A stretch of DNA of 64,000 nucleotides. Origin: Paenibacillus sp. FSL R7-0204 (GTDB taxonomy: Bacteria > Bacillota > Bacilli > Paenibacillales > Paenibacillaceae). Below are positions 1 to 64,000 of this stretch, in pieces. Every line of letters begins with the position of its first letter. Position 1 is the first letter of the stretch. The position numbers were made by a program, and so were the translations under genes. Under the pieces are notes generated by a model. The model saw only the letters and a list, made by a program, of their open reading frames with translations, had not been told where the DNA came from and ran no database searches. The DNA lies in NCBI RefSeq assembly GCF_038002225.1, contig NZ_JBBOCA010000001.1, positions 7,502,001 to 7,566,000 of the forward strand. The letters are read 5' to 3'.

Positions 1-860
1 CGGCTGAACAGTCCTCCGCCCTGCTTCTGGTTCCAGTTCAGGTTAATGAGCAGCTCACCCAGACCGGAGGCGGATTTCTTCAGGTTAATCGAATCGCCCT
101 TCTTCTTCAGCTCAATCTTCTTCAGATTGAGATTCAGCGCCGGTGCGGGAGCTGCCTCCTGCTTAGGCGGTGCAGGTGCCGGTGCAGGCGGTGGCGGAAT
201 CACAATATTCGGTCTGGATGACTCTGCGCGGGGCGGCGGCACTTGAAGCGGCGGGCGTCCCGGCGGAGGCGTCTGTTCAGGCGGCTTCGGTGCCGGTGCA
301 GGCTCGTCCTCTACTTCTATGCCATAGTTGCCGCAGAGCGCCTTAAGCCCGCCCGAGAAGCCCGCAACAATCGCACTGTATTTCCATTCTTCGCCATGTC
401 TATATAATTCTCCAACTACAACAGCCGTTTCCACAGAGAACTGATTTCCAAGGTTACACCGCAGAAGCTGCGCACCTGTCGCCTGATTCACGATCCGGCA
501 CTCCGCTTCACTCATTTGTCCGAACATCTGCTTGCGGTTTTCTCCGTCATACAGAGTAAGCGTGAAGGCAATCTTCACTATGTTTGCCGGAATCCGCTCC
601 AGTGAGACCTCGAACTGCTTCAGTCCGCCCGAAGCTGTACCCGGTACATCTTTATAGGTGATAAAGGGAGTAGACGGGTTATTGTAAAAGATCAGATCGT
701 CATCACTGCTCACTTTACCGCCCGCTCCAAGCAGGAATGCGGAAGCATCAATATCCATGGAAGACGGAGCTTTCCACCCGATCTCAACCGTAATGCTACG
801 GAGCCCCGGGTTCCCTTTGGTCAGGTCTGCTTTCTGCCCTTTGACTACTTCTGTATTCAT
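1..860 (-). CDS. TerD-family protein with tandem TerD domains (C-terminus outside window)
   Basis: The frame is open from an ATG at 860 to the left edge, so only the first 286 codons are visible. Residues 1-190 form a complete TerD domain: the KGQKADLTKGNPGL entry, the MDIDASAFLL aspartate segment, and the [20 protein letters not shown] end. A proline/alanine-rich linker of about 60 residues follows, then a second domain opens with KKGDSINLKKSASGLGELL before the sequence ends. TerD domains bind calcium and belong to the tellurite/oxidative-stress Ter systems. The acidic loop is weaker here: the GDGDDE motif of the neighbouring TerD proteins is replaced, so calcium binding by domain 1 is less certain. 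It is the last visible gene of the ter operon. Confidence 0.9.
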   Translation of the reverse strand, partial: MNTEVVKGQKADLTKGNPGLRSITVEIGWKAPSSMDIDASAFLLGAGGKVSSDDDLIFYNNPSTPFITYKDVPGTASGGLKQFEVSLERIPANIVKIAFTLTLYDGENRKQMFGQMSEAECRIVNQATGAQLLRCNLGNQFSVETAVVVGELYRHGEEWKYSAIVAGFSGGLKALCGNYGIEVEDEPAPAPKPPEQTPPPGRPPLQVPPPRAESSRPNIVIPPPPAPAPAPPKQEAAPAPALNLNLKKIELKKKGDSINLKKSASGLGELLINLNWNQKQGGGLFS

Positions 861-954
861 TCTTACGCCACCTTTATACATGGATAAGAGCGCAACTTAT
901 CAGATTTTGTGTATAAAAAGGGCAGGATCGATGATGATCCCGCCTTTGAAGCTC

Positions 955-1542
955 TTATTGCGCGTCCAGCCCGTAGTTTTTGCATAATGCGCTTAGTCCG
1001 CCGGCGAAGCCGCTGCCGATCGCCTGGAATTTCCAATCCGCCCCCTGGCGGTAGAATTCACAGAAGACTACAGCCGTCTCAGTGGAGAAATCCTCGCCGA
1101 GATCGAACCGCAGAACCTCACGGTCGCTGGATGCATCCACTACGCGTACGAAAGCGTTGGAGACTTGTCCGAAGTTCTGCGCCCGGGCCTCATAATCATA
1201 GATCGTGACCGTAATCCCGATCCGCTGAATATTGGCAGGCACCAGACTGAAGTCTACGATGATCTGCTCATCGTCGCCGTCGCCTTCACCTGTACGATTA
1301 TCGCCTGTATGGGTTACAGAGCCTGTACCGCCGCTTGGATTGTTATAGAATACAAAGTCATTTTCGCTTTTGGCTTTGCCGTCCTCATGCAGCAGGAATG
1401 CTGATGCATCGAGGTCGAAATCCTTGCCGCCGCTGTACTTGTTTGTATCCCAGCCCAGTCCTACAACTACTTTGGTCAGACCCGGATTGGTCTTGGTAAG
1501 ATCAATCCGCTGTCCTTTGGAAAGACTGATCGTCACTGTCAA
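955..1542 (-). CDS. TerD-family calcium-binding stress protein
   Basis: A 195-residue single TerD domain. Visible family marks are [17 protein letters not shown] at the N-terminus, the [11 protein letters not shown] strand, the calcium-binding acidic cluster GEGDGDDEQ, and the [19 protein letters not shown] end. The length is normal for the family (about 190). TerD proteins are cytoplasmic and are associated with resistance to tellurite, phage and envelope or oxidative stress; the biochemical role is not settled. It is preceded by another TerD gene on the same strand (gap 45 bp) and followed by the tandem-TerD gene, so co-transcription is likely. Confidence 0.93.
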
Positions 1543-1587
1543 AAACCCTCTTTCCTTACAGATTTAATTCCCGAAACTATCAGAGCC

Positions 1588-2163
1588 TTATTGCAGGCCG
1601 TAATCACGGGTCAAGCCGGCCAGACCGTCCTTGTAGCCGCTGCCAATCGCGTTGAATTTCCATTCTGCGCCGTTACGGTACAATTCACCTACAACTACGC
1701 CTGTTTCAACGGAGAAATCTTCACCCAGGTCAAAGCGGATCAGTTCCTCGCTATTCGCATCATTGACGATACGCACATAAGAACGGGAGACTTGTCCGAA
1801 GTTCTGGCTTCTGGATTCTGCTTCATAGATGGTAATCGTGAAGGCAATCTTGTCCACATCTGCAGGAACATTAAGCAAATCGACTTGAACCTGCTCATCG
1901 TCTCCGTCGCCTTCCCCTGTGCGGTTATCGCCAGTGTGCACGACAGAAGCGTTCTCGTTCTGCTTGTTGTTGAAGAAGATGAAGTTGGACTCCTTGTCCA
2001 CTTTACCGCTGGCATTGGTCAGGAACACAGACACATCAAGGTCGAAGTCCTTGCCGCCATCATATTTATTCGTATCCCATCCGAGGCCGACTGTGATTTT
2101 GGACAAGCCTGGATTCGTTTTGGTTAAATCGATTTTTTGTCCCTTGGATAAGTTAATAGCCAT
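1588..2163 (-). CDS. TerD-family calcium-binding stress protein
   Basis: A 191-residue TerD domain starting [20 protein letters not shown]. It contains [12 protein letters not shown] and the acidic loop [15 protein letters not shown], and ends in [19 protein letters not shown]. It is the closest paralogue of the 955-1542 gene, with which it shares most motif residues, which suggests local gene duplication. The ATG at 2163 has a purine-rich stretch (AAGAGGGCTCT) upstream. It is the middle member of the ter operon. Confidence 0.94.
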
Positions 2164-2198
2164 GAATAGAGCCCTCTTTTCTCAAATTGGATTTAGAT

Positions 2199-2795
2199 TT
2201 AGATGTACCGTTCTGCCAGCTGGTTGATATGCGCGGCGTGGGCCGCTTCACCGATGGCTGCGAATTTCCACTCTTCGCCATGACGGTACAGCTCGCCGCA
2301 GATCAGTGCCGTGAAGCCTGTATAATTGTCTGTCAGATTAAACTTAACCAATTCTGCATTCCCTGCCGCATTAATAATGCGGATATACGCAGATTTGATC
2401 ATTCCGAAATCCTGCTTGCGGTTCACCGCATCGTAGATGTTAACCACAACAAGGACCTTATGGACATCGGCAGGAATCTGCTTCAGATTCACCATGATCT
2501 GTTCGTCGTCCCCGTCGCCCTCACCCGTCAGATTATCTCCCGAGTGGACTACAGAGTTATTCGCATTCTGTTTGTTGTGAAAGCAGACGAGGTTCAGCTT
2601 GTTCGTCAGCTTGCCGTTCTCATTCAGCAGCAGCGCTGAAGCATCGCAGTCCACATTCGCCTGTTTTTTAACCCCAAAGAATCCTCTTGCCGGTTCGGCA
2701 GGGTCCCAGCCCAGTCCTACAATTACGTTAGACAGTCCGGCATTGCCTTTGGTTAAATCGATCTTCTGACCTTTTACCAGATTAATTCCAGCCAA
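2199..2795 (-). CDS. TerD-family protein with FFGVKKQ insertion
   Basis: A 198-residue TerD domain. It differs from its neighbours by an insertion after GLGWDP (PARGFFGVKKQANVDCDAS), where the first aspartate strand reads VDCDASALLL instead of DFDLD. The acidic loop [14 protein letters not shown] is intact, so calcium binding is probably kept. A strong GGAGGTAC ribosome binding site precedes the ATG at 2795. This is the first TerD gene after terB. Confidence 0.93.
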   Translation of the reverse strand: MAGINLVKGQKIDLTKGNAGLSNVIVGLGWDPAEPARGFFGVKKQANVDCDASALLLNENGKLTNKLNLVCFHNKQNANNSVVHSGDNLTGEGDGDDEQIMVNLKQIPADVHKVLVVVNIYDAVNRKQDFGMIKSAYIRIINAAGNAELVKFNLTDNYTGFTALICGELYRHGEEWKFAAIGEAAHAAHINQLAERYI

Positions 2796-2896
2796 CTTGA
2801 AGTACCTCCGTTTCCAGATAGAAGTGTGCTTGCGGGTGTTACATCAGTGATACGGCGATGAATCGCCTAAAGTTTCAGTAATTAGCAAATGAAATC

Positions 2897-2916
2897 CAGC
2901 CTGTAATTACAGGCTG
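2897..2916. terminator. 20-bp perfect palindrome at the terB stop codon
   Basis: CAGCCTGTAATTACAGGCTG is a perfect palindrome that contains the terB stop codon. On the minus strand it is followed by GGATTTCATTTGC, a weak U-rich stretch. It may act as a partial terminator or mRNA 3'-end stabiliser that sets terB apart from the terD genes. Confidence 0.5.
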
Positions 2917-3353
2917 AATTCGCTTGGGCTAAGTCCCAGTACATTGCAGATATTCCGCACAACCGCTTTCTCATGCTCATCGAAGTCGCCGTCTGCTGCA
3001 CCAATCGCCGAGCATACGCCCACGATTAAGCGTCCAACCTCCGGTTTGCCGTTAAACTTCCCGATGGCCTTCAGCGCTTCCTGCTTGCCGATCTCTGGCG
3101 AGAACTCGAAGTTGCTCACATAGTAATTGAACTGGGTGATGACATCTCTCATGTCAAATACCTTCAGTTCATTGCTGAGATTCATATATCCCGCCATCTT
3201 GTTCTTCTCAGCTTCCTCAATCTTGCCGTCAGCCGCAGCGACCAGTGCGCAGCCCGCTACTACCGCGTTCATAAAGTCTTTATTTTTAAATTTCTTCACT
3301 TGATCCGTCAGTCCGTTTTTGGTGGTATTCAGCCAATTCTTGAATGTGCTCAT
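2907..3353 (-). CDS. TerB-family tellurite resistance protein
   Basis: A 148-residue, largely helical protein with the TerB/DUF533 pattern: two repeated helical halves, VVAGCALVAAADGKIEEAEK (residues about 31-50) and LIVGVCSAIGAADGDFDEHEK (about 109-129), each carrying an AADG-D/E metal-binding-like loop. TerB proteins are cytoplasmic or membrane-associated partners of TerD/TerC in stress complexes. The ATG at 3353 has a good AGAAGGAG site 6 bp upstream. It is the promoter-proximal gene of the ter operon. Confidence 0.9.
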   Translation of the reverse strand: MSTFKNWLNTTKNGLTDQVKKFKNKDFMNAVVAGCALVAAADGKIEEAEKNKMAGYMNLSNELKVFDMRDVITQFNYYVSNFEFSPEIGKQEALKAIGKFNGKPEVGRLIVGVCSAIGAADGDFDEHEKAVVRNICNVLGLSPSEFSL

Positions 3354-3610
3354 CGTATTCTCCTTCTATCATTATGGAATTATGACCAGCAGAAAGCCTA
3401 TGCCGTCTTATTAAGCACCCTATCCTTTTCTGCCGGAAATATAAGGATCAATCATTATGCAGAACCGCTGACATCCTTATACTTTAAAAAAAGATATCCC
3501 CGAGCCTCCTCCCCGCCACCCTGGGCAGCTATTCACGCTTGGACTTATTGCCTATTTCTTACTCTTCTAATATAACCGATTAAATAACAATATTCTACTT
3601 TGGGCGATTC

Positions 3611-4342
3611 TTACAGCACCTTGGACAGAAACTCCCGAGTACGCTCATGCGACGGGCTGCCGAACAGCTGCTCCGGCGCACCCTGCTCCACTATGGCCCC
3701 TTGCTCCATAAAAAGCACCCGGTCCCCCACTTCACGGGCGAAGCCCATCTCATGGGTCACCACAACCATAGTCATCCCCTCAAGGGCCAGCTCCTTCATT
3801 ACGGCCAGCACCTCGCCCACCATCTCGGGGTCCAGGGCCGAGGTCGGCTCGTCGAACAGCATGATCTTCGGCTCCATCGCCAGCGCCCGGGCAATCGCCA
3901 CCCGCTGGGCCTGACCGCCGGAGAGCGAGGCAGGATACATTTCCGCCTTCTCACTGAGGCCCACCTTCTGCAGCAGCTCCACAGCCTTCTGCCTCGCTTG
4001 ATCCTCCGTCCATTTCCGCACCTTCATCGGGGCCAGCATGATGTTCTCGATCACTGTGCGGTGCGGAAAAAGATTGAACTGCTGAAAGACCATCCCCACC
4101 TCGGTACGGATATCGTTAATCCTTGTGCTCTTGGCCATCAAGGAAGTACCTTCAATAATAATATCGCCCGCTTGCGGCTGCTCCAGCAGATTCAGGCAGC
4201 GCAGAAAGGTCGATTTGCCTGAGCCCGAAGGCCCGATGACCACCACAACCTCCCGGCTGTGAATGTCGATGCTGATATCCGTCAGTACCTGATGGGCACC
4301 AAATGATTTGTGCAGATGCTGGATTGAAATAACCGGTTCCAT
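3611..4342 (-). CDS. Polar amino acid ABC transporter, ATP-binding protein
   Basis: A 243-residue GlnQ-type ATPase that powers amino acid import at the inner face of the membrane. Visible motifs are Walker [10 protein letters not shown] (about 36-44), the Q-loop QQFNLFPH, the signature [15 protein letters not shown], Walker [16 protein letters not shown] and the switch histidine VVVTHEMGF. It sits 4 bp after the permease gene and ends the three-gene operon SBP-permease-ATPase. The length is normal. The substrate cannot be fixed from sequence; the neighbouring agmatine genes make a basic amino acid possible but unproven. Confidence 0.95.
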
Positions 4343-4346
4343 AGGG

Positions 4347-4994
4347 TTACACCTTCCGTTCGATATAATTAAGCAGCTTGCTGAGCGAATAAGTAAGGAT
4401 GAAATAGATCAGTGCAGCGGTCAGATAAGGCTCCCAGATCCGCAGATATTGGCCTTTCATGGTATTGCTCCAGTACATAATCTCAGGGGCGGCAATCAGC
4501 GCCAGCAGCGAGGAATCCTTAACCAGCACGATGAATTCATTCCCGAAAGCGGGGACCATCCGTTTGATGGCCTGGGGCAGAATAATGAAGCGCATCGCCT
4601 GCTGCCGGGTCATTCCTAGGGATAGGGCCGCTTCCCGCTGACCGGGGTCGATGGACTGGATACCGGCGCGGAAGATCTCCGCAGAATAGGCAGCGGAATT
4701 GAGCGACAGCGCCACGAATGCACTCATCAGCGCGTAGGTTTTGCCGTAGAACAACGGGATCAGCCCGAAGTGGACGATCAGAATCTGCACATAGAGCGGC
4801 GTACCGCGGAAGAGGTTAATATACGCGTGAAACGGCCAGCGGAAATACCATCTTGGCGCCATTTTGCCGAAGCCGATAATCAGCCCCAGCAGGGAGCCGC
4901 ACAGAATGGAGACCAGCGATACGCCGATGGTGAACAGGGTCCCTTTTAGCAGAACCGGTAAATAATGAATGATGATGTCGAATCTGAAATCCAT
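4347..4994 (-). CDS. Polar amino acid ABC transporter, permease
   Basis: A 215-residue HisM/GlnP-type integral membrane protein with about five membrane segments. It has the EAA-loop signature [24 protein letters not shown] before the coupling helix. The ATG at 4994 was chosen because a GAAGGGAAG site lies 6 bp upstream and the family begins with a MDFRFD-like stretch. A longer frame to 5060 would add 22 residues without homology. It lies 96 bp downstream of the binding-protein gene. Confidence 0.94.
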
Positions 4995-5090
4995 AGAATT
5001 CTTCCCTTCTCTTCTGCTTGTGGCTTGCTCAAAAAAAGAAGCACGCGCAATAGCAATCATTACGCATGCTTAGTTGTTGCGGTTCTTAGG

Positions 5091-5906
5091 CTACTTCGCG
5101 TTCATAAGCGCCGCCGTGTCCGGCTCTTCGCCGAACCATTCCTTGTAGATCTCCGCATATTTGCCGTTCTCGATGACCTTCTTGATCGCCGGGTCCAGCT
5201 TCTCCTTCCATTCGCCGCCCTTCGGATACAGGATACCGTAGTACTCGGAGCCGAAATTCTCCTTGTCTATAATGCCTGTCAGCTTCTCCTTCGGATTATT
5301 CTTGATGTATTCGTTCACGATGGCGATATCCGCGACCACCGCATCCGCCCCGCCGCCGTTCAGCTCCATCAGCGCTACCGCATTGCTGTCGAACCTCTTC
5401 AGGTTGCCGTTGTCGACGCCCATAATGCCGCTCATCAGCTCATCTGCTGTCGTGGCTGCCTGAACCGCAACCTTCTTCCCCTTCAGGTCCAGAGCGGATT
5501 TGATATCGCTGCCTTCCTTCACCATGATCATGTTCGTAGATTCGAAATAAGGGATGGAGTAGTCATAAGTCTCCTTGCGCTCATCTGTAATCGATACCGA
5601 GGATACACCCGCCTGATATTCAGTGCCCTGCTTCACACTGGTCAACATGGTATCCCAGCCTGTGTTGGTGACCGTGTAATCAATGCCGGCCTCCGCCATC
5701 ACCGCCTTAATGAAATCAATGTCAAAGCCCTTGATCGTATCAGTATCCATATACTCCATTGGTGCATAGCTGGCATCGGTAGCGATTTTGAGGCTTTGCC
5801 CGTCCGCACTGCCGCCTTTCGCATCATTATCAGAGCCACAACCCGCTATCGCCAAGACCAGGAGTGCTACCATACCTGACATCGCCCATGTTTTCCGGAT
5901 TCCCAT
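5091..5906 (-). CDS. Polar amino acid ABC transporter, substrate-binding lipoprotein
   Basis: A 271-residue family-3 solute-binding protein. Residues 1-22 form a lipoprotein signal with lipobox LAIAGC, so the mature protein is anchored outside the membrane by Cys23. The body shows the family features ATDASYAPMEYMD, GFDIDFIKAVMAEAG, GVSSVSITDERKETYDYSIPYFES and DAVVADIAIVNEYI. It is the first gene of the transporter operon; GGGGGATTGGAGA precedes the ATG. In B. subtilis the same three-gene order occurs in the arginine, cystine and glutamine importers. Confidence 0.94.
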   Translation of the reverse strand: MGIRKTWAMSGMVALLVLAIAGCGSDNDAKGGSADGQSLKIATDASYAPMEYMDTDTIKGFDIDFIKAVMAEAGIDYTVTNTGWDTMLTSVKQGTEYQAGVSSVSITDERKETYDYSIPYFESTNMIMVKEGSDIKSALDLKGKKVAVQAATTADELMSGIMGVDNGNLKRFDSNAVALMELNGGGADAVVADIAIVNEYIKNNPKEKLTGIIDKENFGSEYYGILYPKGGEWKEKLDPAIKKVIENGKYAEIYKEWFGEEPDTAALMNAK

Positions 5907-6042
5907 TCTCCAATCCCCCTACTTATTTGTCAAATAACTTAAGGAGATTTTATCAGATTAAAGTAGTGATGACAATTAACTTTATCCTTTTGTGTTATAT
6001 AATATGACACTATTATCGATATATTGTAACATCTCATGCAAA

Positions 6043-6093
6043 TAAGCAGCCGAAATGCCCCGGAGAGAGCTCCGGCAGCATTCTGGCTGCTTA
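6043..6093 (-). terminator. Stem-loop downstream of aguB
   Basis: TAAGCAGCC and GGCTGCTTA arms enclose an inner CCGGAG/CTCCGG stem. On the minus strand it is followed by TTATTTGC. It lies 33 bp past the aguB stop and probably ends the aguAB transcript. Confidence 0.7.
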
Positions 6094-6125
6094 CTGAATG
6101 GTCAATGTTTATATTAGCGCATAAG

Positions 6126-7001
6126 TTAGAAGGTTAGATCGCCGTCATAGGAAGCAATCATCCGGTACAGCTCCGGACGGCGGTCACGGAAGATCCCCCA
6201 TTCAATCCGGCCGACCTCAAGGGCATCCAGATCAAATTCGCTGACCAGCACGGCCTGCTCATTCCGTCCAGCTTCGACAATCTTGTTGCCCTGCGGACCA
6301 GCGATGAACGACGAGCCGTAGAAATCAATGCTGGAATCCTCGTCAGTCTCCTTCCCGATCCGGTTGGAGGCCACGACAGGAATCAGGTTAGCGGCCGCAT
6401 GACCCAGCATGCAGGTCTGCCAGTGATCCTTGGAATCAATCGACCCATCCTGCGGCTCCGAGCCGATAGCTGTAGGGTAGAACAGAATCTCCGCACCCAT
6501 CAGGCTCATCACCCGGGCAGCTTCCGGGTACCATTGGTCCCAGCATACGCCGACTCCGATTTTGGCATAGCGGGTATTCCACACCTTGAAGCCGGTATCG
6601 CCCGGGTTGAAGTAGAATTTCTCTTCATAACCTGGACCGTCAGGAATATGGCTCTTGCGGTATTTGCCCATCACGGTTCCGTCCGCATCAATGACCGCCA
6701 GCGAGTTGTACCGCGCATAATTCTTCTTCTCATAAAAGCTGATCGGCAGCACCACCGCAAGCTCCTTGGCAATAGCCTTGAAGTGGTTCACCGCCTTGTT
6801 CTGCTCCAGCTCCGTAGCATAGGAATAGTAATCCGACTTCTCCTTCTGGCAGAAATACGGCGTCTCGAACAGCTCCTGCAGCAGAATAATCTGCGCACCT
6901 TGTGCGGCCGCCTCTCTAACCAGGGTCTCCGCCTTGCGGATATTCTCATCAATGTCGCCGGAACAGCTCATTTGCGTCGCGGCTACTTTTACTTGTCTCA
7001 T
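6126..7001 (-). CDS. aguB: N-carbamoylputrescine amidase
   Basis: A 291-residue carbon-nitrogen hydrolase (nitrilase superfamily) that hydrolyses N-carbamoylputrescine to putrescine, CO2 and ammonia in the cytoplasm. The catalytic triad is visible: Glu43 in LLQELFE, Lys116 in KYRKSHIPDGPGY and Cys153 in GVGVCWDQWYPE. The PGYEEKFYFNPGDTGF stretch is typical of the AguB subfamily. The start has AGGAGGAACAACC upstream. It follows aguA by 28 bp on the same strand, which together defines the agmatine route to putrescine. Confidence 0.95.
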   Translation of the reverse strand: MRQVKVAATQMSCSGDIDENIRKAETLVREAAAQGAQIILLQELFETPYFCQKEKSDYYSYATELEQNKAVNHFKAIAKELAVVLPISFYEKKNYARYNSLAVIDADGTVMGKYRKSHIPDGPGYEEKFYFNPGDTGFKVWNTRYAKIGVGVCWDQWYPEAARVMSLMGAEILFYPTAIGSEPQDGSIDSKDHWQTCMLGHAAANLIPVVASNRIGKETDEDSSIDFYGSSFIAGPQGNKIVEAGRNEQAVLVSEFDLDALEVGRIEWGIFRDRRPELYRMIASYDGDLTF

Positions 7002-7029
7002 GGTTGTTCCTCCTTATGATTAGGTTGGT

Positions 7030-8061
7030 CTACTCCACCGCAGGCATCTGCTGGGTGGTGCAATGCACGTTCCCGCCTTCGCCGATCACGGCCATTCCGT
7101 TCACGGTCCGAATGCGGCGGTCTGGGAACAGCCCGGCCAGCGTCTCTTCAGCCAGCTTGTCCGTCTCAGCCGCCGTACCGCCGAAGACCGGCAGGATAAT
7201 TCCGCCGTTCACAAAATAAAAGTTCAGATAGCTCAGCGTCAGACGGCTGCCCTCGAAGTCCACGCGGGGCGGCTGCTGAATGCGGATAATCTCCAGTTTC
7301 CGGCCTTTGGCATCAACTGCCTGCTCCAGAATACGCAGATTCTCCTGCGTAATCGCGTAGTTCTCATCCTGCGGGTCCTCGCAGACCTGGATAATCACCT
7401 TACCCGGTGCCGCGAAGCAGGCGATGTTATCGACATGTCCGTCCGTCTCATCCCCGCTGAGGCCGCGCTTCAGCCAGATGATGGACTCGGTCCCGGTATA
7501 TTGCTTGACATATGCAGCAATCTCCTCGCGGCTTAAGCCCGGATTGCGGTTGGTGTTGAGCAGGCATTCCTCGGTGGTCAGCAGCGTGCCCTCGCCATCC
7601 GTATGAATGGAGCCGCCCTCCATCACCAGCGGAGCATCGAACGCGCTGACCTCCAGGTGCTTCAGAATCTGCGGAGCTACCTCATCATCAAGATCCCAAG
7701 GCGAGTATTTTCCGCCCCAGGCATTGAATTTCCAGTTGACCCCGGCCAGCTTCCCGTCAGGACCCGTGAGGAAGGTCGGTCCGTTGTCCCGCAACCAGGC
7801 ATCATTGTGCCGGATGGGGAGCAGTGTTACATTCCCGCCGAGCGCCAATTTCTCTACCTGATCCAGCTCCTCTGGATTGACGATAACCGTCACCGGCTCG
7901 AATTCGGCAATCGCCCGGATAATCTCGGCATAGCCCCTACTAACCGCTTCATGATTATCAGGGTGTACCATAGAGTCCTTCACCGGCCAGGAAATGAAGG
8001 TCCGTTCATGCTTGGCCCATTCGGCAGGCATTGTATAGTGTAAATCACGTGGATGCATCAT
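7030..8061 (-). CDS. aguA: Agmatine deiminase
   Basis: A 343-residue member of the Porphyromonas-type peptidyl-arginine deiminase family that converts agmatine to N-carbamoylputrescine and ammonia. Recognisable blocks are MPAEWAKHERTFISWP near the N-terminus, DAWLRDNGPTF, VMEGGSIHTDGEGT, GDETDGHVDNIACF and the catalytic-cysteine end GGNVHCTTQQMP (Cys334). The length is slightly short of the usual 350-370 but no block is missing. It is the promoter-proximal gene of the aguAB pair; AGAGGTAA precedes the ATG. Confidence 0.96.
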   Translation of the reverse strand: MMHPRDLHYTMPAEWAKHERTFISWPVKDSMVHPDNHEAVSRGYAEIIRAIAEFEPVTVIVNPEELDQVEKLALGGNVTLLPIRHNDAWLRDNGPTFLTGPDGKLAGVNWKFNAWGGKYSPWDLDDEVAPQILKHLEVSAFDAPLVMEGGSIHTDGEGTLLTTEECLLNTNRNPGLSREEIAAYVKQYTGTESIIWLKRGLSGDETDGHVDNIACFAAPGKVIIQVCEDPQDENYAITQENLRILEQAVDAKGRKLEIIRIQQPPRVDFEGSRLTLSYLNFYFVNGGIILPVFGGTAAETDKLAEETLAGLFPDRRIRTVNGMAVIGEGGNVHCTTQQMPAVE

Positions 8062-8166
8062 TTAGTTACCTCTGCTGTTTAGTTTTTGAAGCCGGGGATC
8101 TACCCGCAAGCTCCTCACCCATCATACATGAATATGCCGGCAGGCTCAATTGCTGCGCAGCAATAA

Positions 8167-8190
8167 TCCCTCTGGAAATATCCAGAGGGA
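8167..8190. terminator. 10-bp perfect stem-loop
   Basis: TCCCTCTGGA and TCCAGAGGGA are separated by AATA. It lies between the phosphodiesterase gene and aguA, downstream of the former on the minus strand. The U-tract is weak (ATTATTGC), so efficiency is doubtful. Confidence 0.5.
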
Positions 8191-8218
8191 CTGCCATAGA
8201 AGCATAATAATCTGCGGT

Positions 8219-8287
8219 ACTGTAATCAGAAAAACTGTGAGACTCTAATCAGAGAGATTGCGGGACTACAATCAGAGAACCTCGGGG
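8219..8287. repeat. Three 23-bp imperfect tandem repeats
   Basis: Units start at 8219, 8242 and 8265, each built on ACTnnAATCAGAnA followed by a G-rich end. They lie just after the stop of the downstream phosphodiesterase gene. Their regular period makes chance unlikely; no role is evident. Confidence 0.75.
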
Positions 8288-8298
8288 ATGGATCGATT

Positions 8299-8850
8299 TT
8301 ACAGAGTGATCTGCTTGATTATATTGCCCTCAAAATCCTTAATGCTGAACTCACCGTTCTCCAAAACGCCGTAGGAGTTCGGGTTGTTCTCCTTGGGTAG
8401 CGCGATCGATCCGGGGTTGAGCAGGGTAATGCCGTCCTTCACCTCTGCCACCGGCAGATGTGTATGCCCCTGAATAAATATATCCTGCGGGGACAGCGCC
8501 GGTAAGTGGTCGATGCTGAAGCCATGCCCGTGCGTGGCGTAGATTTTGCGGCCTTCATGCAGAATAAGTACATAGTCGCCCATCATCGGGAAGTGCAGCA
8601 GCATCTGATCCACCTCGGCATCACAGTTACCTCTCACCGCCGCCAGCGATTTGCCCGATTCGCTATAAGCATTCAGTCTGTCGGCGACCCCCTGCGGATT
8701 ATACCCCTCCGGCAGCGGATTCCTCGGTCCGTGATACAGGAAATCCCCCAGAATAACCAGCGTGTGCGGCTGCTCCTCCTCCGCCTTCGCCAGCGCCTGC
8801 TCCAGCCAGTACAGTGATCCGTGAATATCGGAAATGAACATTAGTTTCAT
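8299..8850 (-). CDS. YfcE-type phosphodiesterase (calcineurin-like metallophosphoesterase)
   Basis: A 183-residue cytoplasmic metallophosphoesterase. All metal-ligand motifs are visible: MFISDIHG, GDFLYHG, RGNCD (with VDQM after it), THGHGF and QGHTHLPV. The length and order match E. coli YfcE, a phosphodiesterase of unknown physiological substrate. It is a monocistronic gene with its own start site (GAGAGGAAGCACCCAC before ATG). Confidence 0.92.
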   Translation of the reverse strand: MKLMFISDIHGSLYWLEQALAKAEEEQPHTLVILGDFLYHGPRNPLPEGYNPQGVADRLNAYSESGKSLAAVRGNCDAEVDQMLLHFPMMGDYVLILHEGRKIYATHGHGFSIDHLPALSPQDIFIQGHTHLPVAEVKDGITLLNPGSIALPKENNPNSYGVLENGEFSIKDFEGNIIKQITL

Positions 8851-9008
8851 GTGGGTGCTTCCTCTCTGTGAATATAGATTAAATTGTAACTGCTGGTGCT
8901 ACTCTAACTCCTACTTCTAATCTAGCTGCAACTTCTAATCTAACTGCAAACTATCACTAACTTCTACTATAACGCTTTTTTGCCCAACCCGTTGATGCTC
9001 TAAGCCAA

Positions 9009-9134
9009 AATCCTGCCAAAAATGCAACATTCTATTTACAGCCACAGGCCCAATCCAAAAATGTTGCATAAAAAGCAGCATTCCTTCTCCTCAGGGCGAA
9101 ATAACAGGCTGAATCCTGCATTATGTGCAACATT
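9009..9134 (-). repeat. Dispersed intergenic repeat family 3, copy 1
   Basis: Read on the minus strand, this segment aligns along its length with 35691-35814. Shared blocks in the same order are TGTTG, TGCAGGATTC, CCCTG, a CTGC/TT segment, CAACA, TTGGATT-GGCC, AGAATGTTG and GCAGGA. The pattern contains complementary ATGTTG/CAACAT segments, so the RNA could fold. Confidence 0.65.
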
Positions 9135-9204
9135 AGACGCGAACGCTACACCCCACACCTGCATCCTACTATAAACGAGCAGCTGAGGCGGGGAACGCAA
9201 AGCA

Positions 9205-9225
9205 AGACGCCCGGGAAGGGCGTCT
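9205..9225 (-). terminator. Terminator hairpin downstream of gltD
   Basis: The arms AGACGCCC and GGGCGTCT are separated by GGGAA. On the minus strand they are followed by TGCTTTGCG. The hairpin lies about 120 bp beyond the gltD stop. Confidence 0.65.
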
Positions 9226-9344
9226 CTTGGGGGACATACTTGGCAAAACACACTTTATCAGGCGTTCCTTGATGGACATCGCTTGACTGAGCGCCTCACA
9301 ATGGAGCACCACACTCAGACTCGCTTCCCTTACTTCGCCATGCC

Positions 9345-10829
9345 TCAAGGCAGATTGGACGAGCCCATCAGGAAGCGGTCTACCTCGCGGGCGGCCTGGC
9401 GGCCCTCGTTAATCGCCCAGACCACTAGACTCTGGCCGCGCCGCATATCACCAGCGGTGAAGACTCCCTCCACGTTCGTTGCCTGCGCGCCGAACTCTGC
9501 CTTAACGTTGGAACGCTCATCACGCTCCACGCCGAACTGTCCCAGCACTGTCTCCTCCGGTCCAGTGAAGCCCAGCGCCAGCAGCACGAGCTGCGCTTGA
9601 ATGACTTCTTCGCTGCCCGGTACTTCTACCGGGGCCATCCGCCCGTCCTCCGTGCGCTTCCATTCAATGCGCACCGTATTCAGCTCCTGCACATGGCCGC
9701 CCGCATCGCCCACAAAGCGCTTCGTATTCACCAAATAGCGGCGCGGATCTTCTTCATACAGAGAAGCCGCCTCCTGCTGTCCGTAGTCCACCTTCAGCAC
9801 CTTCGGCCATTCCGGCCAAGGATTGCCCGGCTGGCGGGTCAATGGCGACTGTGGCATAATCTCCAGCTGGATTACGCTGCGGCAGCCGTGGCGGATCGAA
9901 GTGGCTACACAGTCCGTCCCTGTATCTCCTCCGCCGATCACGACCACATCCTTGCCCGCTGCCGACAGATACTCCCCGTCAGCCAGTTCAGAATCCAGCA
10001 GGCTCTTCGTATTAAGTGTCAGGAACTCCATCGCCTGATGGATACCCCGCAGCTCCCGGCCTTCCAGCGGCAGGTCGCGCGCCTTGGTCGATCCGCCGCA
10101 GAGGACGACAGCATCATGTTCTTCCTGTAATTGAGCCGCTGCAATATCCCTGCCGATCTCAGTACGGGTGACGAAGGTCACGCCTTCCGCCGCCAGCAGA
10201 TCCACCCGGCGCTGCACCTTCTTCTTATCCAGCTTCATGTTCGGAATGCCGTAGGTCAGCAGTCCGCCGATCCGGTCAGCCCGCTCATATACCGTTACAC
10301 TGTGTCCCGCCTTGTTCAGCTGGGCGGCGCAGGCCAGCCCGGCAGGGCCGGAGCCGACGACAGCAACCTTTTTGCCCGTACGGGTAAGCGGCGGCTCAGG
10401 AACGATCCAGCCTTCGGCAAAACCTCTATCTACAATCGCTTTTTCGATCGATTTTATCGTTACCGAATCGCCGTTCTTCCCTACTGTGCAAGCACCTTCA
10501 CATGGTGCAGGGCAGACGCGTCCTGTAAATTCAGGGAAGTTGTTCGTCTTATGCAGGCGCTTCAGCGCGACCTGCCAGTTGCCGCGATAGACCATGTCAT
10601 TCCACTCGGGAATCAGATTATGCAGCGGACAGCCGCTGGCCATCCCTGACAATATACGCCCGACATGGCAGAACGGTGTTCCGCAATCCATACAGCGGGC
10701 ACCCTGCTCACGCAGCTGTTCTTCCTCCATCGGAACCGAGAATTCATTCCAGTTCTTAATCCGCTCCATTGGCTCGCATTCAGCAGGCGTCCGCCGCTGA
10801 TATTCTATAAATCCGGTTGTTTTACCCAT
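9345..10829 (-). CDS. gltD: Glutamate synthase (NADPH) small subunit
   Basis: A 494-residue beta subunit of GOGAT, which takes electrons from NADPH via FAD to the large subunit for glutamate formation from glutamine and 2-oxoglutarate. The N-terminal Fe-S cysteines are in [17 protein letters not shown] and [10 protein letters not shown]. The FAD site is [13 protein letters not shown] (about 150-165), the NADPH site [13 protein letters not shown], and the C-terminal FAD contact [19 protein letters not shown]. The ATG at 10829 ([13 protein letters not shown]) fits the family start and a GGAGG 9 bp upstream; a frame to 10883 adds 18 unlikely residues. No gltB lies beside it, which is unusual. 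Confidence 0.95.
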
Positions 10830-10960
10830 CCCTGTCATCCTCCGAGTCTCTCTGATTGGCCGCCGAAATGTAATAGACGGCATTCATGCCCACACCCGGC
10901 TCCAAAAAGAAACACACTCTTCTGTCACCGTCCGTTATTCTGTCACTGTAAAGCAGCGAA

Positions 10961-11008
10961 GCAAGAGGCTGTAACGGGGCTTAAGATCACCCCGGTACAG
11001 GCTCTTGC
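10961..11008. terminator. 19-bp stem-loop upstream of gltD
   Basis: GCAAGAGGCTGTAACGGGG pairs with CCCCGGTACAGGCTCTTGC (17 of 19 positions). No U-run follows on either strand. It lies between the end of the HAAS-protein gene and gltD, so it is either a boundary hairpin for the former or a leader structure for the latter. Confidence 0.5.
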
Positions 11009-11121
11009 ACGGTTATAATAAGGGGAATAAATGCCTTCATATTATCACCTATCCGCAGAGAGGGAACATGAGCAATATCACCTTTTGTGTTAACGTTATG
11101 TGGCAAATCGCGTACACAGAC

Positions 11122-12102
11122 TCAGGCTGCATCTTTTTTCTTGAACATATTGTAGACCGAGCTGAACACCCCGAACAGAATCCCTGTTAACGGGAAGACG
11201 ATCCAGTTGATCTCCCACTGGTCGAACACGAAACCGCTGACCAAAAAAACACAGGTAACCAGCGGCCAGACCACAGCGGCAACTGCACCGACAATCCGGC
11301 CCTCCTCCTGCTTCGCCTCACTGAAATCGCCTGTCTTCAACAGCTGCTGGTACGCACTCCGGATATTCCCGTAATACACGAAGAGGAACACGGCTACAGC
11401 CACCATTATCGGCAGAACGGCCACCCCGTATGAGCTGAATTCATCTCCAAACGCAGAAGTTACAAAGATGGCAATCGGCGACAACACGCATAAACACACA
11501 CCCATGATAAGCGATAACGTATACGTGGCGGCAAAAGCGGCCTGTCGCTGCTCAATATACGCCTTCAGAGGATGCGGCAGACTGAACCCGGACTCCATGT
11601 ATTTGTATTTCTCCATTTTCGTGCCACTGTAGATGAATAACGCAATAGCAGGACCGAGCAGCAGTAACAGGGAGACCAGCCCGATCATACTCATCGCATC
11701 TTCAGAGAATACATTTCCCATGACCCCGTTCTCCCCAAGACCCGAGAAAAGGATAAGCAGCGCAGCACCCAGCAAAATCAGCCCTACGCCCCAGCCTACG
11801 AGCAGGCCGGATTTTCTTTTGGCAGCAATGAATTCTTCTACAGCAAGCTCATCCAGCATGGGCAGCCGTAGTCCTTCCTCCTTACGATCCTCTCCAAGCC
11901 CCAGCTCGCTGACCAGCTCATCAATGTTGCCGAACTCGGAAATAACGATGCCCACCGCCTCATTCTCCGACTTCCCTTCATGCTTCAGTTCATAGTATTT
12001 CTCTTCCATGTTGCCAAGCAGCTCCTGCTTCAGCATCGCCATCTGTTCCGTTCTGGGCAGAGATGCGAACATATTGTTCAAGTATCCAATGATGGTATCC
12101 AA
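11122..12102 (-). CDS. HAAS/DUF1700-type membrane protein, PadR partner
   Basis: A 326-residue protein. Residues about 1-85 form a cytosolic HAAS-type helical domain (MDTIIGYLNNMFASLP with the ELKHEGKSENEAVGIVISEFGN signature). Four or five membrane segments follow (for example LLVGWGVGLILLGAALLILF and ALFIYSG). I start it at the TTG at 12102, 5 bp after the padR stop, because the family begins exactly there and AAAGGAG lies 11 bp upstream. A longer frame to 12165 would overlap padR. Such proteins are usually co-transcribed with a PadR repressor and are thought to be its sensory or effector partner; the detailed role is unknown. Confidence 0.85.
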   Translation of the reverse strand: MDTIIGYLNNMFASLPRTEQMAMLKQELLGNMEEKYYELKHEGKSENEAVGIVISEFGNIDELVSELGLGEDRKEEGLRLPMLDELAVEEFIAAKRKSGLLVGWGVGLILLGAALLILFSGLGENGVMGNVFSEDAMSMIGLVSLLLLLGPAIALFIYSGTKMEKYKYMESGFSLPHPLKAYIEQRQAAFAATYTLSLIMGVCLCVLSPIAIFVTSAFGDEFSSYGVAVLPIMVAVAVFLFVYYGNIRSAYQQLLKTGDFSEAKQEEGRIVGAVAAVVWPLVTCVFLVSGFVFDQWEINWIVFPLTGILFGVFSSVYNMFKKKDAA

Positions 12103-12107
12103 GTTCC

Positions 12108-12434
12108 TCACAGCTCCTTTATGAATTTGTTGATAACTTCCTGCGTGATCTGCCATTCCTCGCATTTGGCACGGTAGTAGGCAAGACCCTGGGGAGTGAT
12201 GCGGTAGTAGGTACGTCTCTTGCCAAACGTCTCATCCAGATAAAAGGAATCAATATAACCGTTCTTCTCCAGCCGGGTGAATGCCGAATAGAGTGTGGTT
12301 TCCTTCATAATGTACTTCTCTTCCGATAGCTTCCGTATATTTTTGGAAATCTCATAGCCGTAAGACTCCCCGTCCAGAAGCATGTAGAGGATCATCGTGT
12401 CATTGTATCCTCTAATCACATCACTGCTGATCAA
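12108..12434 (-). CDS. PadR-family transcriptional regulator
   Basis: A 108-residue winged-helix regulator: MILYMLLDGESYGYEISKNI, the KETTLYSAFTRLEKNGYIDS recognition region and the RRTYYRITPQGLAYY wing. It starts with TTG at 12434, preceded by GGAGG at a 7-bp distance. The downstream HAAS membrane protein gene begins 5 bp after its stop. A 23-bp inverted repeat covers the promoter region, so autoregulation is likely. Confidence 0.93.
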   Translation of the reverse strand: MISSDVIRGYNDTMILYMLLDGESYGYEISKNIRKLSEEKYIMKETTLYSAFTRLEKNGYIDSFYLDETFGKRRTYYRITPQGLAYYRAKCEEWQITQEVINKFIKEL

Positions 12435-12448
12435 TTGCCTGCCTCCTA

Positions 12449-12508
12449 TACTTCATCTGTCGTAGTAATTAGGTTCATTGTAGCATAATTACTACGACAG
12501 ATGAAGTA
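12449..12508. promoter_or_regulatory. 23-bp perfect inverted repeat upstream of padR
   Basis: Arms 12449-12471 and 12486-12508 are exact reverse complements, separated by 14 bp. The inner part reads GTAGTAATTA/TAATTACTAC. It lies immediately upstream of the padR ribosome binding site. It is far longer than a usual PadR operator, so it may be a double operator or an mRNA hairpin in the leader. Confidence 0.8.
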
Positions 12509-12593
12509 GTGTTTATGATGAATGGAGAATTAATTTTAAAAGCGGGTTTACGGGCGTTTTCTGTACAGCGAGCTATTAGAAAGAAAAGTAATA

Positions 12594-12646
12594 TTGACAG
12601 ACAAATCATACTTTTATATGATTTATTTATCGTTCAATAAATAAAT
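12594..12646 (+). promoter_or_regulatory. tetR promoter with TetR operator
   Basis: TTGACA (12594-12599), a 17-bp spacer and TATGAT (12617-12622) form a near-consensus promoter. An inverted repeat with 10-bp arms (ATTTATTTAT, 12621-12630; ATAAATAAAT, 12637-12646) separated by CGTTCA overlaps the -10 box. The same arms and spacing recur before the next gene. Confidence 0.85.
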
Positions 12647-12663
12647 GATTGGAACTGATCACA

Positions 12664-13185
12664 ATGGCAGCAAAGGAAGATAAAAAGCAAAAAATTATGG
12701 AAAGCGCATTAACCTTATTCGCAGAATATGACTACTACAGGACAACAACTGCAATGGTAGCTAAAGCCGCGGGAGTTACACAGCCCTATATCTTTCATTT
12801 TTTTGACAACAAAGAAGACTTATATATAGCTGTGTTAAACCGTGCCTACGATCGAATCCATGACACTTTTATGGAAGTCGAGGCACCTGCTGATCAGTTG
12901 GTTGGCGCAATGGGCAGCAGTTTTTTCAACTTAATGCAAACACACCGTTCCGAAGTATTGATGGTAATGCAGGCTTATACCATATCGGAAGCTGGGATCA
13001 AACAACATTCTGCTAAGCTCTATAAGACTATTTTTGATGAAGTGACTGTCAAATTCCAGAAAGCCGGAGTCCCTGATGCGGAAGTAAATGCAATCCGTTT
13101 TATGAGTATAGGGCTGCTAGTCACGTTATCCGAGGTGCTTGATCTGTCAGAAATAAAACAATCCATATTAATGACTAAAGAATGA
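12664..13185 (+). CDS. TetR-family transcriptional regulator
   Basis: A 173-residue regulator. The N-terminal TetR helix-turn-helix is clear (KIMESALTLFAEYDYYRTTTAMVAKAAGVTQPYIFHFFDNKEDLY, residues about 9-55). The rest is a helical ligand/dimerisation domain without a recognisable ligand signature. The ATG at 12664 is preferred; a TTG at 12649 would add five residues. It lies in an AT-rich segment together with the following membrane protein gene. Matching operators in front of both genes suggest that it represses itself and its neighbour. Confidence 0.93.
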   Translation: MAAKEDKKQKIMESALTLFAEYDYYRTTTAMVAKAAGVTQPYIFHFFDNKEDLYIAVLNRAYDRIHDTFMEVEAPADQLVGAMGSSFFNLMQTHRSEVLMVMQAYTISEAGIKQHSAKLYKTIFDEVTVKFQKAGVPDAEVNAIRFMSIGLLVTLSEVLDLSEIKQSILMTKE

Positions 13186-13192
13186 AGTAAAC

Positions 13193-13232
13193 GCAAGCAG
13201 CAAACGGATAAATTTTATCTGTTACTGCTTGC
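13193..13232 (+). terminator. Stem-loop after tetR
   Basis: GCAAGCAG and CTGCTTGC form the base, extended by an imperfect GGATAAA/TTTATC stem. A short AT-rich tail follows. It probably ends the tetR transcript, leaving the next gene to its own promoter. Confidence 0.65.
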
Positions 13233-13247
13233 AATTATTTCGATAAA

Positions 13248-13269
13248 TTATTTATTGATCGATAAATAA
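13248..13269. promoter_or_regulatory. Second TetR-type operator
   Basis: TTATTTAT-TGATCG-ATAAATAA is an inverted repeat with the same arms and the same 6-bp spacing as the operator at 12621-12646. It lies about 20 bp upstream of the start of the membrane protein gene at 13290. Confidence 0.85.
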
Positions 13270-13289
13270 AAAAAAGGAGTGAGCTAATC

Positions 13290-14147
13290 TTGCATACTAT
13301 GTTCAACGAGTTGATGACATCTGCCGTCTCTATTTTTAAGCGTGAAAAAGGGCTCGTTGTGCTTGGAATAGTTGGGTTCATTATTGCGGGATGTGCTGCT
13401 ATCTTTATGTTCTTTCAAGGAGTAGTTGTTCTGCCGGAGGGTAATATTAAAAATGTATTCTCGTTTGCCGCAGCATTGGGAATTTTTCTGTTATCCATCG
13501 CTGCGATCTTACCTTTTGCTGACTTTACCGCCCGCATGAGAAAAGTGATTCGCCGGCTTTTTATTGCTGCTGCTTCATACAGCTATATAATTGAAACCCT
13601 GCAGAATTTCCGGGGCTTCAATCCCCGTTTCTCTAAAGCCGGCGGCCTGGTGGATACCCTTGCGGGAGCTTTATTTGGCGTCGTATCTCTTTCTTTCGTC
13701 GTCTCGGGTATCCTGCTTACTGTTCAATTTATGAGGATGAAGGCCCCATTATCGCGCCCTGTACTTATCACCGGTATCCGTTATGCCTTGCTGTCGGTAT
13801 TCATAGCTAATCTGGCAGGACTGATCATGATGAGCATACAAGGCCGTTTTATCGGAGCTGGAGGCAATTATATTGTGCTACATGGAATTGGCTTTCATTC
13901 CCTCCAAACTCTACTGTTACCGGCCTGGCTGCTGGAACATTCGAATCTGCGGCCCGGCAAACAACGTATGCTCCTGCATGCAGGCTGCATAGCTTGGTTG
14001 ATTGCCATTATGTTCATAGCCGTTCAGACCAGTCTTGGCCGTTCTATGTTTGAGGTTAGCTTGTTTTCGATACTTGCCCTGCTCTATTTACTGGTTTGGC
14101 TGTTCACTGTCATTTCAGCTCTAATGTCTGCCTGTAAAATTCGGTAG
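13290..14147 (+). CDS. Polytopic membrane protein, TetR-controlled, unknown function
   Basis: A 285-residue, strongly hydrophobic protein with about seven or eight predicted membrane segments (for example LVVLGIVGFIIAGCAAIFMF, AALGIFLLSIAAILPF, LLYLLVWLFTVISAL). I recognise no family. The frame begins with TTG at 13290, 10 bp after AAGGAG; an ATG three codons downstream is the alternative. Like tetR it is AT-rich compared with its surroundings. The shared operator suggests that it is the target of the TetR regulator, perhaps in exporting or sensing a small molecule, but the sequence does not show which. Confidence 0.8.
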   Translation: MHTMFNELMTSAVSIFKREKGLVVLGIVGFIIAGCAAIFMFFQGVVVLPEGNIKNVFSFAAALGIFLLSIAAILPFADFTARMRKVIRRLFIAAASYSYIIETLQNFRGFNPRFSKAGGLVDTLAGALFGVVSLSFVVSGILLTVQFMRMKAPLSRPVLITGIRYALLSVFIANLAGLIMMSIQGRFIGAGGNYIVLHGIGFHSLQTLLLPAWLLEHSNLRPGKQRMLLHAGCIAWLIAIMFIAVQTSLGRSMFEVSLFSILALLYLLVWLFTVISALMSACKIR

Positions 14148-14152
14148 GGCAA

Positions 14153-14180
14153 GAAGCAGACCGCCCCGGCAGCCTGCTTC
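14153..14180. terminator. Hairpin between convergent genes
   Basis: The arms GAAGCAG and CTGCTTC enclose a GC-rich loop. It lies between the membrane protein gene and the convergent pullulanase gene and can serve both strands. Confidence 0.55.
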
Positions 14181-14211
14181 TGCGTAATACCTATATCGCG
14201 GCACCTATCAG

Positions 14212-16167
14212 TTAGTTCACAGCTAGTACAATCATTCCAACTCCTGTAGCGGTTAAAATGCCGCCCTCCAGCCCGCTGATCTGCTCCTCGCCGAATACAA
14301 TGTCCCATGCTCCCAGTTCGGGCAGCTTCAGGGCTGCACCCTCCGGGTTGGCATTGTACAGAACGTACAAATGCTCCGCAGAATCTCCTCCGGCATGATC
14401 GCGGAGCGTGAAGGCCACCGCCTGTGCCGGTGCCTCCTCGAAGACCAGATGGTCACGGATCTCATCGGCGGTACGCAGCCGGAAGGCGGGGTGAGCCGCG
14501 CGCAGCGCGATCAGCCGCTTCATGTACTCCACAGATTCAGCATGCTCCGCGCAGCGTTCCCAGTCCAGCCAGTTCACTTCCACTGGTGATTTATAGCTGT
14601 TCTCCACACCGTCCTTGGTCCGCAGGAACTCCTGCCCGGCATGAATGAACGGTATCCCCTGACTCGTCAGCACCATAGCCGAGGCCAGATGGTGCATAGC
14701 ACGGCGCTGTCCGTCTTCTGCTCCAGCCGTAGACAAGACCAGCTTATCCCACAGTGTATGATTGTCATGGCACTCCACGAAGTTCACACTCTGCTGCGGC
14801 TCCTGGGCGTATTGTCCAAGGCCGGGCCCATAGTAGATTGCTCCGGCAATGCCTGCCTTCACATTGCGCTCGAAGCCGATACCGCCGCTGATGAAGCCTT
14901 TTTGGTCATGCAGAAAGATGTTTCCTTTCACCGCATCGCGGAAGCCGTCATTAAAATGCCCGATGCCCGGCATCTCATTGGCCTGGCGCTGATTAGCCCG
15001 CAGCTCCTCCGCCAGCTCCGTGTCCATCACCCAGCCCTCGCCAATGGTCATAATCGAGGGGTCCAGCTCATCCAGACGGCGGCGGATCTCATTCATGGTC
15101 CCTACATCATGCAGTCCCATCAGATCAAAGCGGAAGCCGTCAATATGGTACTCCTTGGCCCAGTACAACACGGACTCCACGATGAAACGGGACATCATCT
15201 TGCGCTCAGAGGCAGTATCATTCCCGCAGCCGGAGCCGTTAGATAACCGGCCATCTGCGGTATAGCGCAGATAGTAACCGGGAACCAGCTTGGTGAAGTT
15301 CACACGGAAGCCGTCATAGACATGATTATAGACCACATCCATGATCACACGCAGGCCGCGGTCATGAAGTGCCTGAATCATCGTCTTCAGCTCCCGGATA
15401 CGCAGGCCCGGAACATACGGATCTGACGCATAAGAGCCTTCAGGAGCATTATAGTTCTTGGGATCATATCCCCAATTATAATGAGGCTCCGTAAGAAGGG
15501 TCTCATCTACGCTCTCTGTCGCATAATCATAGATAGGCAGCAGCTGCACATGGGTAACGCCCAGACTGGCAATATGATCAAGACCGGTAGCAATGCCCTC
15601 AGGACCCCCGGTTCCGGCTTCAGCAAGGCCCAGGTATTGCCCTGTATGCGTAATCCCGCTGGCAGGATGAACCGATAAGTCACGCAGGTGAAGCTCATAG
15701 ATCACCGCATCCACCGGGTCCGCAAGCGGCGGTTTATCCTGCGTCCAGCGCGCGGGATCGGTTTTGCGCAGATCCAGTATAGCCCCTCTGTCCCCATTCA
15801 CGCCGACCGCCCGGGCGTACGGGTCCACCGCTTCATTCCATAGATCACCGATGCGCACCTTGTAAGTGTAGAACATTCCATCCAGATCGCCCGGAACGCT
15901 GAGTCTCCAGGTTCCCCGGACGTCACGCACCATGGGAATCTGCCGCTGCGCAGCATCCTCCCAGGATGCATAGAGTACCAGCTCCGCTTCCTGGGCCGTC
16001 GGGGCCCACAGACAGAACGCCGAGCCGGACACCGAATAGGTTAGGCCAAGATCCTCTCCGTCATAGCTGAACAGCTCATCGAAACTCCGGTCGAAGACGG
16101 AGATTCCGCTGGTAGCCGCCGGGTCCCCGTAATCAATCGGTTCCTTCATTTCCTTCTGTACTGACAA
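14212..16167 (-). CDS. pulA: Type I pullulanase
   Basis: A 651-residue GH13 enzyme that debranches alpha-1,6 links in pullulan and amylopectin or glycogen. An N-terminal CBM48-like domain (about 30-130) precedes the TIM barrel. The pullulanase hallmark YNWGYDPKNYNAPEGSY is present. Catalytic residues are visible: Asp in DGFRFDLMG, Glu in TIGEGW and Asp in VECHDNHTLWD; VIMDVVYNHV is conserved region I. There is no signal peptide, so it is cytoplasmic and likely acts on maltodextrins or glycogen. It is a single gene. Confidence 0.95.
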   Translation of the reverse strand: MSVQKEMKEPIDYGDPAATSGISVFDRSFDELFSYDGEDLGLTYSVSGSAFCLWAPTAQEAELVLYASWEDAAQRQIPMVRDVRGTWRLSVPGDLDGMFYTYKVRIGDLWNEAVDPYARAVGVNGDRGAILDLRKTDPARWTQDKPPLADPVDAVIYELHLRDLSVHPASGITHTGQYLGLAEAGTGGPEGIATGLDHIASLGVTHVQLLPIYDYATESVDETLLTEPHYNWGYDPKNYNAPEGSYASDPYVPGLRIRELKTMIQALHDRGLRVIMDVVYNHVYDGFRVNFTKLVPGYYLRYTADGRLSNGSGCGNDTASERKMMSRFIVESVLYWAKEYHIDGFRFDLMGLHDVGTMNEIRRRLDELDPSIMTIGEGWVMDTELAEELRANQRQANEMPGIGHFNDGFRDAVKGNIFLHDQKGFISGGIGFERNVKAGIAGAIYYGPGLGQYAQEPQQSVNFVECHDNHTLWDKLVLSTAGAEDGQRRAMHHLASAMVLTSQGIPFIHAGQEFLRTKDGVENSYKSPVEVNWLDWERCAEHAESVEYMKRLIALRAAHPAFRLRTADEIRDHLVFEEAPAQAVAFTLRDHAGGDSAEHLYVLYNANPEGAALKLPELGAWDIVFGEEQISGLEGGILTATGVGMIVLAVN

Positions 16168-16310
16168 GGCATACCGCCTCCTTTACCCTTAACTAAATAT
16201 ACGGCAGGGCTCATGGATTTTATACAACTCTTCTTTTCTCTATATGAAATTTTATCCTAACCGCCATGTTTGTGCAAACGTTTGAATCACACTCTGCAAG
16301 TGGAAACAAT

Positions 16311-16376
16311 ACCGTTTCGGCGAGAAATAAAAGGATAATGATAGGGCGAAGCATATACATTCTTATCTTTCAAAAA
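16311..16376 (+). repeat. Dispersed repeat family 2, copy 1 (66 bp)
   Basis: It aligns without gaps to 58902-58967. The conserved core reads ACCGTTTCnGCGAGAAATA and nAAGGATAA, followed by a GAAnCATATAnA segment and an AT-rich end. Both copies are followed directly by a strong hairpin. Confidence 0.8.
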
Positions 16377-16429
16377 GGCCGGGACACAGCAGATACCCTG
16401 TCCCGGCCCGGCCACTATCTTGAAGCAGA

Positions 16430-16722
16430 CTAGTGGCGCATCAGATTAAAAAGGATGGATTAGCTTGTTAAACCCTATCCACCCAAAATCTAACGGACCG
16501 GAGAGAGCTTATCCCCATGAAAACGCCACTTTTTGCAGCGTAACGGACTCAGGGGACCTTACAGTCTCTTTATGGGACGTTTCGGAGCTGAAGTGAAAAG
16601 GATAATGCCTGTGGAGTCCGTTACTCGCCCAGTTGGCGACTTTCTTTCCAAATAGGTGCACCTCAGTCCGTTACGCTAAGCCAAACGCCCCTGAAGAACA
16701 ACGCCCGCTTGGAAAAAAGATG
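16430..16722 (-). repeat. Dispersed repeat family 1, copy A
   Basis: On the minus strand it follows the copy at 35188-35450 closely: CCAAGCGGG, TTGGCTTAGCGTAACGGACT, CAGCTCCGAAACGTC, TGAGTCCGTTACGCTGCAAA and GGTCCGTTAGATTTTGGG occur in the same order. It ends at 16430 in a CTAGT-N6-ATCAGATTAAAAA terminus like that of copy B. Confidence 0.85.
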
Positions 16723-16729
16723 TAATCTG

Positions 16730-17356
16730 TTACGGCACATCTGGAATTCCCGGCAGGTCGAGCGACACCATCGTAAGTATTCTTTTATTCGCTGAATAGG
16801 AGATCTGCCGTTCTCTTCCCGGTGTATAACCGCCGCCCGGATGTTGCACCCCGTTATCATGGACAACCAGCGTGCAGGAACCGTCCTCCTCATCCTCATA
16901 GCCGATTCCCAGCACCCAATGATAGTCATACGCATATCTTCCGCGCCAGCGGAGGCTGAGCCACTTGTCGAATTTGAGCGCGACCGGACGCCCGGCATCA
17001 ATCTCGGCCCGGTAGCGTCCGATATCATTGAACACGGATACCTTAATCAGGTCGGAGCGGTTACTTAAAAGCGGCAGGGCTGCGCTGATGTACGCCCGGA
17101 GGCCTCTGACAAAGCTGCGTGTACTCATGCCCCAGGGCGTTCCGCCATGGTGGGTGTAGATGTAATTGATATGCGCGGCCATAGAATCAAAATGACGGAT
17201 ACCCGGAATGAACGTCCGGCCCATATACGAATGCCAATATTCCAGGAGGGCGGCCATGGTTGCCGGCCCGCACGCTGAGGAAGGCGAGGCTACGCCTGTC
17301 TCCCACTGTGTATACGCCTTAGCCTTCAGCCGCTCCCCGGAAGGCTTCCGGCTCAT
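16730..17356 (-). CDS. C39-like cysteine peptidase domain protein
   Basis: A 208-residue protein with a papain-like C39_2 pattern: the candidate catalytic Cys in SSACGPATMAALLEYW (about residue 29), the His in YDYHWVLGIGYED (about 145) and an Asp/Asn in VVHDNGVQHPGGG. There is no signal peptide and no transporter part, so a soluble protease or transglutaminase-like role is possible. Its ATG overlaps the stop codon of the hybrid kinase gene (ATGA), which indicates translational coupling. It may be an output enzyme of that kinase, but this is inference from position only. Confidence 0.8.
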   Translation of the reverse strand: MSRKPSGERLKAKAYTQWETGVASPSSACGPATMAALLEYWHSYMGRTFIPGIRHFDSMAAHINYIYTHHGGTPWGMSTRSFVRGLRAYISAALPLLSNRSDLIKVSVFNDIGRYRAEIDAGRPVALKFDKWLSLRWRGRYAYDYHWVLGIGYEDEEDGSCTLVVHDNGVQHPGGGYTPGRERQISYSANKRILTMVSLDLPGIPDVP

Positions 17357-20300
17357 AGGGATACCCTATGGCTGCAATGCTCCAGTACCCGGTCAATATC
17401 GGCAGTTAAGAACGGCTTGCTGACAAAGTCATCCATACCCGCCGCGTAGCAGCGCTCCCGGTCCTCTTTTCTGGCATACGCTGTCACGGCTGTAATATAC
17501 GGCTGGTGCGGAGCAGGTGCCTGTTCACGGATTCTGGCCGTTGCCGTAAGCCCGCTCATCCCCGGCATCTGAACATCCATGAATACCAGATCATACCGCT
17601 CACGGAGCACTGCCTGCACCGCCGCTTCGCCATGATCAACCAGATCGGCGGCATAGCCTCTTTTGTCCAGCATAGTCACCAGCAGCTTCTGATTCACCGG
17701 ATGATCCTCCGCCACCAATATACGCAGAGGCCCAAATTCAGCAGCAGATTCGCCATCTTCCGGGATGCTAATCCGTTCAGAGGCCGACGCCGGTCCAGAG
17801 ACGGTCACTGTATCCTCCCAGGCGCCTTCCGGTTCCAGCTCTATATCTGCAGGCAGGATGAAATAGAAATTGGATCCTTCCCCGACGACACTCTCTACTG
17901 TGATGGCACCGCCCATTAGCTCCACGAGCTTTTTGCAGATGGCCAGGCCCAGTCCGGTTCCCCCATACTTGCGGTTAATGGACGGGTGCAGCTGCGAGAA
18001 GGACTGGAACAGTAGCGGCTGCTTCTCAGAAGGGATTCCTATCCCTGTATCGGCCACGCTGAATTTGAGCGTCAGCTTCTTGCGGTCCCTGCTATATTCT
18101 CTGCTGAGCAGAATGGAGACCTGTCCCGTCTCGGTGAATTTCACGGCATTGCTGACGAGATTCACCAGCACCTGGCGCAGCCGGGCCGCATCTCCCATAA
18201 TCAGCTCCGGCACATCCGCAGCCATGCGGCAGGACAGCTCAATATTCTTTTCACGCGCCTTCGGCATGAACAGCTCTGTGATATTGTCGAGCAATTCCGC
18301 CAGACTTACCGGTTCGCGGGTAAGCGTCATTTTACCGGCTTCGATTTTGCTGAAATCCAGAATTTCATTAAGAATATATAACAGAGATGCACTGCTCTCG
18401 CTGATAATCTGGGCATATCCCAGCTGCTCTTCTGTCAATTCCGTCTCAGCCAGCAGATCGGTCATGCCCATAATTCCGTTCATCGGTGTACGGAGCTCAT
18501 GGCTCATGATGGCGAGAAATTCCGATTTGGCCTGGTCCGCCTTCTCCGCCAGCTCCTTGGCTCGGATAACTTCCTTCTCCCCGGTAGTGTCACGGAAGAC
18601 AACAACTGCCCCCTTGCGCTCACCCTTGTCGAGCAGAGGGGTAACCTGGTACTCGGCCAGGAAGCTGGAGCCATCCTTGCGCCACAGCACCGCATCCAGA
18701 CTCTGATGGGATTCTCCTGCCCGGACTGCCCGCATCAGCGGAGACTCCTCCGGCCGGTAATGATTACCGTCAAGCGCGGTCTGCTGGATAGGGTCCAGGT
18801 AAGGATGCCCGGTAATCTCATCACATTCGAAGCCTAGCATATGCGCTCCCGCAGGATTAATAAAGGTGACCTTCCCCTCGTTGTCCAGACCGAATATCCC
18901 TTCGGACACGGCATTGAGGATCAGGGTGTAATCATTGCTCAGCTTCTCGATCTGCTCGGTGTATCTGATATGATCTGTGATATCGCGGGAGATCCCATAC
19001 ACTCCAACCACCTGATGATCCACAACAATAGGAATATTAATCGTATTGATCTCCACCGGATGCCCGTCTTTGTGGATCAGCGTCAGATCATAGCTCTGCG
19101 GCTCCCCCTGGCTGGCAAGGGTGAAGTGATGCAGCGTCTTCTGAATATCTTTGTCAGCGACCAGCGGTCCGTAATGATTCCCCAGCAGTTCCTCCAGCGA
19201 GTAGCCGCTCAGCTTCTCCAGATTGGCATTCGCCGTCAGATAATCCCCCTGCAGATTCATGGAATACACCGCTGCCGGATTATATTCGAACAGGGATTTG
19301 TAGCGTTGCTCATTCTCCTGCAGCTTCGATTCGAATTGCTTGCGTTCAGTGATGTCACGGCCTACGGCAATAATCTCTGTCTTCCGGCCTTGCGCGTCAA
19401 AAATATACCGGCTGTTCGTTTCAAACCAGACATAGGTACCGTTCTTGTGGCGGTAGCGGTAGGAGGCCGGGGGAATCAATCCCGAATCTTCACTCTCTGC
19501 CATCTGATTCAGAATCATCTCCAGATCACCCGGATGCAAATAATCGTAGGCACTCGTGCCGATCATCTCTTCAGGCTCATAGCCGAGCAGAGACCGGCTG
19601 GCCGGCGAGCAATACAGGAAGATGCTGTCCTCTATCGCATGGCGGGAGATCAGGTCGAGGGAATTCTCCGACATCAGCCGGAAGTTCCGTTCACTCTCCC
19701 GCAGCTGCTCCTCCATATGCATACGCTCGGTAATATCCTGCATCATGCCGAACAGCCGGGCTGGCCTGCCTTCCGGTCCCGGGATAACGTCCCACTGGAC
19801 ATGCACCATCAGGACCTCCCCATCCGGCAGAATCATCCGGTAAGCCGTGTTCCCAGCCTCCCCTAGTCCCATAGCCCGTTCTACGGCATCTTGCAGAATC
19901 GGGACATCATCAGGATGGACCAGTGCCAGGAAGGCCTCCTGATTCACTTGGCCTGTCTCCACGCTGTACTGCAGAATACGCCGCAGCTCCTCGGAGAATG
20001 TAATTCTCTCCTTCACCAGATCCCAGCCCCATGAGCCTATTCTGGCTACCCGCTGAGCGGACGCAAGGGCCTCCTCGCTGTGCTTGCGCCGGGTGACGTT
20101 ACGACCGATCCCCATAATCCGTGTAATTTCACCCTTCTCGTTACGGATCACATGGAAGGAGGTCTCGAACCATAGATAGTGGCCCTCCTTGTGACGCAGG
20201 CGGCGGATGGAGATATCGTTCTTCAGCAGACCGCCGGAGCTGTTGATAGCCTCAACATCGTCCAGGTGATAGAATTCTGCGCGGTTCCTGCCGATAATCT

Positions 20301-20826
20301 CCTCCGGATGATACCCGATTTGGGAGTAGGAAGACGGCGATATGAACGTTATCGTCCCGTCCGGCAGGGAGAAGGAGATCATACTCTGATCGTCTTTTAT
20401 GAATAAATTGTACAGATCACGGCTGTCTACGGTTAGCTGATCTGCAATTTTGCGGTCTGTTACATCCTGTGCATATACAATAACAGTCTGGCCGGACAGT
20501 CCCTCTTGCGCCGGAATGAAGGTCAGGGAGAGCCAGAACGGATACCCGTCACGGCCGGAGAACCGCTGATCCATCTGGAGAGGCTGTCCTTGCTGCTGTG
20601 CAAGCTCTGTCCCGATTCGCTGAATAGAGAATTGCTCCTGCAATTCCCGGCCGGCCCCTGATAGAGTCCCTGAGAGAAACTCAGCTTCAGTGCAGCCCAG
20701 TATATTGCAAAAAGCAGGATTAATCTTCATCCATCTGCCTCCTGCCGGAGACAACACCGCCATCCCCACCGGAGATAAGTGAAAGGCTTGATCGAGAATG
20801 CTGTTATTATTAGCCAAGTTATCCAT
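17353..20826 (-). CDS. Multi-PAS hybrid sensor histidine kinase / response regulator
   Basis: A 1157-residue protein with no membrane segment, hence a cytoplasmic sensor. About six PAS domains occupy residues 5-750 (for example MISFSLPDGTITFISPS, AVYSMNLQGDYLTANANLEKLSGYS and GIFGLDNEGKVTFINPAG), several with PAC ends (DITERK). HisKA has the phospho-His in IMSHELRTPMNGIMG (about 780). HATPase motifs are DTGIGIPSEK and GGTGLGLAICKKLVELMGG. A C-terminal receiver (LRILVAEDHPVNQ, about 1030-1150) carries the acceptor Asp in LVFMDVQMPG. AGGAGG lies 9 bp before the ATG. The partner output gene is not obvious except for the overlapping C39-like gene. Confidence 0.95.
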   Translation of the reverse strand: MDNLANNNSILDQAFHLSPVGMAVLSPAGGRWMKINPAFCNILGCTEAEFLSGTLSGAGRELQEQFSIQRIGTELAQQQGQPLQMDQRFSGRDGYPFWLSLTFIPAQEGLSGQTVIVYAQDVTDRKIADQLTVDSRDLYNLFIKDDQSMISFSLPDGTITFISPSSYSQIGYHPEEIIGRNRAEFYHLDDVEAINSSGGLLKNDISIRRLRHKEGHYLWFETSFHVIRNEKGEITRIMGIGRNVTRRKHSEEALASAQRVARIGSWGWDLVKERITFSEELRRILQYSVETGQVNQEAFLALVHPDDVPILQDAVERAMGLGEAGNTAYRMILPDGEVLMVHVQWDVIPGPEGRPARLFGMMQDITERMHMEEQLRESERNFRLMSENSLDLISRHAIEDSIFLYCSPASRSLLGYEPEEMIGTSAYDYLHPGDLEMILNQMAESEDSGLIPPASYRYRHKNGTYVWFETNSRYIFDAQGRKTEIIAVGRDITERKQFESKLQENEQRYKSLFEYNPAAVYSMNLQGDYLTANANLEKLSGYSLEELLGNHYGPLVADKDIQKTLHHFTLASQGEPQSYDLTLIHKDGHPVEINTINIPIVVDHQVVGVYGISRDITDHIRYTEQIEKLSNDYTLILNAVSEGIFGLDNEGKVTFINPAGAHMLGFECDEITGHPYLDPIQQTALDGNHYRPEESPLMRAVRAGESHQSLDAVLWRKDGSSFLAEYQVTPLLDKGERKGAVVVFRDTTGEKEVIRAKELAEKADQAKSEFLAIMSHELRTPMNGIMGMTDLLAETELTEEQLGYAQIISESSASLLYILNEILDFSKIEAGKMTLTREPVSLAELLDNITELFMPKAREKNIELSCRMAADVPELIMGDAARLRQVLVNLVSNAVKFTETGQVSILLSREYSRDRKKLTLKFSVADTGIGIPSEKQPLLFQSFSQLHPSINRKYGGTGLGLAICKKLVELMGGAITVESVVGEGSNFYFILPADIELEPEGAWEDTVTVSGPASASERISIPEDGESAAEFGPLRILVAEDHPVNQKLLVTMLDKRGYAADLVDHGEAAVQAVLRERYDLVFMDVQMPGMSGLTATARIREQAPAPHQPYITAVTAYARKEDRERCYAAGMDDFVSKPFLTADIDRVLEHCSHRVSL

Positions 20827-21131
20827 TACATAAGGCCTCCTTCATCCCGGGGCTGGCGCTCGCTTCCGCAGGCCCTCTGCTGTTCTTCATTTGCCATTTC
20901 TATCTTCACAGTATACGCCATGACTGTCACAGAATGAAATGGAAGCCCAGCCCTTGATTTCCAAAAGTTAAAATTGATATTATTGACAAAATATACGGTT
21001 ATCCCTATATTTAAAAGCAAAACTATCTTCGTGACTCATTACGCCGGAAGCACCCGTAATAGAGGCCTGTTGGCCTTTACTGCGGGTGCTTTCTTTGTGT
21101 TCCGGGACATGAAGACAAGCGGAGGAATGTA
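20827..21131 (+). promoter_or_regulatory. Divergent region: promoter and attenuator-like leader of the 21132 gene
   Basis: TTGACA (20983-20988), a 17-bp spacer and TATATT (21006-21011) form a plus-strand promoter. About 35 nt into the transcript a strong hairpin (21048-21091, arms AAGCACCCG/CGGGTGCTT with an inner GGCC stem) is followed by TCTTTG. The hairpin precedes the gene it would terminate, so it looks like a leader attenuator. I recognise no riboswitch class. Confidence 0.65.
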
Positions 21132-21962
21132 ATGAAAATGAACAATCTGTATAAGCCAAGTTGTCTGCTGCTGTCCCTCTTGATTGCCCTGGCCCTCAGC
21201 TTCCCGGCCGGTCCGGCTTCGGCAGCGGCGACGGTGATTACCTCATCGGTTCAGGCTTCCTTTGACCTGACTGCTGCTAAGGCGGACAGCACCGCCCGCG
21301 CCCGGATGAAGAGCCAGTTCACGGAGCTGACCGTCCTGTCTGCCGGGTATGACAGCCGGGAGGTGCAGATCAGGACGCTTCATGATCAGAATACAGAGGC
21401 GCTGAATGCAGTCCGGGAGTCCATCAAGAATATAGACCAGGCTTCCATCACTAAGCTAAGCACCTCCGTCAGCAGTGCCAAGCAGCGCTATCAGCCGCTG
21501 TTCGATCAATACAGCACGCTGAACAAGCGAATCTCCCTGCTCAAGGGGCTGAAGGACAAGACGCTGAACTCCGTCCTCAAGGCCCAGTCGGAAGCCATGA
21601 AGCTGCTGGTCCAGATAGCCCGCCAGGAGATCCGCGACAAGGAAGCGCTGCTCAAGGCCGCCAAGGATACCCGTACGCGCCGGATGGCCGCTGCCCGCAA
21701 GACCCTGGCCGGTATTGACAGACCGCAAAGCTTAATCAAATCACAGAAAAGCGCAGTCTCTGCCCTGAATAAACGGCTAACAGCAGACTGGAGCGACTTC
21801 AAAGCGGCTATCCGCAAGCAGAATCCGGCTCTGGCCGGACAATCCTTATCTTCTATGGTCGCCGGGTACAAGCAGATCGCGGCGGGGAAGCTGAAGATCC
21901 TGGAGTATGAGCAGACGATTGCCGGAGTCATTGCAGCTACTCTTAAACAGACGGGCAGCTAG
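21132..21962 (+). CDS. Secreted coiled-coil protein, unknown function
   Basis: A 276-residue protein. Residues 1-32 form a signal peptide (hydrophobic LLLSLLIALALSFPAGP, cleavage likely after ASA). The mature part is rich in Lys, Ala, Ser, Leu and Gln and is predicted to be almost wholly helical, with heptad-like stretches at about 70-175 and 195-270. I recognise no family. A GGAGGAATGTA site precedes the ATG. It is transcribed alone behind a leader hairpin, with the CotSA-like gene 104 bp downstream. Confidence 0.75.
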   Translation: MKMNNLYKPSCLLLSLLIALALSFPAGPASAAATVITSSVQASFDLTAAKADSTARARMKSQFTELTVLSAGYDSREVQIRTLHDQNTEALNAVRESIKNIDQASITKLSTSVSSAKQRYQPLFDQYSTLNKRISLLKGLKDKTLNSVLKAQSEAMKLLVQIARQEIRDKEALLKAAKDTRTRRMAAARKTLAGIDRPQSLIKSQKSAVSALNKRLTADWSDFKAAIRKQNPALAGQSLSSMVAGYKQIAAGKLKILEYEQTIAGVIAATLKQTGS

Positions 21963-22066
21963 GCCGCAGACGGCCGTTCCCTGCTTGCTCCTGTGACTTC
22001 TGCACGCCTGAACGCATATGTTAGGTTAAGAACCCTATCTACTATGCAGCGGGAGGAGCAGCTACA

Positions 22067-23173
22067 ATGCACATCTGCATGATTGCACCGGAGCAGTTCA
22101 CGGTTCCCGGGGACGGCTCTGTGGAGATTTGCATCTGGAATATCGCGCGCAGGCTGGCCAAGAGACATAAGGTAACCATCCTAAGCCGCAGAGCCGCCGG
22201 TCTTCCTGATACGAATGAGCTCGAGCAGGTCAAGTTCATCCGGCTGCCCTCAGGCACCCCTTCCAGGTACCGCAGCTCTGTTCTTACATTCCTGGAAGCT
22301 GCGGAACCGTTCGACCTTATTCAGATCGATAACCGGCCGCGGCTGGCGGCGGCTGTGAAGCGGCAGTACCCCGGCACTCCGGTGATGATATTCCTTCACT
22401 CTCTCACATTCGTGCCGCAGGAGCCCGGCATTGCCCGCAGCCTCGCCCTGGCCGATGCCGTCACGGCCAACAGCAGCTCCCTGGAGCAGCGGCTTATCCG
22501 GAGGTTCCCCGGCATCCGCAGCAAGCTCCGCGTGGTTCCTCTGGGAGCAGACCTGTCGCGCTTCACTCCTGCGTCTGCGCAGGAGAAGGCGCGTCTGCGC
22601 ACGCTGCATGGTCTTGGCCCCGGCTTCACGCTCCTGTTCGTAGGCCGGGTCATTCCGCGCAAGGGAGTGCCTGTGCTGCTCCGGGCCATGCACCGCCTGA
22701 ACCGGCATATGCCCGCACGGTTGCTGATCGCAGGCAAGGGGAAGCCGCCGTATCTCCGGCAGCTGAGAGCCCTTGCCCGGCGGCTGGGCGTACAAGTGTC
22801 TTTTCTCGGCAATATTCCCCATGAAGATATCCACAGTATGTATCAGGCTGCCGACTGCTTCATCTGCCCCTCCCAGCAGCATGAAGCCTTCGGGCTGGTG
22901 AATGTAGAGGCGATGGCCTCGGGGCTGCCGGTAATTGCCTCCAGCAACGGCGGAATCCGGGAGATTATAGATTCGGGCCGTAACGGCTTTCTGGTGAAGC
23001 AGTACAGGAACCCTGCTGCTTTTGCCAGCCGTATGCTGCAGATCGGCCGCAATCCGGACCTTGCCGCAAGGATCGGACTACAGGGAAGAAGCGATGCGCT
23101 ACAGATGTATGAGTGGGAGCATACCGCAGAGCTGCTGGAGAATATTTATCTGAAGCTGACGGGATCACGTTAA
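22067..23173 (+). CDS. GT4-family glycosyltransferase, CotSA-like
   Basis: A 368-residue GT-B fold glycosyltransferase. The N-terminal half starts MHICMIAPEQFTVPGDGSVE; the C-terminal donor-binding half has LLFVGRVIPRKGV, LGNIPHEDIHSMYQAADCFICPS and the E-x7-E motif EAFGLVNVEAMASGLPVIAS-NGG. Length and pattern resemble the spore coat protein CotSA of B. subtilis, so a spore surface or envelope role is possible. A 14-bp inverted repeat (23169-23182/23199-23212) overlaps the stop codon. GGGAGGAG precedes the start. Confidence 0.88.
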   Translation: MHICMIAPEQFTVPGDGSVEICIWNIARRLAKRHKVTILSRRAAGLPDTNELEQVKFIRLPSGTPSRYRSSVLTFLEAAEPFDLIQIDNRPRLAAAVKRQYPGTPVMIFLHSLTFVPQEPGIARSLALADAVTANSSSLEQRLIRRFPGIRSKLRVVPLGADLSRFTPASAQEKARLRTLHGLGPGFTLLFVGRVIPRKGVPVLLRAMHRLNRHMPARLLIAGKGKPPYLRQLRALARRLGVQVSFLGNIPHEDIHSMYQAADCFICPSQQHEAFGLVNVEAMASGLPVIASSNGGIREIIDSGRNGFLVKQYRNPAAFASRMLQIGRNPDLAARIGLQGRSDALQMYEWEHTAELLENIYLKLTGSR

Positions 23174-23212
23174 CCAGAGGAGACTTTCTTATTCAGAGCT
23201 CCTCTAGTTAAC
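23169..23212 (+). terminator. Inverted repeat over the stop of the glycosyltransferase gene
   Basis: GTTAACCAGAGGAG (23169-23182) pairs with CTCCTCTAGTTAAC (23199-23212), 13 of 14 positions. No U-tract follows, so it is at best a weak or Rho-type end, or an mRNA stabiliser. Confidence 0.5.
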
Positions 23213-23458
23213 GAAGGGGCATAACGCTTTACCTTGTAATATTTTTCTGGATGGCGGACAGCCCCGAACTGTAAGCCCAGTCAGGATGCGACAATGTGTC
23301 ATACGGATTTTGTGATCCTTCTCGCAGGATGCAGCCGAGAATTAATAATATACTACACATGTAAGCGTTGCCATTAAACAAATGCACTATACAGTAAGCC
23401 ACCGAGATATTGGCAACCCCCTACAACCTATTATTCGCTGTAGAAAGGGTGCATCGTT

Positions 23459-23785
23459 ATGTTAATGATCAAAGCCATAGTAAGACCTGAGAAAGCGGAT
23501 GACGTGATGGCCGAATTGCTGCTGGCCGGCTTCCCCTCCATCAGCAAAATGGATCTGCTCGGGCGCGGCAAGCAAAAGGGCATTCAGGTCGGAACCAACC
23601 ATTACAATCAAATCTCTAAAAAACTGCTGATGATCGTTATCCAGGATGAAGACAAGGATGACGTGATCAGCATTATTATGCGTACAGCTAGAACCGGTGA
23701 GCACGGCTCCTTCGGCGACGGCAAAATCTTTGTCCTGCCGGTACAGGAGGTCTTCACCATCAGTAACGGCAAAAACCAGCTATAG
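23459..23785 (+). CDS. P-II family signal protein, NifI1 (GlnB-I) type
   Basis: A 108-residue P-II protein. It starts MLMIKAIVRPEKADDVMAELLLAGF and has the B-loop TGEHGSFGDGKIFVLPVQEVFTI. The T-loop region GRGKQKGIQVGTNHYNQISKK lacks the standard GlnB/GlnK surroundings and matches the NifI1 subfamily, which in archaea and clostridia regulates nitrogenase beside nifH. No nif gene is in the window. P-II proteins bind ATP/ADP and 2-oxoglutarate and control enzymes or transporters of nitrogen metabolism; the target here is unknown. AAAGGG lies 10 bp before the ATG. Confidence 0.88.
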   Translation: MLMIKAIVRPEKADDVMAELLLAGFPSISKMDLLGRGKQKGIQVGTNHYNQISKKLLMIVIQDEDKDDVISIIMRTARTGEHGSFGDGKIFVLPVQEVFTISNGKNQL

Positions 23786-23827
23786 AGAAAGAAAACCTTC
23801 GCCCTGCTATATTGACGCATATGAAAG

Positions 23828-23889
23828 AGGCAGCAAAGCATCCCCCCGCTCTCCGTTATCACGGATGACCGGGGACTGCCTTGCTGCCT
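23828..23889. terminator. Bidirectional terminator between PII and DUF445 genes
   Basis: AGGCAGCAA (23828-23836) pairs with TTGCTGCCT (23881-23889), with inner CCCC/GGGG and TCCG/CGGA stems. TTTATG follows on the plus strand and TTTCAT on the minus strand. Confidence 0.75.
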
Positions 23890-23913
23890 TTATGAATTAC
23901 TGATATATCAATC

Positions 23914-25155
23914 TCAGATCAGCTGGATGACGGTAAGGACCAGCCCGACCACAAAGCCGCAGACGGCCCCGTTGACACGAATCCACTGCAGATCCTTGCC
24001 GACCTTCTCCTCCAGCATATTCACCAGAGCGGCATCGTCCATCTGATCGAGGTTCTCCTTGACCAGTTGCCCAATCCGGTAATGATTAGCTTCCACGAAG
24101 GAGATCAGCGTACCGCGAATCCGGTCCTCTGATGTCTGAATCCATTCCTTCTCCTGGCTAACCCGCCGGACCAGCGCGGCATACAGCGAGAACAGCCTGC
24201 GACCGCCCCGGCCCCGGTCCTCTTCCAGCAGCGTAACCGCCTTGCCGCGCAGCCCTTGGAGCTGCTGGAGCACAAATGCGGCGGCCGCTTCCCCTTGAAG
24301 CTCATTCAGCGCCCAATTCTTCAGCGAGGCAATCCGTTCTTCATCGCTCAGCAGCTGGAACAGAGCCACCCGGATCTCCCGGATGACTTCCTCCCGGTAG
24401 GGGCTATCCTCTTCCTTAAAGTCACGGATCGTAGACTGCACCATACCCTGGAGCATTTCCCCCAGCATATCGGCATCGACGAACCCGACAAAGGCCTGGA
24501 AGGCCATTCCTTTCAGTCCGCCCAGCTTAACCTCGGCCAGCTTCTCACTGGCGATCTTACCCAGCATAGCCCGCGTCTCCGGGCGTCCGCTCCAGGCGGA
24601 GATCCCCTCCAGCGCAAAATCAAGAGCTGCAATATCCTTGCCCTCATTCATCAGGCTAGTGGCAATCGTATCTGCTGCAACTCCAAGCTTAGCTTCACGC
24701 AGGTAGCTTGCCGCTGCTGATTGAATATACGGAACGGCCTGCTCTACCGGAAGCCGCAGCACGAAGCCTTTGAGCTGCTCCAGCACTTCCTGCCGCGCTT
24801 TCTTTCTGGAGAAGAACCGGGTCAGCACGGTAGCTCCGAGCGAAATTATATTGAATGTGCGCAGCTTATTTTCAATGCTCTCCTTGTTCAACAGCTCATT
24901 CTCCATCGCAGAGATCAGGGACTGGATCAGCTTATCCCGGTTCTTAAGCAGCAGCGAGGTATGCGGAATTCTCAGGCCCAGCGGATGGCGGAACAGCGCT
25001 GTCACGGCAAACCAGTCCGCGATGCCTCCGACCAGACCTGCCTCGAAGCCCCCTCTCAGCAGAATAACTGCCAGATTCTCCGGCAGAAACAACGTGAATA
25101 GAAAGCCGCAGGCCATAATAGCCAGAGAGATTGTAGCTAAATTTCTGGATTTCAT
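23914..25155 (-). CDS. DUF445 family membrane-anchored protein
   Basis: A 413-residue DUF445 protein. An N-terminal membrane segment (ATISLAIMACGFLFTLFLP) leads to the family signature GGIADWFAVTALFRHPLGLRIPHTSLL-KNRDKL; a C-terminal membrane segment (GAVCGFVVGLVLTVIQLI) ends it, with a long helical middle. B. subtilis YheB is a relative; the function is unknown. The ATG at 25155 was chosen over 25188 because the family starts there and a GGGGGAAAAG site lies upstream. Confidence 0.9.
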   Translation of the reverse strand: MKSRNLATISLAIMACGFLFTLFLPENLAVILLRGGFEAGLVGGIADWFAVTALFRHPLGLRIPHTSLLLKNRDKLIQSLISAMENELLNKESIENKLRTFNIISLGATVLTRFFSRKKARQEVLEQLKGFVLRLPVEQAVPYIQSAAASYLREAKLGVAADTIATSLMNEGKDIAALDFALEGISAWSGRPETRAMLGKIASEKLAEVKLGGLKGMAFQAFVGFVDADMLGEMLQGMVQSTIRDFKEEDSPYREEVIREIRVALFQLLSDEERIASLKNWALNELQGEAAAAFVLQQLQGLRGKAVTLLEEDRGRGGRRLFSLYAALVRRVSQEKEWIQTSEDRIRGTLISFVEANHYRIGQLVKENLDQMDDAALVNMLEEKVGKDLQWIRVNGAVCGFVVGLVLTVIQLI

Positions 25156-25418
25156 CGTTATCTTTTCCCCCTTACATAGCGACCCCATGCCGCTTGCATC
25201 CCGGTCATCGTCCCTTGCACATGCAAAAGACGAACCAGGCTGTCAGGTTACAGGTCTGCCTTACATTGTACCACGTGAGTACTCTTTTCTGAAAATCCTC
25301 TAGTTGAACACTTTCATTACAAATCTTCCGGTCAATCATGATAAAATACAGGCAAAGTCTACGCGACCGCCCTTGGAGGGGAAACTAAAATATATAGATA
25401 GAACAGGAGAACAATCAC

Positions 25419-26294
25419 ATGCTTATTGCACTGGATATGGACGGAACACTGCTCAATGCGGAGGGTGAAATCAGCAACGAGAACAAAGAGGCTATTCTCC
25501 AAGCACAGCGCCTGGGGCATATCGTGATTATCGCTACGGGCCGTTCCTACATGGACGCTGAGCGGCAGCTGCGGCTGGCTGATCTGGAGTGTCCTGTGGT
25601 GAGTCTTAACGGTGCTGTAATCACGCTGGCTGACCGGACGGTGGCGGCAAGCACTCCGCTGAATAAAGAGGATATTCTCCCTGCACTGCGCTGGATGAAT
25701 GAAATCCCTGAATTGTATTACGAGGTATACACTGAGGATAACGTATATGTAGAGCTGGATAAGCGGGTACAGCTGGAAAAGCTGGCTACTCATAAGGACA
25801 CTGAGGTTCCCGAGGAATTGGCCTGGCTGCTTCAGGCGATGGTAGACCAGCAGTTCCAGCAGGCAGCGGTAACCTATGTGGAGAAAATGGAGGACGTCTG
25901 GAGCAAGGAAGAGAATCTGATCTATAAGACCCTGGTCTTCTCACTGAACCGTGAGCTGCTGAAGGAAGCCTCTGTGCGGTTCGCCGCCATTCCTGGACTG
26001 ATTATTACCGCATCGCATGTCAACAATATCGAGATCAACCATAAGGAAGCGAATAAGGGTGCCGGTGTAAGCATGCTCGCTGCCCACTACGGAATTCCTG
26101 CGGAGCAAGTGGCCGTGATGGGCGACAGCTACAATGATCTGCCTATGTTCGAGATGGCGGGGTATAAGATTGCCATGGAAAATGCCGCCCCCGTGCTGAA
26201 GCAGACCGCCGACTTCATTACGTTAAGCCATACGGAGAATGGTGTAGCGGCTGGGCTGCGGCATCTTCTGGACAGAAGAACAGCCTTCAAATGA
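25419..26294 (+). CDS. Cof-type HAD-IIB sugar-phosphate phosphatase
   Basis: A 291-residue HAD phosphatase of the Cof subfamily. It contains motif I LIALDMDGTLLN (nucleophile Asp near residue 6), motif II IATGRSY, a C2B cap, and motif IV MGDSYNDLPMFEMAGYKIAMENA. Relatives dephosphorylate sugar phosphates, pyridoxal phosphate or FMN; the substrate is not readable here. AGGAGAACAATCAC precedes the ATG. Its stop codon lies inside its own terminator loop. Confidence 0.93.
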   Translation: MLIALDMDGTLLNAEGEISNENKEAILQAQRLGHIVIIATGRSYMDAERQLRLADLECPVVSLNGAVITLADRTVAASTPLNKEDILPALRWMNEIPELYYEVYTEDNVYVELDKRVQLEKLATHKDTEVPEELAWLLQAMVDQQFQQAAVTYVEKMEDVWSKEENLIYKTLVFSLNRELLKEASVRFAAIPGLIITASHVNNIEINHKEANKGAGVSMLAAHYGIPAEQVAVMGDSYNDLPMFEMAGYKIAMENAAPVLKQTADFITLSHTENGVAAGLRHLLDRRTAFK

Positions 26295-26303
26295 AGGCTG
26301 TTC
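26278..26303 (+). terminator. Terminator overlapping the HAD gene stop
   Basis: GAACAGCCTTC and GAAGGCTGTTC flank an AAAT loop and are followed by TTTGC. The stop codon TGA sits in the loop and right arm, so the last codons double as the terminator stem. Confidence 0.8.
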
Positions 26304-26307
26304 TTTG

Positions 26308-26433
26308 CTACCTGCGGTCGGTTCCCGAGCGCCGGAAGAAGCATAATGAGATGGCTCCCAGGTTGAGGGCCAAATATAGAATGAGCATCAACCGTTCAGC
26401 ATTGGTTAATTCCATAAGCACCGGAATAAACAT
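26308..26433 (-). CDS. Small 41-residue membrane protein
   Basis: A short frame beginning MFIPVLMELTNAERLMLILY, with the hydrophobic stretch LMLILYLALNLGAISLCFF and a basic end (RRSGTDRR). The ATG at 26433 is preceded by GGAGGAGGGATATC, an excellent ribosome binding site. An upstream TTGACA (minus strand, near 26521) supports expression. The pattern of one membrane helix and a positive tail resembles holin-like toxins and small regulatory membrane peptides, but I cannot assign a family. Confidence 0.55.
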   Translation of the reverse strand: MFIPVLMELTNAERLMLILYLALNLGAISLCFFRRSGTDRR

Positions 26434-26574
26434 GATATCCCTCCTCCATACCTCACTTCTATTTGTCTCTTTCTGTTATAATCAGATAGTCCTTTGTTCA
26501 ATATATTAGTATTATCTGTCAAAAAGTGGACTTTATGATAAATGGCGTTATTTTCTGCTGGGAGGAATTACTCT

Positions 26575-27045
26575 ATGAACCACCTATACCCCGGGATTGC
26601 CCGGTTATATGAGAACCGGCTGCTGCGCACCGAGCTGGAATGCGAGCAGTTCGATCAGGCACTGGAGGGTCTGGCCGGTGATACGGAGGATGCCGTCATT
26701 CACCAGATCTTCAGAGTATTCGACGATGATACGGAGCAGGAAGAGGTCATGTTCAGCCTTGTTCATTTTGTAGAGAGTGTCCAGATAGAGATGTATCTGA
26801 CCCAGCTGCTGGAATCGCTGCCGGAGATGCTGGAGCATGCCCGTAACTGGGCGATTGTGCTAAACCAGAGAATTCTCCAGGACGACACTTTCCGCAGGGA
26901 ATACGCTGAGATCGCTGTGCGCATGCCGCCAAGAATCCGGCAGTGCCTGGCCTTCCTGCTGGAGGAGATCAAGGAGGATCAACCGCGGCTGTACGAGCGC
27001 AAGGTGAATTCCCTGCTGGCCAAGCTGAATACATCCGGGAGATAG
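26575..27045 (+). CDS. Imm30-like immunity protein
   Basis: A 156-residue acidic, helical protein. The block TEQEEVMFSLVHFVESVQIEMYL followed by LLESLPEMLEHARNWAIVLNQRIL and MPPRIRQCLAFLLEEI matches my memory of the Imm30 family, predicted immunity proteins for polymorphic or contact-dependent toxins. The ATG at 26575 follows GGGAGGAATTACTCT. No toxin gene is beside it, so it may be an orphan antidote. The family call is moderate. Confidence 0.6.
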   Translation: MNHLYPGIARLYENRLLRTELECEQFDQALEGLAGDTEDAVIHQIFRVFDDDTEQEEVMFSLVHFVESVQIEMYLTQLLESLPEMLEHARNWAIVLNQRILQDDTFRREYAEIAVRMPPRIRQCLAFLLEEIKEDQPRLYERKVNSLLAKLNTSGR

Positions 27046-27138
27046 CCTCGTGCAGAAAAGAGTGCAGAATGGTATAGTGTATACTGGTCAAAACCGCATG
27101 ACTGATTACGCATTCAGAAACAAACGAAGGTGAACATA

Positions 27139-29484
27139 ATGAACAAGCTCTTATTTCATAATATCCCGCTGGGAGCCAGCGGTGAGAATATACCCCAGGC
27201 GAAGGTAGCCTCGGCCCGGACGAGCCGGGAGACGGTGCAGCCGGGGGACAGCGATGCAGCTTATTTCAGGCGGCTGGAGGCGGGCGGCATTCTGCTCAAT
27301 CCGCCGCAGATCTCGGCGGTGCGCCATCATCTCGGGCCGCTGCTGACACTGGCTGGAGCCGGCTCCGGCAAAACCTCGGTGCTGATCTGCAGAACCGGGT
27401 ATTTGCTGTCTGTGCGCAGCATCGCTCCCGGACGCCTGCTGCTGCTGACCTTCTCCAGCAAAGCAGCAGCAGAGATGCGCGAGCGGATCGCCCTGTTGCC
27501 GGGGGTGAACGAGGGGGATGCCGCGCGCCTGCAGGCGCGTACGTTCCACTCGTTCTTTCTTTATTTCCTGCGGCGGCAGGGGCTGCGTCAGGATATTTTC
27601 AGCGAGACCCGCCGCCAGCATATTCTGCTGAAGCAGATTATGCGCGAACTGGGACTGCCGAAGGATGCCTATCCGCCGGAGAATCTGCTCAGCCTGCTCT
27701 CCGCCTGGAAGATGAACATGGGCTTGCCAGCACAGCTGCCGGAGACTACAGAATCAGAGAAGGAGATTAAGGCTATCCTTGCCCTGTATGAGCAGTGGAA
27801 GACCGATCATTTCAAAATCGACTTCGACGATGTGCTGCTGCTCGCCTACCAGATGCTCAGCGAACAGCCTGCACTGCTGCGGGAGCTGCAGCAGCAATAT
27901 CAATATGTGATGGTCGATGAGTTCCAGGATACGAATGCACTGCAATATGAGCTGGTAAAGATGATTGCTGCTCCGCAGGATAATCTGATGGTGGTCGGCG
28001 ACGATGACCAGACGATCTATTCCTTCAACGGAGCCCGCAGCGAGTTCATCCTGGAGTTCGAGAAGCTGTATCCGCAGGCCAAGGTGATTACGCTGGATAT
28101 CAACTACCGCTCCGGCCCGGCGATCATCGGGCTGGGCAACGGCATCATCCGCCATAATTCACGGCGCCGCACCAAGACGCTGCAGGCAGCCCGCAGCAGC
28201 GGCCTGCCGCCCCGTTATCTGCGTCCGCTGACGGCAGATGACGAGGCCGCGCAGATTGTGGAGCATATTGAGCGTGAGACTCAGAGCGGGACCCGGGAAT
28301 TCCGTGATTTCGCCCTATTATACCGCGCGACAAGCAGCAACCGGGCGGTCCTGGAGCTGCTGCTGCTGCACGATATTCCTTATATAGACTATGGGGAAGG
28401 CCAGCTGCTCTATGAGCACTGGCTGATCTCTCCGGTGCTGGATCACCTGCGCCTGTCGGTGAACCGCCGCGACTTCGCCGCCATGGAGAATATTCTGCCG
28501 ACACTCTACATGAGCCGGGATAAAGGAATGGAGCATATCCGCCGCATGGAGGCGGTGCAGGCGAAGCAGGGCCCGTTGATTCATCTGCTGTCCATGCCGG
28601 GTATGGAGGATTTCAAGGGCGTCAAGCTTCGTGAGCGGCTGGACCTGATCCGCGGCCTGCGGGAGCTGACACCGCTACAAGCGATCCGCCAGATCCGCAC
28701 GGTTTTCTACGATTATTTCATCGAAGGCAGCGAGCGGCATCAGGCTACGCTGCACCGGGAGACGCTGAAGGAAATGCTCGACGAGCTGGAGTCCTCAGCG
28801 GAGCGGTTCGCTACGATTCCGCTGTTCCTCGAATTCATAGACAACGTAACAGAGCGCAATGAGCAGAACCGACAGCCGGGGTTGAAGGAGCAAGGCAACC
28901 GGGTGGCGCTGATGACCATTCACAAATCCAAGGGACTGGAGTTCCCCGTAGTCTTCCTGATCGGAGCTTCCGAAGGCATTCTGCCGCATAGCTCCGCTCT
29001 GGAGGAGAACCGTGCGAAGGACCGCAAGCCAGCGATGGCCTCGGTCAAGGTGATCAGTGCGGCTGCGGCAAGAGCCGCAGCCGCAGCAGGCATTGCCGCA
29101 TTAGAAGAGGAGCGCCGGCTCGCCTATGTGGCCGTTACCCGGGCCAAGGAGGAGCTGTTCATCAGCTCGCCCGCCCGGCATCGGGGCAAGAAGGCGGAGG
29201 TCTCACGCTTCATGCTTGCGGCCTTCCGCTCGGCGGCTCGCCCGCAGGCACCGGCTCCAGCCGCCGGAGCCAGCACCCCGGGCAGAACGCATGTAACCCG
29301 CAGCAGCATCCCGGGTGCAGCCCCAGTGAGAACACATACCGTCCCGGTCTGGAAGTGCACCGGCAAAGCCTGTCCGGGCTGGACCCGTAAGAAGGCGGGC
29401 GGAGCTGAGGATCACCTGACCTCGAAGCCTTGTCCGCTGTGCAGCTCTCCGATGGAATCAAGCACCCGGGAGGTCCCGGTATAA
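27139..29484 (+). CDS. UvrD/PcrA-type ATP-dependent DNA helicase with zinc-ribbon-like tail
   Basis: A 781-residue superfamily 1A helicase. Motifs in order are Q-motif region NPPQISAVRHH, Walker A LAGAGSGKTSVL (about 75), Ia LLTFSSKAAAEMRERI, II VMVDEFQDTNALQYEL, III GDDDQTIYSFNGA, IV LDINYRSG, V VALMTIHKSKGLEFPVVFLIG and VI EEERRLAYVAVTRAKEELFIS. An alanine-rich insert (VISAAAARAAAAAG) lies between V and VI. The last 45 residues hold four cysteines as C-x4-C and C-x2-C (KCTGKACPGW and KPCPLC), likely a zinc ribbon. It is shorter and more divergent than housekeeping PcrA. GAAGGTG precedes the ATG. Confidence 0.92.
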   Translation: MNKLLFHNIPLGASGENIPQAKVASARTSRETVQPGDSDAAYFRRLEAGGILLNPPQISAVRHHLGPLLTLAGAGSGKTSVLICRTGYLLSVRSIAPGRLLLLTFSSKAAAEMRERIALLPGVNEGDAARLQARTFHSFFLYFLRRQGLRQDIFSETRRQHILLKQIMRELGLPKDAYPPENLLSLLSAWKMNMGLPAQLPETTESEKEIKAILALYEQWKTDHFKIDFDDVLLLAYQMLSEQPALLRELQQQYQYVMVDEFQDTNALQYELVKMIAAPQDNLMVVGDDDQTIYSFNGARSEFILEFEKLYPQAKVITLDINYRSGPAIIGLGNGIIRHNSRRRTKTLQAARSSGLPPRYLRPLTADDEAAQIVEHIERETQSGTREFRDFALLYRATSSNRAVLELLLLHDIPYIDYGEGQLLYEHWLISPVLDHLRLSVNRRDFAAMENILPTLYMSRDKGMEHIRRMEAVQAKQGPLIHLLSMPGMEDFKGVKLRERLDLIRGLRELTPLQAIRQIRTVFYDYFIEGSERHQATLHRETLKEMLDELESSAERFATIPLFLEFIDNVTERNEQNRQPGLKEQGNRVALMTIHKSKGLEFPVVFLIGASEGILPHSSALEENRAKDRKPAMASVKVISAAAARAAAAAGIAALEEERRLAYVAVTRAKEELFISSPARHRGKKAEVSRFMLAAFRSAARPQAPAPAAGASTPGRTHVTRSSIPGAAPVRTHTVPVWKCTGKACPGWTRKKAGGAEDHLTSKPCPLCSSPMESSTREVPV

Positions 29485-29542
29485 GCGAACATCCGGCTGC
29501 TTTTTTCAGCAAACCTGCCAGATATAAGCCTCTACAACAAAA

Positions 29543-29615
29543 AGCCCCTTCCAGCAGACGTACCCGGAGTCATGATATCCTCATGAATTCCGGGTACGTT
29601 CTGCCCGAAGGGGCT
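29543..29615. terminator. Strong bidirectional terminator
   Basis: AGCCCCTTC (29543-29551) pairs with GAAGGGGCT (29607-29615), with an inner CGTACCCGGA/TTCCGGGTACG stem. AAAAA precedes and ATTATT follows, so it can serve both the helicase gene and the convergent L25 gene. Confidence 0.85.
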
Positions 29616-29634
29616 ATTATTCATTAATCTGTAT

Positions 29635-30243
29635 TTAAGCCGGAGTCACTTCCGGTTCTTCAGCTTCTTCATGTACGGTCTTGATCTGAATCATGACGGT
29701 ACTTGGATCGGTCAGCACTTCAATGCCATCCTGGAAAATCAGATCCGACACCAGCAACTGGTCGCCGATGGCAAGGCCGCTGATATCCACTTCCATGGAA
29801 GTAGGCAGATCGCCTGGCATACAGCGGACTTCTACTTCATAGATTTCCACCTGCAGTACGCCGCCTTCTTTGACGCCAACAGCTTCGCCTGCAAAATGAA
29901 TGGTCACCTTGCTGTCCATGCTGATGCTCATGTTCACATGCTGGAAATCAATATGCAGCACTTTACCGGACATGGATTGCTTCTGGATGTTCTGAACCAC
30001 TACCGGAACGGTTGTACCGTCGGTCAATTTCCCTTGCAGGATCGCCCGCGGATTCGTTCTCAGCACTTCCAGCAGTTCCTTCTCGTTCACTTCAAGACTA
30101 AGAGTATCTTTACCAATTCCGTACAGTACAGCCGGGATGCGGCCCTGCTTTCTTGCCACATTCAGGTTGGACTTCGTGTCAGACGTACGATTGCTTAGTT
30201 GAATAAATTTACTCATTGCTTGGTTCCCGCTCTCTTCGACCAT
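29635..30243 (-). CDS. rplY: Ribosomal protein bL25 / general stress protein Ctc
   Basis: A 202-residue long-form bL25 (Ctc/TL5 type) that binds 5S rRNA in the large subunit. The N-terminal RNA-binding domain (residues about 10-100) has ARKQGRIPAVLYGIGKDTLSLEVNEKELLEVL; the C-terminal TL5 domain has EVEVRCMPGDLPTSMEVDISGLAIGDQLLVSDL. The acidic C-terminus (HEEAEEPEVTPA) is usual. I keep the ATG at 30243 because GAGGTGA lies 9 bp upstream; an ATG at 30216 (MSKFIQLSNRTS) is possible but lacks a good site. A promoter sits at 30261-30289. Confidence 0.93.
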   Translation of the reverse strand: MVEESGNQAMSKFIQLSNRTSDTKSNLNVARKQGRIPAVLYGIGKDTLSLEVNEKELLEVLRTNPRAILQGKLTDGTTVPVVVQNIQKQSMSGKVLHIDFQHVNMSISMDSKVTIHFAGEAVGVKEGGVLQVEIYEVEVRCMPGDLPTSMEVDISGLAIGDQLLVSDLIFQDGIEVLTDPSTVMIQIKTVHEEAEEPEVTPA

Positions 30244-30260
30244 AAATTCTTGTCACCTCA

Positions 30261-30289
30261 AGTGTAACATGACCATAGAATCTAGTCAA
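30261..30289 (-). promoter_or_regulatory. L25/Ctc promoter resembling the GT4-operon promoter
   Basis: On the minus strand TTGACT, a 17-bp spacer and TACACT are followed by the L25 gene. The spacer AGATTCTATGGTCATGT differs at only two positions from that of the GT4-operon promoter at 31562-31590. Confidence 0.75.
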
Positions 30290-30300
30290 ACCTGCAGCAA

Positions 30301-31248
30301 TCAGACTTCATATTCGGCAAAAGGATCAGGGATCTCGATTCTATAGGCTTCCGCATCGCTGACGCCTACAGACAATACCGCCCGGCCGTCCGCTCCGCGT
30401 ACCAGTCCGCCGCTGAAGATCACATCCTGCAGATCAGGCCGTTTACCCGGGCCGACCGGAAAATCGCTGCGGGCCGCAATGATTTTGACCGGAGTTGTCT
30501 CGAAGGTGCCCGGATTGAGCGAGAAGACCATAGCGTAATAATGCTTCTTCCCCAGAGGGTCGAAGCAGGCAATATGTCCAAGTACCCCCACATGGCCATT
30601 CTTAAGCAGATGGGCTTCATTGGCTCCGCCCCACTCTTCCGGCACGAACTGATGCTGCAGAATCTCCGCCTCCAGGAAGGTCTGTTCATGCAGCTCCTCC
30701 AGTGAATCAATAATGGTGAAGCCAATCTGTCCTCTGCCGCCTCGGTCTCCCTGTGGTCTGGTCAGTACGCCGATTCTGCCATCCTGAAGTTCAATCAGCC
30801 GGATATCCTTCATCAGCTCCGGACCGGAGGAGAAGTGATGCAGCGAGTCGATCCGGTATCCCCGGTAGAACTGGGTAACCCAGGAGATTATCTTGGGCGG
30901 ATTATCCCCAGCCGTAATCACCTCAACTCCGCCGACAATCAATTCTCCCTTGACGCGGGTTACGCAAGGGTCCTGCAGATTATAGGTATGGGTATGCGCA
31001 CGGGGAACCCATACACCATCTGCGCCGGATGTAAAAAAGAAGACTTGAGAGAACTCGCTATCCCGTTCCTCAACTCTTCCCAAGATCACTTCCTCCCCGT
31101 CATGCAGAAACGGAGCCGTTATATTGTAGACATCACGCCCGCCCACACCGGAGAAGACTAGCTTCTCCACGTGCACGGTACGGAGATTGGCATAAAAGGT
31201 ATCCAGTAGTTCATTACAGGTTGCTGTCTTCGCCGGGCTCCTTGTCAT
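30301..31248 (-). CDS. MTP-1/DUF1861 family protein, GT108-like beta-mannosyltransferase/phosphorylase
   Basis: A 315-residue five-bladed-propeller-type protein of the DUF1861 family: FSGVGGRDVYNITAPF, VFFFTSGADGVWVPRAHTHTYNLQDPCV, LGHIACFD and DLQDVIFSGGLVRG are visible. Leishmania members (MTPs, CAZy GT108) act as beta-1,2-mannosyltransferases and phosphorylases in mannogen turnover; bacterial members are less known. The divergent genes include a GDP-mannose synthase and a GT4, which supports a mannoside role. The ATG at 31248 has AGGAGG 6 bp upstream and overlaps the end of the XRE gene by 35 bp. The family call is from memory. Confidence 0.78.
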   Translation of the reverse strand: MTRSPAKTATCNELLDTFYANLRTVHVEKLVFSGVGGRDVYNITAPFLHDGEEVILGRVEERDSEFSQVFFFTSGADGVWVPRAHTHTYNLQDPCVTRVKGELIVGGVEVITAGDNPPKIISWVTQFYRGYRIDSLHHFSSGPELMKDIRLIELQDGRIGVLTRPQGDRGGRGQIGFTIIDSLEELHEQTFLEAEILQHQFVPEEWGGANEAHLLKNGHVGVLGHIACFDPLGKKHYYAMVFSLNPGTFETTPVKIIAARSDFPVGPGKRPDLQDVIFSGGLVRGADGRAVLSVGVSDAEAYRIEIPDPFAEYEV

Positions 31249-31510
31249 TGCCTTCCTCCTCATATTCATTTGTCTTATCTATGTCCCAGTCATTCTCATC
31301 GGATTCCATCCGGATCAATTCTCCGGGCTGAATATTGAAATACGTACACAGCTTCAACAGCAAATCCCGGGGATACTGTACCATCTCGTCTTTGTACATC
31401 CGCCGGACGGAATCGAAATGATAATTAATGTCCTTCGCTAGCTTGCGAATCGATAATTTCGGGTCATGCTTCTCCATAACCTCACTCAATTTACTGCGTA
31501 TGACTGGCAT
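31214..31510 (-). CDS. XRE/Cro-type transcriptional regulator of the mannan locus
   Basis: A 98-residue protein with a YozG-like helix-turn-helix (LSEVMEKHDPKLSIRKLAKDINYHFDSVRRMYKDEMVQYPRDLLLKLCTYFNIQPGELI, residues about 8-67) and an acidic tail (YEEEGNDKEPGED). It starts at 31510 after AGGAGGTGTATGG. Its 3' end overlaps the GT108-like gene, so the two are translationally linked. It lies at the divergent promoter of the GT4 operon and is the natural candidate to control both directions. Confidence 0.9.
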   Translation of the reverse strand: MPVIRSKLSEVMEKHDPKLSIRKLAKDINYHFDSVRRMYKDEMVQYPRDLLLKLCTYFNIQPGELIRMESDENDWDIDKTNEYEEEGNDKEPGEDSNL

Positions 31511-31528
31511 CCATACACCTCCTACATC

Positions 31529-31590
31529 ACTATATCCGGTGATTTCAAAGGAGTCAATGAATTGACAAGATTAAATGGTCATGTTATAGT
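31529..31590. promoter_or_regulatory. Back-to-back divergent promoters of the mannan locus
   Basis: Plus strand: TTGACA (31562-31567), 17 bp, TATAGT (31585-31590). Minus strand: TTGACT (31552-31557), 17 bp, TATAGT (31529-31534). The two -35 boxes are only 4 bp apart. Regulation of one would likely affect the other. Confidence 0.88.
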
Positions 31591-31640
31591 TTGGGCAGGA
31601 AATTATTTGCAGAAACAAAATTTTATACCACTCATCCCCG

Positions 31641-31671
31641 GAAAATAAAGCCCGCTTTATTTTCTTTTTTT
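31641..31671 (+). terminator. Intrinsic terminator in the leader of the GT4 operon
   Basis: GAAAATAAAG-CCCG-CTTTATTTTC is followed by seven T. It lies about 45 nt after the predicted transcription start and 40 bp before the GT4 start codon, so it would stop most transcripts unless bypassed. It is a candidate attenuator. Confidence 0.85.
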
Positions 31672-31711
31672 GTCCCCAAAAGTTCGATAATCAATAGGGA
31701 GGCTTTCTATT

Positions 31712-32893
31712 ATGAACCACAGCAACCGCAATAAAAACATTGTTTTCCTGTCCACCAGCCTGCCTAGAGAATGCGGAATCGCTACCTTCACCCAGGATCT
31801 GCTGGAAGAGTTCACGAAGCTTGAGGGCTTCAATAAACCGAGGGTCATTGCGATGAACAACAACGGAAATTACCATTACACGGACCAGGTCATGCGGGAA
31901 ATCAATCAGCAGGAGCTATCCGATTATATAGATTCAGCCCGGGAAATTAATCAGTCGGATACCGATCTGCTGGTCATTCAGCATGAATTCGGCATCTACG
32001 GCGGGGAGAGCGGTGAATATCTGCTGCAATTCACCGAGGCGCTTCTTGTCCCCTATGTGGTGATTTTCCATACGGTATTAACCAAGCCTACTCCGAAGCA
32101 GCATGAGATCATTACCCGGCTCGCCGAAGGCAGCGTCAAGGTGGTCACGATGGCCCAGTCCACGGTAGATGATCTGATCTCTGTCTATCATATCAACGCC
32201 GCCAAAATTGCCTTCATTCATCACGGTGTGCCTTATGTCCAGACAGCTACCCGCGCGGAACTGAAGACCCAGTATCAATTCGGAGACCGCAAAATCCTGT
32301 CCACCTTCGGCTTCCTGAGTCCCGGCAAGGGGATTGAATATGCTATAGAAGCTATGAGCGGAGTAGTGAAGCAGCATCCGGACGCGCTCTATATTATCTG
32401 GGGCAAGACCCATCCGGTCGTCAAACAGGAGATAGGTGAAGTATACCGTCAAAAGCTGACCGATCTGGTGCATGAATTAGACCTGGTCAATAATGTGCTG
32501 TTCGTAGACAAGCTGCTGACCCAGGAAGAGGTCATCGAGTCCCTGGTGATGTCCGATATTTATATGACCCCTTATCTGGGCAAGGAACAGGCCGTCAGCG
32601 GAACGCTCGCTTACGGAGTCGGCTATGGCAGAGTGATTATCTCCACTCCTTACCGCTATGCCGAGGAGATGCTTGCCGGAGGCCGCGGCCTGCTGGCGGA
32701 ATTCCGCGATTCGGCTTCCCTGGAAGCCAGTATTCTGGAGCTGCTGGACAATCCGGCCAAAGTCCGGGATATGGAGCAGCGTACACAAGCACTCGGCAGT
32801 ACAATGATGTGGAGTGAGGTGGCGAAGACCTATGCCGCCATCTTTCAGGACATTATAGGCCTTGCCACACCGGCTGACCGGAGTGTGATTTAA
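31712..32893 (+). CDS. GT4-family glycosyltransferase (likely mannosyltransferase)
   Basis: A 393-residue GT-B glycosyltransferase. The N-terminal acceptor part starts NIVFLSTSLPRECGIATFTQDLLEEF; LLVIQHEFGIYGGESGEYLLQF follows. The C-terminal donor half has LSTFGFLSPGKGIEYAIEA, VLFVDKLLTQEEVIESLVMSDIYMTPYLG and a modified E-x7-E zone (KEQAVSGTLAYGVGYGRVIIST). The stop codon overlaps the next ATG (TAATG). Position with a GDP-mannose synthase suggests a GDP-mannose donor; this is inference. Confidence 0.88.
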   Translation: MNHSNRNKNIVFLSTSLPRECGIATFTQDLLEEFTKLEGFNKPRVIAMNNNGNYHYTDQVMREINQQELSDYIDSAREINQSDTDLLVIQHEFGIYGGESGEYLLQFTEALLVPYVVIFHTVLTKPTPKQHEIITRLAEGSVKVVTMAQSTVDDLISVYHINAAKIAFIHHGVPYVQTATRAELKTQYQFGDRKILSTFGFLSPGKGIEYAIEAMSGVVKQHPDALYIIWGKTHPVVKQEIGEVYRQKLTDLVHELDLVNNVLFVDKLLTQEEVIESLVMSDIYMTPYLGKEQAVSGTLAYGVGYGRVIISTPYRYAEEMLAGGRGLLAEFRDSASLEASILELLDNPAKVRDMEQRTQALGSTMMWSEVAKTYAAIFQDIIGLATPADRSVI

Positions 32894-33999
32894 TGCAGAC
32901 ACCTATAGCGTTACAGTTCAGAACTGACTATATGCGCCGGATCACCGATGATACAGGAATCTTTCAGCATACAAAGTTCGGCGTTCCCGACCGTGCCAAA
33001 GGCTACACCACCGATGACAATGCGCGGGCTTTAATTGCAGCCGTACTGATGTACAAAAAAAATCCCGATGCCGCTGCCCTCGACCTGATTCATACGTACC
33101 TCTCGTTCGTCCATCATGCGCAGACGGAGGAAGGCAACTTCCGGAACTTCATGGATTACAGCCGTTCCTTCCTGGAGGAGCGCGGCTCCGAGGATTGCCA
33201 GGGACGCACACTCTGGGCACTGGGGTTCGTACTCTCCTACTCTTCCATTCTGCCGGATAACCTGCTGAATACCTGCCGGTATCTGATCAACCAGGCGCTG
33301 CCGCATATCGGCGGAATGCGCTCTCCCCGGGCCTTGGCCTATGCCGTTGTCGGACTTAGCTACCTGCTAAAAACTCCCGGAGCACGCACTTACTCCTTCC
33401 CTTATCCGCATACACAAAGCACTGAAGAAGAACAGGCCTTCCTGCCTGAAGCTATGGTTGGCGGGCTGATCGAATCGATCGCCGTCCGGCTGAATGAGCA
33501 ATACAGGATCACACAAGGCGAAGGCTGGAATTGGTATGAAGACAGCCTTACGTACGGGAACTCGATGCTGCCGTGGGCGCTGCTCAAAGCCTATAAGATC
33601 TCCGGTAATCCGGCGCTCAAAGTCACGGCTAAGGACAGTCTGGATTTCCTGATCTCCCGCACCTTCGCACCGGAAGGCTATTACAAGCCCATTGGCAGCC
33701 ACGGCTGGCTGCTGCGCGGCGGCAACCCTGCGTTATATGATGAACAGCCCATCGAAGCCTGCGAAATGCTGCTGGCCTGCGAGGAAGCGGCCGTTGTGCT
33801 GAAGGACCCGGCTTATCTGCAGCGGGCTGACCTGTGCTACGCCTGGTATACAGGGAATAATTCCTTGCAGATCTCCCTGATTGACCCCCAGTCCGGGGCT
33901 TGCTACGACGGGATTCACAGCTCGGGACTGAACCTCAATCAAGGATCGGAGAGCATTATCTCCTTCTCGATTGCCCATCTGGTGACCCATCATGGATAA
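32893..33999 (+). CDS. Alpha-helical (six-hairpin) glycosidase-like protein paired with GT4
   Basis: A 368-residue protein with the helix-rich repeats of an (alpha/alpha)6 barrel. The motif GVPDRAKGYTTDDNARALIAA near residue 30 is shared with proteins that are fused to or encoded next to GT4 enzymes in other bacteria. GWNWYEDSLTYGNSMLPWALL and LNLNQGSESIISFSIA are further conserved blocks. No catalytic residue is certain. Both ends overlap its neighbours (1 bp with GT4, 8 bp with manC), so the three proteins are made together. A trimming hydrolase or a partner subunit of the glycosyltransferase is possible. Confidence 0.78.
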   Translation: MQTPIALQFRTDYMRRITDDTGIFQHTKFGVPDRAKGYTTDDNARALIAAVLMYKKNPDAAALDLIHTYLSFVHHAQTEEGNFRNFMDYSRSFLEERGSEDCQGRTLWALGFVLSYSSILPDNLLNTCRYLINQALPHIGGMRSPRALAYAVVGLSYLLKTPGARTYSFPYPHTQSTEEEQAFLPEAMVGGLIESIAVRLNEQYRITQGEGWNWYEDSLTYGNSMLPWALLKAYKISGNPALKVTAKDSLDFLISRTFAPEGYYKPIGSHGWLLRGGNPALYDEQPIEACEMLLACEEAAVVLKDPAYLQRADLCYAWYTGNNSLQISLIDPQSGACYDGIHSSGLNLNQGSESIISFSIAHLVTHHG

Positions 34000-35074
34000 A
34001 TTCGCAACGATACTTGCAGGCGGGGGCGGCACCCGCTTCTGGCCGCTGTCCAGACAGGAAATCCCCAAGCAGCTGCTGAACATCAGCGGCAACGATATTA
34101 TGCTGAACGATACCATCGAGCGCTTCAAGGGCATCATCCCGCAGGAGAATACCGTTATTGTAACGAACCGCACCCAGGCGGTCCTGCTGGAGAGCATTAT
34201 GCACAGCAGTGTACAGAAGAGCAATATTCTGATCGAGCCTGTGGCCCGTAATACTTCAGCAAGTATTCTGTTCGCCGCCTTCTCCATAGAGCAGCTGAGT
34301 GAAGGAGATTCCTTGATGGTGGTCCTGCCTTCCGATCACTATATTACCGATGAGCCGCAGTTCCGGCTAACGCTGGATGAAGCCTGCACCGTCGCGATGG
34401 AGAGTGATGCCATCGTCACCATCGGGATCAAACCGACCTTCCCGTCCACCGGCTACGGATACATCGCTTATGACAAGGAGCCGATTGCAGTCAAGCCGGT
34501 TGCTGTATACGATGTGGCCGAATTTGTGGAGAAACCGGATTTTAAGAAGGCACAGGGGTATCTGGCCTCCGGCAATTATCTCTGGAACAGCGGGATCTTC
34601 ATCTGGAAGACTTCGGTCATTATCGATAACTTCAAGCGCTACCTGCCGCGGCTGTACAATACCATGCTGCCGATCCGCGATGCACTCGGTACAGATCAGG
34701 AGCAGGAGACCCTTAACCGGATCTATCCGCTGCTGCAGAACATCTCCATTGACTACGGCATTCTCGAGCGTTCCGACGAGGTAGTGGTCCTGTCCGGCCA
34801 GTTCGGCTGGAATGACATCGGCAGCTGGGACGCACTTGGTTCCATCTTCCCGCCTGACGATGAAGGAAACATCATCAAAGCGAATCATGTCGGCATCGAC
34901 ACCCGCAATTCCATCATCTATGGCAACGGGCGGCTGATCACCACTATCAGCGTAGACGGCTTCATCATCGCCGACACGGGGGATGCCATCATGATCTGCC
35001 CTAAGGACAAGGCGCAGTCCGTCAAAGACATTGTGGATCTGCTCAAGGACAAGGGCATGCTGGAATATGTATAG
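33992..35074 (+). CDS. manC: Mannose-1-phosphate guanylyltransferase
   Basis: A 360-residue nucleotidyltransferase that makes GDP-mannose from mannose-1-phosphate and GTP. The signature LAGGGGTRFWPLSRQEIPKQLL is at residues 8-29, followed by EPVARNTSASILFAAF, VLPSDHYI, FVEKPDFKKAQGYLASGNYLWNSGIFIWK and DIGSWDALGSIF. It lacks the isomerase domain of bifunctional ManC/AlgA proteins (about 470 residues). It overlaps the preceding gene by 8 bp and ends the operon. Confidence 0.95.
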   Translation: MDKFATILAGGGGTRFWPLSRQEIPKQLLNISGNDIMLNDTIERFKGIIPQENTVIVTNRTQAVLLESIMHSSVQKSNILIEPVARNTSASILFAAFSIEQLSEGDSLMVVLPSDHYITDEPQFRLTLDEACTVAMESDAIVTIGIKPTFPSTGYGYIAYDKEPIAVKPVAVYDVAEFVEKPDFKKAQGYLASGNYLWNSGIFIWKTSVIIDNFKRYLPRLYNTMLPIRDALGTDQEQETLNRIYPLLQNISIDYGILERSDEVVVLSGQFGWNDIGSWDALGSIFPPDDEGNIIKANHVGIDTRNSIIYGNGRLITTISVDGFIIADTGDAIMICPKDKAQSVKDIVDLLKDKGMLEYV

Positions 35075-35122
35075 GCGATGACACCCGCAGAATGAAGACT
35101 TCTTACTATGATGGAGAGCTTC

Positions 35123-35621
35123 CTAGTAGATCGTCAGATTTAAAAAGGTGGAACAGATGCAATTCCCCTTCAAAATATCATCTTTTCCAAGCGGGGGTTG
35201 TTCTTCAGGGACGTTTGGCTTAGCGTAACGGACTGAGGCGCTCTTATTAAGTAAGAAAGTCGTCACTTGGGGGGGGGGGAACGGACCCCATGAAGCTTAT
35301 CTCCTGCAATTCAGCTCCGAAACGTCTCGTAGAGAGGCGATAAGGTCGCCTGAGTCCGTTACGCTGCAAAAGGTGGCGTTCTCGTGGGGATAAGGCCTCT
35401 CCGGTCCGTTAGATTTTGGGATGGAGTTTCGCAAGCTTATCCACCCTATTGAATCTGATGCTGCGATTGTGTTCCGTTTTTCGTATACATTTGGGCGGAT
35501 TACCTTGGCACCAGCACAATGTGTTCTCTTTTTCGCATACATCTGGTCCAATGACTTCGCTCTTTAAGTTCTTCATACCTTATCGCTCCTACTCACCCTT
35601 TTAAATCTGACACTGTACTAG
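35123..35621 (+). mobile_element. MITE-like element with 28-bp terminal inverted repeats (family 1, copy B)
   Basis: The left end 35123-35150 and the right end 35594-35621 are inverted repeats of the form CTAGTA-N4-GTCAGATTTAAAA-n-GGTG; apart from the N4 stretch there is one mismatch. The body has no gene but contains the family-1 sequence, including the inner inverted pair AGCGTAACGGACT (35222-35234) and AGTCCGTTACGCT (35353-35365). Related copies lie at 16430-16722 and 62262-62491. It looks non-autonomous. Confidence 0.8.
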
Positions 35622-35690
35622 TAGCACGGTAGGCACAAATGTTGTACGTTATACAATTTTGATTCCTCTATAGCTGTGTTTTTGTTGGAC

Positions 35691-35814
35691 TGTTGTAGAA
35701 ATTGCAGGATTCGCCCTGCTAAACCGGATGAACAAGTGAAAATACTGCCTTCTTTACAACAATCTTGGATTTGGGCCAATGTAATGAGGAGAATGTTGTA
35801 TTAAGGGCAGGAAT
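35691..35814 (+). repeat. Dispersed intergenic repeat family 3, copy 2
   Basis: Matches 9009-9134 (opposite strand) in the order TGTTG, TTGCAGGATTC, CCCTG, ACTGCCTT, CAACA, TTGGATTTGGGCC, AGAATGTTG and GCAGGAA. Confidence 0.65.
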
Positions 35815-35863
35815 ATAACAAAAGGGAGCACTGCTATTACAGCATGCTCCCTTTGTTATATTC
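35811..35863 (-). terminator. Long terminator downstream of the DUF6953-like gene
   Basis: GAATATAACAAAAGGGAGCA (35811-35830) pairs with TGCTCCCTTTGTTATATTC (35845-35863), with one bulged A. The stem extends into AT-rich sequence that provides a U-tract on either strand. Confidence 0.85.
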
Positions 35864-35890
35864 TTATGGGCAACCTCTACTCGCCCAGCC

Positions 35891-36127
35891 TCAGGTCCAG
35901 GCCCACAGGAACCCGTCGCGGTCCCAGGCAATCCGGCCGCCATGCAGCTTGCGGAAGGCCTTCTTCACTTCCTTAGATAACGAGGCATTGCCATTCTCAT
36001 TCACGAATACAAACTGTTCACCGAAATTCGCCTTCACATATTCAATCGCAGCGGTCTGGTATAACGTCCCTGTGAACTTGATCTCCTTCACCATCCACTC
36101 CGCTACTTCCTGTGCGGTTACTTCCAT
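35891..36127 (-). CDS. DUF6953-like small protein
   Basis: A 78-residue acidic/basic mixed protein: MEVTAQEVAEWMVKEIKFTG, LYQTAAIEYVKANFGEQFVFVNENGN, EVKKAFRKLHGGRIAWDRDGFLW. This pattern matches a widespread small Bacillales family (DUF6953, from memory) of unknown function, with a winged-helix-like feel. The ATG at 36127 is favoured because the family starts there and AAGGAG lies 11 bp upstream; the ATG at 36166 abuts its GGAGG too closely. Confidence 0.75.
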   Translation of the reverse strand: MEVTAQEVAEWMVKEIKFTGTLYQTAAIEYVKANFGEQFVFVNENGNASLSKEVKKAFRKLHGGRIAWDRDGFLWAWT

Positions 36128-36323
36128 TGGGGGTACTGCTCCTTCCTGTTCATCCTGCTTGCACATTCCTCCATTATACCATGAATCCCGCCGGTCGATT
36201 CCGCCATTCCAGTCCGAACAACTCCTCTTTTTGTGATTTCCCCATCACTCCTATTTCTGATTGTGTCACAATACGCTACACTTCGATTGTTATATAGGTA
36301 TCCAACCACAGGAGGTGAGGTAA

Positions 36324-36917
36324 GTGCAATTAACCGTCCCCGGGGAAGCGGACGAACGAAGCTTAATGATCGAGCAGGCTGTAGAGGCTGTGAAGGCCGG
36401 AGACAAGCACTCGTACGAGATCATCATTAAGCGGTTTCAACGCCAGATTTATACCTATTGCTTCTATATTCTCAAAGACCATACCGAAACAGAAGATGCC
36501 GTTCAGGAAATCTTCATCCGCGCCTATGCGAACCTTCACCGCTATGGCAGCAGCACTTCCTTCTCAGCCTGGCTGTACAAGTTGGCCTACCACCATTTAA
36601 TCAATTTGAAGAAAAAACAAAGCCGCTGGCTTAGATTAGTAGAGCATTACAGGGAGCAGCAGTGGCAGGAGCAGGTCCCGGCAAGTGAATCGGTAACCTC
36701 CGAGCTAATGGCCTGTCTGACCACAGAGGAACGCCACATCCTGCTGCTTAAGGCGGTAGAGCAGTACACCTTCGAAGAGATCAGCGGGATTATGGGGATC
36801 AAGGCCAACACAGTCCGCAAAAAATACGAACGGCTGCGCAAAAAGCTGCTGGAGCGTGCCGGCCAAAAAGGAGCGAGGATGCATGGAACAATATCAGGTG
36901 CGAACAAGACATCCTGA
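36324..36917 (+). CDS. ECF-type RNA polymerase sigma factor
   Basis: A 197-residue sigma-70 factor with regions 2 and 4 only. Region 2 spans about 25-95 (AGDKHSYEIIIKRFQRQIYTYCFYILKDHTETEDAVQEIFIRAYANLHRY); region 4 spans about 130-180 (LTTEERHILLLKAVEQYTFEEISGIMGIKANTVRKKYERLRKKLLE). It starts at a GTG (36324) 6 bp after GGAGGTGA. Its end overlaps the DUF4179 gene by 35 bp, the usual sigma/anti-sigma arrangement. Confidence 0.93.
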   Translation: MQLTVPGEADERSLMIEQAVEAVKAGDKHSYEIIIKRFQRQIYTYCFYILKDHTETEDAVQEIFIRAYANLHRYGSSTSFSAWLYKLAYHHLINLKKKQSRWLRLVEHYREQQWQEQVPASESVTSELMACLTTEERHILLLKAVEQYTFEEISGIMGIKANTVRKKYERLRKKLLERAGQKGARMHGTISGANKTS

Positions 36918-38034
36918 GATGGATGCCATTGAACAACAGATTCGGGAGTCCGTTAAGCCAAGACCGGAATTAAGCAGGATCATTATGAATAAGATTGGAG
37001 AGATTGAAATGAGCAGCATCACAAGATCAAGAGGTTCTAAGACCAGACCGGGGTTCATCAAAAAAACAGCTATCGCCGCCACCATCGCCGGGGTACTAGG
37101 CGCAGGCGTTCTGGGTGCAGGCTTCGTGTCACCGGCAATGGCAGATACGCTTAAGAAAATTCCGGGGATCGGCATCCTGTATCAGGGAACCAGCCCGCAG
37201 TCGGTGGAGCTGGCCATGAGTCAGGGGATCTTATCCCAGCCCGGACTGAGCGTTACCCATGACGGGGTTACCCTGAGGCTGACCGATCTGCTCTATGACG
37301 GAACGCGGCTGAGCTTCCAACTGGAGCATGAGGGTGGGCTGGATCTGTCCGGCGAAGCTTCTATGGGGCAGTTGATTGAGCCGCCGGTCGTCTTGGCTGA
37401 CGGGCAGAAGATTAAGTTCACTTCGGGAGGATTCGGTGATATTCCTTATCAGGATAATGCCTATCTCGGAGAGCTGTCAGGTGATCTGAATCTGCCGGAT
37501 GCCTTCACGCTGACAATTCAGGCCAAGGTCAAGCAGGTGAATGAAATCTTTGAATTCTCGGCCCCGGTCAAAATCATGGATAACGCCCTGGTGCTTACTC
37601 CGAATATCACCAAAACCGAAGGCTCCTTCAGCTACACGGTGGAGCAATTGAAGGTCACCCCGGTATCCACCCGCCTGGTTCTGAGCAGCCAGGGTGAGGT
37701 TCCGCAATCCGCAGAGCAGACCGGCGACTATCATGCCAGCATGATGTACTATGAGCTTGTAGATGACCAGGGCAATTCGATTGACCCGAATCAATACGGA
37801 TTCTATAACAGCAAGCCAAAGACGGAATATCATCTGAATGAGCTGTATCCTCCTTTTGCCGCCACGCCAAAGGCCATCACGATCAAGCCGTACACACTGA
37901 CGGTGAAGAACGATGACTTCAGCATTGTCGGGCAGAAGCATGACAGTATAGGTAACTTCCTGCCGGGACGCGAGAGCAAGGGCACACGGACGTATCTGAA
38001 GAATCTGGAGACCACGATCACCCTCCAGCCTTAG
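36883..38034 (+). CDS. DUF4179 membrane protein, putative anti-sigma factor
   Basis: A 383-residue single-pass protein. Residues 1-60 are cytoplasmic and charged, IAATIAGVLGAGVLGAGFV (about 65-85) is the membrane segment, and the extracytoplasmic part begins with the DUF4179 zone MADTLKKIPGIGILYQG and a beta-rich immunoglobulin-like region. It starts 9 bp after GGAG within the sigma gene. It most likely holds the ECF sigma factor inactive until an envelope signal arrives. Confidence 0.88.
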   Translation: MEQYQVRTRHPEMDAIEQQIRESVKPRPELSRIIMNKIGEIEMSSITRSRGSKTRPGFIKKTAIAATIAGVLGAGVLGAGFVSPAMADTLKKIPGIGILYQGTSPQSVELAMSQGILSQPGLSVTHDGVTLRLTDLLYDGTRLSFQLEHEGGLDLSGEASMGQLIEPPVVLADGQKIKFTSGGFGDIPYQDNAYLGELSGDLNLPDAFTLTIQAKVKQVNEIFEFSAPVKIMDNALVLTPNITKTEGSFSYTVEQLKVTPVSTRLVLSSQGEVPQSAEQTGDYHASMMYYELVDDQGNSIDPNQYGFYNSKPKTEYHLNELYPPFAATPKAITIKPYTLTVKNDDFSIVGQKHDSIGNFLPGRESKGTRTYLKNLETTITLQP

Positions 38035-38071
38035 TACATTAGTTCCCGCCGTCAAGCTGTTCATTTTCTAA

Positions 38072-38130
38072 AAAAGCAAGGCTGTCCAGGTAGCCCTCAT
38101 ACGGCTGATCCTGGGCAGCCTTTTGCTTTT
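38072..38130. terminator. Terminator after the DUF4179 gene
   Basis: AAAAGCAAGGCTG-CCAGG pairs with CCTGG-CAGCCTTTTGCTTTT. It serves the plus-strand gene and possibly the convergent lipoprotein gene. Confidence 0.8.
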
Positions 38131-38144
38131 GGCGTATAAAAGAG

Positions 38145-39266
38145 CTACGACAGGCTGACCACGTAGGTCAGAAACTGATAGATATTATCCTTCAGCACCG
38201 TAGCTGTCGCCAGCAGCTTCTTGCCGGACGGACTCCAGTGGAGAGGGTCAGCCAGATGAAAATCATTCAGCACAGGGGTCTGCTCTCCGGTCTCCACCTC
38301 GGTAATGAACAGGTCCTGCTGGTCATCCGTTGAACCGGCCGCCGTCACTGCATAAGCCAGCAGCTTGCCGTCCGGCGACCAGCTGGTGCCGAAGATCTGC
38401 TGCCCAGAAGCTAACTTAGACTGCTCATTGCCCTCGCTGTCACAGAGCTTCAGCGTCATCTCTCCGCGTCCGATACGCTCGACAATCGCCATCTGACTTC
38501 CGTCCGGAGAAGGAACCGCCCAGATCACATTCTTTCGCAGCACCTTGGTCTGCTTCGTCGCTGTGTCATAGGTGCTAAGCTGGCTGTCTTCACCTGTAAC
38601 ATAGAGAATCCGGCTGCCGGTCTGAACCACCTCATGCACATACGGGATGCCCGTCTTCACGATCGTCTCCTGCTCGCCGGTTAGATCTGCACTTAGAATA
38701 TTGCCTTCCATATCAGGAAAAATTACATGCGTGTCATCCGCCCACTTTCCTTCCTCCACCCGAAACTCTGCATCGCTTACCTTCACCGGTGCACCCCCGG
38801 ACAGATCCATAATATAACCGAATCCTGTGATGTCATGCAGCTCCTTGAAGAAGACATGCGTCTTGTCCGGGGAGATTTGTGGTGCGCCAACATTCAGCTC
38901 TCCAACCTGGAGCGGAGCTTCCTCACCTGTGGACAGGGTATGCAGATAGAGATTCAGCGGATACCGTTCCTGTCCTTCAATCACCTGCGAGGGAAGACTA
39001 CGGTTCTCCTTGGTCATTACCATTACATCCTCACCGGCAAAATCCGTCCCCCGCACACCCTCCACCTTCTGTATGCCCTCAAGCTTCAGCTTTGTGTAGA
39101 CCGGTTCGCTGATATTGTCGAGGACTGTAATTTTGCGGCCTGCCTTCTCAACAACCTCACGTGTATCTGTGTTCTCAGTACTACAGGCAGTAACCGATAG
39201 CAGAACAGCTCCGCAGAGCAGAATGCTCCAGATCTTGCCCCAGGCTCTTTGGCTCAAATGATTCAT
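38145..39266 (-). CDS. TolB-like beta-propeller lipoprotein
   Basis: A 373-residue lipoprotein: the signal with lipobox LSVTAC places Cys28 as the anchor. The mature part has WD40/PD40-type repeats (SPDKTHVFFKEL, SPDGSQMAIVE, SWSPDGKLLAYAV, HWSPSGKKLLATA), so a six-bladed propeller on the outer face of the membrane. It lies 103 bp after the kinase gene of a two-component system on the same strand and may be an accessory sensor or a target. Confidence 0.85.
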   Translation of the reverse strand: MNHLSQRAWGKIWSILLCGAVLLSVTACSTENTDTREVVEKAGRKITVLDNISEPVYTKLKLEGIQKVEGVRGTDFAGEDVMVMTKENRSLPSQVIEGQERYPLNLYLHTLSTGEEAPLQVGELNVGAPQISPDKTHVFFKELHDITGFGYIMDLSGGAPVKVSDAEFRVEEGKWADDTHVIFPDMEGNILSADLTGEQETIVKTGIPYVHEVVQTGSRILYVTGEDSQLSTYDTATKQTKVLRKNVIWAVPSPDGSQMAIVERIGRGEMTLKLCDSEGNEQSKLASGQQIFGTSWSPDGKLLAYAVTAAGSTDDQQDLFITEVETGEQTPVLNDFHLADPLHWSPSGKKLLATATVLKDNIYQFLTYVVSLS

Positions 39267-39369
39267 TCAGGCTTCCCTCCAGCTCATCGCTCACGTTGCC
39301 TCTTCAGCATACCGGACGCTTATTTCCAGACCGCATCGCAAATATCTCCAACTTGTAAACATTATCCCT

Positions 39370-40842
39370 TCAGGTCACCAGCGGAAAAGACAGCTCAAAC
39401 GCCGCCCCTTCGCCTGAGCCTTCCAGCAAAACAATGGTTCCGCCCTGCTTCTCCACCAGATTACGTACCAACGAGAGACCAAGCCCTGTGCCGCCCGAGG
39501 CTCTGGAACGGTCACGGTTGACCGTATAGAAGGCTTCGAAGATCTTCTCCCGTGACGCCTCCGGAATGCCGATGCCGGAATCCTGCACAGTAATCCATAC
39601 CCGCTGCTCCCTGATCTCGCTGTGCAGATGAATACTCCCCTGCGGGACATTATATTTGATCGCATTGTCCAGCAGATTGATGAAGATATGCATGAAGCTC
39701 TCCCGGTCAATCCAGATATGCGCGGGCTTAATGTCAAGCGTGACTGTGAGACCGTAGCGCTCCGCCTTGCCTTTCATCCGTCCGCAGATATCGCGCAGCG
39801 TACTCTCAACCTCCAGCAGCTCTGCCTGGGATTCAAAATCATACTTCTCCAGCGCCGTCAATTGCAGCACCTTCTCCACCATCTCGTACAGCCGCTCTGT
39901 CTCCTTGGCAATACTCAGCTTGGCATCATGCAGCAGCTTGGGGTCATCGTCATACATATTCAGCAGATCAACATACGCCTTAATCGAGGTCAGCGGCGTC
40001 TTGAATTCATGGCTGATGTTCCCGATGTACTGCTTCTGCTGCTGCTCCAGCGCCTGAAGCTTCTCCACGGCCAGCTGGAGCTTGCGCCGTTCCTCATCCT
40101 TGGCGGCAATGCTGCGCTCGATCTCCCGGCTCATGAAGTAGATGCCCTCGGCCAGCTCCCCCAGCTCATCCTTACGCCGCACCGGCGGAGCCGTGATATA
40201 GTTGGCACCGCGGATATCCTCCGCCGCCTTCTTCAGCCGCCCGATGGAGGCAGCCGCACGGTTGAAATACAGATACCCGAGGATGAAGCTGAACACCAGC
40301 ACCGCGCCGCCTGTCGTCAGGAACAGATTCAGCAGTGTCTGCTGGAAGCTGCGGTCGCCCTCCAGGGAATACTGCAGCTGCACCACGCCCATCTGCCCCT
40401 CCGGCCCTTGCAGCGGGGCCAGGTAGAACAGCTTGTCGCCTTCACTCTGGTAGGCGACTTTATTGCGCAGCGCGTAGTCCAGCGCTGTGCTGAGATCCGG
40501 CTTGCCCGGACCCTGCCCAGGCTCGCCTTGCGCCGAGGTGCCCGCCTGCTGGCCCTGGCTGTCGTACAGGGTCACCTCCAGGCCGGTGAATCCGGCCAGC
40601 TCGGCAGCCAGCGCCTTGCCGCGCTGCTGCATGAAGACCTGCGGCGTAAGGCGCGCACCGGTATAGTAAGTCTGCTTCACGCGCAGATTGACTGTGTTGA
40701 CATGCTGGGCCAGATTATGCTCTGTCTGGCCCTGCTCATTGCGCTCCACGCCGCGCAGAACGAAGTAGCTCAGCACGCCGACGGCCAGAATCAGCAGCAC
40801 CGCCAGAAACAGGCTGAACTTCAGCTTGATGCTGATTCTCAT
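39370..40842 (-). CDS. Sensor histidine kinase
   Basis: A 490-residue membrane kinase. Membrane segments lie at about 8-28 and 175-195, enclosing an extracytoplasmic sensor of about 145 residues. A HAMP domain (AAASIGRLKKAAEDIRGAN) follows, then HisKA with NISHEFKTPLTSIKAYVDLL, and the ATPase domain with NLLDNAIKYN, DSGIGIPEASREKIFEAFY and GGTGLGLSLVRNLVEKQGG. Its ATG overlaps the stop of the response regulator gene (ATGA). The ligand is unknown. Confidence 0.94.
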   Translation of the reverse strand: MRISIKLKFSLFLAVLLILAVGVLSYFVLRGVERNEQGQTEHNLAQHVNTVNLRVKQTYYTGARLTPQVFMQQRGKALAAELAGFTGLEVTLYDSQGQQAGTSAQGEPGQGPGKPDLSTALDYALRNKVAYQSEGDKLFYLAPLQGPEGQMGVVQLQYSLEGDRSFQQTLLNLFLTTGGAVLVFSFILGYLYFNRAAASIGRLKKAAEDIRGANYITAPPVRRKDELGELAEGIYFMSREIERSIAAKDEERRKLQLAVEKLQALEQQQKQYIGNISHEFKTPLTSIKAYVDLLNMYDDDPKLLHDAKLSIAKETERLYEMVEKVLQLTALEKYDFESQAELLEVESTLRDICGRMKGKAERYGLTVTLDIKPAHIWIDRESFMHIFINLLDNAIKYNVPQGSIHLHSEIREQRVWITVQDSGIGIPEASREKIFEAFYTVNRDRSRASGGTGLGLSLVRNLVEKQGGTIVLLEGSGEGAAFELSFPLVT

Positions 40843-41531
40843 GAGTAGCTCCCCGCTGGCACTGCCTTATAGCCTACACCGTAGACGGTTTGCAGGATAT
40901 TCTGATAGGGCTCGCCCAGCTTTTTGCGCAGCCGCTGGATATGAATATCTACGGTGCGCGTTCCCCCAGCATAGTCCATATCCCAGACCTGCTCCAGCAG
41001 TTCCTCGCGCATATACACCCGCTGCGGGTGCGAGAGCAGCAGATGCAGCAGATCGAATTCCTTCGGGGTCAGCTCCAGCGGCTCCCCGCCAAGCTCGGCG
41101 CTGCGCCGGTCCGGGTGAACCTGCAAGAGGCCGTATTCGATCAGCTCACTGCGGACCTCAGCCGTATTCTTCTCCAGCCGGCGCAGCAGCGCCTTCACCC
41201 GGGCCAGCAGCTCGCGAATCTCGAAGGGCTTGGTCATATAATCGTCTGCACCCAGCTCCAGACCGACAATTTTATCCACAATATCATTCTTGACAGTCAG
41301 CAGGATGATTCCAATATCATCCCGGTCCTCCAGCTTGCGGCAGACATCATAACCGCTCAGCTTCGGCATCATTACATCCAGCACCAGCACATTCGGACGG
41401 AAGGTATTCGCCTTGCTTAGCGCTTCCTCCCCGTCACCGGCAGTATCCACCTCATAGCCTTCACGCCGCAGCGCGTAGGCAATCGCACTCACAATGGCCG
41501 GTTCGTCATCGACGACCAGTATTTTTTTCAT
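40839..41531 (-). CDS. OmpR/PhoB-family response regulator
   Basis: A 230-residue regulator. The receiver domain (MKKILVVDDEPAIVSAIA) has the acceptor Asp in VLVLDVMMPKLSGYD, Thr in ILLTVKND and Lys in GADDYMTKPF. The C-terminal winged helix has LELTPKEFDLLHLLLSHPQRVYMREELLEQVWDMDYAGGTRTVDIHIQRLRKKL. The ATG at 41531 is the family start with GGAAGGATG upstream; a frame to 41582 adds 17 unrelated residues. It is the first gene of the operon RR-HK-lipoprotein. Confidence 0.95.
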   Translation of the reverse strand: MKKILVVDDEPAIVSAIAYALRREGYEVDTAGDGEEALSKANTFRPNVLVLDVMMPKLSGYDVCRKLEDRDDIGIILLTVKNDIVDKIVGLELGADDYMTKPFEIRELLARVKALLRRLEKNTAEVRSELIEYGLLQVHPDRRSAELGGEPLELTPKEFDLLHLLLSHPQRVYMREELLEQVWDMDYAGGTRTVDIHIQRLRKKLGEPYQNILQTVYGVGYKAVPAGSYS

Positions 41532-41646
41532 AGTCGGTTCATCCTTCCGCTCTCGCTTGTTCGGTCCGGTAATGCCCTTCAAGAATAACGCAGATGAAGA
41601 AGCCGGAGCAAGGAACCGGCAGAGCCAAGCAAAGTTTAGGTTATCT

Positions 41647-41661
41647 TTAAGAAGACTTAAG
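41647..41661. promoter_or_regulatory. Direct repeat TTAAG-N5-TTAAG
   Basis: Two TTAAG half-sites 10 bp apart lie between the response regulator gene and the divergent small secreted protein gene. Such direct repeats are typical for OmpR-family regulators, so autoregulation or control of the neighbour is possible. Confidence 0.5.
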
Positions 41662-41768
41662 CTTCATTTCAGTATTATTGGGTAAACTGTACTTAGCTGA
41701 AGTTCACTAGCCGCCGTACATGATGAACCTTGATCCATATAACCAATTACGAAAAGAGGATTATACAC

Positions 41769-42179
41769 ATGAATATAAAACATATGAATATTAAACGTGT
41801 AATGATTGTAGGAACCATGATTGTAGCCATGTCGTTCGGAGGAACGGCCTGGGGCAAGCCGGCTTTACATACCCTTCCTGTCGCCAAATGGTCCACCTCT
41901 GATGTGGCCGATACCGATGAGCTGCTGGATGCCCTGAACCTGAACCCTACCTCTGACGAAGAACTGTACGACGCCTTATATGAAGGCAAGTCCCTGCGTA
42001 ACATCGCAGAAGAGAATGGCGGCAACGTGACCCAGGTCATCAACCTGCAGGTTAAGCAACTGACCCAGCAGCTCGAAGCGAGACTCGCCAGCGGCAGCAT
42101 CACCCCGCAGCAGTTCAACGAACAGAAGGCCGAGCTCAGGGAGATCGTGGCGCAGAGTGTCGAAACTTCGTTTGGGTGA
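41769..42179 (+). CDS. Small secreted helical protein
   Basis: A 136-residue protein with a signal peptide (VMIVGTMIVAMSFGGTAWG) and an acidic, helical mature part: DTDELLDALNLNPTSDEELYDALYEGKSLRNIAEENGGNVTQVINLQVKQLTQQLEARL. The SLRNIAEENGGNVTQVI part resembles helical repeats found in Bacillales exported proteins. The ATG at 41769 (after GAGG) is preferred; the upstream frame to 41730 is AT-rich and lacks a site. It is divergent to the two-component operon. Confidence 0.75.
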   Translation: MNIKHMNIKRVMIVGTMIVAMSFGGTAWGKPALHTLPVAKWSTSDVADTDELLDALNLNPTSDEELYDALYEGKSLRNIAEENGGNVTQVINLQVKQLTQQLEARLASGSITPQQFNEQKAELREIVAQSVETSFG

Positions 42180-42207
42180 GTGAAGCATTTGAAATAGCGA
42201 ATATCCA

Positions 42208-42248
42208 CAAGAGCGGCACCCGGGCTATTGACTCGGGTGCCGCTCTTG
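42208..42248. terminator. Strong terminator
   Basis: CAAGAGCGGCACCCG pairs with CGGGTGCCGCTCTTG, followed by TTATG. It ends the small secreted protein gene. Confidence 0.85.
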
Positions 42249-42287
42249 TTATGATGAATAGATATTCTTTAAAGAGGAGGATTAGCT

Positions 42288-42731
42288 ATGAATGATGCGC
42301 TAATGGAACGCTTGCAGCTTTTTTTGACAAAAGAGGGGAATCAGAGTCTGCTCGGCATACCGGCAACCGAGGAACAAATCGCTGAGGCAGAGAAGCAGCT
42401 GGGTCTGAAGCTGGATCAGGATTATGTTCAATTCATCCGAAGCTTTGGCGGCGCCTATGCCGGACTATCCGTACACGCCTTCAGCAACGGTTCCTCCATC
42501 GGGCGGGAGAGTGTGACCGAGTTAACGTTGTCCTTCCGCGAGGATTACAAGGATACCCCTATGAGCGGGCTGCTTGCACGAAGCACAGTCTTCTCCATGG
42601 ACGGCTCAGGCAACCCGATCCTGCTTGACCCCGAAGGCCGCGTACTGCTCATCGACCATGATAACGGGGATTACGAGGTGATCGCAGAATCGTTTGCTGC
42701 GCTGATTGAAGAGAATTTTATGGAGTGGTAG
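42288..42731 (+). CDS. SMI1/KNR4 family protein
   Basis: A 147-residue SMI1/KNR4 (SUKH) domain: IPATEEQIAEAEKQLGLKLDQDYVQFIRSFGGAYAGLSVHAF, the VFSMDGSGNPILLDPEGRVLLIDHDNGDYEVIAESFAALIEENF end. In bacteria such domains mostly serve as immunity proteins for polymorphic toxins. AAGAGGAGG precedes the ATG. No toxin is adjacent, so it is an orphan or has another role. Confidence 0.88.
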   Translation: MNDALMERLQLFLTKEGNQSLLGIPATEEQIAEAEKQLGLKLDQDYVQFIRSFGGAYAGLSVHAFSNGSSIGRESVTELTLSFREDYKDTPMSGLLARSTVFSMDGSGNPILLDPEGRVLLIDHDNGDYEVIAESFAALIEENFMEW

Positions 42732-42841
42732 CTTTCCTTGCACCTAATTCAAATCCAGTGAATCAAACAGATAAATATGCTGACAGGCTGTTCATATACA
42801 TGCCCACCAGGATGTATTGGCAAAACCCACCGGGCAGAAAC

Positions 42842-43366
42842 CTAATCCTTACGGTTGATGTCCCACGCTCCCATAGAGCAGAACTCGACCTTAAGGCTGG
42901 ATGTGCCTGTAATATCTTCGAGAATCGGTACAATCAAATTGGAATAGCGGTGATATAACCATTCTGAAGCAAAACGGCTCGGACTGTAGACGCAGTAAGT
43001 CTCCCCCAACTGCTTCCCCTTCGTGCCCTTGAACCAGGTGTTGAAGCTGGGTGGTGAGATGCGGCCTTGGATACGCTCCAAGGCCGCAGTCCAGACCTCA
43101 TCCGGCAGCTCGATGGGAGGGCTTACAATTTTCTCAGAAGCTGAACCGCCGCCAACACTCCCCCCTAATAGAAGCTCCTCCACCGACACCCCGAAGACCT
43201 GTCCAAGCTTCAGCAACACCCCGATATCGGGCAGGCAGTCACCCTGCTCCCACTTGGAAACCGCCTGATGGCTTACGCCAACTAAGCTGGACAGCTCTAT
43301 TTGGGTCAGGGATAGCCCCTTCCTTAAGTTCAATATATTCTGCCCGGCTTTGTTATTATCTATCAA
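42842..43366 (-). CDS. XRE regulator fused to a DnaA domain I-like region
   Basis: A 174-residue protein. Residues 5-65 form an XRE helix-turn-helix (NILNLRKGLSLTQIELSSLV, VSHQAVSKWEQGDCLPDIGV). After a Gly/Ser linker, residues about 90-168 match DnaA domain I: WTAALERIQGRISPPSFNTW, FKGTKGKQL and SRFASEWLYHRYSNLIVPIL. The B. subtilis DnaA N-terminus has the same W-AL-I-S-PSF-TW and FA-WL-RY-LI pattern. The AAA+ and DNA-binding parts of DnaA are absent. It is a single gene, possibly linking transcription to replication status. Confidence 0.88.
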   Translation of the reverse strand: MIDNNKAGQNILNLRKGLSLTQIELSSLVGVSHQAVSKWEQGDCLPDIGVLLKLGQVFGVSVEELLLGGSVGGGSASEKIVSPPIELPDEVWTAALERIQGRISPPSFNTWFKGTKGKQLGETYCVYSPSRFASEWLYHRYSNLIVPILEDITGTSSLKVEFCSMGAWDINRKD

Positions 43367-43475
43367 TGCGACGACACCTCCACTCTACTATCACTCAACA
43401 CAGCCAATAGTAGCATAGAGGGGCAGATATCGAAATCGAGTGTAAGTTGAATAATGCTTCTCCCCCTCTGCAACC

Positions 43476-44603
43476 TTAGGTTGCAAAAGCTATACAATCA
43501 TATCCCCCACCCCAGTTCTCTCTATCAGACCTGACACTGTATATTGACTTGAATTTGGAGTAATGATCCGCCCAGATCAAAAGCTGCTCACTTGTAATGA
43601 ACTGATCCAGCGCACCCGGCATTTCAAGCTGCTGAAGTTCTTCGGGCAACGTAGCGAATAGAGCATTCTCCAAATTGATATAAGCATAGGATTGTAAGCC
43701 TCTTGCGTAGAAAATGGAGGGTTGAAGCACAATATGATCCGTCAGCTTCATCGCGTTATGTTGATTCACTAATTCCGTTAATACCTCTTCAATTTGCCCC
43801 ACCGCCCTTGTAACAGAGGGTTCCAGCAAGATGGCTTCAAGCTGCTTGGTTTGCCTGCTGACCTCAGGGCTGATCTGCGCCAGCTCCCTGAACATCCATT
43901 TGTAGGTTCCAGGCCGGAGCCTTTTGTTATAGAGAAAAATCAATTGAACTGCCTGCTCCACCATGCGGTTGATGAGCAACCTGGCCGACAACGGTTCGTT
44001 CCGGAGGTCTGCAAGTCCTGCCACATACAGCTGCCGGAATGAACTCCAGGCATATTTCAATTTGTACCGCCATACCTCATCGGGCAGATAAGCCAGTCCT
44101 CTTCGCACTTCTGTCATTTCCCCAACGGAATCTGTAAACATCCTTCCCCTTGTCCACTCCAGCAATTTCTGCTCGGGAATGACTAACCATTCGTATAAGG
44201 ATGGATATGGGGCTTGCAGTCCCAACTGGATGCGCATGTGCCGGGAGACGCTGGTAATTGCAATATGATGAAGGTTGTTGTGCCCATTGTAGGGTACAAG
44301 CACCTCATGAGATTCATCTACCGAAAACCGGGAGGGATACCCTTTGAACAAGGCTGGCACCTCTTCATCGAATGCTTGGTCAAGGCCTACAGCATATTTA
44401 TCGTAATCCGAGTCCAGCAGCCAAATGTAGCACCTCGCCCCCCATTCATGATCTCTGGAAAGAACGTCATCATAACCTAGAACATCCGAACCATATCCTA
44501 TCAATCCGGCAGCATGCTTCTCCACTAGTTGCGGGTAACGTCTGGCTATCAGCGGCCTCACAATCTCCCAATAGAACTTTTCACTCAAGTCTAAACCCTT
44601 CAT
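43476..44603 (-). CDS. DUF4037 nucleotidyltransferase-like protein
   Basis: A 375-residue soluble protein. The N-terminal part (ARRYPQLVEKHAAGLIGYGSDVLGYDDVLSRDHEWGARCYIWLLD, about 15-65) has the GS-D...D pattern of a nucleotidyltransferase fold, as in DUF4037. The C-terminal half is helical (HEPN-like). The substrate is unknown; antibiotic or nucleic acid modification are among the roles of the superfamily. The ATG at 44603 follows GGAG by 7 bp; the longer frame to 44699 lacks a site. Confidence 0.8.
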   Translation of the reverse strand: MKGLDLSEKFYWEIVRPLIARRYPQLVEKHAAGLIGYGSDVLGYDDVLSRDHEWGARCYIWLLDSDYDKYAVGLDQAFDEEVPALFKGYPSRFSVDESHEVLVPYNGHNNLHHIAITSVSRHMRIQLGLQAPYPSLYEWLVIPEQKLLEWTRGRMFTDSVGEMTEVRRGLAYLPDEVWRYKLKYAWSSFRQLYVAGLADLRNEPLSARLLINRMVEQAVQLIFLYNKRLRPGTYKWMFRELAQISPEVSRQTKQLEAILLEPSVTRAVGQIEEVLTELVNQHNAMKLTDHIVLQPSIFYARGLQSYAYINLENALFATLPEELQQLEMPGALDQFITSEQLLIWADHYSKFKSIYSVRSDRENWGGGYDCIAFAT

Positions 44604-44753
44604 TTGCAGACTCCATTTCATGTAGCAGTGCGCACTCACATTTTGTTTTACCGGTAACCTTATGTTAACACTTCGCCCATAAATTACTAGACTATTCATT
44701 TGAATTCTGTTATCATTTAGATTGAAGTCTTGATAATAATACTATTCCATTAA

Positions 44754-44790
44754 AAAACGGCTGGTCAGGTTCCCCTGATCCAGCCGTTTT
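44754..44790. terminator. Terminator downstream of the 44811 gene
   Basis: AAAACGGCTGG pairs with CCAGCCGTTTT around an inner TCAGG/CCTGA stem; on the minus strand it is followed by TTTTAATGG. Confidence 0.85.
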
Positions 44791-44810
44791 CTGGTTACTT
44801 CGATACTACA

Positions 44811-45368
44811 TTATCGGGCCCAGCTCCGCTCACTCAGATACCGGCTAACCGCCCCATCGCTCCAGACATGCGCTTCGACGTACCGCTCGGGACCGTATTT
44901 TCCGTCATTGTTCCAGTTCTGCGGTAACCCGTACTTGTCAATGATGCTCACAATCTCGGAATAGGTATACAGGGTGTGCCTGTACTCTTTGCCATCGTTA
45001 ATCAGCGGGCTGAAGGTCGGCATGGAGTCTCCATAGGTAAAAGAAATCGTGTTCACATCAAATTCCTCAACCGGAATCTTGAGGAATGCGCCATTCTCGA
45101 ACCATGTACTTAGCCACGGACTATGTTCAACTACCATATAGTGCGGGGAGGACCGCTGGACAAGACCGCCTTTACGAATAAATTCCGCCCGGATGATGGT
45201 CTCGCAGTTCCGCCGATTGTCTATATACTTATCGTTTCTTTGAGCGCTCTGGGCCTTGGGCTTGGTCTGCTTAATCGTCTCCAGCACGGCCCTCGCCTGA
45301 TCGCCCGGTAAATCGGATAGGCTGACAAACGGACCCACAGATGCATCATAATAATGATATAAGAACAT
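44811..45368 (-). CDS. Conserved hypothetical protein
   Basis: A 185-residue soluble protein starting MFLYHYYDASVGPFVSLSDL. Further notable blocks are SPHYMVVEHSPWLSTWFENG, FDVNTISFTYGDSMPTFSPLINDGKEYRHTLYTYSEIVSIIDKYG and GKYGPERYVEAHVWSD. I recall similar proteins of unknown function in Bacillales but no domain name. It follows degV by 15 bp on the same strand and may share its transcript. GGAGCGGAACG precedes the ATG. Confidence 0.75.
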   Translation of the reverse strand: MFLYHYYDASVGPFVSLSDLPGDQARAVLETIKQTKPKAQSAQRNDKYIDNRRNCETIIRAEFIRKGGLVQRSSPHYMVVEHSPWLSTWFENGAFLKIPVEEFDVNTISFTYGDSMPTFSPLINDGKEYRHTLYTYSEIVSIIDKYGLPQNWNNDGKYGPERYVEAHVWSDGAVSRYLSERSWAR

Positions 45369-45383
45369 CGTTCCGCTCCTTTT

Positions 45384-46268
45384 CTAGAGCACAGACTCCA
45401 GCACTTCATCCTCAGCCTCAATACTATTCAGGGCCGTACGGTTAATCCAAGACAGCGCCAGTGTTCCCTCGCCCATATGAGCACCTACCACCGGGACAAA
45501 GGTCATAATCTCTGTACGCACCGAAGGGGACATGGCCTTAATGGCCCACTCCAGGCTTAGCGCCTCTTCTTTATTGTTGGCGTGCATAATACATACATCC
45601 TGGAAGCGGCCGATTTCCTCCTGGATGGTCTCCAGCAGCTTTTGCTTCGTCTTCTTGAAGGTGCGAATTTTATCAACGACGACAATTTTGCCCTCATCGA
45701 ACCGCAGAAGCAGATGAATCCGCATCAGTTGGCCCAGCAGGAACTGAGAGCCGGAGAGCCGTCCGCTGCGGTGCAGCTGGCTCAGGCTGGCCGGGATGAT
45801 ATAGAAGGACATTTCCTCGATGATATTATCAATTCTGTTCTTGATCTCCTGTGCAGAACAGCCTGACTGCTGCCAGTGAATACCGCGCAGTAGCATCTCA
45901 CGAATGGGGTATGCGCCTACTTTGGAATCGATACCAATTACGTTCACTCCAGCAATATCTGCCGCCTGCATCGAGGTGTTGAAGGTTCCGCTAAGCTCGG
46001 AGGAGCAGTGGATCGCAATAATCTCGTCATACTCTTCCTTCAGGCGCTCGTATAATTCCACGAATTCGCCAATCGGCGGCTGGGAGCTGCCTACCTTGTC
46101 ATGCTGACGCATTTTGTCATAGAACTGATCGGCGTTAATATCTATATTTTCTCTATAACATTCATTATTGACGATTAGACGGAGGGGGACGATATACACA
46201 TGGTTATTCATAGCGAATTCAGTATCAATGGTGCTGGTGCTGTCAGTCACCCAGGCGATGGATTTCAT
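45384..46268 (-). CDS. DegV family fatty-acid-binding protein
   Basis: A 294-residue DegV protein: IAWVTDSTSTIDTEFAMNNHVYIVPLRLIVN at the N-terminus, KVGSSQPPIGEFVELYERL with the TSQP-type lipid-head motif (here SSQP), IAIHCSSELSGTFNTSMQAA and a C-terminal GAHMGEGTLALSW. Members such as FakB bind acyl chains for the FakA kinase that makes acyl-phosphate. The ATG at 46268 is the family start; a frame to 46298 adds ten residues. FakA is not in the window. Confidence 0.92.
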   Translation of the reverse strand: MKSIAWVTDSTSTIDTEFAMNNHVYIVPLRLIVNNECYRENIDINADQFYDKMRQHDKVGSSQPPIGEFVELYERLKEEYDEIIAIHCSSELSGTFNTSMQAADIAGVNVIGIDSKVGAYPIREMLLRGIHWQQSGCSAQEIKNRIDNIIEEMSFYIIPASLSQLHRSGRLSGSQFLLGQLMRIHLLLRFDEGKIVVVDKIRTFKKTKQKLLETIQEEIGRFQDVCIMHANNKEEALSLEWAIKAMSPSVRTEIMTFVPVVGAHMGEGTLALSWINRTALNSIEAEDEVLESVL

Positions 46269-46508
46269 AGTCACTACTCTCTTTCGTGAGGGATTCACTG
46301 CTCAGGAATCGGCAGCTATAGCTGTCTGTATATTCATAAATTATACAGGATGCCAAGCCATTCGTAGAGCATTCCTTGAATAATCCCAGCACTTTTTTTC
46401 AACTAAATTCGACATAAATTCACATTATATATGACGAATATACCTGTTGTAGAGAGGTTTGATTATGGTATGAGAAGAGTGAAATTTAGAGTCAGTACAG
46501 GCAACATC

Positions 46509-46733
46509 CTAATATCCAACCAAGGTCCTTAACGTGTTCACATTCTCCTGCAGGAACGTTTGATTCTTGTCCACACCCCGGTTACGGCACCACACAATGG
46601 AGGCGAATGCATCGTATAGATCATATAACGGCAGGACTCTTTCCAGATCCAGTATAGGCCGGATTGATTGCACACCCTCTATATTTGAAACGTTCAACTT
46701 AAGCCTGTCTATAACGTGATGAATAACGCTCAT
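46509..46733 (-). CDS. Small conserved-looking protein, unknown function
   Basis: A 74-residue frame (MSVIHHVIDRLKLNVSNIEG at its start, VDKNQTFLQENVNTLRTLVGY at its end) with a near-ideal AGGAGGTAATCT site before the ATG at 46733, which is why I accept it. It is soluble, mixed helix and strand. No family is recognised. It lies between the S66 peptidase and degV on the same strand. Confidence 0.65.
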   Translation of the reverse strand: MSVIHHVIDRLKLNVSNIEGVQSIRPILDLERVLPLYDLYDAFASIVWCRNRGVDKNQTFLQENVNTLRTLVGY

Positions 46734-46803
46734 AGATTACCTCCTGAAGCTAGTTTGTCAGGCTGGCCTGACTTAGCGATCTCGCGGCTCCATAGAATAT
46801 CCT

Positions 46804-47817
46804 CTAATCCCGGAAGTACTGCGTCACCGTTCCCTTGCCTGCCCCAACCTCTACCTCTGCAAAAGCGCCGTTCACCAAAGTAACCTGCGGCGGCAGATGT
46901 CCGCAGTCGATGTCGTAGGCGACCGGCAGGCCCAGCTCATCGGCCAGTTCCTGGTAGACATCCTCAACGGTGTACCCGTCCATAGGGCGGCCTGCCGCGC
47001 TGCGGCCGAACATCAGGCCGCTGCTATGCTCGAACCAGCCGGCCAGCTTCATCTGTACGAGAGAACGGCGCAGATCGACGACCGACAGCTCGCAATTCTC
47101 TAAGTACCACAGAATCGGCTCATTATGGATATAGTGCTGCTGGAAGTACCTCACCTCTCCATATGGCGTGCCGATCAGATGACGGATAACGTCAATACAG
47201 CCGCCCAGCAGTCTTCCCTGCATGGTGATGGGCTGATTCCCCACAGTCCTCCAGCTAGTAGCTTCTGTAAGGTTGAACACATGGGGCGACGGCTCGCCTC
47301 CCCATTCCAGCTGATATTGCTGTGAGGATTGCTGAAGTACAGCGCCGCCGCTTGGCGTAGACAATACCTTGTCCCACATGGCGGTTGTCGGGTCTGTCTC
47401 TTGTCCCCGGAGATCAATGAAGTTCGTGCCATGGGCAGTGGCAATCCCCGTCTTCAGAGTGACAGCCAGCAGCAGCACACTGATATCGGAATACCCGAGA
47501 ATCCATTTACACTTCATCTTGCTGAAATCCACTTGCTCCAGCATCTCGATCAGCAGCTCCCCGCCCCAGGGAGGCACGACGAGTCCGATGGACTCATCGG
47601 CCATCATCGCGTTGAATTCAGCAGCACGTACAGCAGCCGGGGCCGATTTGGCCTTCTCCTGTGTCCACGCTGTGGGTCCGCAGACTACGCCGTATCCACT
47701 TTTTTGCAGACGTTCTATAGCCAGCTCAAGCAGTTCACGAAGCTCCTCTCCCACTCCTGATGAGGGCGCGGTTACACCAATAACGGCTCCTGCTTCTAAT
47801 TCCGGATATCTGATCAT
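46804..47817 (-). CDS. S66 family peptidase (LD-carboxypeptidase / MccF-like)
   Basis: A 337-residue serine peptidase. The nucleophile Ser is in ILGYSDISVLL (about residue 112), with the oxyanion region VPPWGGELLIEML; the Glu/His pair is likely in YLENCELSV and IDCGHLPPQVTL. Family members cleave L,D bonds in muropeptides (LdcA) or peptide-nucleotide antibiotics (MccF); sequence alone does not decide. There is no signal peptide, so it is cytoplasmic. AGGAGGAATAACCAG precedes the ATG. Confidence 0.9.
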   Translation of the reverse strand: MIRYPELEAGAVIGVTAPSSGVGEELRELLELAIERLQKSGYGVVCGPTAWTQEKAKSAPAAVRAAEFNAMMADESIGLVVPPWGGELLIEMLEQVDFSKMKCKWILGYSDISVLLLAVTLKTGIATAHGTNFIDLRGQETDPTTAMWDKVLSTPSGGAVLQQSSQQYQLEWGGEPSPHVFNLTEATSWRTVGNQPITMQGRLLGGCIDVIRHLIGTPYGEVRYFQQHYIHNEPILWYLENCELSVVDLRRSLVQMKLAGWFEHSSGLMFGRSAAGRPMDGYTVEDVYQELADELGLPVAYDIDCGHLPPQVTLVNGAFAEVEVGAGKGTVTQYFRD

Positions 47818-47917
47818 CTGGTTATTCCTCCTGTATCTTAATATAAAAAGGCGATACCCGAACCTTGAGCAGGTTGAATATCACCTATGCGTACTACAGT
47901 TTATATAATTGGCTGCA

Positions 47918-48952
47918 TCATTCCAGAGAAGGCTTATTATCCCGGCTGATATCCAGGATATCCAGGAAAAAGACAAAGATCGGAATCCCGAGAATCAGTC
48001 CCCATACCCCGATATAATGCTCGGAGAACAGCAGTACTACGAGCGTGTAGAACATCGGCAGATTCATTTTGGAGGACATCAGCTTCGGGTTCAGGAAGTA
48101 GCCTTCAATGACATGCAGAATGGCAATCATCACCAGAATGTTAATCGTCAGCACCAGTCCGCCCGTGTTATAGCCGATGATACACAGCGGAATCAGTGAA
48201 ATGACAAAGCCGACGACCGGAATCAGGCTAAGCATGAAGATCATAATGGAGAGGGCGAACAGATACGGGAATGGCTGGAAAAAGAAGCCAAGCACCCACA
48301 GCCCGACCACCGTAAACAAAGTATTGAACAGCGCAATCAGAATCTGCGCTTCAATGACCTTGCCGAAGGAGGAGATGAACTTTCTGCCGAAATACTCAAG
48401 CTCCACATAGAACCAGGAGATCTTGCTGTCTCTCAAACGGGAGGTGAAGCTGACGATCCGGTTCTTCTCCAGAATGAACACAAGGCTTAGAATCGTGGAC
48501 AGGACGAAGGTGGTGCCCCAGTTGCTGATTTTGAAGACATATTCGATCCCCTGATTCAAATAGCTCTGATAATTGAGCTCCTTGACCTTTCGGAACAAGT
48601 ACTGCATAATTTCATTCTGCGGAATATCATCGGAGGTCAGCGTACCGAGAAAGGTGGTTAACTGCTTGATCTGCGAGAATACCTTGGGCATATATTTGAC
48701 GAGTGCCATGACGATCATGCTGATCAGCGCCACATACAGTATAATGATGATGACCTTGCTGTTCACCTTCACGAATTTGCCGATCCGCTTGCTCAGCAGC
48801 ACCTGAAAGCTATTCATTACATAAGCAATCAGGAAGGTCAGCAGCACCAGATTCAGCATATCCCTGATACTGTACAGCAGCAGTCCAATCAATCCCAGAA
48901 TCAAGAAGCGCCGGACTGTTAAATTGGCGACATAACGCTTGAATACTTCCAT
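47918..48952 (-). CDS. AI-2E family transporter
   Basis: A 344-residue membrane protein with about eight segments in the AI-2E exporter pattern: FLILGLIGLLLYSIRDMLNLVLLTFLIAYVMNSF, LFVVGLWVLG and GYFLNPKLMSSKMNLPMFYTLVVLLFSEHYIGVWGLILGIPIFVFFLDIL at the end. E. coli TqsA is a relative; other relatives act as Na+/H+ antiporters, so the substrate is open. The ATG at 48952 is chosen; upstream ATGs have poorer sites. It is a single gene. Confidence 0.9.
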   Translation of the reverse strand: MEVFKRYVANLTVRRFLILGLIGLLLYSIRDMLNLVLLTFLIAYVMNSFQVLLSKRIGKFVKVNSKVIIIILYVALISMIVMALVKYMPKVFSQIKQLTTFLGTLTSDDIPQNEIMQYLFRKVKELNYQSYLNQGIEYVFKISNWGTTFVLSTILSLVFILEKNRIVSFTSRLRDSKISWFYVELEYFGRKFISSFGKVIEAQILIALFNTLFTVVGLWVLGFFFQPFPYLFALSIMIFMLSLIPVVGFVISLIPLCIIGYNTGGLVLTINILVMIAILHVIEGYFLNPKLMSSKMNLPMFYTLVVLLFSEHYIGVWGLILGIPIFVFFLDILDISRDNKPSLE

Positions 48953-49098
48953 TGTTCCCTTGTTCCTCTCCATTCGCTGACAGATAAGATTTTTATTATA
49001 GTGTACCGTACTGAAAACAATTATAGCAACTTTGGCATCGCCCAATTCCCGCGAAATAACAAACTTTATGTCGATTTACAGGAAGCTCTATTACTATA

Positions 49099-49107
49099 TG
49101 CTATAAT
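49099..49107 (+). promoter_or_regulatory. Extended -10 promoter of the SDR gene
   Basis: TG-C-TATAAT, with no good -35 box at 17 bp, lies about 80 bp before the SDR start. Confidence 0.6.
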
Positions 49108-49187
49108 GTGGGCAAAATTGGAACATTTATACCTTTGGCAACAGGTCCAAATCAGTGAAGTTCAAACTAATGGAGGCGAAAGCTAGT

Positions 49188-50027
49188 ATGAAAAAAGTAA
49201 TCTGTATCACCGGAGCATCCTCCGGCATCGGCCTTGCCACAGCACTGAAGTTCGCTCATGAGGGCTGGACGGTCTACGCCGGAACACGCCATCTGAAGCG
49301 TGAACAGGAGCTGCACCAGAATGTAGAGGGTCTGCAGTTCGTAGAGCTGGAGGTGACACAGCCGGAGAGTATTCAGCAGGTTATCGACCGGATAGAAGCG
49401 GAGCAAGGCAAGCTGGATCTATTATTCTGCAATGCCGGATTCGGCTACCTGAGAGCGCTTGGACAGGCACCGTTCCCTGAGATCGAGGATGTCTTCAATA
49501 CCAACGTGTACGGGGTAATGCATACGATCCGGGCTGCACTGCCGCTGCTGCAAAAGACTGGCTATGCCCATATTGTGGCAACCTCCAGTGTCGGCGGACT
49601 GGTCGGGCAACCGATGAATGAGGTCTACTGTGCCAGCAAATTCGCAGTGGAAGGGCTCCTGGAGAGTCTGGCCACCTATTACAAGCCGCAGTTCAACATC
49701 GATATCACATTACTTGAGCCAGGGGCAATCGCTACAGAGTTCAATTCAACCGTAATGGGGCATGTCGCCAGCACAGGCGGCGTTCTGGAGGATGAGTACA
49801 AGCCGATTCTGGATGCTTACAGAGCGGCGTTCCTGGAGCGGAATGTGGAGCCGCAGAGTGCTGAATCCGTAGCGGAGGTTATGTGGGAGCTGATACAGCT
49901 TGAGACCAAGCCGCTGCGCCTGCGCACCTCGGAGCGCGCCGAAGCCTTTGTAGCCCGCAAGGTCAGCACCGACCCTACCGGACTGGAAGGCGTACTAAGC
50001 ACGCGCAGAATCCAATTGAATATGTAA
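49188..50027 (+). CDS. SDR family oxidoreductase
   Basis: A 279-residue classical short-chain dehydrogenase. The NAD(P)-binding motif is ITGASSGIGLATA (residues about 7-19), followed by FCNAGFGYL, the catalytic Ser in ATSSVGGLV and the YCASKFAVEG Tyr-x3-Lys pair. The C-terminus is extended by about 30 residues. The substrate is unknown. The ATG at 49188 lies 11 bp after GGAGG; an upstream frame to 49155 is discarded because the fold begins here. Confidence 0.93.
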   Translation: MKKVICITGASSGIGLATALKFAHEGWTVYAGTRHLKREQELHQNVEGLQFVELEVTQPESIQQVIDRIEAEQGKLDLLFCNAGFGYLRALGQAPFPEIEDVFNTNVYGVMHTIRAALPLLQKTGYAHIVATSSVGGLVGQPMNEVYCASKFAVEGLLESLATYYKPQFNIDITLLEPGAIATEFNSTVMGHVASTGGVLEDEYKPILDAYRAAFLERNVEPQSAESVAEVMWELIQLETKPLRLRTSERAEAFVARKVSTDPTGLEGVLSTRRIQLNM

Positions 50028-50034
50028 AATGCAA

Positions 50035-50063
50035 GCAGCCGCTCCCATTCCTGGAGCGGCTGC
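50035..50063. terminator. Terminator between SDR and the 50087 gene
   Basis: GCAGCCGCTCC pairs with GGAGCGGCTGC around CATTCCT. It is located between convergent genes; the U-tract is short. Confidence 0.8.
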
Positions 50064-50086
50064 CTGTGGCTTTCCCTTATCCGATT

Positions 50087-50533
50087 CTAGCGCTGAATCG
50101 GCTCAATCCGGTACGTTCCGGTACTGCCGTCTCCGGCAGGCACGCCTGTGACCGCCCAGCCGTAAGACAACACTTCCTCCAGCCGTCCGCGCTCTGCCTC
50201 CGTTAATTCCGCTTCTACCGCTTCCTGCCCCTCTTCCAGCTCCAGCTTCGCTTCAATACCCAGCGCAACCTCTAGCCAGCTGCGGATTCCGCGGATGGTG
50301 TTGTATTTAATCTGGTAGCCTTCGAGAACGGCCTGCCGGAATCCCTCCGGCTGTTCCTCTGCAAGGACAGACAACTGCCCGTAATCGAACTCGTATTTAC
50401 TCTCATCGGCCGGCAGATCCCCTTCGCTGACTCTGCGCAGCAGCTCTTCGTCAGACCCGGACAGCGCACGCAGCGCTTCCAGCAGAAGGGCATCCCATTG
50501 TGATAATTTGACCTTGCTAGTCGGTATTGTCAT
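50087..50533 (-). CDS. Hypothetical protein
   Basis: A 148-residue acidic, helical, soluble protein starting MTIPTSKVKLSQWDALLLEA; a middle block reads FRQAVLEGYQIKYNTIRGIRSWLEVALG and the end AVTGVPAGDGSTGTYRIEPI. I recognise no family. AGGAGGAGATAC precedes the ATG. It lies 53 bp downstream of the last oligopeptide-transport gene on the same strand and could be co-transcribed. Confidence 0.7.
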   Translation of the reverse strand: MTIPTSKVKLSQWDALLLEALRALSGSDEELLRRVSEGDLPADESKYEFDYGQLSVLAEEQPEGFRQAVLEGYQIKYNTIRGIRSWLEVALGIEAKLELEEGQEAVEAELTEAERGRLEEVLSYGWAVTGVPAGDGSTGTYRIEPIQR

Positions 50534-50586
50534 TGTATCTCCTCCTTGATTCGCAGATGTGTATCTCCTGAGATTCGTTCATAGCA

Positions 50587-51504
50587 TTAGTCTGCATATT
50601 CCCCGGCCACATAATGCCCGGGACTCACTTCCCGCAGTGCAGCGGCTTCCTCTGTCCCGCTCGTAGCCGGGTAAGCCTCGAGCTGGATTCTGCGGCTGGC
50701 CTTCATCGGGTCTGTCTCCAGAATGGAGGACAGCAGCGCTCTGGTGTAGGGGTGGAGCGGATTATCATACAGCTCATCACTTGGAGCCACCTCCACCAGC
50801 CGGCCGCCGTACATCACGCCGATCCGGTCAGCAATATGGCGGACCATCGACAGATCATGGGCGATGAACAGATAGGTCAGCCCGAACTCAGCTTGCAGAT
50901 CCTCCAGCATATTAACGACCTGTGCCTGGACAGAGACATCCAGCGCAGAGATGGGCTCATCGCAGACAACGAACTGGGGCCGGACCGACAGCGCCCGTGC
51001 GATGGAGATCCGCTGGCGTTGCCCGCCGCTGAATTCATGGGGGAACCGGTACAGATGCTCCCGCTTCAGCCCCACCTTCTCCAGCAGCTCTGCCACCGCT
51101 TCCTTGCGCTCTTCGCCCGGGTAGAGACCGTGAATCCGCATCGGCTCACTGATCAGCTCCAGTACGTTCAGGCTTGGATTAAGTGAAGAATACGGGTCCT
51201 GGAAAATCGATTGAATCCGCCTGCGGAAGGGCTTCAGCCCTTTCTCGCCCAGCTTGCCAAGCGGCTTCCCGTCGTAGAACACCTCGCCGTCCGTATAATC
51301 ATACAGACGGAGCAGACAGCGTCCGACCGTGGACTTACCGCTTCCGGATTCGCCAACCAGTCCGAAGGTCTCGCCCTGACGAATCTGGAAGCTGACCCCA
51401 TCCACAGCCTTAAGTACACCCTTATCCCGTCCGCGCAAATCCTTGCCCTTCGGGAAATGCTTCTTCAGATTGCTGACCTCCACAAGCACCTTGCGCTCAC
51501 TCAA
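50587..51504 (-). CDS. Oligopeptide ABC transporter, ATP-binding protein (OppF type)
   Basis: A 305-residue ATPase: Walker A GLVGESGSGKSTVGR, RRRIQSIFQDPYSSLNP, signature FSGGQRQRISIARAL, Walker B FVVCDEPISALDVSVQAQ, H-loop FIAHDLSMV, and the OppF C-terminus DELYDNPLHPYTRALLSS. I start it at the TTG at 51504 (reading MSERKVLVEV), which overlaps the OppD stop and lies 7 bp after GGGAGGG; the longer frame to 51564 has no homology. It works with the OppD-type partner. Confidence 0.94.
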   Translation of the reverse strand: MSERKVLVEVSNLKKHFPKGKDLRGRDKGVLKAVDGVSFQIRQGETFGLVGESGSGKSTVGRCLLRLYDYTDGEVFYDGKPLGKLGEKGLKPFRRRIQSIFQDPYSSLNPSLNVLELISEPMRIHGLYPGEERKEAVAELLEKVGLKREHLYRFPHEFSGGQRQRISIARALSVRPQFVVCDEPISALDVSVQAQVVNMLEDLQAEFGLTYLFIAHDLSMVRHIADRIGVMYGGRLVEVAPSDELYDNPLHPYTRALLSSILETDPMKASRRIQLEAYPATSGTEEAAALREVSPGHYVAGEYAD

Positions 51505-52511
51505 GTGAAATCCCTCCCCGCTGTAACTGCCGTCTTCTCTTCTGTACCTTCGGTCAGCCAGCACATCGAGCGGTGCCCCGGTGCAAACTCAACTACCGGA
51601 GGACGTTCACTGCAGCGGGCGAAGGCATGCGGACAACGGTCCATGAACGGGCAGCCGGGCGGGGGATTCAGCAGATCGGGCGGTGTGCCCTCGATCGGAA
51701 TCAGCCGCTCACGTTCACCGCCGCCGCGCTTCGGTATGGAACGCAGCAAGCCCTGCGTATACGGATGCTGAGGCCGGTAGAAGATATCCTGCACCGTCCC
51801 CTCCTCCATAACCAGTCCGCCGTACATGACAATGACACGCGTGCAGACCTGGGCTACCACTCCCAGATCATGGGTTATAAGCGCAACTGCTGTATCTCTC
51901 CGTTCCTTCAGCTCTTTGAACAGATCAAGGATCTGCGCCTGGATGGTCGCATCCAGCGCGGTGGTAGGCTCATCGGCAATCAGCAGCTCCGGGCGGCAGG
52001 AGAGCGCCATCGCGATCATCACCCGCTGGCGCATCCCTCCGCTGAATTCATGCGGATATTGCTTCAGCCGCTGCTCCGGATCACGGATGCCGACCTGGCG
52101 GAGAAGCTCCGCCGCTTCGGTATATGCCGCCGCTTTATCCAGTCCCCGGTGTCTGCGGATAACCTCTGTTAATTGCTGGCCGATTCGCTTGACCGGATTC
52201 AGCGAGGTCATCGGGTCCTGGAAGACCATTGCAATCCGGTTACCGCGTAAGGACCGCCACTGCTTCTCCGTAAGCCCCTTCAGGCTCTTGCCGCGGAATT
52301 CCAGCTTCCCGGCAGTCATATGCCCCGGCGGTGTGATCAGGGACATGACCGCCTTGGCTGTAACGCTTTTACCACTGCCGGATTCCCCGACAATGCCTAC
52401 GGTCTCTCCCGCATCAATATGGAAGCTAACGCCACGGACGGCCTGATTCTCCCCGTCCCGGGTAGTGAAAGAAACTTGTAAATTCTCAACAGTCAGCAGC
52501 CGTTCAGTCAT
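51501..52511 (-). CDS. Oligopeptide ABC transporter, ATP-binding protein (OppD type)
   Basis: A 336-residue ATPase: Walker A GIVGESGSGKSVTAK, AMVFQDPMTSLNPVKRIG, signature FSGGMRQRVMIAMAL, Walker B LLIADEPTTALDATIQAQ, LITHDLGVVAQ and the C-terminal cysteine-rich zone LLNPPPGCPFMDRCPHAFARCSERPP, which in some OppD/DppD proteins binds an Fe-S cluster. It overlaps the OppF-type gene at its stop and follows the OppC-type gene by 14 bp. Confidence 0.95.
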   Translation of the reverse strand: MTERLLTVENLQVSFTTRDGENQAVRGVSFHIDAGETVGIVGESGSGKSVTAKAVMSLITPPGHMTAGKLEFRGKSLKGLTEKQWRSLRGNRIAMVFQDPMTSLNPVKRIGQQLTEVIRRHRGLDKAAAYTEAAELLRQVGIRDPEQRLKQYPHEFSGGMRQRVMIAMALSCRPELLIADEPTTALDATIQAQILDLFKELKERRDTAVALITHDLGVVAQVCTRVIVMYGGLVMEEGTVQDIFYRPQHPYTQGLLRSIPKRGGGERERLIPIEGTPPDLLNPPPGCPFMDRCPHAFARCSERPPVVEFAPGHRSMCWLTEGTEEKTAVTAGRDFT

Positions 52512-52525
52512 GATGTTCCACTCTC

Positions 52526-53371
52526 CTATCTCCGGATCAGCTTGGGTTCAAAACCGACCCGCAAAATATCTCCCAGCACATTGAAGCTCAGCACAGTAAA
52601 CAGGATCATCAGCCCGGGGAACAGCGCCAGATAAGGCGCCTGAGCAATATACCCCTGTGCGCTGTTCAGCATACTCCCCCATGTGGCATTCGGCGGCTGC
52701 ACCCCGAAGCCGAGGAAGCTGAGCGACGATTCCATCATAATGGCCGAGGCAATATTATTCGTCGCCCCTACAATAATTACCGGGATCAGCCCTGGAAGGA
52801 TATGCCGCCAGATCATGCCGAAGGCACTCTGCCCGGAGGCTCTGGCGTACAGCACGTATTCCCGTTCCTTAATCGTCAGGGTCTCCGCGCGGACGACACG
52901 GGCCACATTCATCCACATCAAGAGAGCAATAATAATGATCAGATTGCCGATGCTCGGCTTCAGATAGACGCTAAGCAGCAGCAGGATCAGGAAGGACGGG
53001 ATCGACATGATAATATCCAGCATCCGCATCAGCAGATTATCGATCCAGCCGCCGAAATAACCGCTGATGACCCCAACCACTACCCCGACTAAGGTTGCCA
53101 CAATCATGGAGGCGAATCCGACCAACAGTGAAACCCGTCCTCCGTATAAGGCTCTGGACAGATAGTCGCGGCCATAATCATCGGTGCCGAACAGATGCCC
53201 GGCACCGGGCTTCGTCAGGCGGGCCATGGCATCCATGGCATTCGGATCATAACCGGACAGGAAGGCAAAGACCGCTCCCAGTGTAAACACCGTCAATATG
53301 ACAAGAGCAGCGACACCCAGACCGTTCGTAAACAGCTCGGACTGCAAGTTTTTCCATTTACTGCGATTCAT
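52526..53371 (-). CDS. Oligopeptide ABC transporter, permease (OppC/DppC type)
   Basis: A 281-residue integral membrane permease with about six segments. The N-terminal GAVFAFLSGYDPNAMDAMARLTKPGAGHLFGTDDYGRDYLSR is the classic DppC block, and the EAA loop is VLYARASGQSAFGMIWRHILPGLIPVI. It lies 4 bp after the OppB-type gene. Confidence 0.95.
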   Translation of the reverse strand: MNRSKWKNLQSELFTNGLGVAALVILTVFTLGAVFAFLSGYDPNAMDAMARLTKPGAGHLFGTDDYGRDYLSRALYGGRVSLLVGFASMIVATLVGVVVGVISGYFGGWIDNLLMRMLDIIMSIPSFLILLLLSVYLKPSIGNLIIIIALLMWMNVARVVRAETLTIKEREYVLYARASGQSAFGMIWRHILPGLIPVIIVGATNNIASAIMMESSLSFLGFGVQPPNATWGSMLNSAQGYIAQAPYLALFPGLMILFTVLSFNVLGDILRVGFEPKLIRR

Positions 53372-53375
53372 GAGG

Positions 53376-54326
53376 TCACCCCTTCAGTTTGATTCTTGGA
53401 TCAACAACGCTGTAGAGAATATCTGCCACCAGGTTACCGAAGATCAGCATTAAGGAAGAGAACAGGGTAATCCCCATAATGACAGGATAATCCATCCCCT
53501 TCACCGCCGTCATTCCCAGGGAGCCGATCCCCGGCCAGGAGAACACCGTCTCCGTAACAATCGCCCCGGCCACCAGATCTCCCATCGACATACCGATCAG
53601 AGTGATGACCGGCAGCAGTACATGCTTCAGCACATGGCGGAACAGAATGGTGGATTTCTTCGAGCCAAAAGCGTACTGGATCTGCACATACTCCTCCTTA
53701 AGCTGTCCGATGGTGCTGGAGCGGATATAGCGCACATACCCGGACAGGAAACTGAAGGCCAGCACCGTACAAGGTAATATCCCGTGCTTCAGCACATCAA
53801 GCGGCGATTCCACACCAATCGTGCGCATACCCATGCTCGGAAGCAGATGCAGCTTGATTGCAAACAGATACATCAGCAGGATCGCCAGCCAGAATAAGGG
53901 GATGGAGATGCCGATATAAGCGATAAAATTGATTAGCTTGTCTACCCAGCGGTTACGGTTCGCACCGGCCACGAGGCCTAGCGGAATTGCCAGGATTACC
54001 GCCAGCGCGATGGCGCTGCCCATTAGGCCCGCTGTCGCAGGCAGACGTTCCAGGATCTGGCCCAGCACAGGCTGGTGATTGACTAGTGAATAGCCGAAAT
54101 TACCCTGGACCATTTCCTTGATCCAGATGAAATATTGTATATAAGCAGGTTTATCCAGCCCCAGATTATGGCGGATACGCTCAATATCATCGGCGTGCAT
54201 ATTGGGCGTCACAAAAGACAGCACCGGATCTCCCGGGGCCAGCTTAATCATGGTAAAACAGACCACCGATACAAAAAACAGCATCGGCAATGTTTGCAGC
54301 AACCTTCGGACGATGAGTTGTCTCAT
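53376..54326 (-). CDS. Oligopeptide ABC transporter, permease (OppB/DppB type)
   Basis: A 316-residue membrane permease: MRQLIVRRLLQTLPMLFFVSVVCFTMIKLAPGDPVL, IAYIGISIPLFWLAILLMYLFA, the EAA-loop region STILFRHVLKHVLLPVITLIG and the end LVADILYSVVDPRIKL. I start at 54326 because GGGAGAAG lies 6-9 bp upstream and the family begins there. It forms a heterodimer with the OppC-type subunit. Confidence 0.95.
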   Translation of the reverse strand: MRQLIVRRLLQTLPMLFFVSVVCFTMIKLAPGDPVLSFVTPNMHADDIERIRHNLGLDKPAYIQYFIWIKEMVQGNFGYSLVNHQPVLGQILERLPATAGLMGSAIALAVILAIPLGLVAGANRNRWVDKLINFIAYIGISIPLFWLAILLMYLFAIKLHLLPSMGMRTIGVESPLDVLKHGILPCTVLAFSFLSGYVRYIRSSTIGQLKEEYVQIQYAFGSKKSTILFRHVLKHVLLPVITLIGMSMGDLVAGAIVTETVFSWPGIGSLGMTAVKGMDYPVIMGITLFSSLMLIFGNLVADILYSVVDPRIKLKG

Positions 54327-54355
54327 ACGCAGCTTCTCCCTGCTCTTAACAGGCA

Positions 54356-54384
54356 AAAATAAGCTGGGGGAACCAGCTTATTTT
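54356..54384 (-). terminator. Intercistronic terminator between SBP and permease genes
   Basis: AAAATAAGCTGG pairs with CCAGCTTATTTT around GGGAA, with a U-rich tail on the minus strand. It lies inside the operon and would lower expression of the permease/ATPase genes relative to the binding protein. Confidence 0.85.
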
Positions 54385-54411
54385 TTTGCCTTGCTTATTT
54401 TGTGAGGCGGA

Positions 54412-56025
54412 TTATTTCTTGTAAATCTTTGACAGGTCTTCGAAGATGACGACCGGCTTCAGGACAGCCTCATCAACTCCGCCGTAATTCTTAGAGACAG
54501 CTACAACAGTCTTCGTATAAGCGATAGGATAGATCGGTGCATCCTCGGCTACCAGTTCCTGCGCTTTCTTGTAGATCTCTGCACGCTTAGCCGGATCTGC
54601 TTCGCCTGCACCGTCATTCATCAGCTTATCGACTTCACTGTTGGAATAATGCGAGTAGTTGGACGAGCTGTCAGTAGTGAACAGGATACGATACGCATCC
54701 GGATCATAGCCCATGATATAGCCGGTCAGAGCCAGTTCATAGTCGGTCGCCTTCAGATCAATGAATTTCTGCACCCAGGCCGAGGAATCCATGTTCTGCA
54801 ATTCAACCTCTACGCCGATTGCCTTCAGCTTCTGCTGCACATACAGCGAGATGGCTTCCTGCGCCTTGTTACCGCTCTGTACGATATACCGGAGCTTCAG
54901 GTTGCTCTCACCGGCAGTGGCCAGCAGTTCCTTCGCCTTGGCAGCATCATTGTCAAAGGTAGGGACATCGTTCGTGAAGTACAGTGCATCCGGCGTCAGG
55001 AAGGACTTTGCCGGATCAGCATATTCGCTGGAAGTGTACGCCGTCTGAATCAGCTCGTCGCGGCTGAGGGCCAAAGACAGGGCTTGCCGGACTTCTTTTT
55101 TGGCGAGGGCACCGGTATCGCTGTTCGCATTGAACATCAGATAGGCGAGGCGGCCTTCGCTATACGGGAGAATCTCAAAATTATTCGTCGCTTGAATGGT
55201 GGCTACATCCTTCGGATCAAGATATTGTACGTTGATCTCACCGTTCTGCAGAGCCAGATTCGCAGCATTGGTATCCTTGGCAATCCGGTAGGTGACCGAA
55301 TCCAGATGCGGCTTGCCGCCAAAGTAGTTGTCGAAGCGTTCCAGCGTCAGATACTCGCCGGCCTTGTATTCCTTGAATTTGAAGGGACCGGAGCCGACAG
55401 GAGAAGCGTTCTTCGTGCTCTTCTCAATGTTGGTCTCATTCTCGTAAATGTGCTTCGGAATCGGGAATACCTGTACCAGCGTGGCTTCAAAAGCCGGGCT
55501 GACCTGCGGCAGCTTGAACTCCACAGTCAGGTCATCGACCTTGACAGCCTTAATCGCTTTGTCGCCAATCAGGAAGTTGGCCCGCAGGAAGCTGTTCTGC
55601 TTCTCGTCAAGAATGCTGTCGATGGTGAACACAACGTCATCTGCCGTCAGCTTCTCTCCATCATGCCAAGTCAATCCATCCTTAAGCTTCAATGTATACG
55701 TCAGATTATCGCTTGACGGTGTCAGGCTGTCTGCCAGATAGAAGGTCTTCTTGCCGTTGTTCACCTGGAACAGCGGAGCGTACAGCGCCTGGTCAATGGT
55801 TAAACTGACACGGTCACCCGCATAGTTCGGATTCAGCACTACCGGATCGGAAGCGACCCCTATAATCAGACTGCCTCCATCCTTCGGTTCGCCGGCAGCA
55901 GGCTCTTGTGATGCAGCCGGTGTCTGTGCGGCATTGGTAGATGAAGCGTTATTCCCATTGGAGCATGCACTGATCATCAGTGTTAATAATAGTAGAATAG
56001 CAACCCCTGTTATCCCTTTACGCAT
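54412..56025 (-). CDS. Oligopeptide ABC transporter, substrate-binding lipoprotein
   Basis: A 537-residue family-5 solute-binding protein. The signal peptide has lipobox LMISAC. The family zones GLTWHDGEKLTADDVVFTIDSIL, FEATLVQVFPIPKHIY, VRQALSLALSRDELIQTAY and NYSHYSNSEVDKLMNDG are visible. The ATG at 56025 follows GGAGGAAGAGACA; the frame to 56073 adds 16 residues with no function. It is the first gene of the SBP-B-C-D-F operon, which imports peptides or another dipeptide-like solute such as a nickel chelate. Confidence 0.95.
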   Translation of the reverse strand: MRKGITGVAILLLLTLMISACSNGNNASSTNAAQTPAASQEPAAGEPKDGGSLIIGVASDPVVLNPNYAGDRVSLTIDQALYAPLFQVNNGKKTFYLADSLTPSSDNLTYTLKLKDGLTWHDGEKLTADDVVFTIDSILDEKQNSFLRANFLIGDKAIKAVKVDDLTVEFKLPQVSPAFEATLVQVFPIPKHIYENETNIEKSTKNASPVGSGPFKFKEYKAGEYLTLERFDNYFGGKPHLDSVTYRIAKDTNAANLALQNGEINVQYLDPKDVATIQATNNFEILPYSEGRLAYLMFNANSDTGALAKKEVRQALSLALSRDELIQTAYTSSEYADPAKSFLTPDALYFTNDVPTFDNDAAKAKELLATAGESNLKLRYIVQSGNKAQEAISLYVQQKLKAIGVEVELQNMDSSAWVQKFIDLKATDYELALTGYIMGYDPDAYRILFTTDSSSNYSHYSNSEVDKLMNDGAGEADPAKRAEIYKKAQELVAEDAPIYPIAYTKTVVAVSKNYGGVDEAVLKPVVIFEDLSKIYKK

Positions 56026-56121
56026 TGTCTCTTCCTCCATGTCTATGAGCATTCCCACTCGTTGTTGAGTCATTATATATCGGAATACTAGGAATTACAA
56101 TGTATGAATTTACCATGGGCT

Positions 56122-56547
56122 TTACCAGACGCGGACCTCCTGCATGACCGCTCCGCGCCGCAGGGCATCGACATGCTCCATTCCTTCCGTAACCCTGCCG
56201 AATACCGTATGCCAGCCGTCCAGATAATCGAACGTATCATAACAGATAAAAAACTGGCAGGACCCCGTGCCTGGTCCAAAATGCGCCATAGACAGCGCCC
56301 CGCGCACATGCTTATGGGGATTCCCCTTCGTCTCACAGGGAATGGGATCTGTGCCGCCTCTGCCGTTGCGCTCCGGGCAGCCGCCCTGGGCAACAAAGCC
56401 GCGTACCACACGCTGAAAGGCCAGACCGTTGTAAAAGCCGCTGTTCGCAAGCTTTTCAAAATTGGCTACGGTTCCCGGCGCTTCCTGATCGAACAGCTCC
56501 AGCCGAACCTCCGGTCCCTGCTCCAGACGGATCAGAGCCTGTCTCAT
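56122..56547 (-). CDS. Cyclophilin-type peptidyl-prolyl isomerase
   Basis: A 141-residue bacterial cyclophilin, cytoplasmic, with FEKLANSGFYNGLAFQRVVRGFVAQGGCPERNGRGGTD, the GALSMAHFGPGTGSCQFFICYDTFDYLDGWHTVFGRV block (Trp and Phe of the active site) and MEHVDALRRG. The catalytic Arg is in FQRVV. A small hypothetical gene overlaps its start by ATGA. Confidence 0.94.
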   Translation of the reverse strand: MRQALIRLEQGPEVRLELFDQEAPGTVANFEKLANSGFYNGLAFQRVVRGFVAQGGCPERNGRGGTDPIPCETKGNPHKHVRGALSMAHFGPGTGSCQFFICYDTFDYLDGWHTVFGRVTEGMEHVDALRRGAVMQEVRVW

Positions 56548-56762
56548 GGCGCCTCCTCCTCTACACGGGCTGCAGTGTCTGCCGGTACACCGATATAGAC
56601 GGCCGTCTTGGCAGCATGCAGCGGCGCATAAATCTCCTCGATATCCTCGTCCACGAGCGGCCTAAGCTCTCCGCCCTCCATATGCAGGAACACCTCAGCG
56701 CGCGGATTCATCGCCAGGAGGACATTGATCAATTGCTGTACTTTTAACGTTGGCTTGTCCAT
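56544..56762 (-). CDS. Small protein coupled to cyclophilin
   Basis: A 72-residue soluble protein: MDKPTLKVQQLINVLLAMNPRAEVFLHMEGGELRPLVDEDIEEIYAPLHAAKTAVYIGVPADT in outline (central part at residues 5-65). The LLAMNPRAEVFL type block resembles small Bacillales proteins of unknown function. The ATG at 56762 has GGAG 7 bp upstream; the stop overlaps the cyclophilin start (ATGA). Confidence 0.7.
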   Translation of the reverse strand: MDKPTLKVQQLINVLLAMNPRAEVFLHMEGGELRPLVDEDIEEIYAPLHAAKTAVYIGVPADTAARVEEEAP

Positions 56763-56993
56763 CCTCTCACTCCTGCCAGCCCTCTTCCGGGGAATATATA
56801 TATTAGCGGTATTGTACAATAGCTCAGGGCAAACGGCAATACGGCTCTCTTCTATACATGCAGGTGATTATTTCGGGAAAATGGGGAAAGTCCGGTACTT
56901 CTCTAAAAATATCGAATACATATAATTTATATCAACTATTTGCGAATCCAAGGGGATGTTCTATCATGTTGACCTTATTCTGGAGTGGCTGCT

Positions 56994-58847
56994 ATGAATC
57001 CGAATAGAACCCGGGTGCTGCTGGGCAGCCCGATCCATCAAAAACCGGCGATCCTGGAGCAATTCCTGAACTCTCTGCTGCGTCTGAACCTGAAGGATAT
57101 CGATCTTGATTTCTATCTGATTGACGATAACCCGGATGAAGCCGCAAGCCAGCTGCTGCAGCAGTTCGCCCGGAACGGCAGATCCGTCTTCCTGCAATCC
57201 TCCGGCTACCATGATGACTATATCCGAGATGAGCATACGCATGTCTGGCATTCCAATCTGGTCTGGAAGGTGGCCGGATTCAAGAATCTGATGATCCGGC
57301 GGGCGGAGGCCTTCGGCTATGACTACCTGTTCCTGATTGATTCGGACCTCATTCTGCACCCGGATACGTTGCTGCATCTGATCGGTACAGGCAAGGATAT
57401 TATCTCCGAGATTTTCTGGACACAGTGGCAGCCGAATACACTGCTGCAACCGCAGGTATGGATGCATGACGAATACAACCAGTGGGAGATTCATCCGGGA
57501 GAGCAGCTCTCGCCGGAGGAGATTCAGCGCCGTTTCTATGCTTTTTTGCTGAAGATGCAGCAGCCTGGAATCTATGAGGTTGGCGGACTTGGCGCCTGCA
57601 CGCTGATCAGCAGCTCAGCCCTCAGCTCCGGGATCAGCTACGACCGGGTCCGTAATATCTCCTACTGGGGAGAGGACCGTCATTTCTGCATCCGCGCAGC
57701 GGCCCTCGGCTTTCCGCTCTTCGTGGATACCCACTTCCCTGCGCTGCACCTCTACAGAGACAGTGATCTTGATCTGGTGGCGGAGTTCATCCGGCACACC
57801 CGGGGCGCGGAAGCAGAGCCTGATGCCTCACACGAAGCAGTAATCATTGAAGACAGCGTTACAACCTCTGCTGATGATCTGCCAGATTGCGCAGAGACGG
57901 CTCAGCCCCCCGCTGACAAAAGAGTGCAGGAGGCAGCAGCGCAGTGGGAGGTGCTGTGGACCGAAGCCGAAGCCCGGCAGCACTTGTCCAAGGAGCCTCT
58001 GCCCGCTGACGCAGGCGGTGACGCTACCGGAGCGGAGAAGAATAGTCCGGCAGCAGGCACCAGCACCGTCAGGGACGGAAACGCAGACTTGATAAGGTCT
58101 CAAGGGGCTTATGCAGCGTCCCCCGTCCCCCCGGCAGCTCCTGCTTCCCGCCGGCCCAAGCTGACTCTCACCATGATCGTCAAGAATGAAGGCACCAGGT
58201 TCCTGCGCCAGGTGCTGCAAGAGCACCGTAAGTACATCGATGAGGCCGTCATTATCGACGATGCAAGCACAGATAATACAGCCGATATCTGCCGCGAGGC
58301 CCTTGAGGGGATTCCGCTCCACCTGATACAGAATCCTGTCTCCCGCTTCCATAATGAATCAGAGCTGCGCAAGCAGCAGTGGGAGGCGGTGGTTAGGGCC
58401 CGGCCCGAGTGGATTCTTAATCTGGACGGGGATGAGCTGTTCGAGTCATGTTTTCCAGAAGAGGTTGATTCCCTGCTGCGGACAACGGATTGCGACTTAT
58501 TCTGCTTCCGGCTCTACGACTTCTGGGATGAGGCCAGCTACCGCGAGGACAGCTACTGGCAGGCTCACCAGAGCTACCGCCCGTTCCTGCTCCGTTACCG
58601 GGAAGACTTCACCTATGCCTGGAATGATCTGCCGCAGCACTGCGGGCGGCTGCCGGAGAATATCTTCGAGCTGTCCCATCAGTTAAGCAACCTGCGCCTG
58701 AAGCATCTCGGCTGGTCGAAGCCGGAATTCCGGCTGGAGAAGTATCTGCGTTATATGCTGCTGGACCCGGACGCCCAGTACGGCTGGAAGGAGCAGTATC
58801 AATCCATCCTTGACCCTCATCCCCGGCTGGTGCCTTGGAGCGAATAA
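56994..58847 (+). CDS. Two-domain glycosyltransferase
   Basis: A 617-residue protein. Domain 1 (residues about 1-260) looks like a GT-A transferase of the ANP1/MNN9 type: VLLGSPIHQKPAILEQFLNSLLRL, YDYLFLIDSDLILHPDTL with a D-x-D motif, and YWGEDRHFCIRAAALG. A low-complexity linker (about 265-380, rich in Ala, Glu, Pro) follows. Domain 2 is a GT2 (TLTMIVKNEGTRFLRQVL, DEAVIIDDASTDNTADIC, WILNLDGDELFE). It lacks membrane segments. Two transfer activities, or a processive pair, are plausible. GGAG lies 8 bp before the ATG at 56994. Confidence 0.85.
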   Translation: MNPNRTRVLLGSPIHQKPAILEQFLNSLLRLNLKDIDLDFYLIDDNPDEAASQLLQQFARNGRSVFLQSSGYHDDYIRDEHTHVWHSNLVWKVAGFKNLMIRRAEAFGYDYLFLIDSDLILHPDTLLHLIGTGKDIISEIFWTQWQPNTLLQPQVWMHDEYNQWEIHPGEQLSPEEIQRRFYAFLLKMQQPGIYEVGGLGACTLISSSALSSGISYDRVRNISYWGEDRHFCIRAAALGFPLFVDTHFPALHLYRDSDLDLVAEFIRHTRGAEAEPDASHEAVIIEDSVTTSADDLPDCAETAQPPADKRVQEAAAQWEVLWTEAEARQHLSKEPLPADAGGDATGAEKNSPAAGTSTVRDGNADLIRSQGAYAASPVPPAAPASRRPKLTLTMIVKNEGTRFLRQVLQEHRKYIDEAVIIDDASTDNTADICREALEGIPLHLIQNPVSRFHNESELRKQQWEAVVRARPEWILNLDGDELFESCFPEEVDSLLRTTDCDLFCFRLYDFWDEASYREDSYWQAHQSYRPFLLRYREDFTYAWNDLPQHCGRLPENIFELSHQLSNLRLKHLGWSKPEFRLEKYLRYMLLDPDAQYGWKEQYQSILDPHPRLVPWSE

Positions 58848-58901
58848 GGCGGAATATTCGTCACATGTAGAAACGACTTCGCCGTCCTTTTAAAGGGCGG
58901 T

Positions 58902-58967
58902 ACCGTTTCAGCGAGAAATAGAAGGATAAGTTATCGTGTGAAACATATAAATTTTTATATTTTAAGA
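58902..58967 (+). repeat. Dispersed repeat family 2, copy 2 (66 bp)
   Basis: Gapless partner of 16311-16376 with the ACCGTTTCnGCGAGAAATA and nAAGGATAA core. A terminator begins 8 bp downstream. Confidence 0.8.
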
Positions 58968-58974
58968 AGAGAGA

Positions 58975-59007
58975 AAGAAGCTCCCTATCGGGGCTTCTTC
59001 TTTTTTT
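58975..59007 (+). terminator. Terminator with T7 tract
   Basis: AAGAAGCTCCC pairs with GGGGCTTCTT with one bulge, followed by CTTTTTTTG. It ends the two-domain glycosyltransferase transcript. Confidence 0.88.
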
Positions 59008-59066
59008 GCGAATAAGCCCCAGGAAATAAATCACTATAGGTGTGCAGGCAAATATGCTAAAATAAC

Positions 59067-59080
59067 AGAACATAAGTTCG
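59067..59080. promoter_or_regulatory. LexA (SOS) box
   Basis: AGAACATAAGTTCG matches the Gram-positive LexA consensus CGAACATATGTTCG at 12 of 14 positions and keeps the essential GAAC-N4-GTTC. It lies 75 bp before the split sigma pair, close to an AT-rich -10-like TAAAAT. Confidence 0.75.
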
Positions 59081-59154
59081 TATTTTAGTTGTAAAATATA
59101 ACCTAATATTTCCCTATTATTAGAAAGATATATAGAAGAGGAGGCGTAACGGCA

Positions 59155-59496
59155 ATGGAACAGCAAATGATACAGCGTTACCGGCAGGAAATCTATCGAA
59201 TCGGCTGGCGCTTACAATACCGTAGCAAGCGAACCCGCCGGCATGAATGTAGCTTCATGGATATCCGCCCGGCTCAGCGGGATGAAACGGAGGAGATGAT
59301 TAACCGGTTGTCCGTTGAGCAGCTATTAGATACACTTCCAACCAAAGGAAAGGTGATTCTGCAGAAGATTTATCTGCAGGAAATGACAGAGGCTGAGGTC
59401 GCGGCACAGCTGCACATGAGTCAACAGGGGGTTAATAAATGGAAGCAAAAAATGCTCCATCAGCTATCACAGACAGCGAATTCACAGACCTTCTGA
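59155..59496 (+). CDS. Sigma region 4-like protein (SigO-type half)
   Basis: A 113-residue basic protein. Residues about 55-105 are a sigma-70 region 4 helix-turn-helix: LLDTLPTKGKVILQKIYLQEMTEAEVAAQLHMSQQGVNKWKQKMLHQL. No region 2 is present, so it cannot act as a usual sigma factor alone. The next gene, overlapping by 58 bp, carries a region 2-like domain. The arrangement resembles the B. subtilis SigO/RsoA split sigma factor. GGAGG precedes the ATG by 10 bp. A LexA box upstream suggests SOS induction. Confidence 0.72.
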   Translation: MEQQMIQRYRQEIYRIGWRLQYRSKRTRRHECSFMDIRPAQRDETEEMINRLSVEQLLDTLPTKGKVILQKIYLQEMTEAEVAAQLHMSQQGVNKWKQKMLHQLSQTANSQTF

Positions 59497-59660
59497 CCGG
59501 CGTCCGTCAGAAACAGCCGGAGGCCATGCTCCAGATCATTGAGCTATTTCAGGAGGACATCGAAATGGTCAGTCAATGCATTCTTCTCCCGCGGGAGGAT
59601 GCCATTTCTCATATTGTGACGGAGATTCTTAACTTCATACAGTCCGGGGACAGCACATGA
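59439..59660 (+). CDS. RsoA-like region 2 half of a split sigma factor
   Basis: A 73-residue acidic protein: EFTDLLTGVRQKQPEAMLQIIELFQEDIEMVSQCILLPREDAISHIVTEILNFIQS. The LL...RQ..PEAM..II..F...I pattern matches the region-2-like HTH_16 type domain as in RsoA-like coregulators. The frame overlaps the preceding sigma gene by 58 bp (+1 frame) with GGGGG 7 bp before the ATG, so translation is tightly coupled, as expected for subunits of one complex. Confidence 0.68.
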   Translation: MEAKNAPSAITDSEFTDLLTGVRQKQPEAMLQIIELFQEDIEMVSQCILLPREDAISHIVTEILNFIQSGDST

Positions 59661-59662
59661 CA

Positions 59663-59690
59663 AAGCGGGCAAACGCCACCCTGCCCGCTT
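59663..59690 (+). terminator. Terminator after the split sigma pair
   Basis: AAGCGGGCA pairs with TGCCCGCTT; GTCATT follows. It separates the pair from the MerR gene. Confidence 0.7.
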
Positions 59691-59757
59691 GTCATTCAAT
59701 TAGGAATAGCTAATCTATCAGGCTAGACCAACATTCATGCCGGCTGCACCCTAGGTA

Positions 59758-59788
59758 TTGACATTCCTGCTAGGGTAAGGTTTATGGT
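59758..59788 (+). promoter_or_regulatory. MerR-type promoter with 19-bp spacer
   Basis: TTGACA (59758-59763) and TATGGT (59783-59788) are separated by 19 bp, the hallmark of MerR-activated promoters. The region is flanked by ACCCTAG and CTAGGGT half-sites (from about 59749). Confidence 0.75.
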
Positions 59789-59837
59789 TACTATAAGAAG
59801 TTCCGGCCGGAATAACTTATGAAAGGGTGTTCATGCG

Positions 59838-60728
59838 TTGAAGATCGGAGAGTTCGCAGAACTGAATAAGGTGACCACCAAAATGCTCCGGCACTACGAC
59901 GAGATCGGTCTGCTTCATCCCGCAGCGATCGATCCCGGGACAGGCTACCGCTTCTATACCCCGGAGCAATCACATCCTCTGAACTGGATCATGATTCTGA
60001 AGAGCCTCGATTTCACTCTGGGTGAAATCAGGGAGCTCTTAAGCGGACCTGTGGACAGCCTGCTCCTCATCCGCCAGCTGGTACGCAAGCGCATCGGGAT
60101 TACGTCGGCTTTAAATGAACAAATCCAGAAGAAACTGGCCATAGACCGGCTGATCACCCTCATTGAGAAGGAAGGGTTCGAAATGAATAAGACCATCCAT
60201 TTGCAGACGGTAGGGCTAACAGATATACATGAAATCAAAAAGAACATGCCCAATATGGAAATGTTCCTCGAAAATGCAGCCGGTATTGCAGCAGAATCTG
60301 CGGGCGGTGATATCCACTCGGTGATCCGCTTCGATATCAGCCACTTCAAACAAGTGAATGACGACTTCGGCTTCGACGTAGGAGATAAAGTCATTGTCGC
60401 CTGCTATCAATTAATTGAATCGGCCGTCCATAAGCATCTGGGTCATGCTACGATTGGACGCGCGCACGGGGATGAATTCATTGTGTTCGCCATAGCGGAC
60501 AAGGATAGGGCCAGCTTGGCTGCCCAAAGCATCATAAACGAGATGAAAAGCTTCGACTTCACCGCCATCGGCTGCTTGAGGCCTATGGGATGTTACATCG
60601 GAGGTCTGGTCGGACCGTTCGGAGCCAGCACAGATATCCGCATCATTATCGAGGCTTCCATCGAGACTTTAGACCGGGCACGGAGAAATGGGGTAAACTC
60701 ATTAAATATTGAATCGTACATTGTATAA
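59838..60728 (+). CDS. MerR regulator fused to a GGDEF-like domain
   Basis: A 296-residue protein. Residues 1-70 are a MerR helix-turn-helix (MKIGEFAELNKVTTKMLRHYDEIGLLHP, TGYRFYTPEQ), followed by the usual coiled coil (to about 115). Residues about 155-290 form a GGDEF-type domain (IRFDISHFKQVNDDFGFDVGDKVI), where the signature is HGDEF in GRAHGDEFIVF: the first Gly is replaced by His, and no RxxD inhibitory site is visible. It may bind or sense a dinucleotide rather than make c-di-GMP. The start is TTG at 59838 after AAAGGG. Its own promoter has the 19-bp spacer. Confidence 0.85.
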   Translation: MKIGEFAELNKVTTKMLRHYDEIGLLHPAAIDPGTGYRFYTPEQSHPLNWIMILKSLDFTLGEIRELLSGPVDSLLLIRQLVRKRIGITSALNEQIQKKLAIDRLITLIEKEGFEMNKTIHLQTVGLTDIHEIKKNMPNMEMFLENAAGIAAESAGGDIHSVIRFDISHFKQVNDDFGFDVGDKVIVACYQLIESAVHKHLGHATIGRAHGDEFIVFAIADKDRASLAAQSIINEMKSFDFTAIGCLRPMGCYIGGLVGPFGASTDIRIIIEASIETLDRARRNGVNSLNIESYIV

Positions 60729-60761
60729 CTCGGATACCACAAGAAGGGGTTGAACCCATCC

Positions 60762-61466
60762 ATGGAACTCTACGCCGTAAAATTTGGTGAATCTTCATTT
60801 CGCTTAAGCAACGTATACCGCGATATGCATCATTCGGAGGAATTAGTCCAGATTGCGTGGTCATTTTATATTGCCAAGCATAATAATAAAACAATCTTTA
60901 TCGATACAGGCTTTCGCGATGAGAATGTGGCACAGCAATGGGGAATTACACTAACAGACGTAGCAGACGAGTTAAGAGGCGTCATTGGCCATCTAAGCTC
61001 CGTAGATACAGTCATCATTACGCATAGTCACTTTGACCATATTGAGAATCTTGACTTGTTTGATAAGCCTGAAATCATTATTTCAAAAACCGACTATGAA
61101 ACTGCGCTACAGCAATGCTCGCCGGCCGTCAAGGAGAAGCTGCTTCAAAGCCAGGTTGTCACCGTAGACAACGAATATATTTATGACAACCAGTTCAGAT
61201 TCAAGGTGATCGGCGGGCATAGCCCTGGTTCATCGGTGGTTTACTTTGAATCGGTTCATACCAACTATATAATCACCGGCGATGAATGCTACTGGTGCGA
61301 TAATTTGCTAAGCAATCGGCCGAACGGGGTTTTTTCGAGTACAGAAAATAACGAACGGTTTCTAAATGAGGCTCATCACAGCGGATTCATTCCGCTCCCA
61401 TTCCATGATCTGCAAATATTCGAACACTATCCGGCCGTTTCTAACAATATAGTGAGAATCCTTTAG
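60762..61466 (+). CDS. MBL-fold metallo-hydrolase
   Basis: A 234-residue metallo-beta-lactamase-fold hydrolase. The metal site is in VIITHSHFDHIEN (HxHxDH), with further ligands likely at GGHSPGSSVVYF and the DE of ITGDECYWCD. The N-terminal FYIAKHNNKTIFIDTGF is typical. Lactonases of N-acylhomoserine lactones share this form, but the function is not certain. The ATG at 60762 is preferred to the TTG at 60750. It follows the MerR-GGDEF gene by 33 bp and may be its target. Confidence 0.9.
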   Translation: MELYAVKFGESSFRLSNVYRDMHHSEELVQIAWSFYIAKHNNKTIFIDTGFRDENVAQQWGITLTDVADELRGVIGHLSSVDTVIITHSHFDHIENLDLFDKPEIIISKTDYETALQQCSPAVKEKLLQSQVVTVDNEYIYDNQFRFKVIGGHSPGSSVVYFESVHTNYIITGDECYWCDNLLSNRPNGVFSSTENNERFLNEAHHSGFIPLPFHDLQIFEHYPAVSNNIVRIL

Positions 61467-61586
61467 ATTTTGGATAATGCCAACATGACTTGGATTACTT
61501 CTACTAATAACAAACGCGCTCAAAGCTTCTTTGAAAACATGAACGCGGTCAAAGGGAAGGATTGGGTTCACTACTCCCTTATCTAA
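61467..61586 (+). pseudogene. C-terminal remnant of a GNAT-type acetyltransferase
   Basis: Directly after the MBL stop codon, the same frame stays open for 39 codons and ends at 61586. Its product, with MTWITSTNNKRAQSFFENM and KGKDWVHYSLI, has the look of the C-terminus of a GNAT fold (N-x-x-A-x-x-F/Y, W-x-H-Y). There is no start or body, so it is a decayed end of a lost gene; it probably marks a deletion scar. Confidence 0.6.
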
Positions 61587-61963
61587 ATCAACGCATCAAA
61601 ATGACCTTCTGCGTCTACCGTCGCTGTCCGGGGATCGGTCAGACCGATGCCCTTAAAGCCTCCCTTTCCCTCAATCCCCAAGGGCGGAGTATGATCCTGA
61701 AGCGGGGGAGCCGGTACAAATGAAGCCGAAGCGGTACTCCCGCTTTTCTGCACCAGATGGGCCTCCAGCTGCCGTATTTGCCGCTGTAGCTGCTCCCGGC
61801 GATAAGGAGTCTGCATCTCTCCGCCCTGCGCCGCATTCACCTTGTCCAGCTCCATCAGCAGCCGGTTGCGCTGCTTCTCCAGAGAACTGACATCACTCTG
61901 TGTGCTGCCGTAAGCTGTAGTGGCCTGTACCGGGCTGATACCGGATACCGTCTGTGCCGCCAT
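61583..61963 (-). CDS. FlxA-like small coiled-coil protein
   Basis: A 126-residue protein with a SSLEKQRNRLLMELDKVNAAQGGEM and RREQLQRQIRQLEAHLVQK coiled-coil region (about 27-75), which resembles FlxA-like proteins, and an unstructured Pro/Gly-rich C-terminus. The function is unknown. Its stop overlaps that of the pseudogene on the other strand. The ATG at 61963 is preceded by GGAGTGAAAGATC. Confidence 0.65.
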   Translation of the reverse strand: MAAQTVSGISPVQATTAYGSTQSDVSSLEKQRNRLLMELDKVNAAQGGEMQTPYRREQLQRQIRQLEAHLVQKSGSTASASFVPAPPLQDHTPPLGIEGKGGFKGIGLTDPRTATVDAEGHFDALI

Positions 61964-62517
61964 GATCTTTCACTCCGTTTCCTTGGCTTCTGCTTCAAAT
62001 CCCGCCATATTCGAAAGTTCTAATTATTTCTATTACCCGGCACCCTCCGCCATGACAACATTTCAACCACATATTTACAAAAAATCGTCGCATAGTCTCA
62101 GTCAGATGCTGATTGGACTATACCAAAGACCTAGCCGGGAGGCCTGTAAAAGCGCCAAAGGCCCATACTAGCGTTGCCCCGCACCGCTTCCAACGGCAGT
62201 TCCAGTCCATATTTATATCATCTACAAATACAAAGATATGCTTTTGTCGCTTTCTAACGAACCTTATTTTGTTATTTGGGGGCATTTGGCTTAGCGTAAC
62301 GGACTGAGGTGCTCTTATCCGGGAAGAAAGTCATCACTTGGGCGATTAGCGGACCGCATGGACCTTATCCCCTGCCATTCAGCTCCAAAACGTCTCGCAG
62401 AAAGACGATAAGGTCCACTGAGTCCGTTACGCTGCAAAAGGTGGCGTTCTCGTGGGGATAAGGTCTCTTCGGTCCGTTGACACTGTACTAGGAGGTGACG
62501 CCGTGGCCCATTACATT
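61964..62517. other. 554-bp intergenic region with family-1 repeat
   Basis: It contains the promoter side of the FlxA-like gene and a family-1 dispersed repeat (62262-62491) ending next to the clpB stop. A plus-strand frame at 61920-62171 has no ribosome binding site; no gene is called. Confidence 0.75.
62262..62491 (+). repeat. Dispersed repeat family 1, copy C
   Basis: It repeats TTGGCTTAGCGTAACGGACT, CAGCTCC-AAACGTCTCG, TGAGTCCGTTACGCTGCAAA and GTGGCGTTCTCGTGGGGATA of copy B in order. It ends in TGACACTGTACTAG, the same right end as copy B, but lacks about 135 bp before it, so it is an internally deleted copy. Confidence 0.85.
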
Positions 62518-64000
62518 TCACATCGATCCTACTGTCTTCGCAGACTCTGATTTCGCTATTGCAACAGTCAGCTCGCCGTCCGCTTCATCGACCGTCATCA
62601 CTGAGCCTTCCTCCGCTTCTCCGGCGATCAGCGCACGCGCTACCCGGGTCTCCAGGCTGCGCTGGATGAACCGCTTCAGCGGTCTGGCGCCATAGACGGA
62701 GTCGAAGCCTTCCTCGGCAATGAAGCGCACCGCCCGGCCGCTCAGCATGAGACCGATGTTCCGATCAGCCAGGCGCAAGCGCAGGCCATCGACCAGCTTA
62801 ACTACAATTCTTTGGGTATCGCCCAGTGTCAGCGGCTTGAACATTACAATATCATCTACCCGGTTGAGGAACTCTGGACGGAAGTGCCCGCTCAGCTCCT
62901 TCATGACCCGGTCCTTCACGGCTTCGGTCAGCTCGCCGTTGTCATCCGTGCCCTGAATCAGATGCGGTGAGCCGATATTGGAGGTCATGATGATAATGGT
63001 ATTCTTGAAGTCGACCATCCGGCCCTGTGAGTCGGTCAGCCGGCCGTCATCCAGCAACTGCAGAAGGATGTTGAATACATCCGGGTGCGCCTTTTCCACC
63101 TCATCCAGCAGGACTACCGTATACGGCTGGCGGCGTACCGCTTCGGTCAATTGTCCCCCTTCTTCATAGCCGACATATCCGGGAGGAGCGCCTACGAGAC
63201 GGGAGACACTATGCTTCTCCATGTATTCCGACATATCGATACGGATCATACCGTCCTCGCGGTCGAACAGCGATACCGCCAGTGCTTTGGCCAGCTCTGT
63301 CTTCCCGACCCCGGTCGGTCCAAGGAACAGGAACGAGCCGATCGGACGGTTGGGGTCCTTGATGCCGGCTCTTGCCCGGAGTACGGCATCAGCTACCAGC
63401 CGGACCGCCTCATCCTGCCCGACTACCCGTTCATGCAGCGTATCCTCCAGCCGCAGCAGCTTATCCCGCTCTCCTTCCACCAGTCTGCTTACGGGAACAC
63501 CCGTCCAGCGCGAGACAATATCGGCGATTTCCTCCTCTGTCACGGCTTCACGCAGCAGCCGGGTCTCCTGATCCTGCTGCGCCGCTTCCTCCGCCGCCTT
63601 AAGCTGCCGCTCCAGATCAGGAATAATGCCATAACTCAATTCAGCCGACTTATTGAGATCATAGATCTCCTGCGCATCGACCAGATCCTTGCGGGCCTGC
63701 TCCAGCCGCTTCTTCAGGTCACGGATGCCCTGAATGGCCGATTTCTCCTTCTCCCAGCGGGCTGTCATTCCCAGATGCTTCTCCTTGAGGTCAGCCAGCT
63801 CCCGCTGGAGGTTCTCCAGACGGCGCGCACTGGCGTCATCAGTTTCTTTTTTGAGCGCAGCTTCCTCTATCTCCATCTGCATCAGGCGGCGGGTCACCTC
63901 ATCCATCTCGCCGGGCATGGAGTCAATCTCCGTGCGGATCATCGCGCAGGCTTCATCGACCAGGTCAATCGCCTTATCCGGCAGGAAGCGGTCGGTAATA
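62518..64000 (-). CDS. clpB: ATP-dependent chaperone ClpB (5' end outside window)
   Basis: About 494 C-terminal codons of ClpB are visible; the frame stays open beyond 63942 through [20 protein letters not shown] to the window edge. The coiled-coil middle domain ([20 protein letters not shown] and neighbours) lies at about 63600-63850, then the second AAA+ domain: Walker [35 protein letters not shown] pore loop, Walker [33 protein letters not shown] and [13 protein letters not shown] of the C-terminal domain. It re-solubilises protein aggregates with DnaK. ClpC-type signals are absent. Confidence 0.95.

Follow-up and report, generated by a model that had tools for sequence, protein, structure and literature searches.

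A divergent Paenibacillus locus that joins a GT108-type protein to a widespread GT4-like/six-hairpin gene pair: a possible module of beta-1,2-mannoside turnover

Organization and control of the locus

The 64,000-nt stretch of the genome of the soil bacterium Paenibacillus sp. FSL R7-0204 analyzed here (the window) contains a compact divergent locus of five genes at positions 30301-35074 (Table 1), in which an XRE regulator and a DUF1861 protein (henceforth GT108) are encoded in one direction and a GT4-like glycosyltransferase, a six-hairpin protein (SH), and ManC in the other. All five ORFs proposed in the preliminary description are present around one control region. The DUF1861 and XRE genes overlap by 35 nt, the start of the former being set at 31248, downstream of an AGGAGG; the GT4 and SH genes have one base in common (TAATG), and SH runs 8 nt into ManC. 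The order of the five genes, which were mapped in relatives together with three neighbors, is the same in all 20 mapped relatives, ruling out their clustering by chance and bearing out the suggestion that it would be conserved; XRE adjoins DUF1861 in every one of them. Of 100 genomes from the genus, the 23 with a DUF1861 ortholog (77-100%), ours among them, are also the 23 with an SH ortholog (72-100%).

Table 1. Features of the locus, with positions counted from the first nucleotide of the window
Feature	Position	Strand	Remarks
DUF1861/GT108-type beta-mannoside phosphorylase-like protein	30301..31248	-	315 aa; PF08950
XRE (Cro/C1, HTH_26) regulator	31214..31510	-	PF13443, E = 1.3e-11
Shared divergent control region	31511..31711	.	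201 bp
Sigma-A-type promoter of XRE-DUF1861	31529..31557	-	TTGACT, 17-bp spacer, TATAGT; read from sequence
Inverted repeat, candidate XRE operator	31553..31566	.	GTCAAT-N-AATTGAC; spans both -35 boxes
Sigma-A-type promoter of GT4-SH-ManC	31562..31590	+	-35 TTGACA, 17-bp spacer, -10 TATAGT
Terminator-like hairpin and T-run in GT4 leader, candidate attenuator	31640..31671	+	
GT4-like GT-B glycosyltransferase	31712..32893	+	393 aa; Glycos_transf_1
SH, (alpha/alpha)6-barrel protein	32893..33999	+	368 aa; no Pfam or NCBIfam match
ManC, mannose-1-phosphate guanylyltransferase type	33992..35074	+	360 aa; PF00483 and PF22640

The control region is conserved in 32 aligned loci, the window included, and carries back-to-back promoters, in keeping with the earlier claim that a single region serves both directions. 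On the GT4 side, TTGACA-17-TATAGT is found in 30 of the 32 loci, with TACAGT as the -10 box in the remaining 2; on the XRE side, 13 loci match TTGACT-17-TATAGT exactly and all 32 match it in relaxed form. The 14-bp inverted repeat occurs at one place in the window, against 0.01 expected from shuffling; its arms GTCAAT/AATTGAC are kept in 29 of the 32 loci, and GTCAA[TC] with 0-3 nt of spacing in all of them. We infer that XRE controls the five-gene locus. In the GT4 leader, 29 of the 32 loci have a stem of at least 8 bp followed by a T-run, a combination seen in 2 of 1,600 mononucleotide shuffles; a search of the locus against Rfam gave no match at the gathering score. The GT4 leader pairs with the Shine-Dalgarno region in some predicted folds.

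The GT108 protein

The supposed kinship of the DUF1861 protein to the Leishmania MTP/GT108 enzymes proved real: it scores 390.9 bits with PF08950 (cut-off, 28; E = 4.2e-117), and its best match in the PDB is Leishmania MTP-4 (6q50, E = 2.1e-50). Alignment to MTP-2 places its D93 on D94, the residue mutated in 6q4z, and D93, K147, D148, R150, R164, H225, R260, and K269 are invariant in all 77 GT108 rows, such that the catalytic Asp and the basic pocket of GT108 are kept. In a profile alignment of GT108 with GH130 (E = 0.00029, probability 40.6), D93, K147, and R164 fall on the Asp of EDPR, the Lys of KD, and an Arg, respectively. R164, which is as in Leishmania MTP-4, is of the phosphorylase type and hence argues for mannose-1-phosphate chemistry and against the use of GDP-mannose by GT108. 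These residues point to phosphorolysis as favored over transfer from GDP-mannose. The locus thus shares a protein family with the mannogen system of Leishmania; that organism has several MTPs (per the excerpted text of PMC8950772), whereas the Paenibacillus locus has one GT108 beside GT4, SH, ManC, and XRE. The literature that we searched holds no report of mannogen in these bacteria.

In the GT108 tree, 24 of the 77 rows have a GH130 within 4.5 kb and lack an SH over that distance, and the two such group 2 GH130s that were scanned with NCBIfam exceed the cut-off of 550 for NF050092 (named BtaManbiosPhlase), at 674.7 and 652.5. The associations of GT108 with SH are likely, though not certain, to have arisen separately in this tree, in which the starred branches force only two label changes and long branches meet.

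The GT4-like, SH, and ManC proteins

Pfam matches confirm the identities earlier assigned to the XRE, GT4, and ManC proteins. ManC has both an NTP_transferase domain (PF00483, 130.6 bits) and a ManC beta-helix (PF22640, 72.6 bits) and lacks an isomerase domain; against the bifunctional ManC/PMI model TIGR01479, it reaches 325.4 bits, below the cut-off of 372.95, over model positions 3-352 of 467. Since the genome holds four further GMP_PMI-like matches, none of which exceeds the cut-off, ManC may not be its only one.

The glycosyltransferase combines a GT-B fold (model pLDDT 94.9) with the group 1 profile (PF00534, E = 1e-12, 48.4 bits over 26.4); its nearest folds, which are broad, include PimB', PimA, MshA, and ManT. 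With the columns of the E-x7-E motif placed from an HMM alignment, the first position (column 292) is occupied by E in 25 and by D in 37 of the 79 GT4 rows, with E in the window protein, and no Glu is found at columns 293-305 in the 79 rows that could serve as the second, ribose-binding one. This missing Glu makes the use of GDP-mannose by the enzyme uncertain, and by its donor-site glutamates we describe it as GT4-like only.

SH had been described as a six-hairpin, glycosidase-like protein. The (alpha/alpha)6 fold stands in its model (pLDDT 94.0), with 7tem, AGE epimerases, GH76, and MmpH among the matching folds, but a profile match to a glycosidase family does not: Pfam gives nothing for the window protein at E up to 1, GH76-like (alpha/alpha)6 families included, and its nearest sequence relative is an uncharacterized protein. 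Among 88 SH relatives searched against Pfam at E up to 0.01, we observed C5-epim_C (37), GH88 (29), GH127 (22), and GH76 (15). AGE-type sugar 2-epimerases have conserved catalytic histidines; SH has no conserved His and is ruled out as such an epimerase, even though epimerases still rank second in the fold search. Its D41, D42, D283, and E353 are candidate catalytic residues. To our knowledge, neither a product nor an activity has been reported for any GT108 of bacteria, nor for GT4 or SH proteins of this kind.

A precedent for a working glycosyltransferase and (alpha/alpha)6 hydrolase pair is ManT/MmpH of the mycobacterial methylmannose polysaccharide system, as described in the excerpted text of PMC9883506. 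GT4 and SH are 17% and 10% identical to these, respectively, and the locus GT4 has no counterpart of ManT Glu321. Unlike the mycobacterial set, the Paenibacillus locus has no methyltransferases; conversely, the four mycobacterial genes, as given in that excerpt, do not include a phosphorylase.

The module beyond Paenibacillus

The preliminary description knew of no account of such a system in Paenibacillus. The core of the system extends beyond this genus: the GT4-SH pair is present in many bacteria and some archaea, and what is peculiar to the locus is a GT108 where many others have a GH130. GT4 lies directly 5' of SH, or is fused to it, in all 140 loci compared, of which 138 are distinct (L171 being L299 and L180 being L276). 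These comprise the best 80 of 572 listed relatives in GTDB, among which close relatives are overrepresented, and a set of 60 with one locus for each genus, drawn from 109 matching genomes among 398 searched, with weak or partial matches, repeat genomes of a genus, and the window's own genus excluded by hand. Their range takes in Bacillota and also Bacteroidota, Chloroflexota, and Bathyarchaeota, as labeled.

In the one-per-genus loci, a ManC- or hexapeptide-type nucleotidyltransferase (GDP-mannose-pyrophosphorylase type) is found nearby in 46 of 60, GH130 in 38, and either in 56, where "nearby" denotes the fetched stretch of up to about 10 kb per side, often ended by a contig end. Chance does not account for the 38 of 60, the presence of a GH130 being estimated at about 3.5% per 19-kb stretch with the GH130-richest Paenibacillus genome (14 matches in 7.7 Mb) as the background. 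GT108 is found in none of the 60, and GH130 is absent from the fetched flanks in 22, of which 16 have at least 8 kb on both sides; hence, the module need not include the phosphorylase. L152, L154, and L155, labeled Cohnella and Bacillus, have GT4-SH-ManC with neither GT108 nor GH130 nearby. GT108 takes the place of GH130 in the loci of Paenibacillaceae.

At the presumed beta-1,2 position, a Lys is found in 53 of the 55 stand-alone GH130s of the module (52 distinct), a count that covers 17 group 2 GH130s; that the KD lysine is a beta-1,2 determinant is taken from Lys199 of BT3780 and the Thermoanaerobacter enzymes, as described in the excerpted text of PMC4599007. In Thermoanaerobacter, the GH130s of the module are nearly identical to 7fip and 9fj8, characterized beta-1,2-mannoside phosphorylases. 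Their cluster (Teth514_1785-1796), in the account excerpted from PMC4264767, resembles our locus in grouping a GT4, a mannose-1-phosphate guanylyltransferase, and beta-mannoside phosphorylases, and the unnamed neighbor of its GT4 is, by gene order, SH. It differs in having GH130 for GT108, a hexapeptide-type nucleotidyltransferase for ManC, an ABC importer (five transporter genes), and an additional glycoside hydrolase. A plant-mannan cluster, as far as the excerpt of PMC5877837 describes it, has a GH130 and a distant guanylyltransferase without such a module. Of the suggestion that the system makes, trims, and recycles a mannose-based storage or surface glycan, gene context in many genera supports the part concerning GDP-mannose and beta-1,2-mannoside phosphorylases, and the polymer, its linkage, and its storage or surface role are putative.

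A proposed cycle and its alternatives

We see an about even chance that the locus represents the form taken in Paenibacillaceae by a widespread cytosolic module that turns over a beta-1,2-linked mannose oligosaccharide. The substrates, linkages, directions, and regulation, as well as any accumulation of a polymer, we infer as follows. GT108 would reversibly phosphorolyze beta-1,2-mannosyl ends to mannose-1-phosphate, which ManC would convert to GDP-mannose; the GT4-like enzyme would pass mannose, probably in alpha linkage, to an acceptor or chain; and SH would cut the chain or its core to yield new acceptors. Mannose could in this way be banked and then recovered without expending hexokinase ATP, with XRE gating both directions from a single operator.

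Alternatively, the locus might serve pure salvage, with imported beta-1,2-mannosides yielding mannose-1-phosphate, ManC making GDP-mannose from it, and GT4 using this for an unrelated glycan. Chiku et al. proposed such a model for the Thermoanaerobacter cluster, according to the excerpt of PMC4264767 with its transporter genes and hydrolase, and the gene order of that cluster, GH130-GH130-NTP-GT4-SH, is repeated in L167 and L283. However, no transporter-like ORF lies within 30301-35074, and DUF1861 loci of an uptake type exist apart from this one: in six group 2 and group 3 loci (L055, L060, L061, L073, L076, and L085), the neighbors resemble sugar ABC transport, the LacI and ABC labels in relatives being by-eye calls. 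Salvage also leaves both SH and its constant pairing with GT4 unexplained, and we consider it rather unlikely.

The occurrence of GH130 as the terminal domain of proteins of >900 aa, in the fetched loci of 19 of 60 genera, raises another possibility, namely, that a small solute containing mannose, or a primer of the glycerate type, is both built and broken down by GT4 and SH, with GT108 or GH130 only adding its beta-mannose or trimming it off. The N-terminus of one of three such fusions scanned is weakly like glucosyl-3-phosphoglycerate synthase (NF010496, E = 2.4e-4, 20.3 bits against 262), and the other two have no match to NF010496. Given the weakness of this match, the absence of the fusion from the Paenibacillus locus, and the breadth of the GT4 fold matches, we judge this improbable. 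A surface or wall mannan, with GT4 acting on a lipid-linked or wall acceptor and SH and GT108 as editing enzymes, would fit the lipid-acceptor enzymes PimA and PimB' among its mannose-specific fold matches, but is very improbable in view of five genes that by ORF and Pfam checks include no flippase, polymerase, exporter, or membrane protein, and of GT108 and SH, neither of which has a signal peptide evident by eye.

Extending the turnover cycle, we tentatively propose, with less confidence than the cycle itself, that many bacteria and some archaea keep a mannogen-like cytosolic beta-1,2-mannan reserve by means of a GT4-like enzyme, SH, a GDP-mannose pyrophosphorylase, and a phosphorylase of the five-bladed propeller type, which in Paenibacillaceae would be GT108 and elsewhere GH130, in which case SH might constitute a glycosidase family outside the present classification and the Leishmania enzymes a eukaryotic offshoot of this bacterial set of enzymes. 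If this is true, the mannogen described in Leishmania would exemplify a reserve or solute cycle that is common among prokaryotes. It would also give a role to SH, which has no Pfam family, and to a branch of GT4 enzymes whose donor site is unusual, both broadly distributed, and the bacterial GT108 enzymes could be used to make beta-1,2-mannosides.

Gene content and distribution of the divergent locus

The five open reading frames named in the preliminary description of the locus at 30301-35074 are all in place, and profile searches bear out its identification of an XRE regulator, a GT4-like glycosyltransferase and ManC. The DUF1861 (GT108-type) protein matches its family at 390.9 bits; its best solved relatives are the Leishmania GT108 enzyme MTP-4 (6q50), 2b4w, MTP-1 and MTP-2. 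For the six-hairpin, (alpha/alpha)6-barrel protein (SH), neither Pfam nor NCBIfam gives a match at E values up to 1. Overlaps join XRE and DUF1861 (35 nt), GT4 and SH (one base) and SH and ManC (eight bases). The order is kept in relatives, with DUF1861-XRE opposite GT4-SH-ManC in all 20 mapped loci. A ribosomal L25 gene is the DUF1861-side neighbor in 19 of the 20 mapped relatives; by eye, it adjoins GT4 in L150, L152, L153 and L154, where DUF1861 lies elsewhere or is absent.

DUF1861-type matches occur in 59 of 100 genomes of the genus and form three identity groups: 77-100% (group 1; 23 genomes, including this one), about 50-59% and about 36-44%. Orthologs of SH (72-100%) are found in the same 23 genomes, and in the other two relatives (L130, L131) XRE and GT4 are also divergent, with a similar gap; given these findings and the conserved order, the five genes occur either together or not at all. 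Across the family, 150 of 295 genomes carry a DUF1861 of any group (147 above the cut-off). On a tree of 77 such proteins, the label "beside SH" requires three changes, versus a shuffled mean of 26.1, and the starred branches force two changes. The group-1 type is a 34-row clade (100/98). Since L150/L153 and L066/L123 fall outside it, the DUF1861-SH pairing probably arose more than once.

Features of the locus and of related loci
Feature	Coordinates	Notes
Ribosomal L25 gene	29635-30243	
DUF1861 (GT108-type)	30301-31248	
Terminator-like hairpin and T-run	31640-31671	Leader of GT4-SH-ManC mRNA; conserved
GT4	31712-32893	
SH	32893-33999	
Group-2 DUF1861 operon	L060:2641-12077	Sugar ABC-like (by eye), GH13, DUF1861, GH130, GH2 mannosidase-type; GH13, GH2 by Pfam
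Second DUF1861 of this genome	L073:6968-8964, C1 about 6.097 Mb	Beside ABC-like genes (by eye) and GH130
Protein of >900 aa, C-terminal GH130	L252:5402-8947	Near GT4-SH

The control region

The XRE-GT4 gap (201 bp) contains two back-to-back sigma-A-type promoters. Among 32 aligned loci, this one included, the GT4-side promoter is TTGACA-17-TATAGT in 30 and has TACAGT in the remaining 2, while the XRE-side promoter is identical to the form seen here in 13 and present in relaxed form in all 32. Both -35 boxes together form an inverted repeat (one site in the window versus 0.01 expected), which is GTCAAT/AATTGAC in 29/32 loci and differs by one base or in spacing in the remainder; it is a candidate XRE binding site. 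The leader hairpin, with a stem of at least 8 bp in 29/32 loci versus 2/1600 mononucleotide shuffles, is a candidate attenuator. Some predicted folds of this leader have the Shine-Dalgarno region base-paired to a C-rich stretch.

A GT4-SH module with alternative phosphorylase-like partners

As an observation, the proposed mannoside-metabolism locus holds up, and the theme suggested for it is probably correct; the core GT4-SH pair extends well beyond Paenibacillus. A GTDB scan with an SH alignment recovered at least 572 relatives, of which the best 80 were retained; a phylum search had hits in 109 of 398 genomes, and these supplied 60 loci, one per genus. In all 140 loci (138 distinct), SH either has a GT4 of this type as its immediate 5' neighbor or is fused to one (6/80 and 14/60). 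Within the fetched stretches of the 60-genus set, a ManC- or hexapeptide-type nucleotidyltransferase is found in 46, GH130, a phosphorylase family including beta-1,2-mannoside phosphorylases, in 38, either in 56 and GT108 in none; 16 of the 22 loci in which GH130 was not found have at least 8 kb on both sides. The best 80 of 572 comprise 38 with GH130 and 23 with GT108, including one with both (L196), and 20 with neither. Hence, by the counts in both sets, GT108 takes the place of GH130 in Paenibacillaceae. The literature searched, with subscription papers largely outside it, contained no account of what GT108 does in bacteria and none of the GT4-SH-phosphorylase module itself.

GT4-SH-GH130 sets also occur on Bathyarchaeota-labelled contigs from metagenome bins (L198, L206, L207, L210, L211). 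In four genomes of the genus (L124-L127), a distant GT4-SH pair adjoins a phosphomannomutase-type gene, joined in the loci that were read by a hexapeptide nucleotidyltransferase (Pfam for L125 only); these loci have no GT108. Proteins of >900 aa ending in GH130 lie near GT4-SH in L252 and 18 more of the 60 one-per-genus loci (L242-L301); of three that were scanned, one has an N-terminus with weak similarity to glucosyl-3-phosphoglycerate synthase.

Likely chemistry and substrate

The cluster of the Thermoanaerobacter module GH130s corresponds to one in PMC4264767, whose authors propose salvage to GDP-mannose; going by gene order, its SH counterpart would be the unnamed Teth514_1785. According to PMC4599007, a Lys position is linked to beta-1,2 specificity. 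At the putative equivalent, Lys is present in 53/55 stand-alone module GH130s (52 distinct; Arg in L164 and L296) and in 17/17 group-2 GH130s, and Arg in 8/8 group-3 GH130s. Each of the 55 hits the NCBIfam model for beta-1,2-mannobiose phosphorylase (E up to 1e-5); this match alone is not specific, because all 55 also match two sister models.

D93 of GT108 lines up with D94 of MTP-2, which is mutated in 6q4z, and D93, K147, D148, R150, R164, H225, R260 and K269 are invariant in 77/77 DUF1861 rows. In an HHalign comparison with GH130 (E 0.00029, probability only 40.6), the counterpart of D93 is the Asp of EDPR, that of K147-D148 is the KD pair and that of R164 is a conserved Arg. The list consulted in review PMC8950772 includes MTP-4 as a phosphorylase and lacks MTP-1 and MTP-2. 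Because the R164 position is aligned with Arg in MTP-4 versus His in MTP-1 and MTP-2, the sequence comparison, which takes in few Leishmania relatives, favors phosphorolysis for bacterial GT108.

Six group-2 and group-3 loci were read gene by gene, with LacI-type and ABC labels assigned by eye. Those of group 2 (L055, L060, L061) have a LacI-type regulator, sugar ABC genes and GH130 as neighbors; the L060 operon looks like one for beta-mannoside import and phosphorolysis. By match coordinates, GH130 directly adjoins many group-2 DUF1861s, and both of the group-2 GH130s that were scanned score above the cut-off of NF050092 (BtaManbiosPhlase). Group 3, which takes in the paralogue in this genome (L001/L073), has ABC-like neighbors in the loci read and GH130 within 4.5 kb in 8/20 tree rows; the GH130 beside that paralogue has Arg, not Lys, at the linkage position. 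Taken as genomic context, the DUF1861-GH130 pairing supports a beta-mannoside as the likely DUF1861 substrate.
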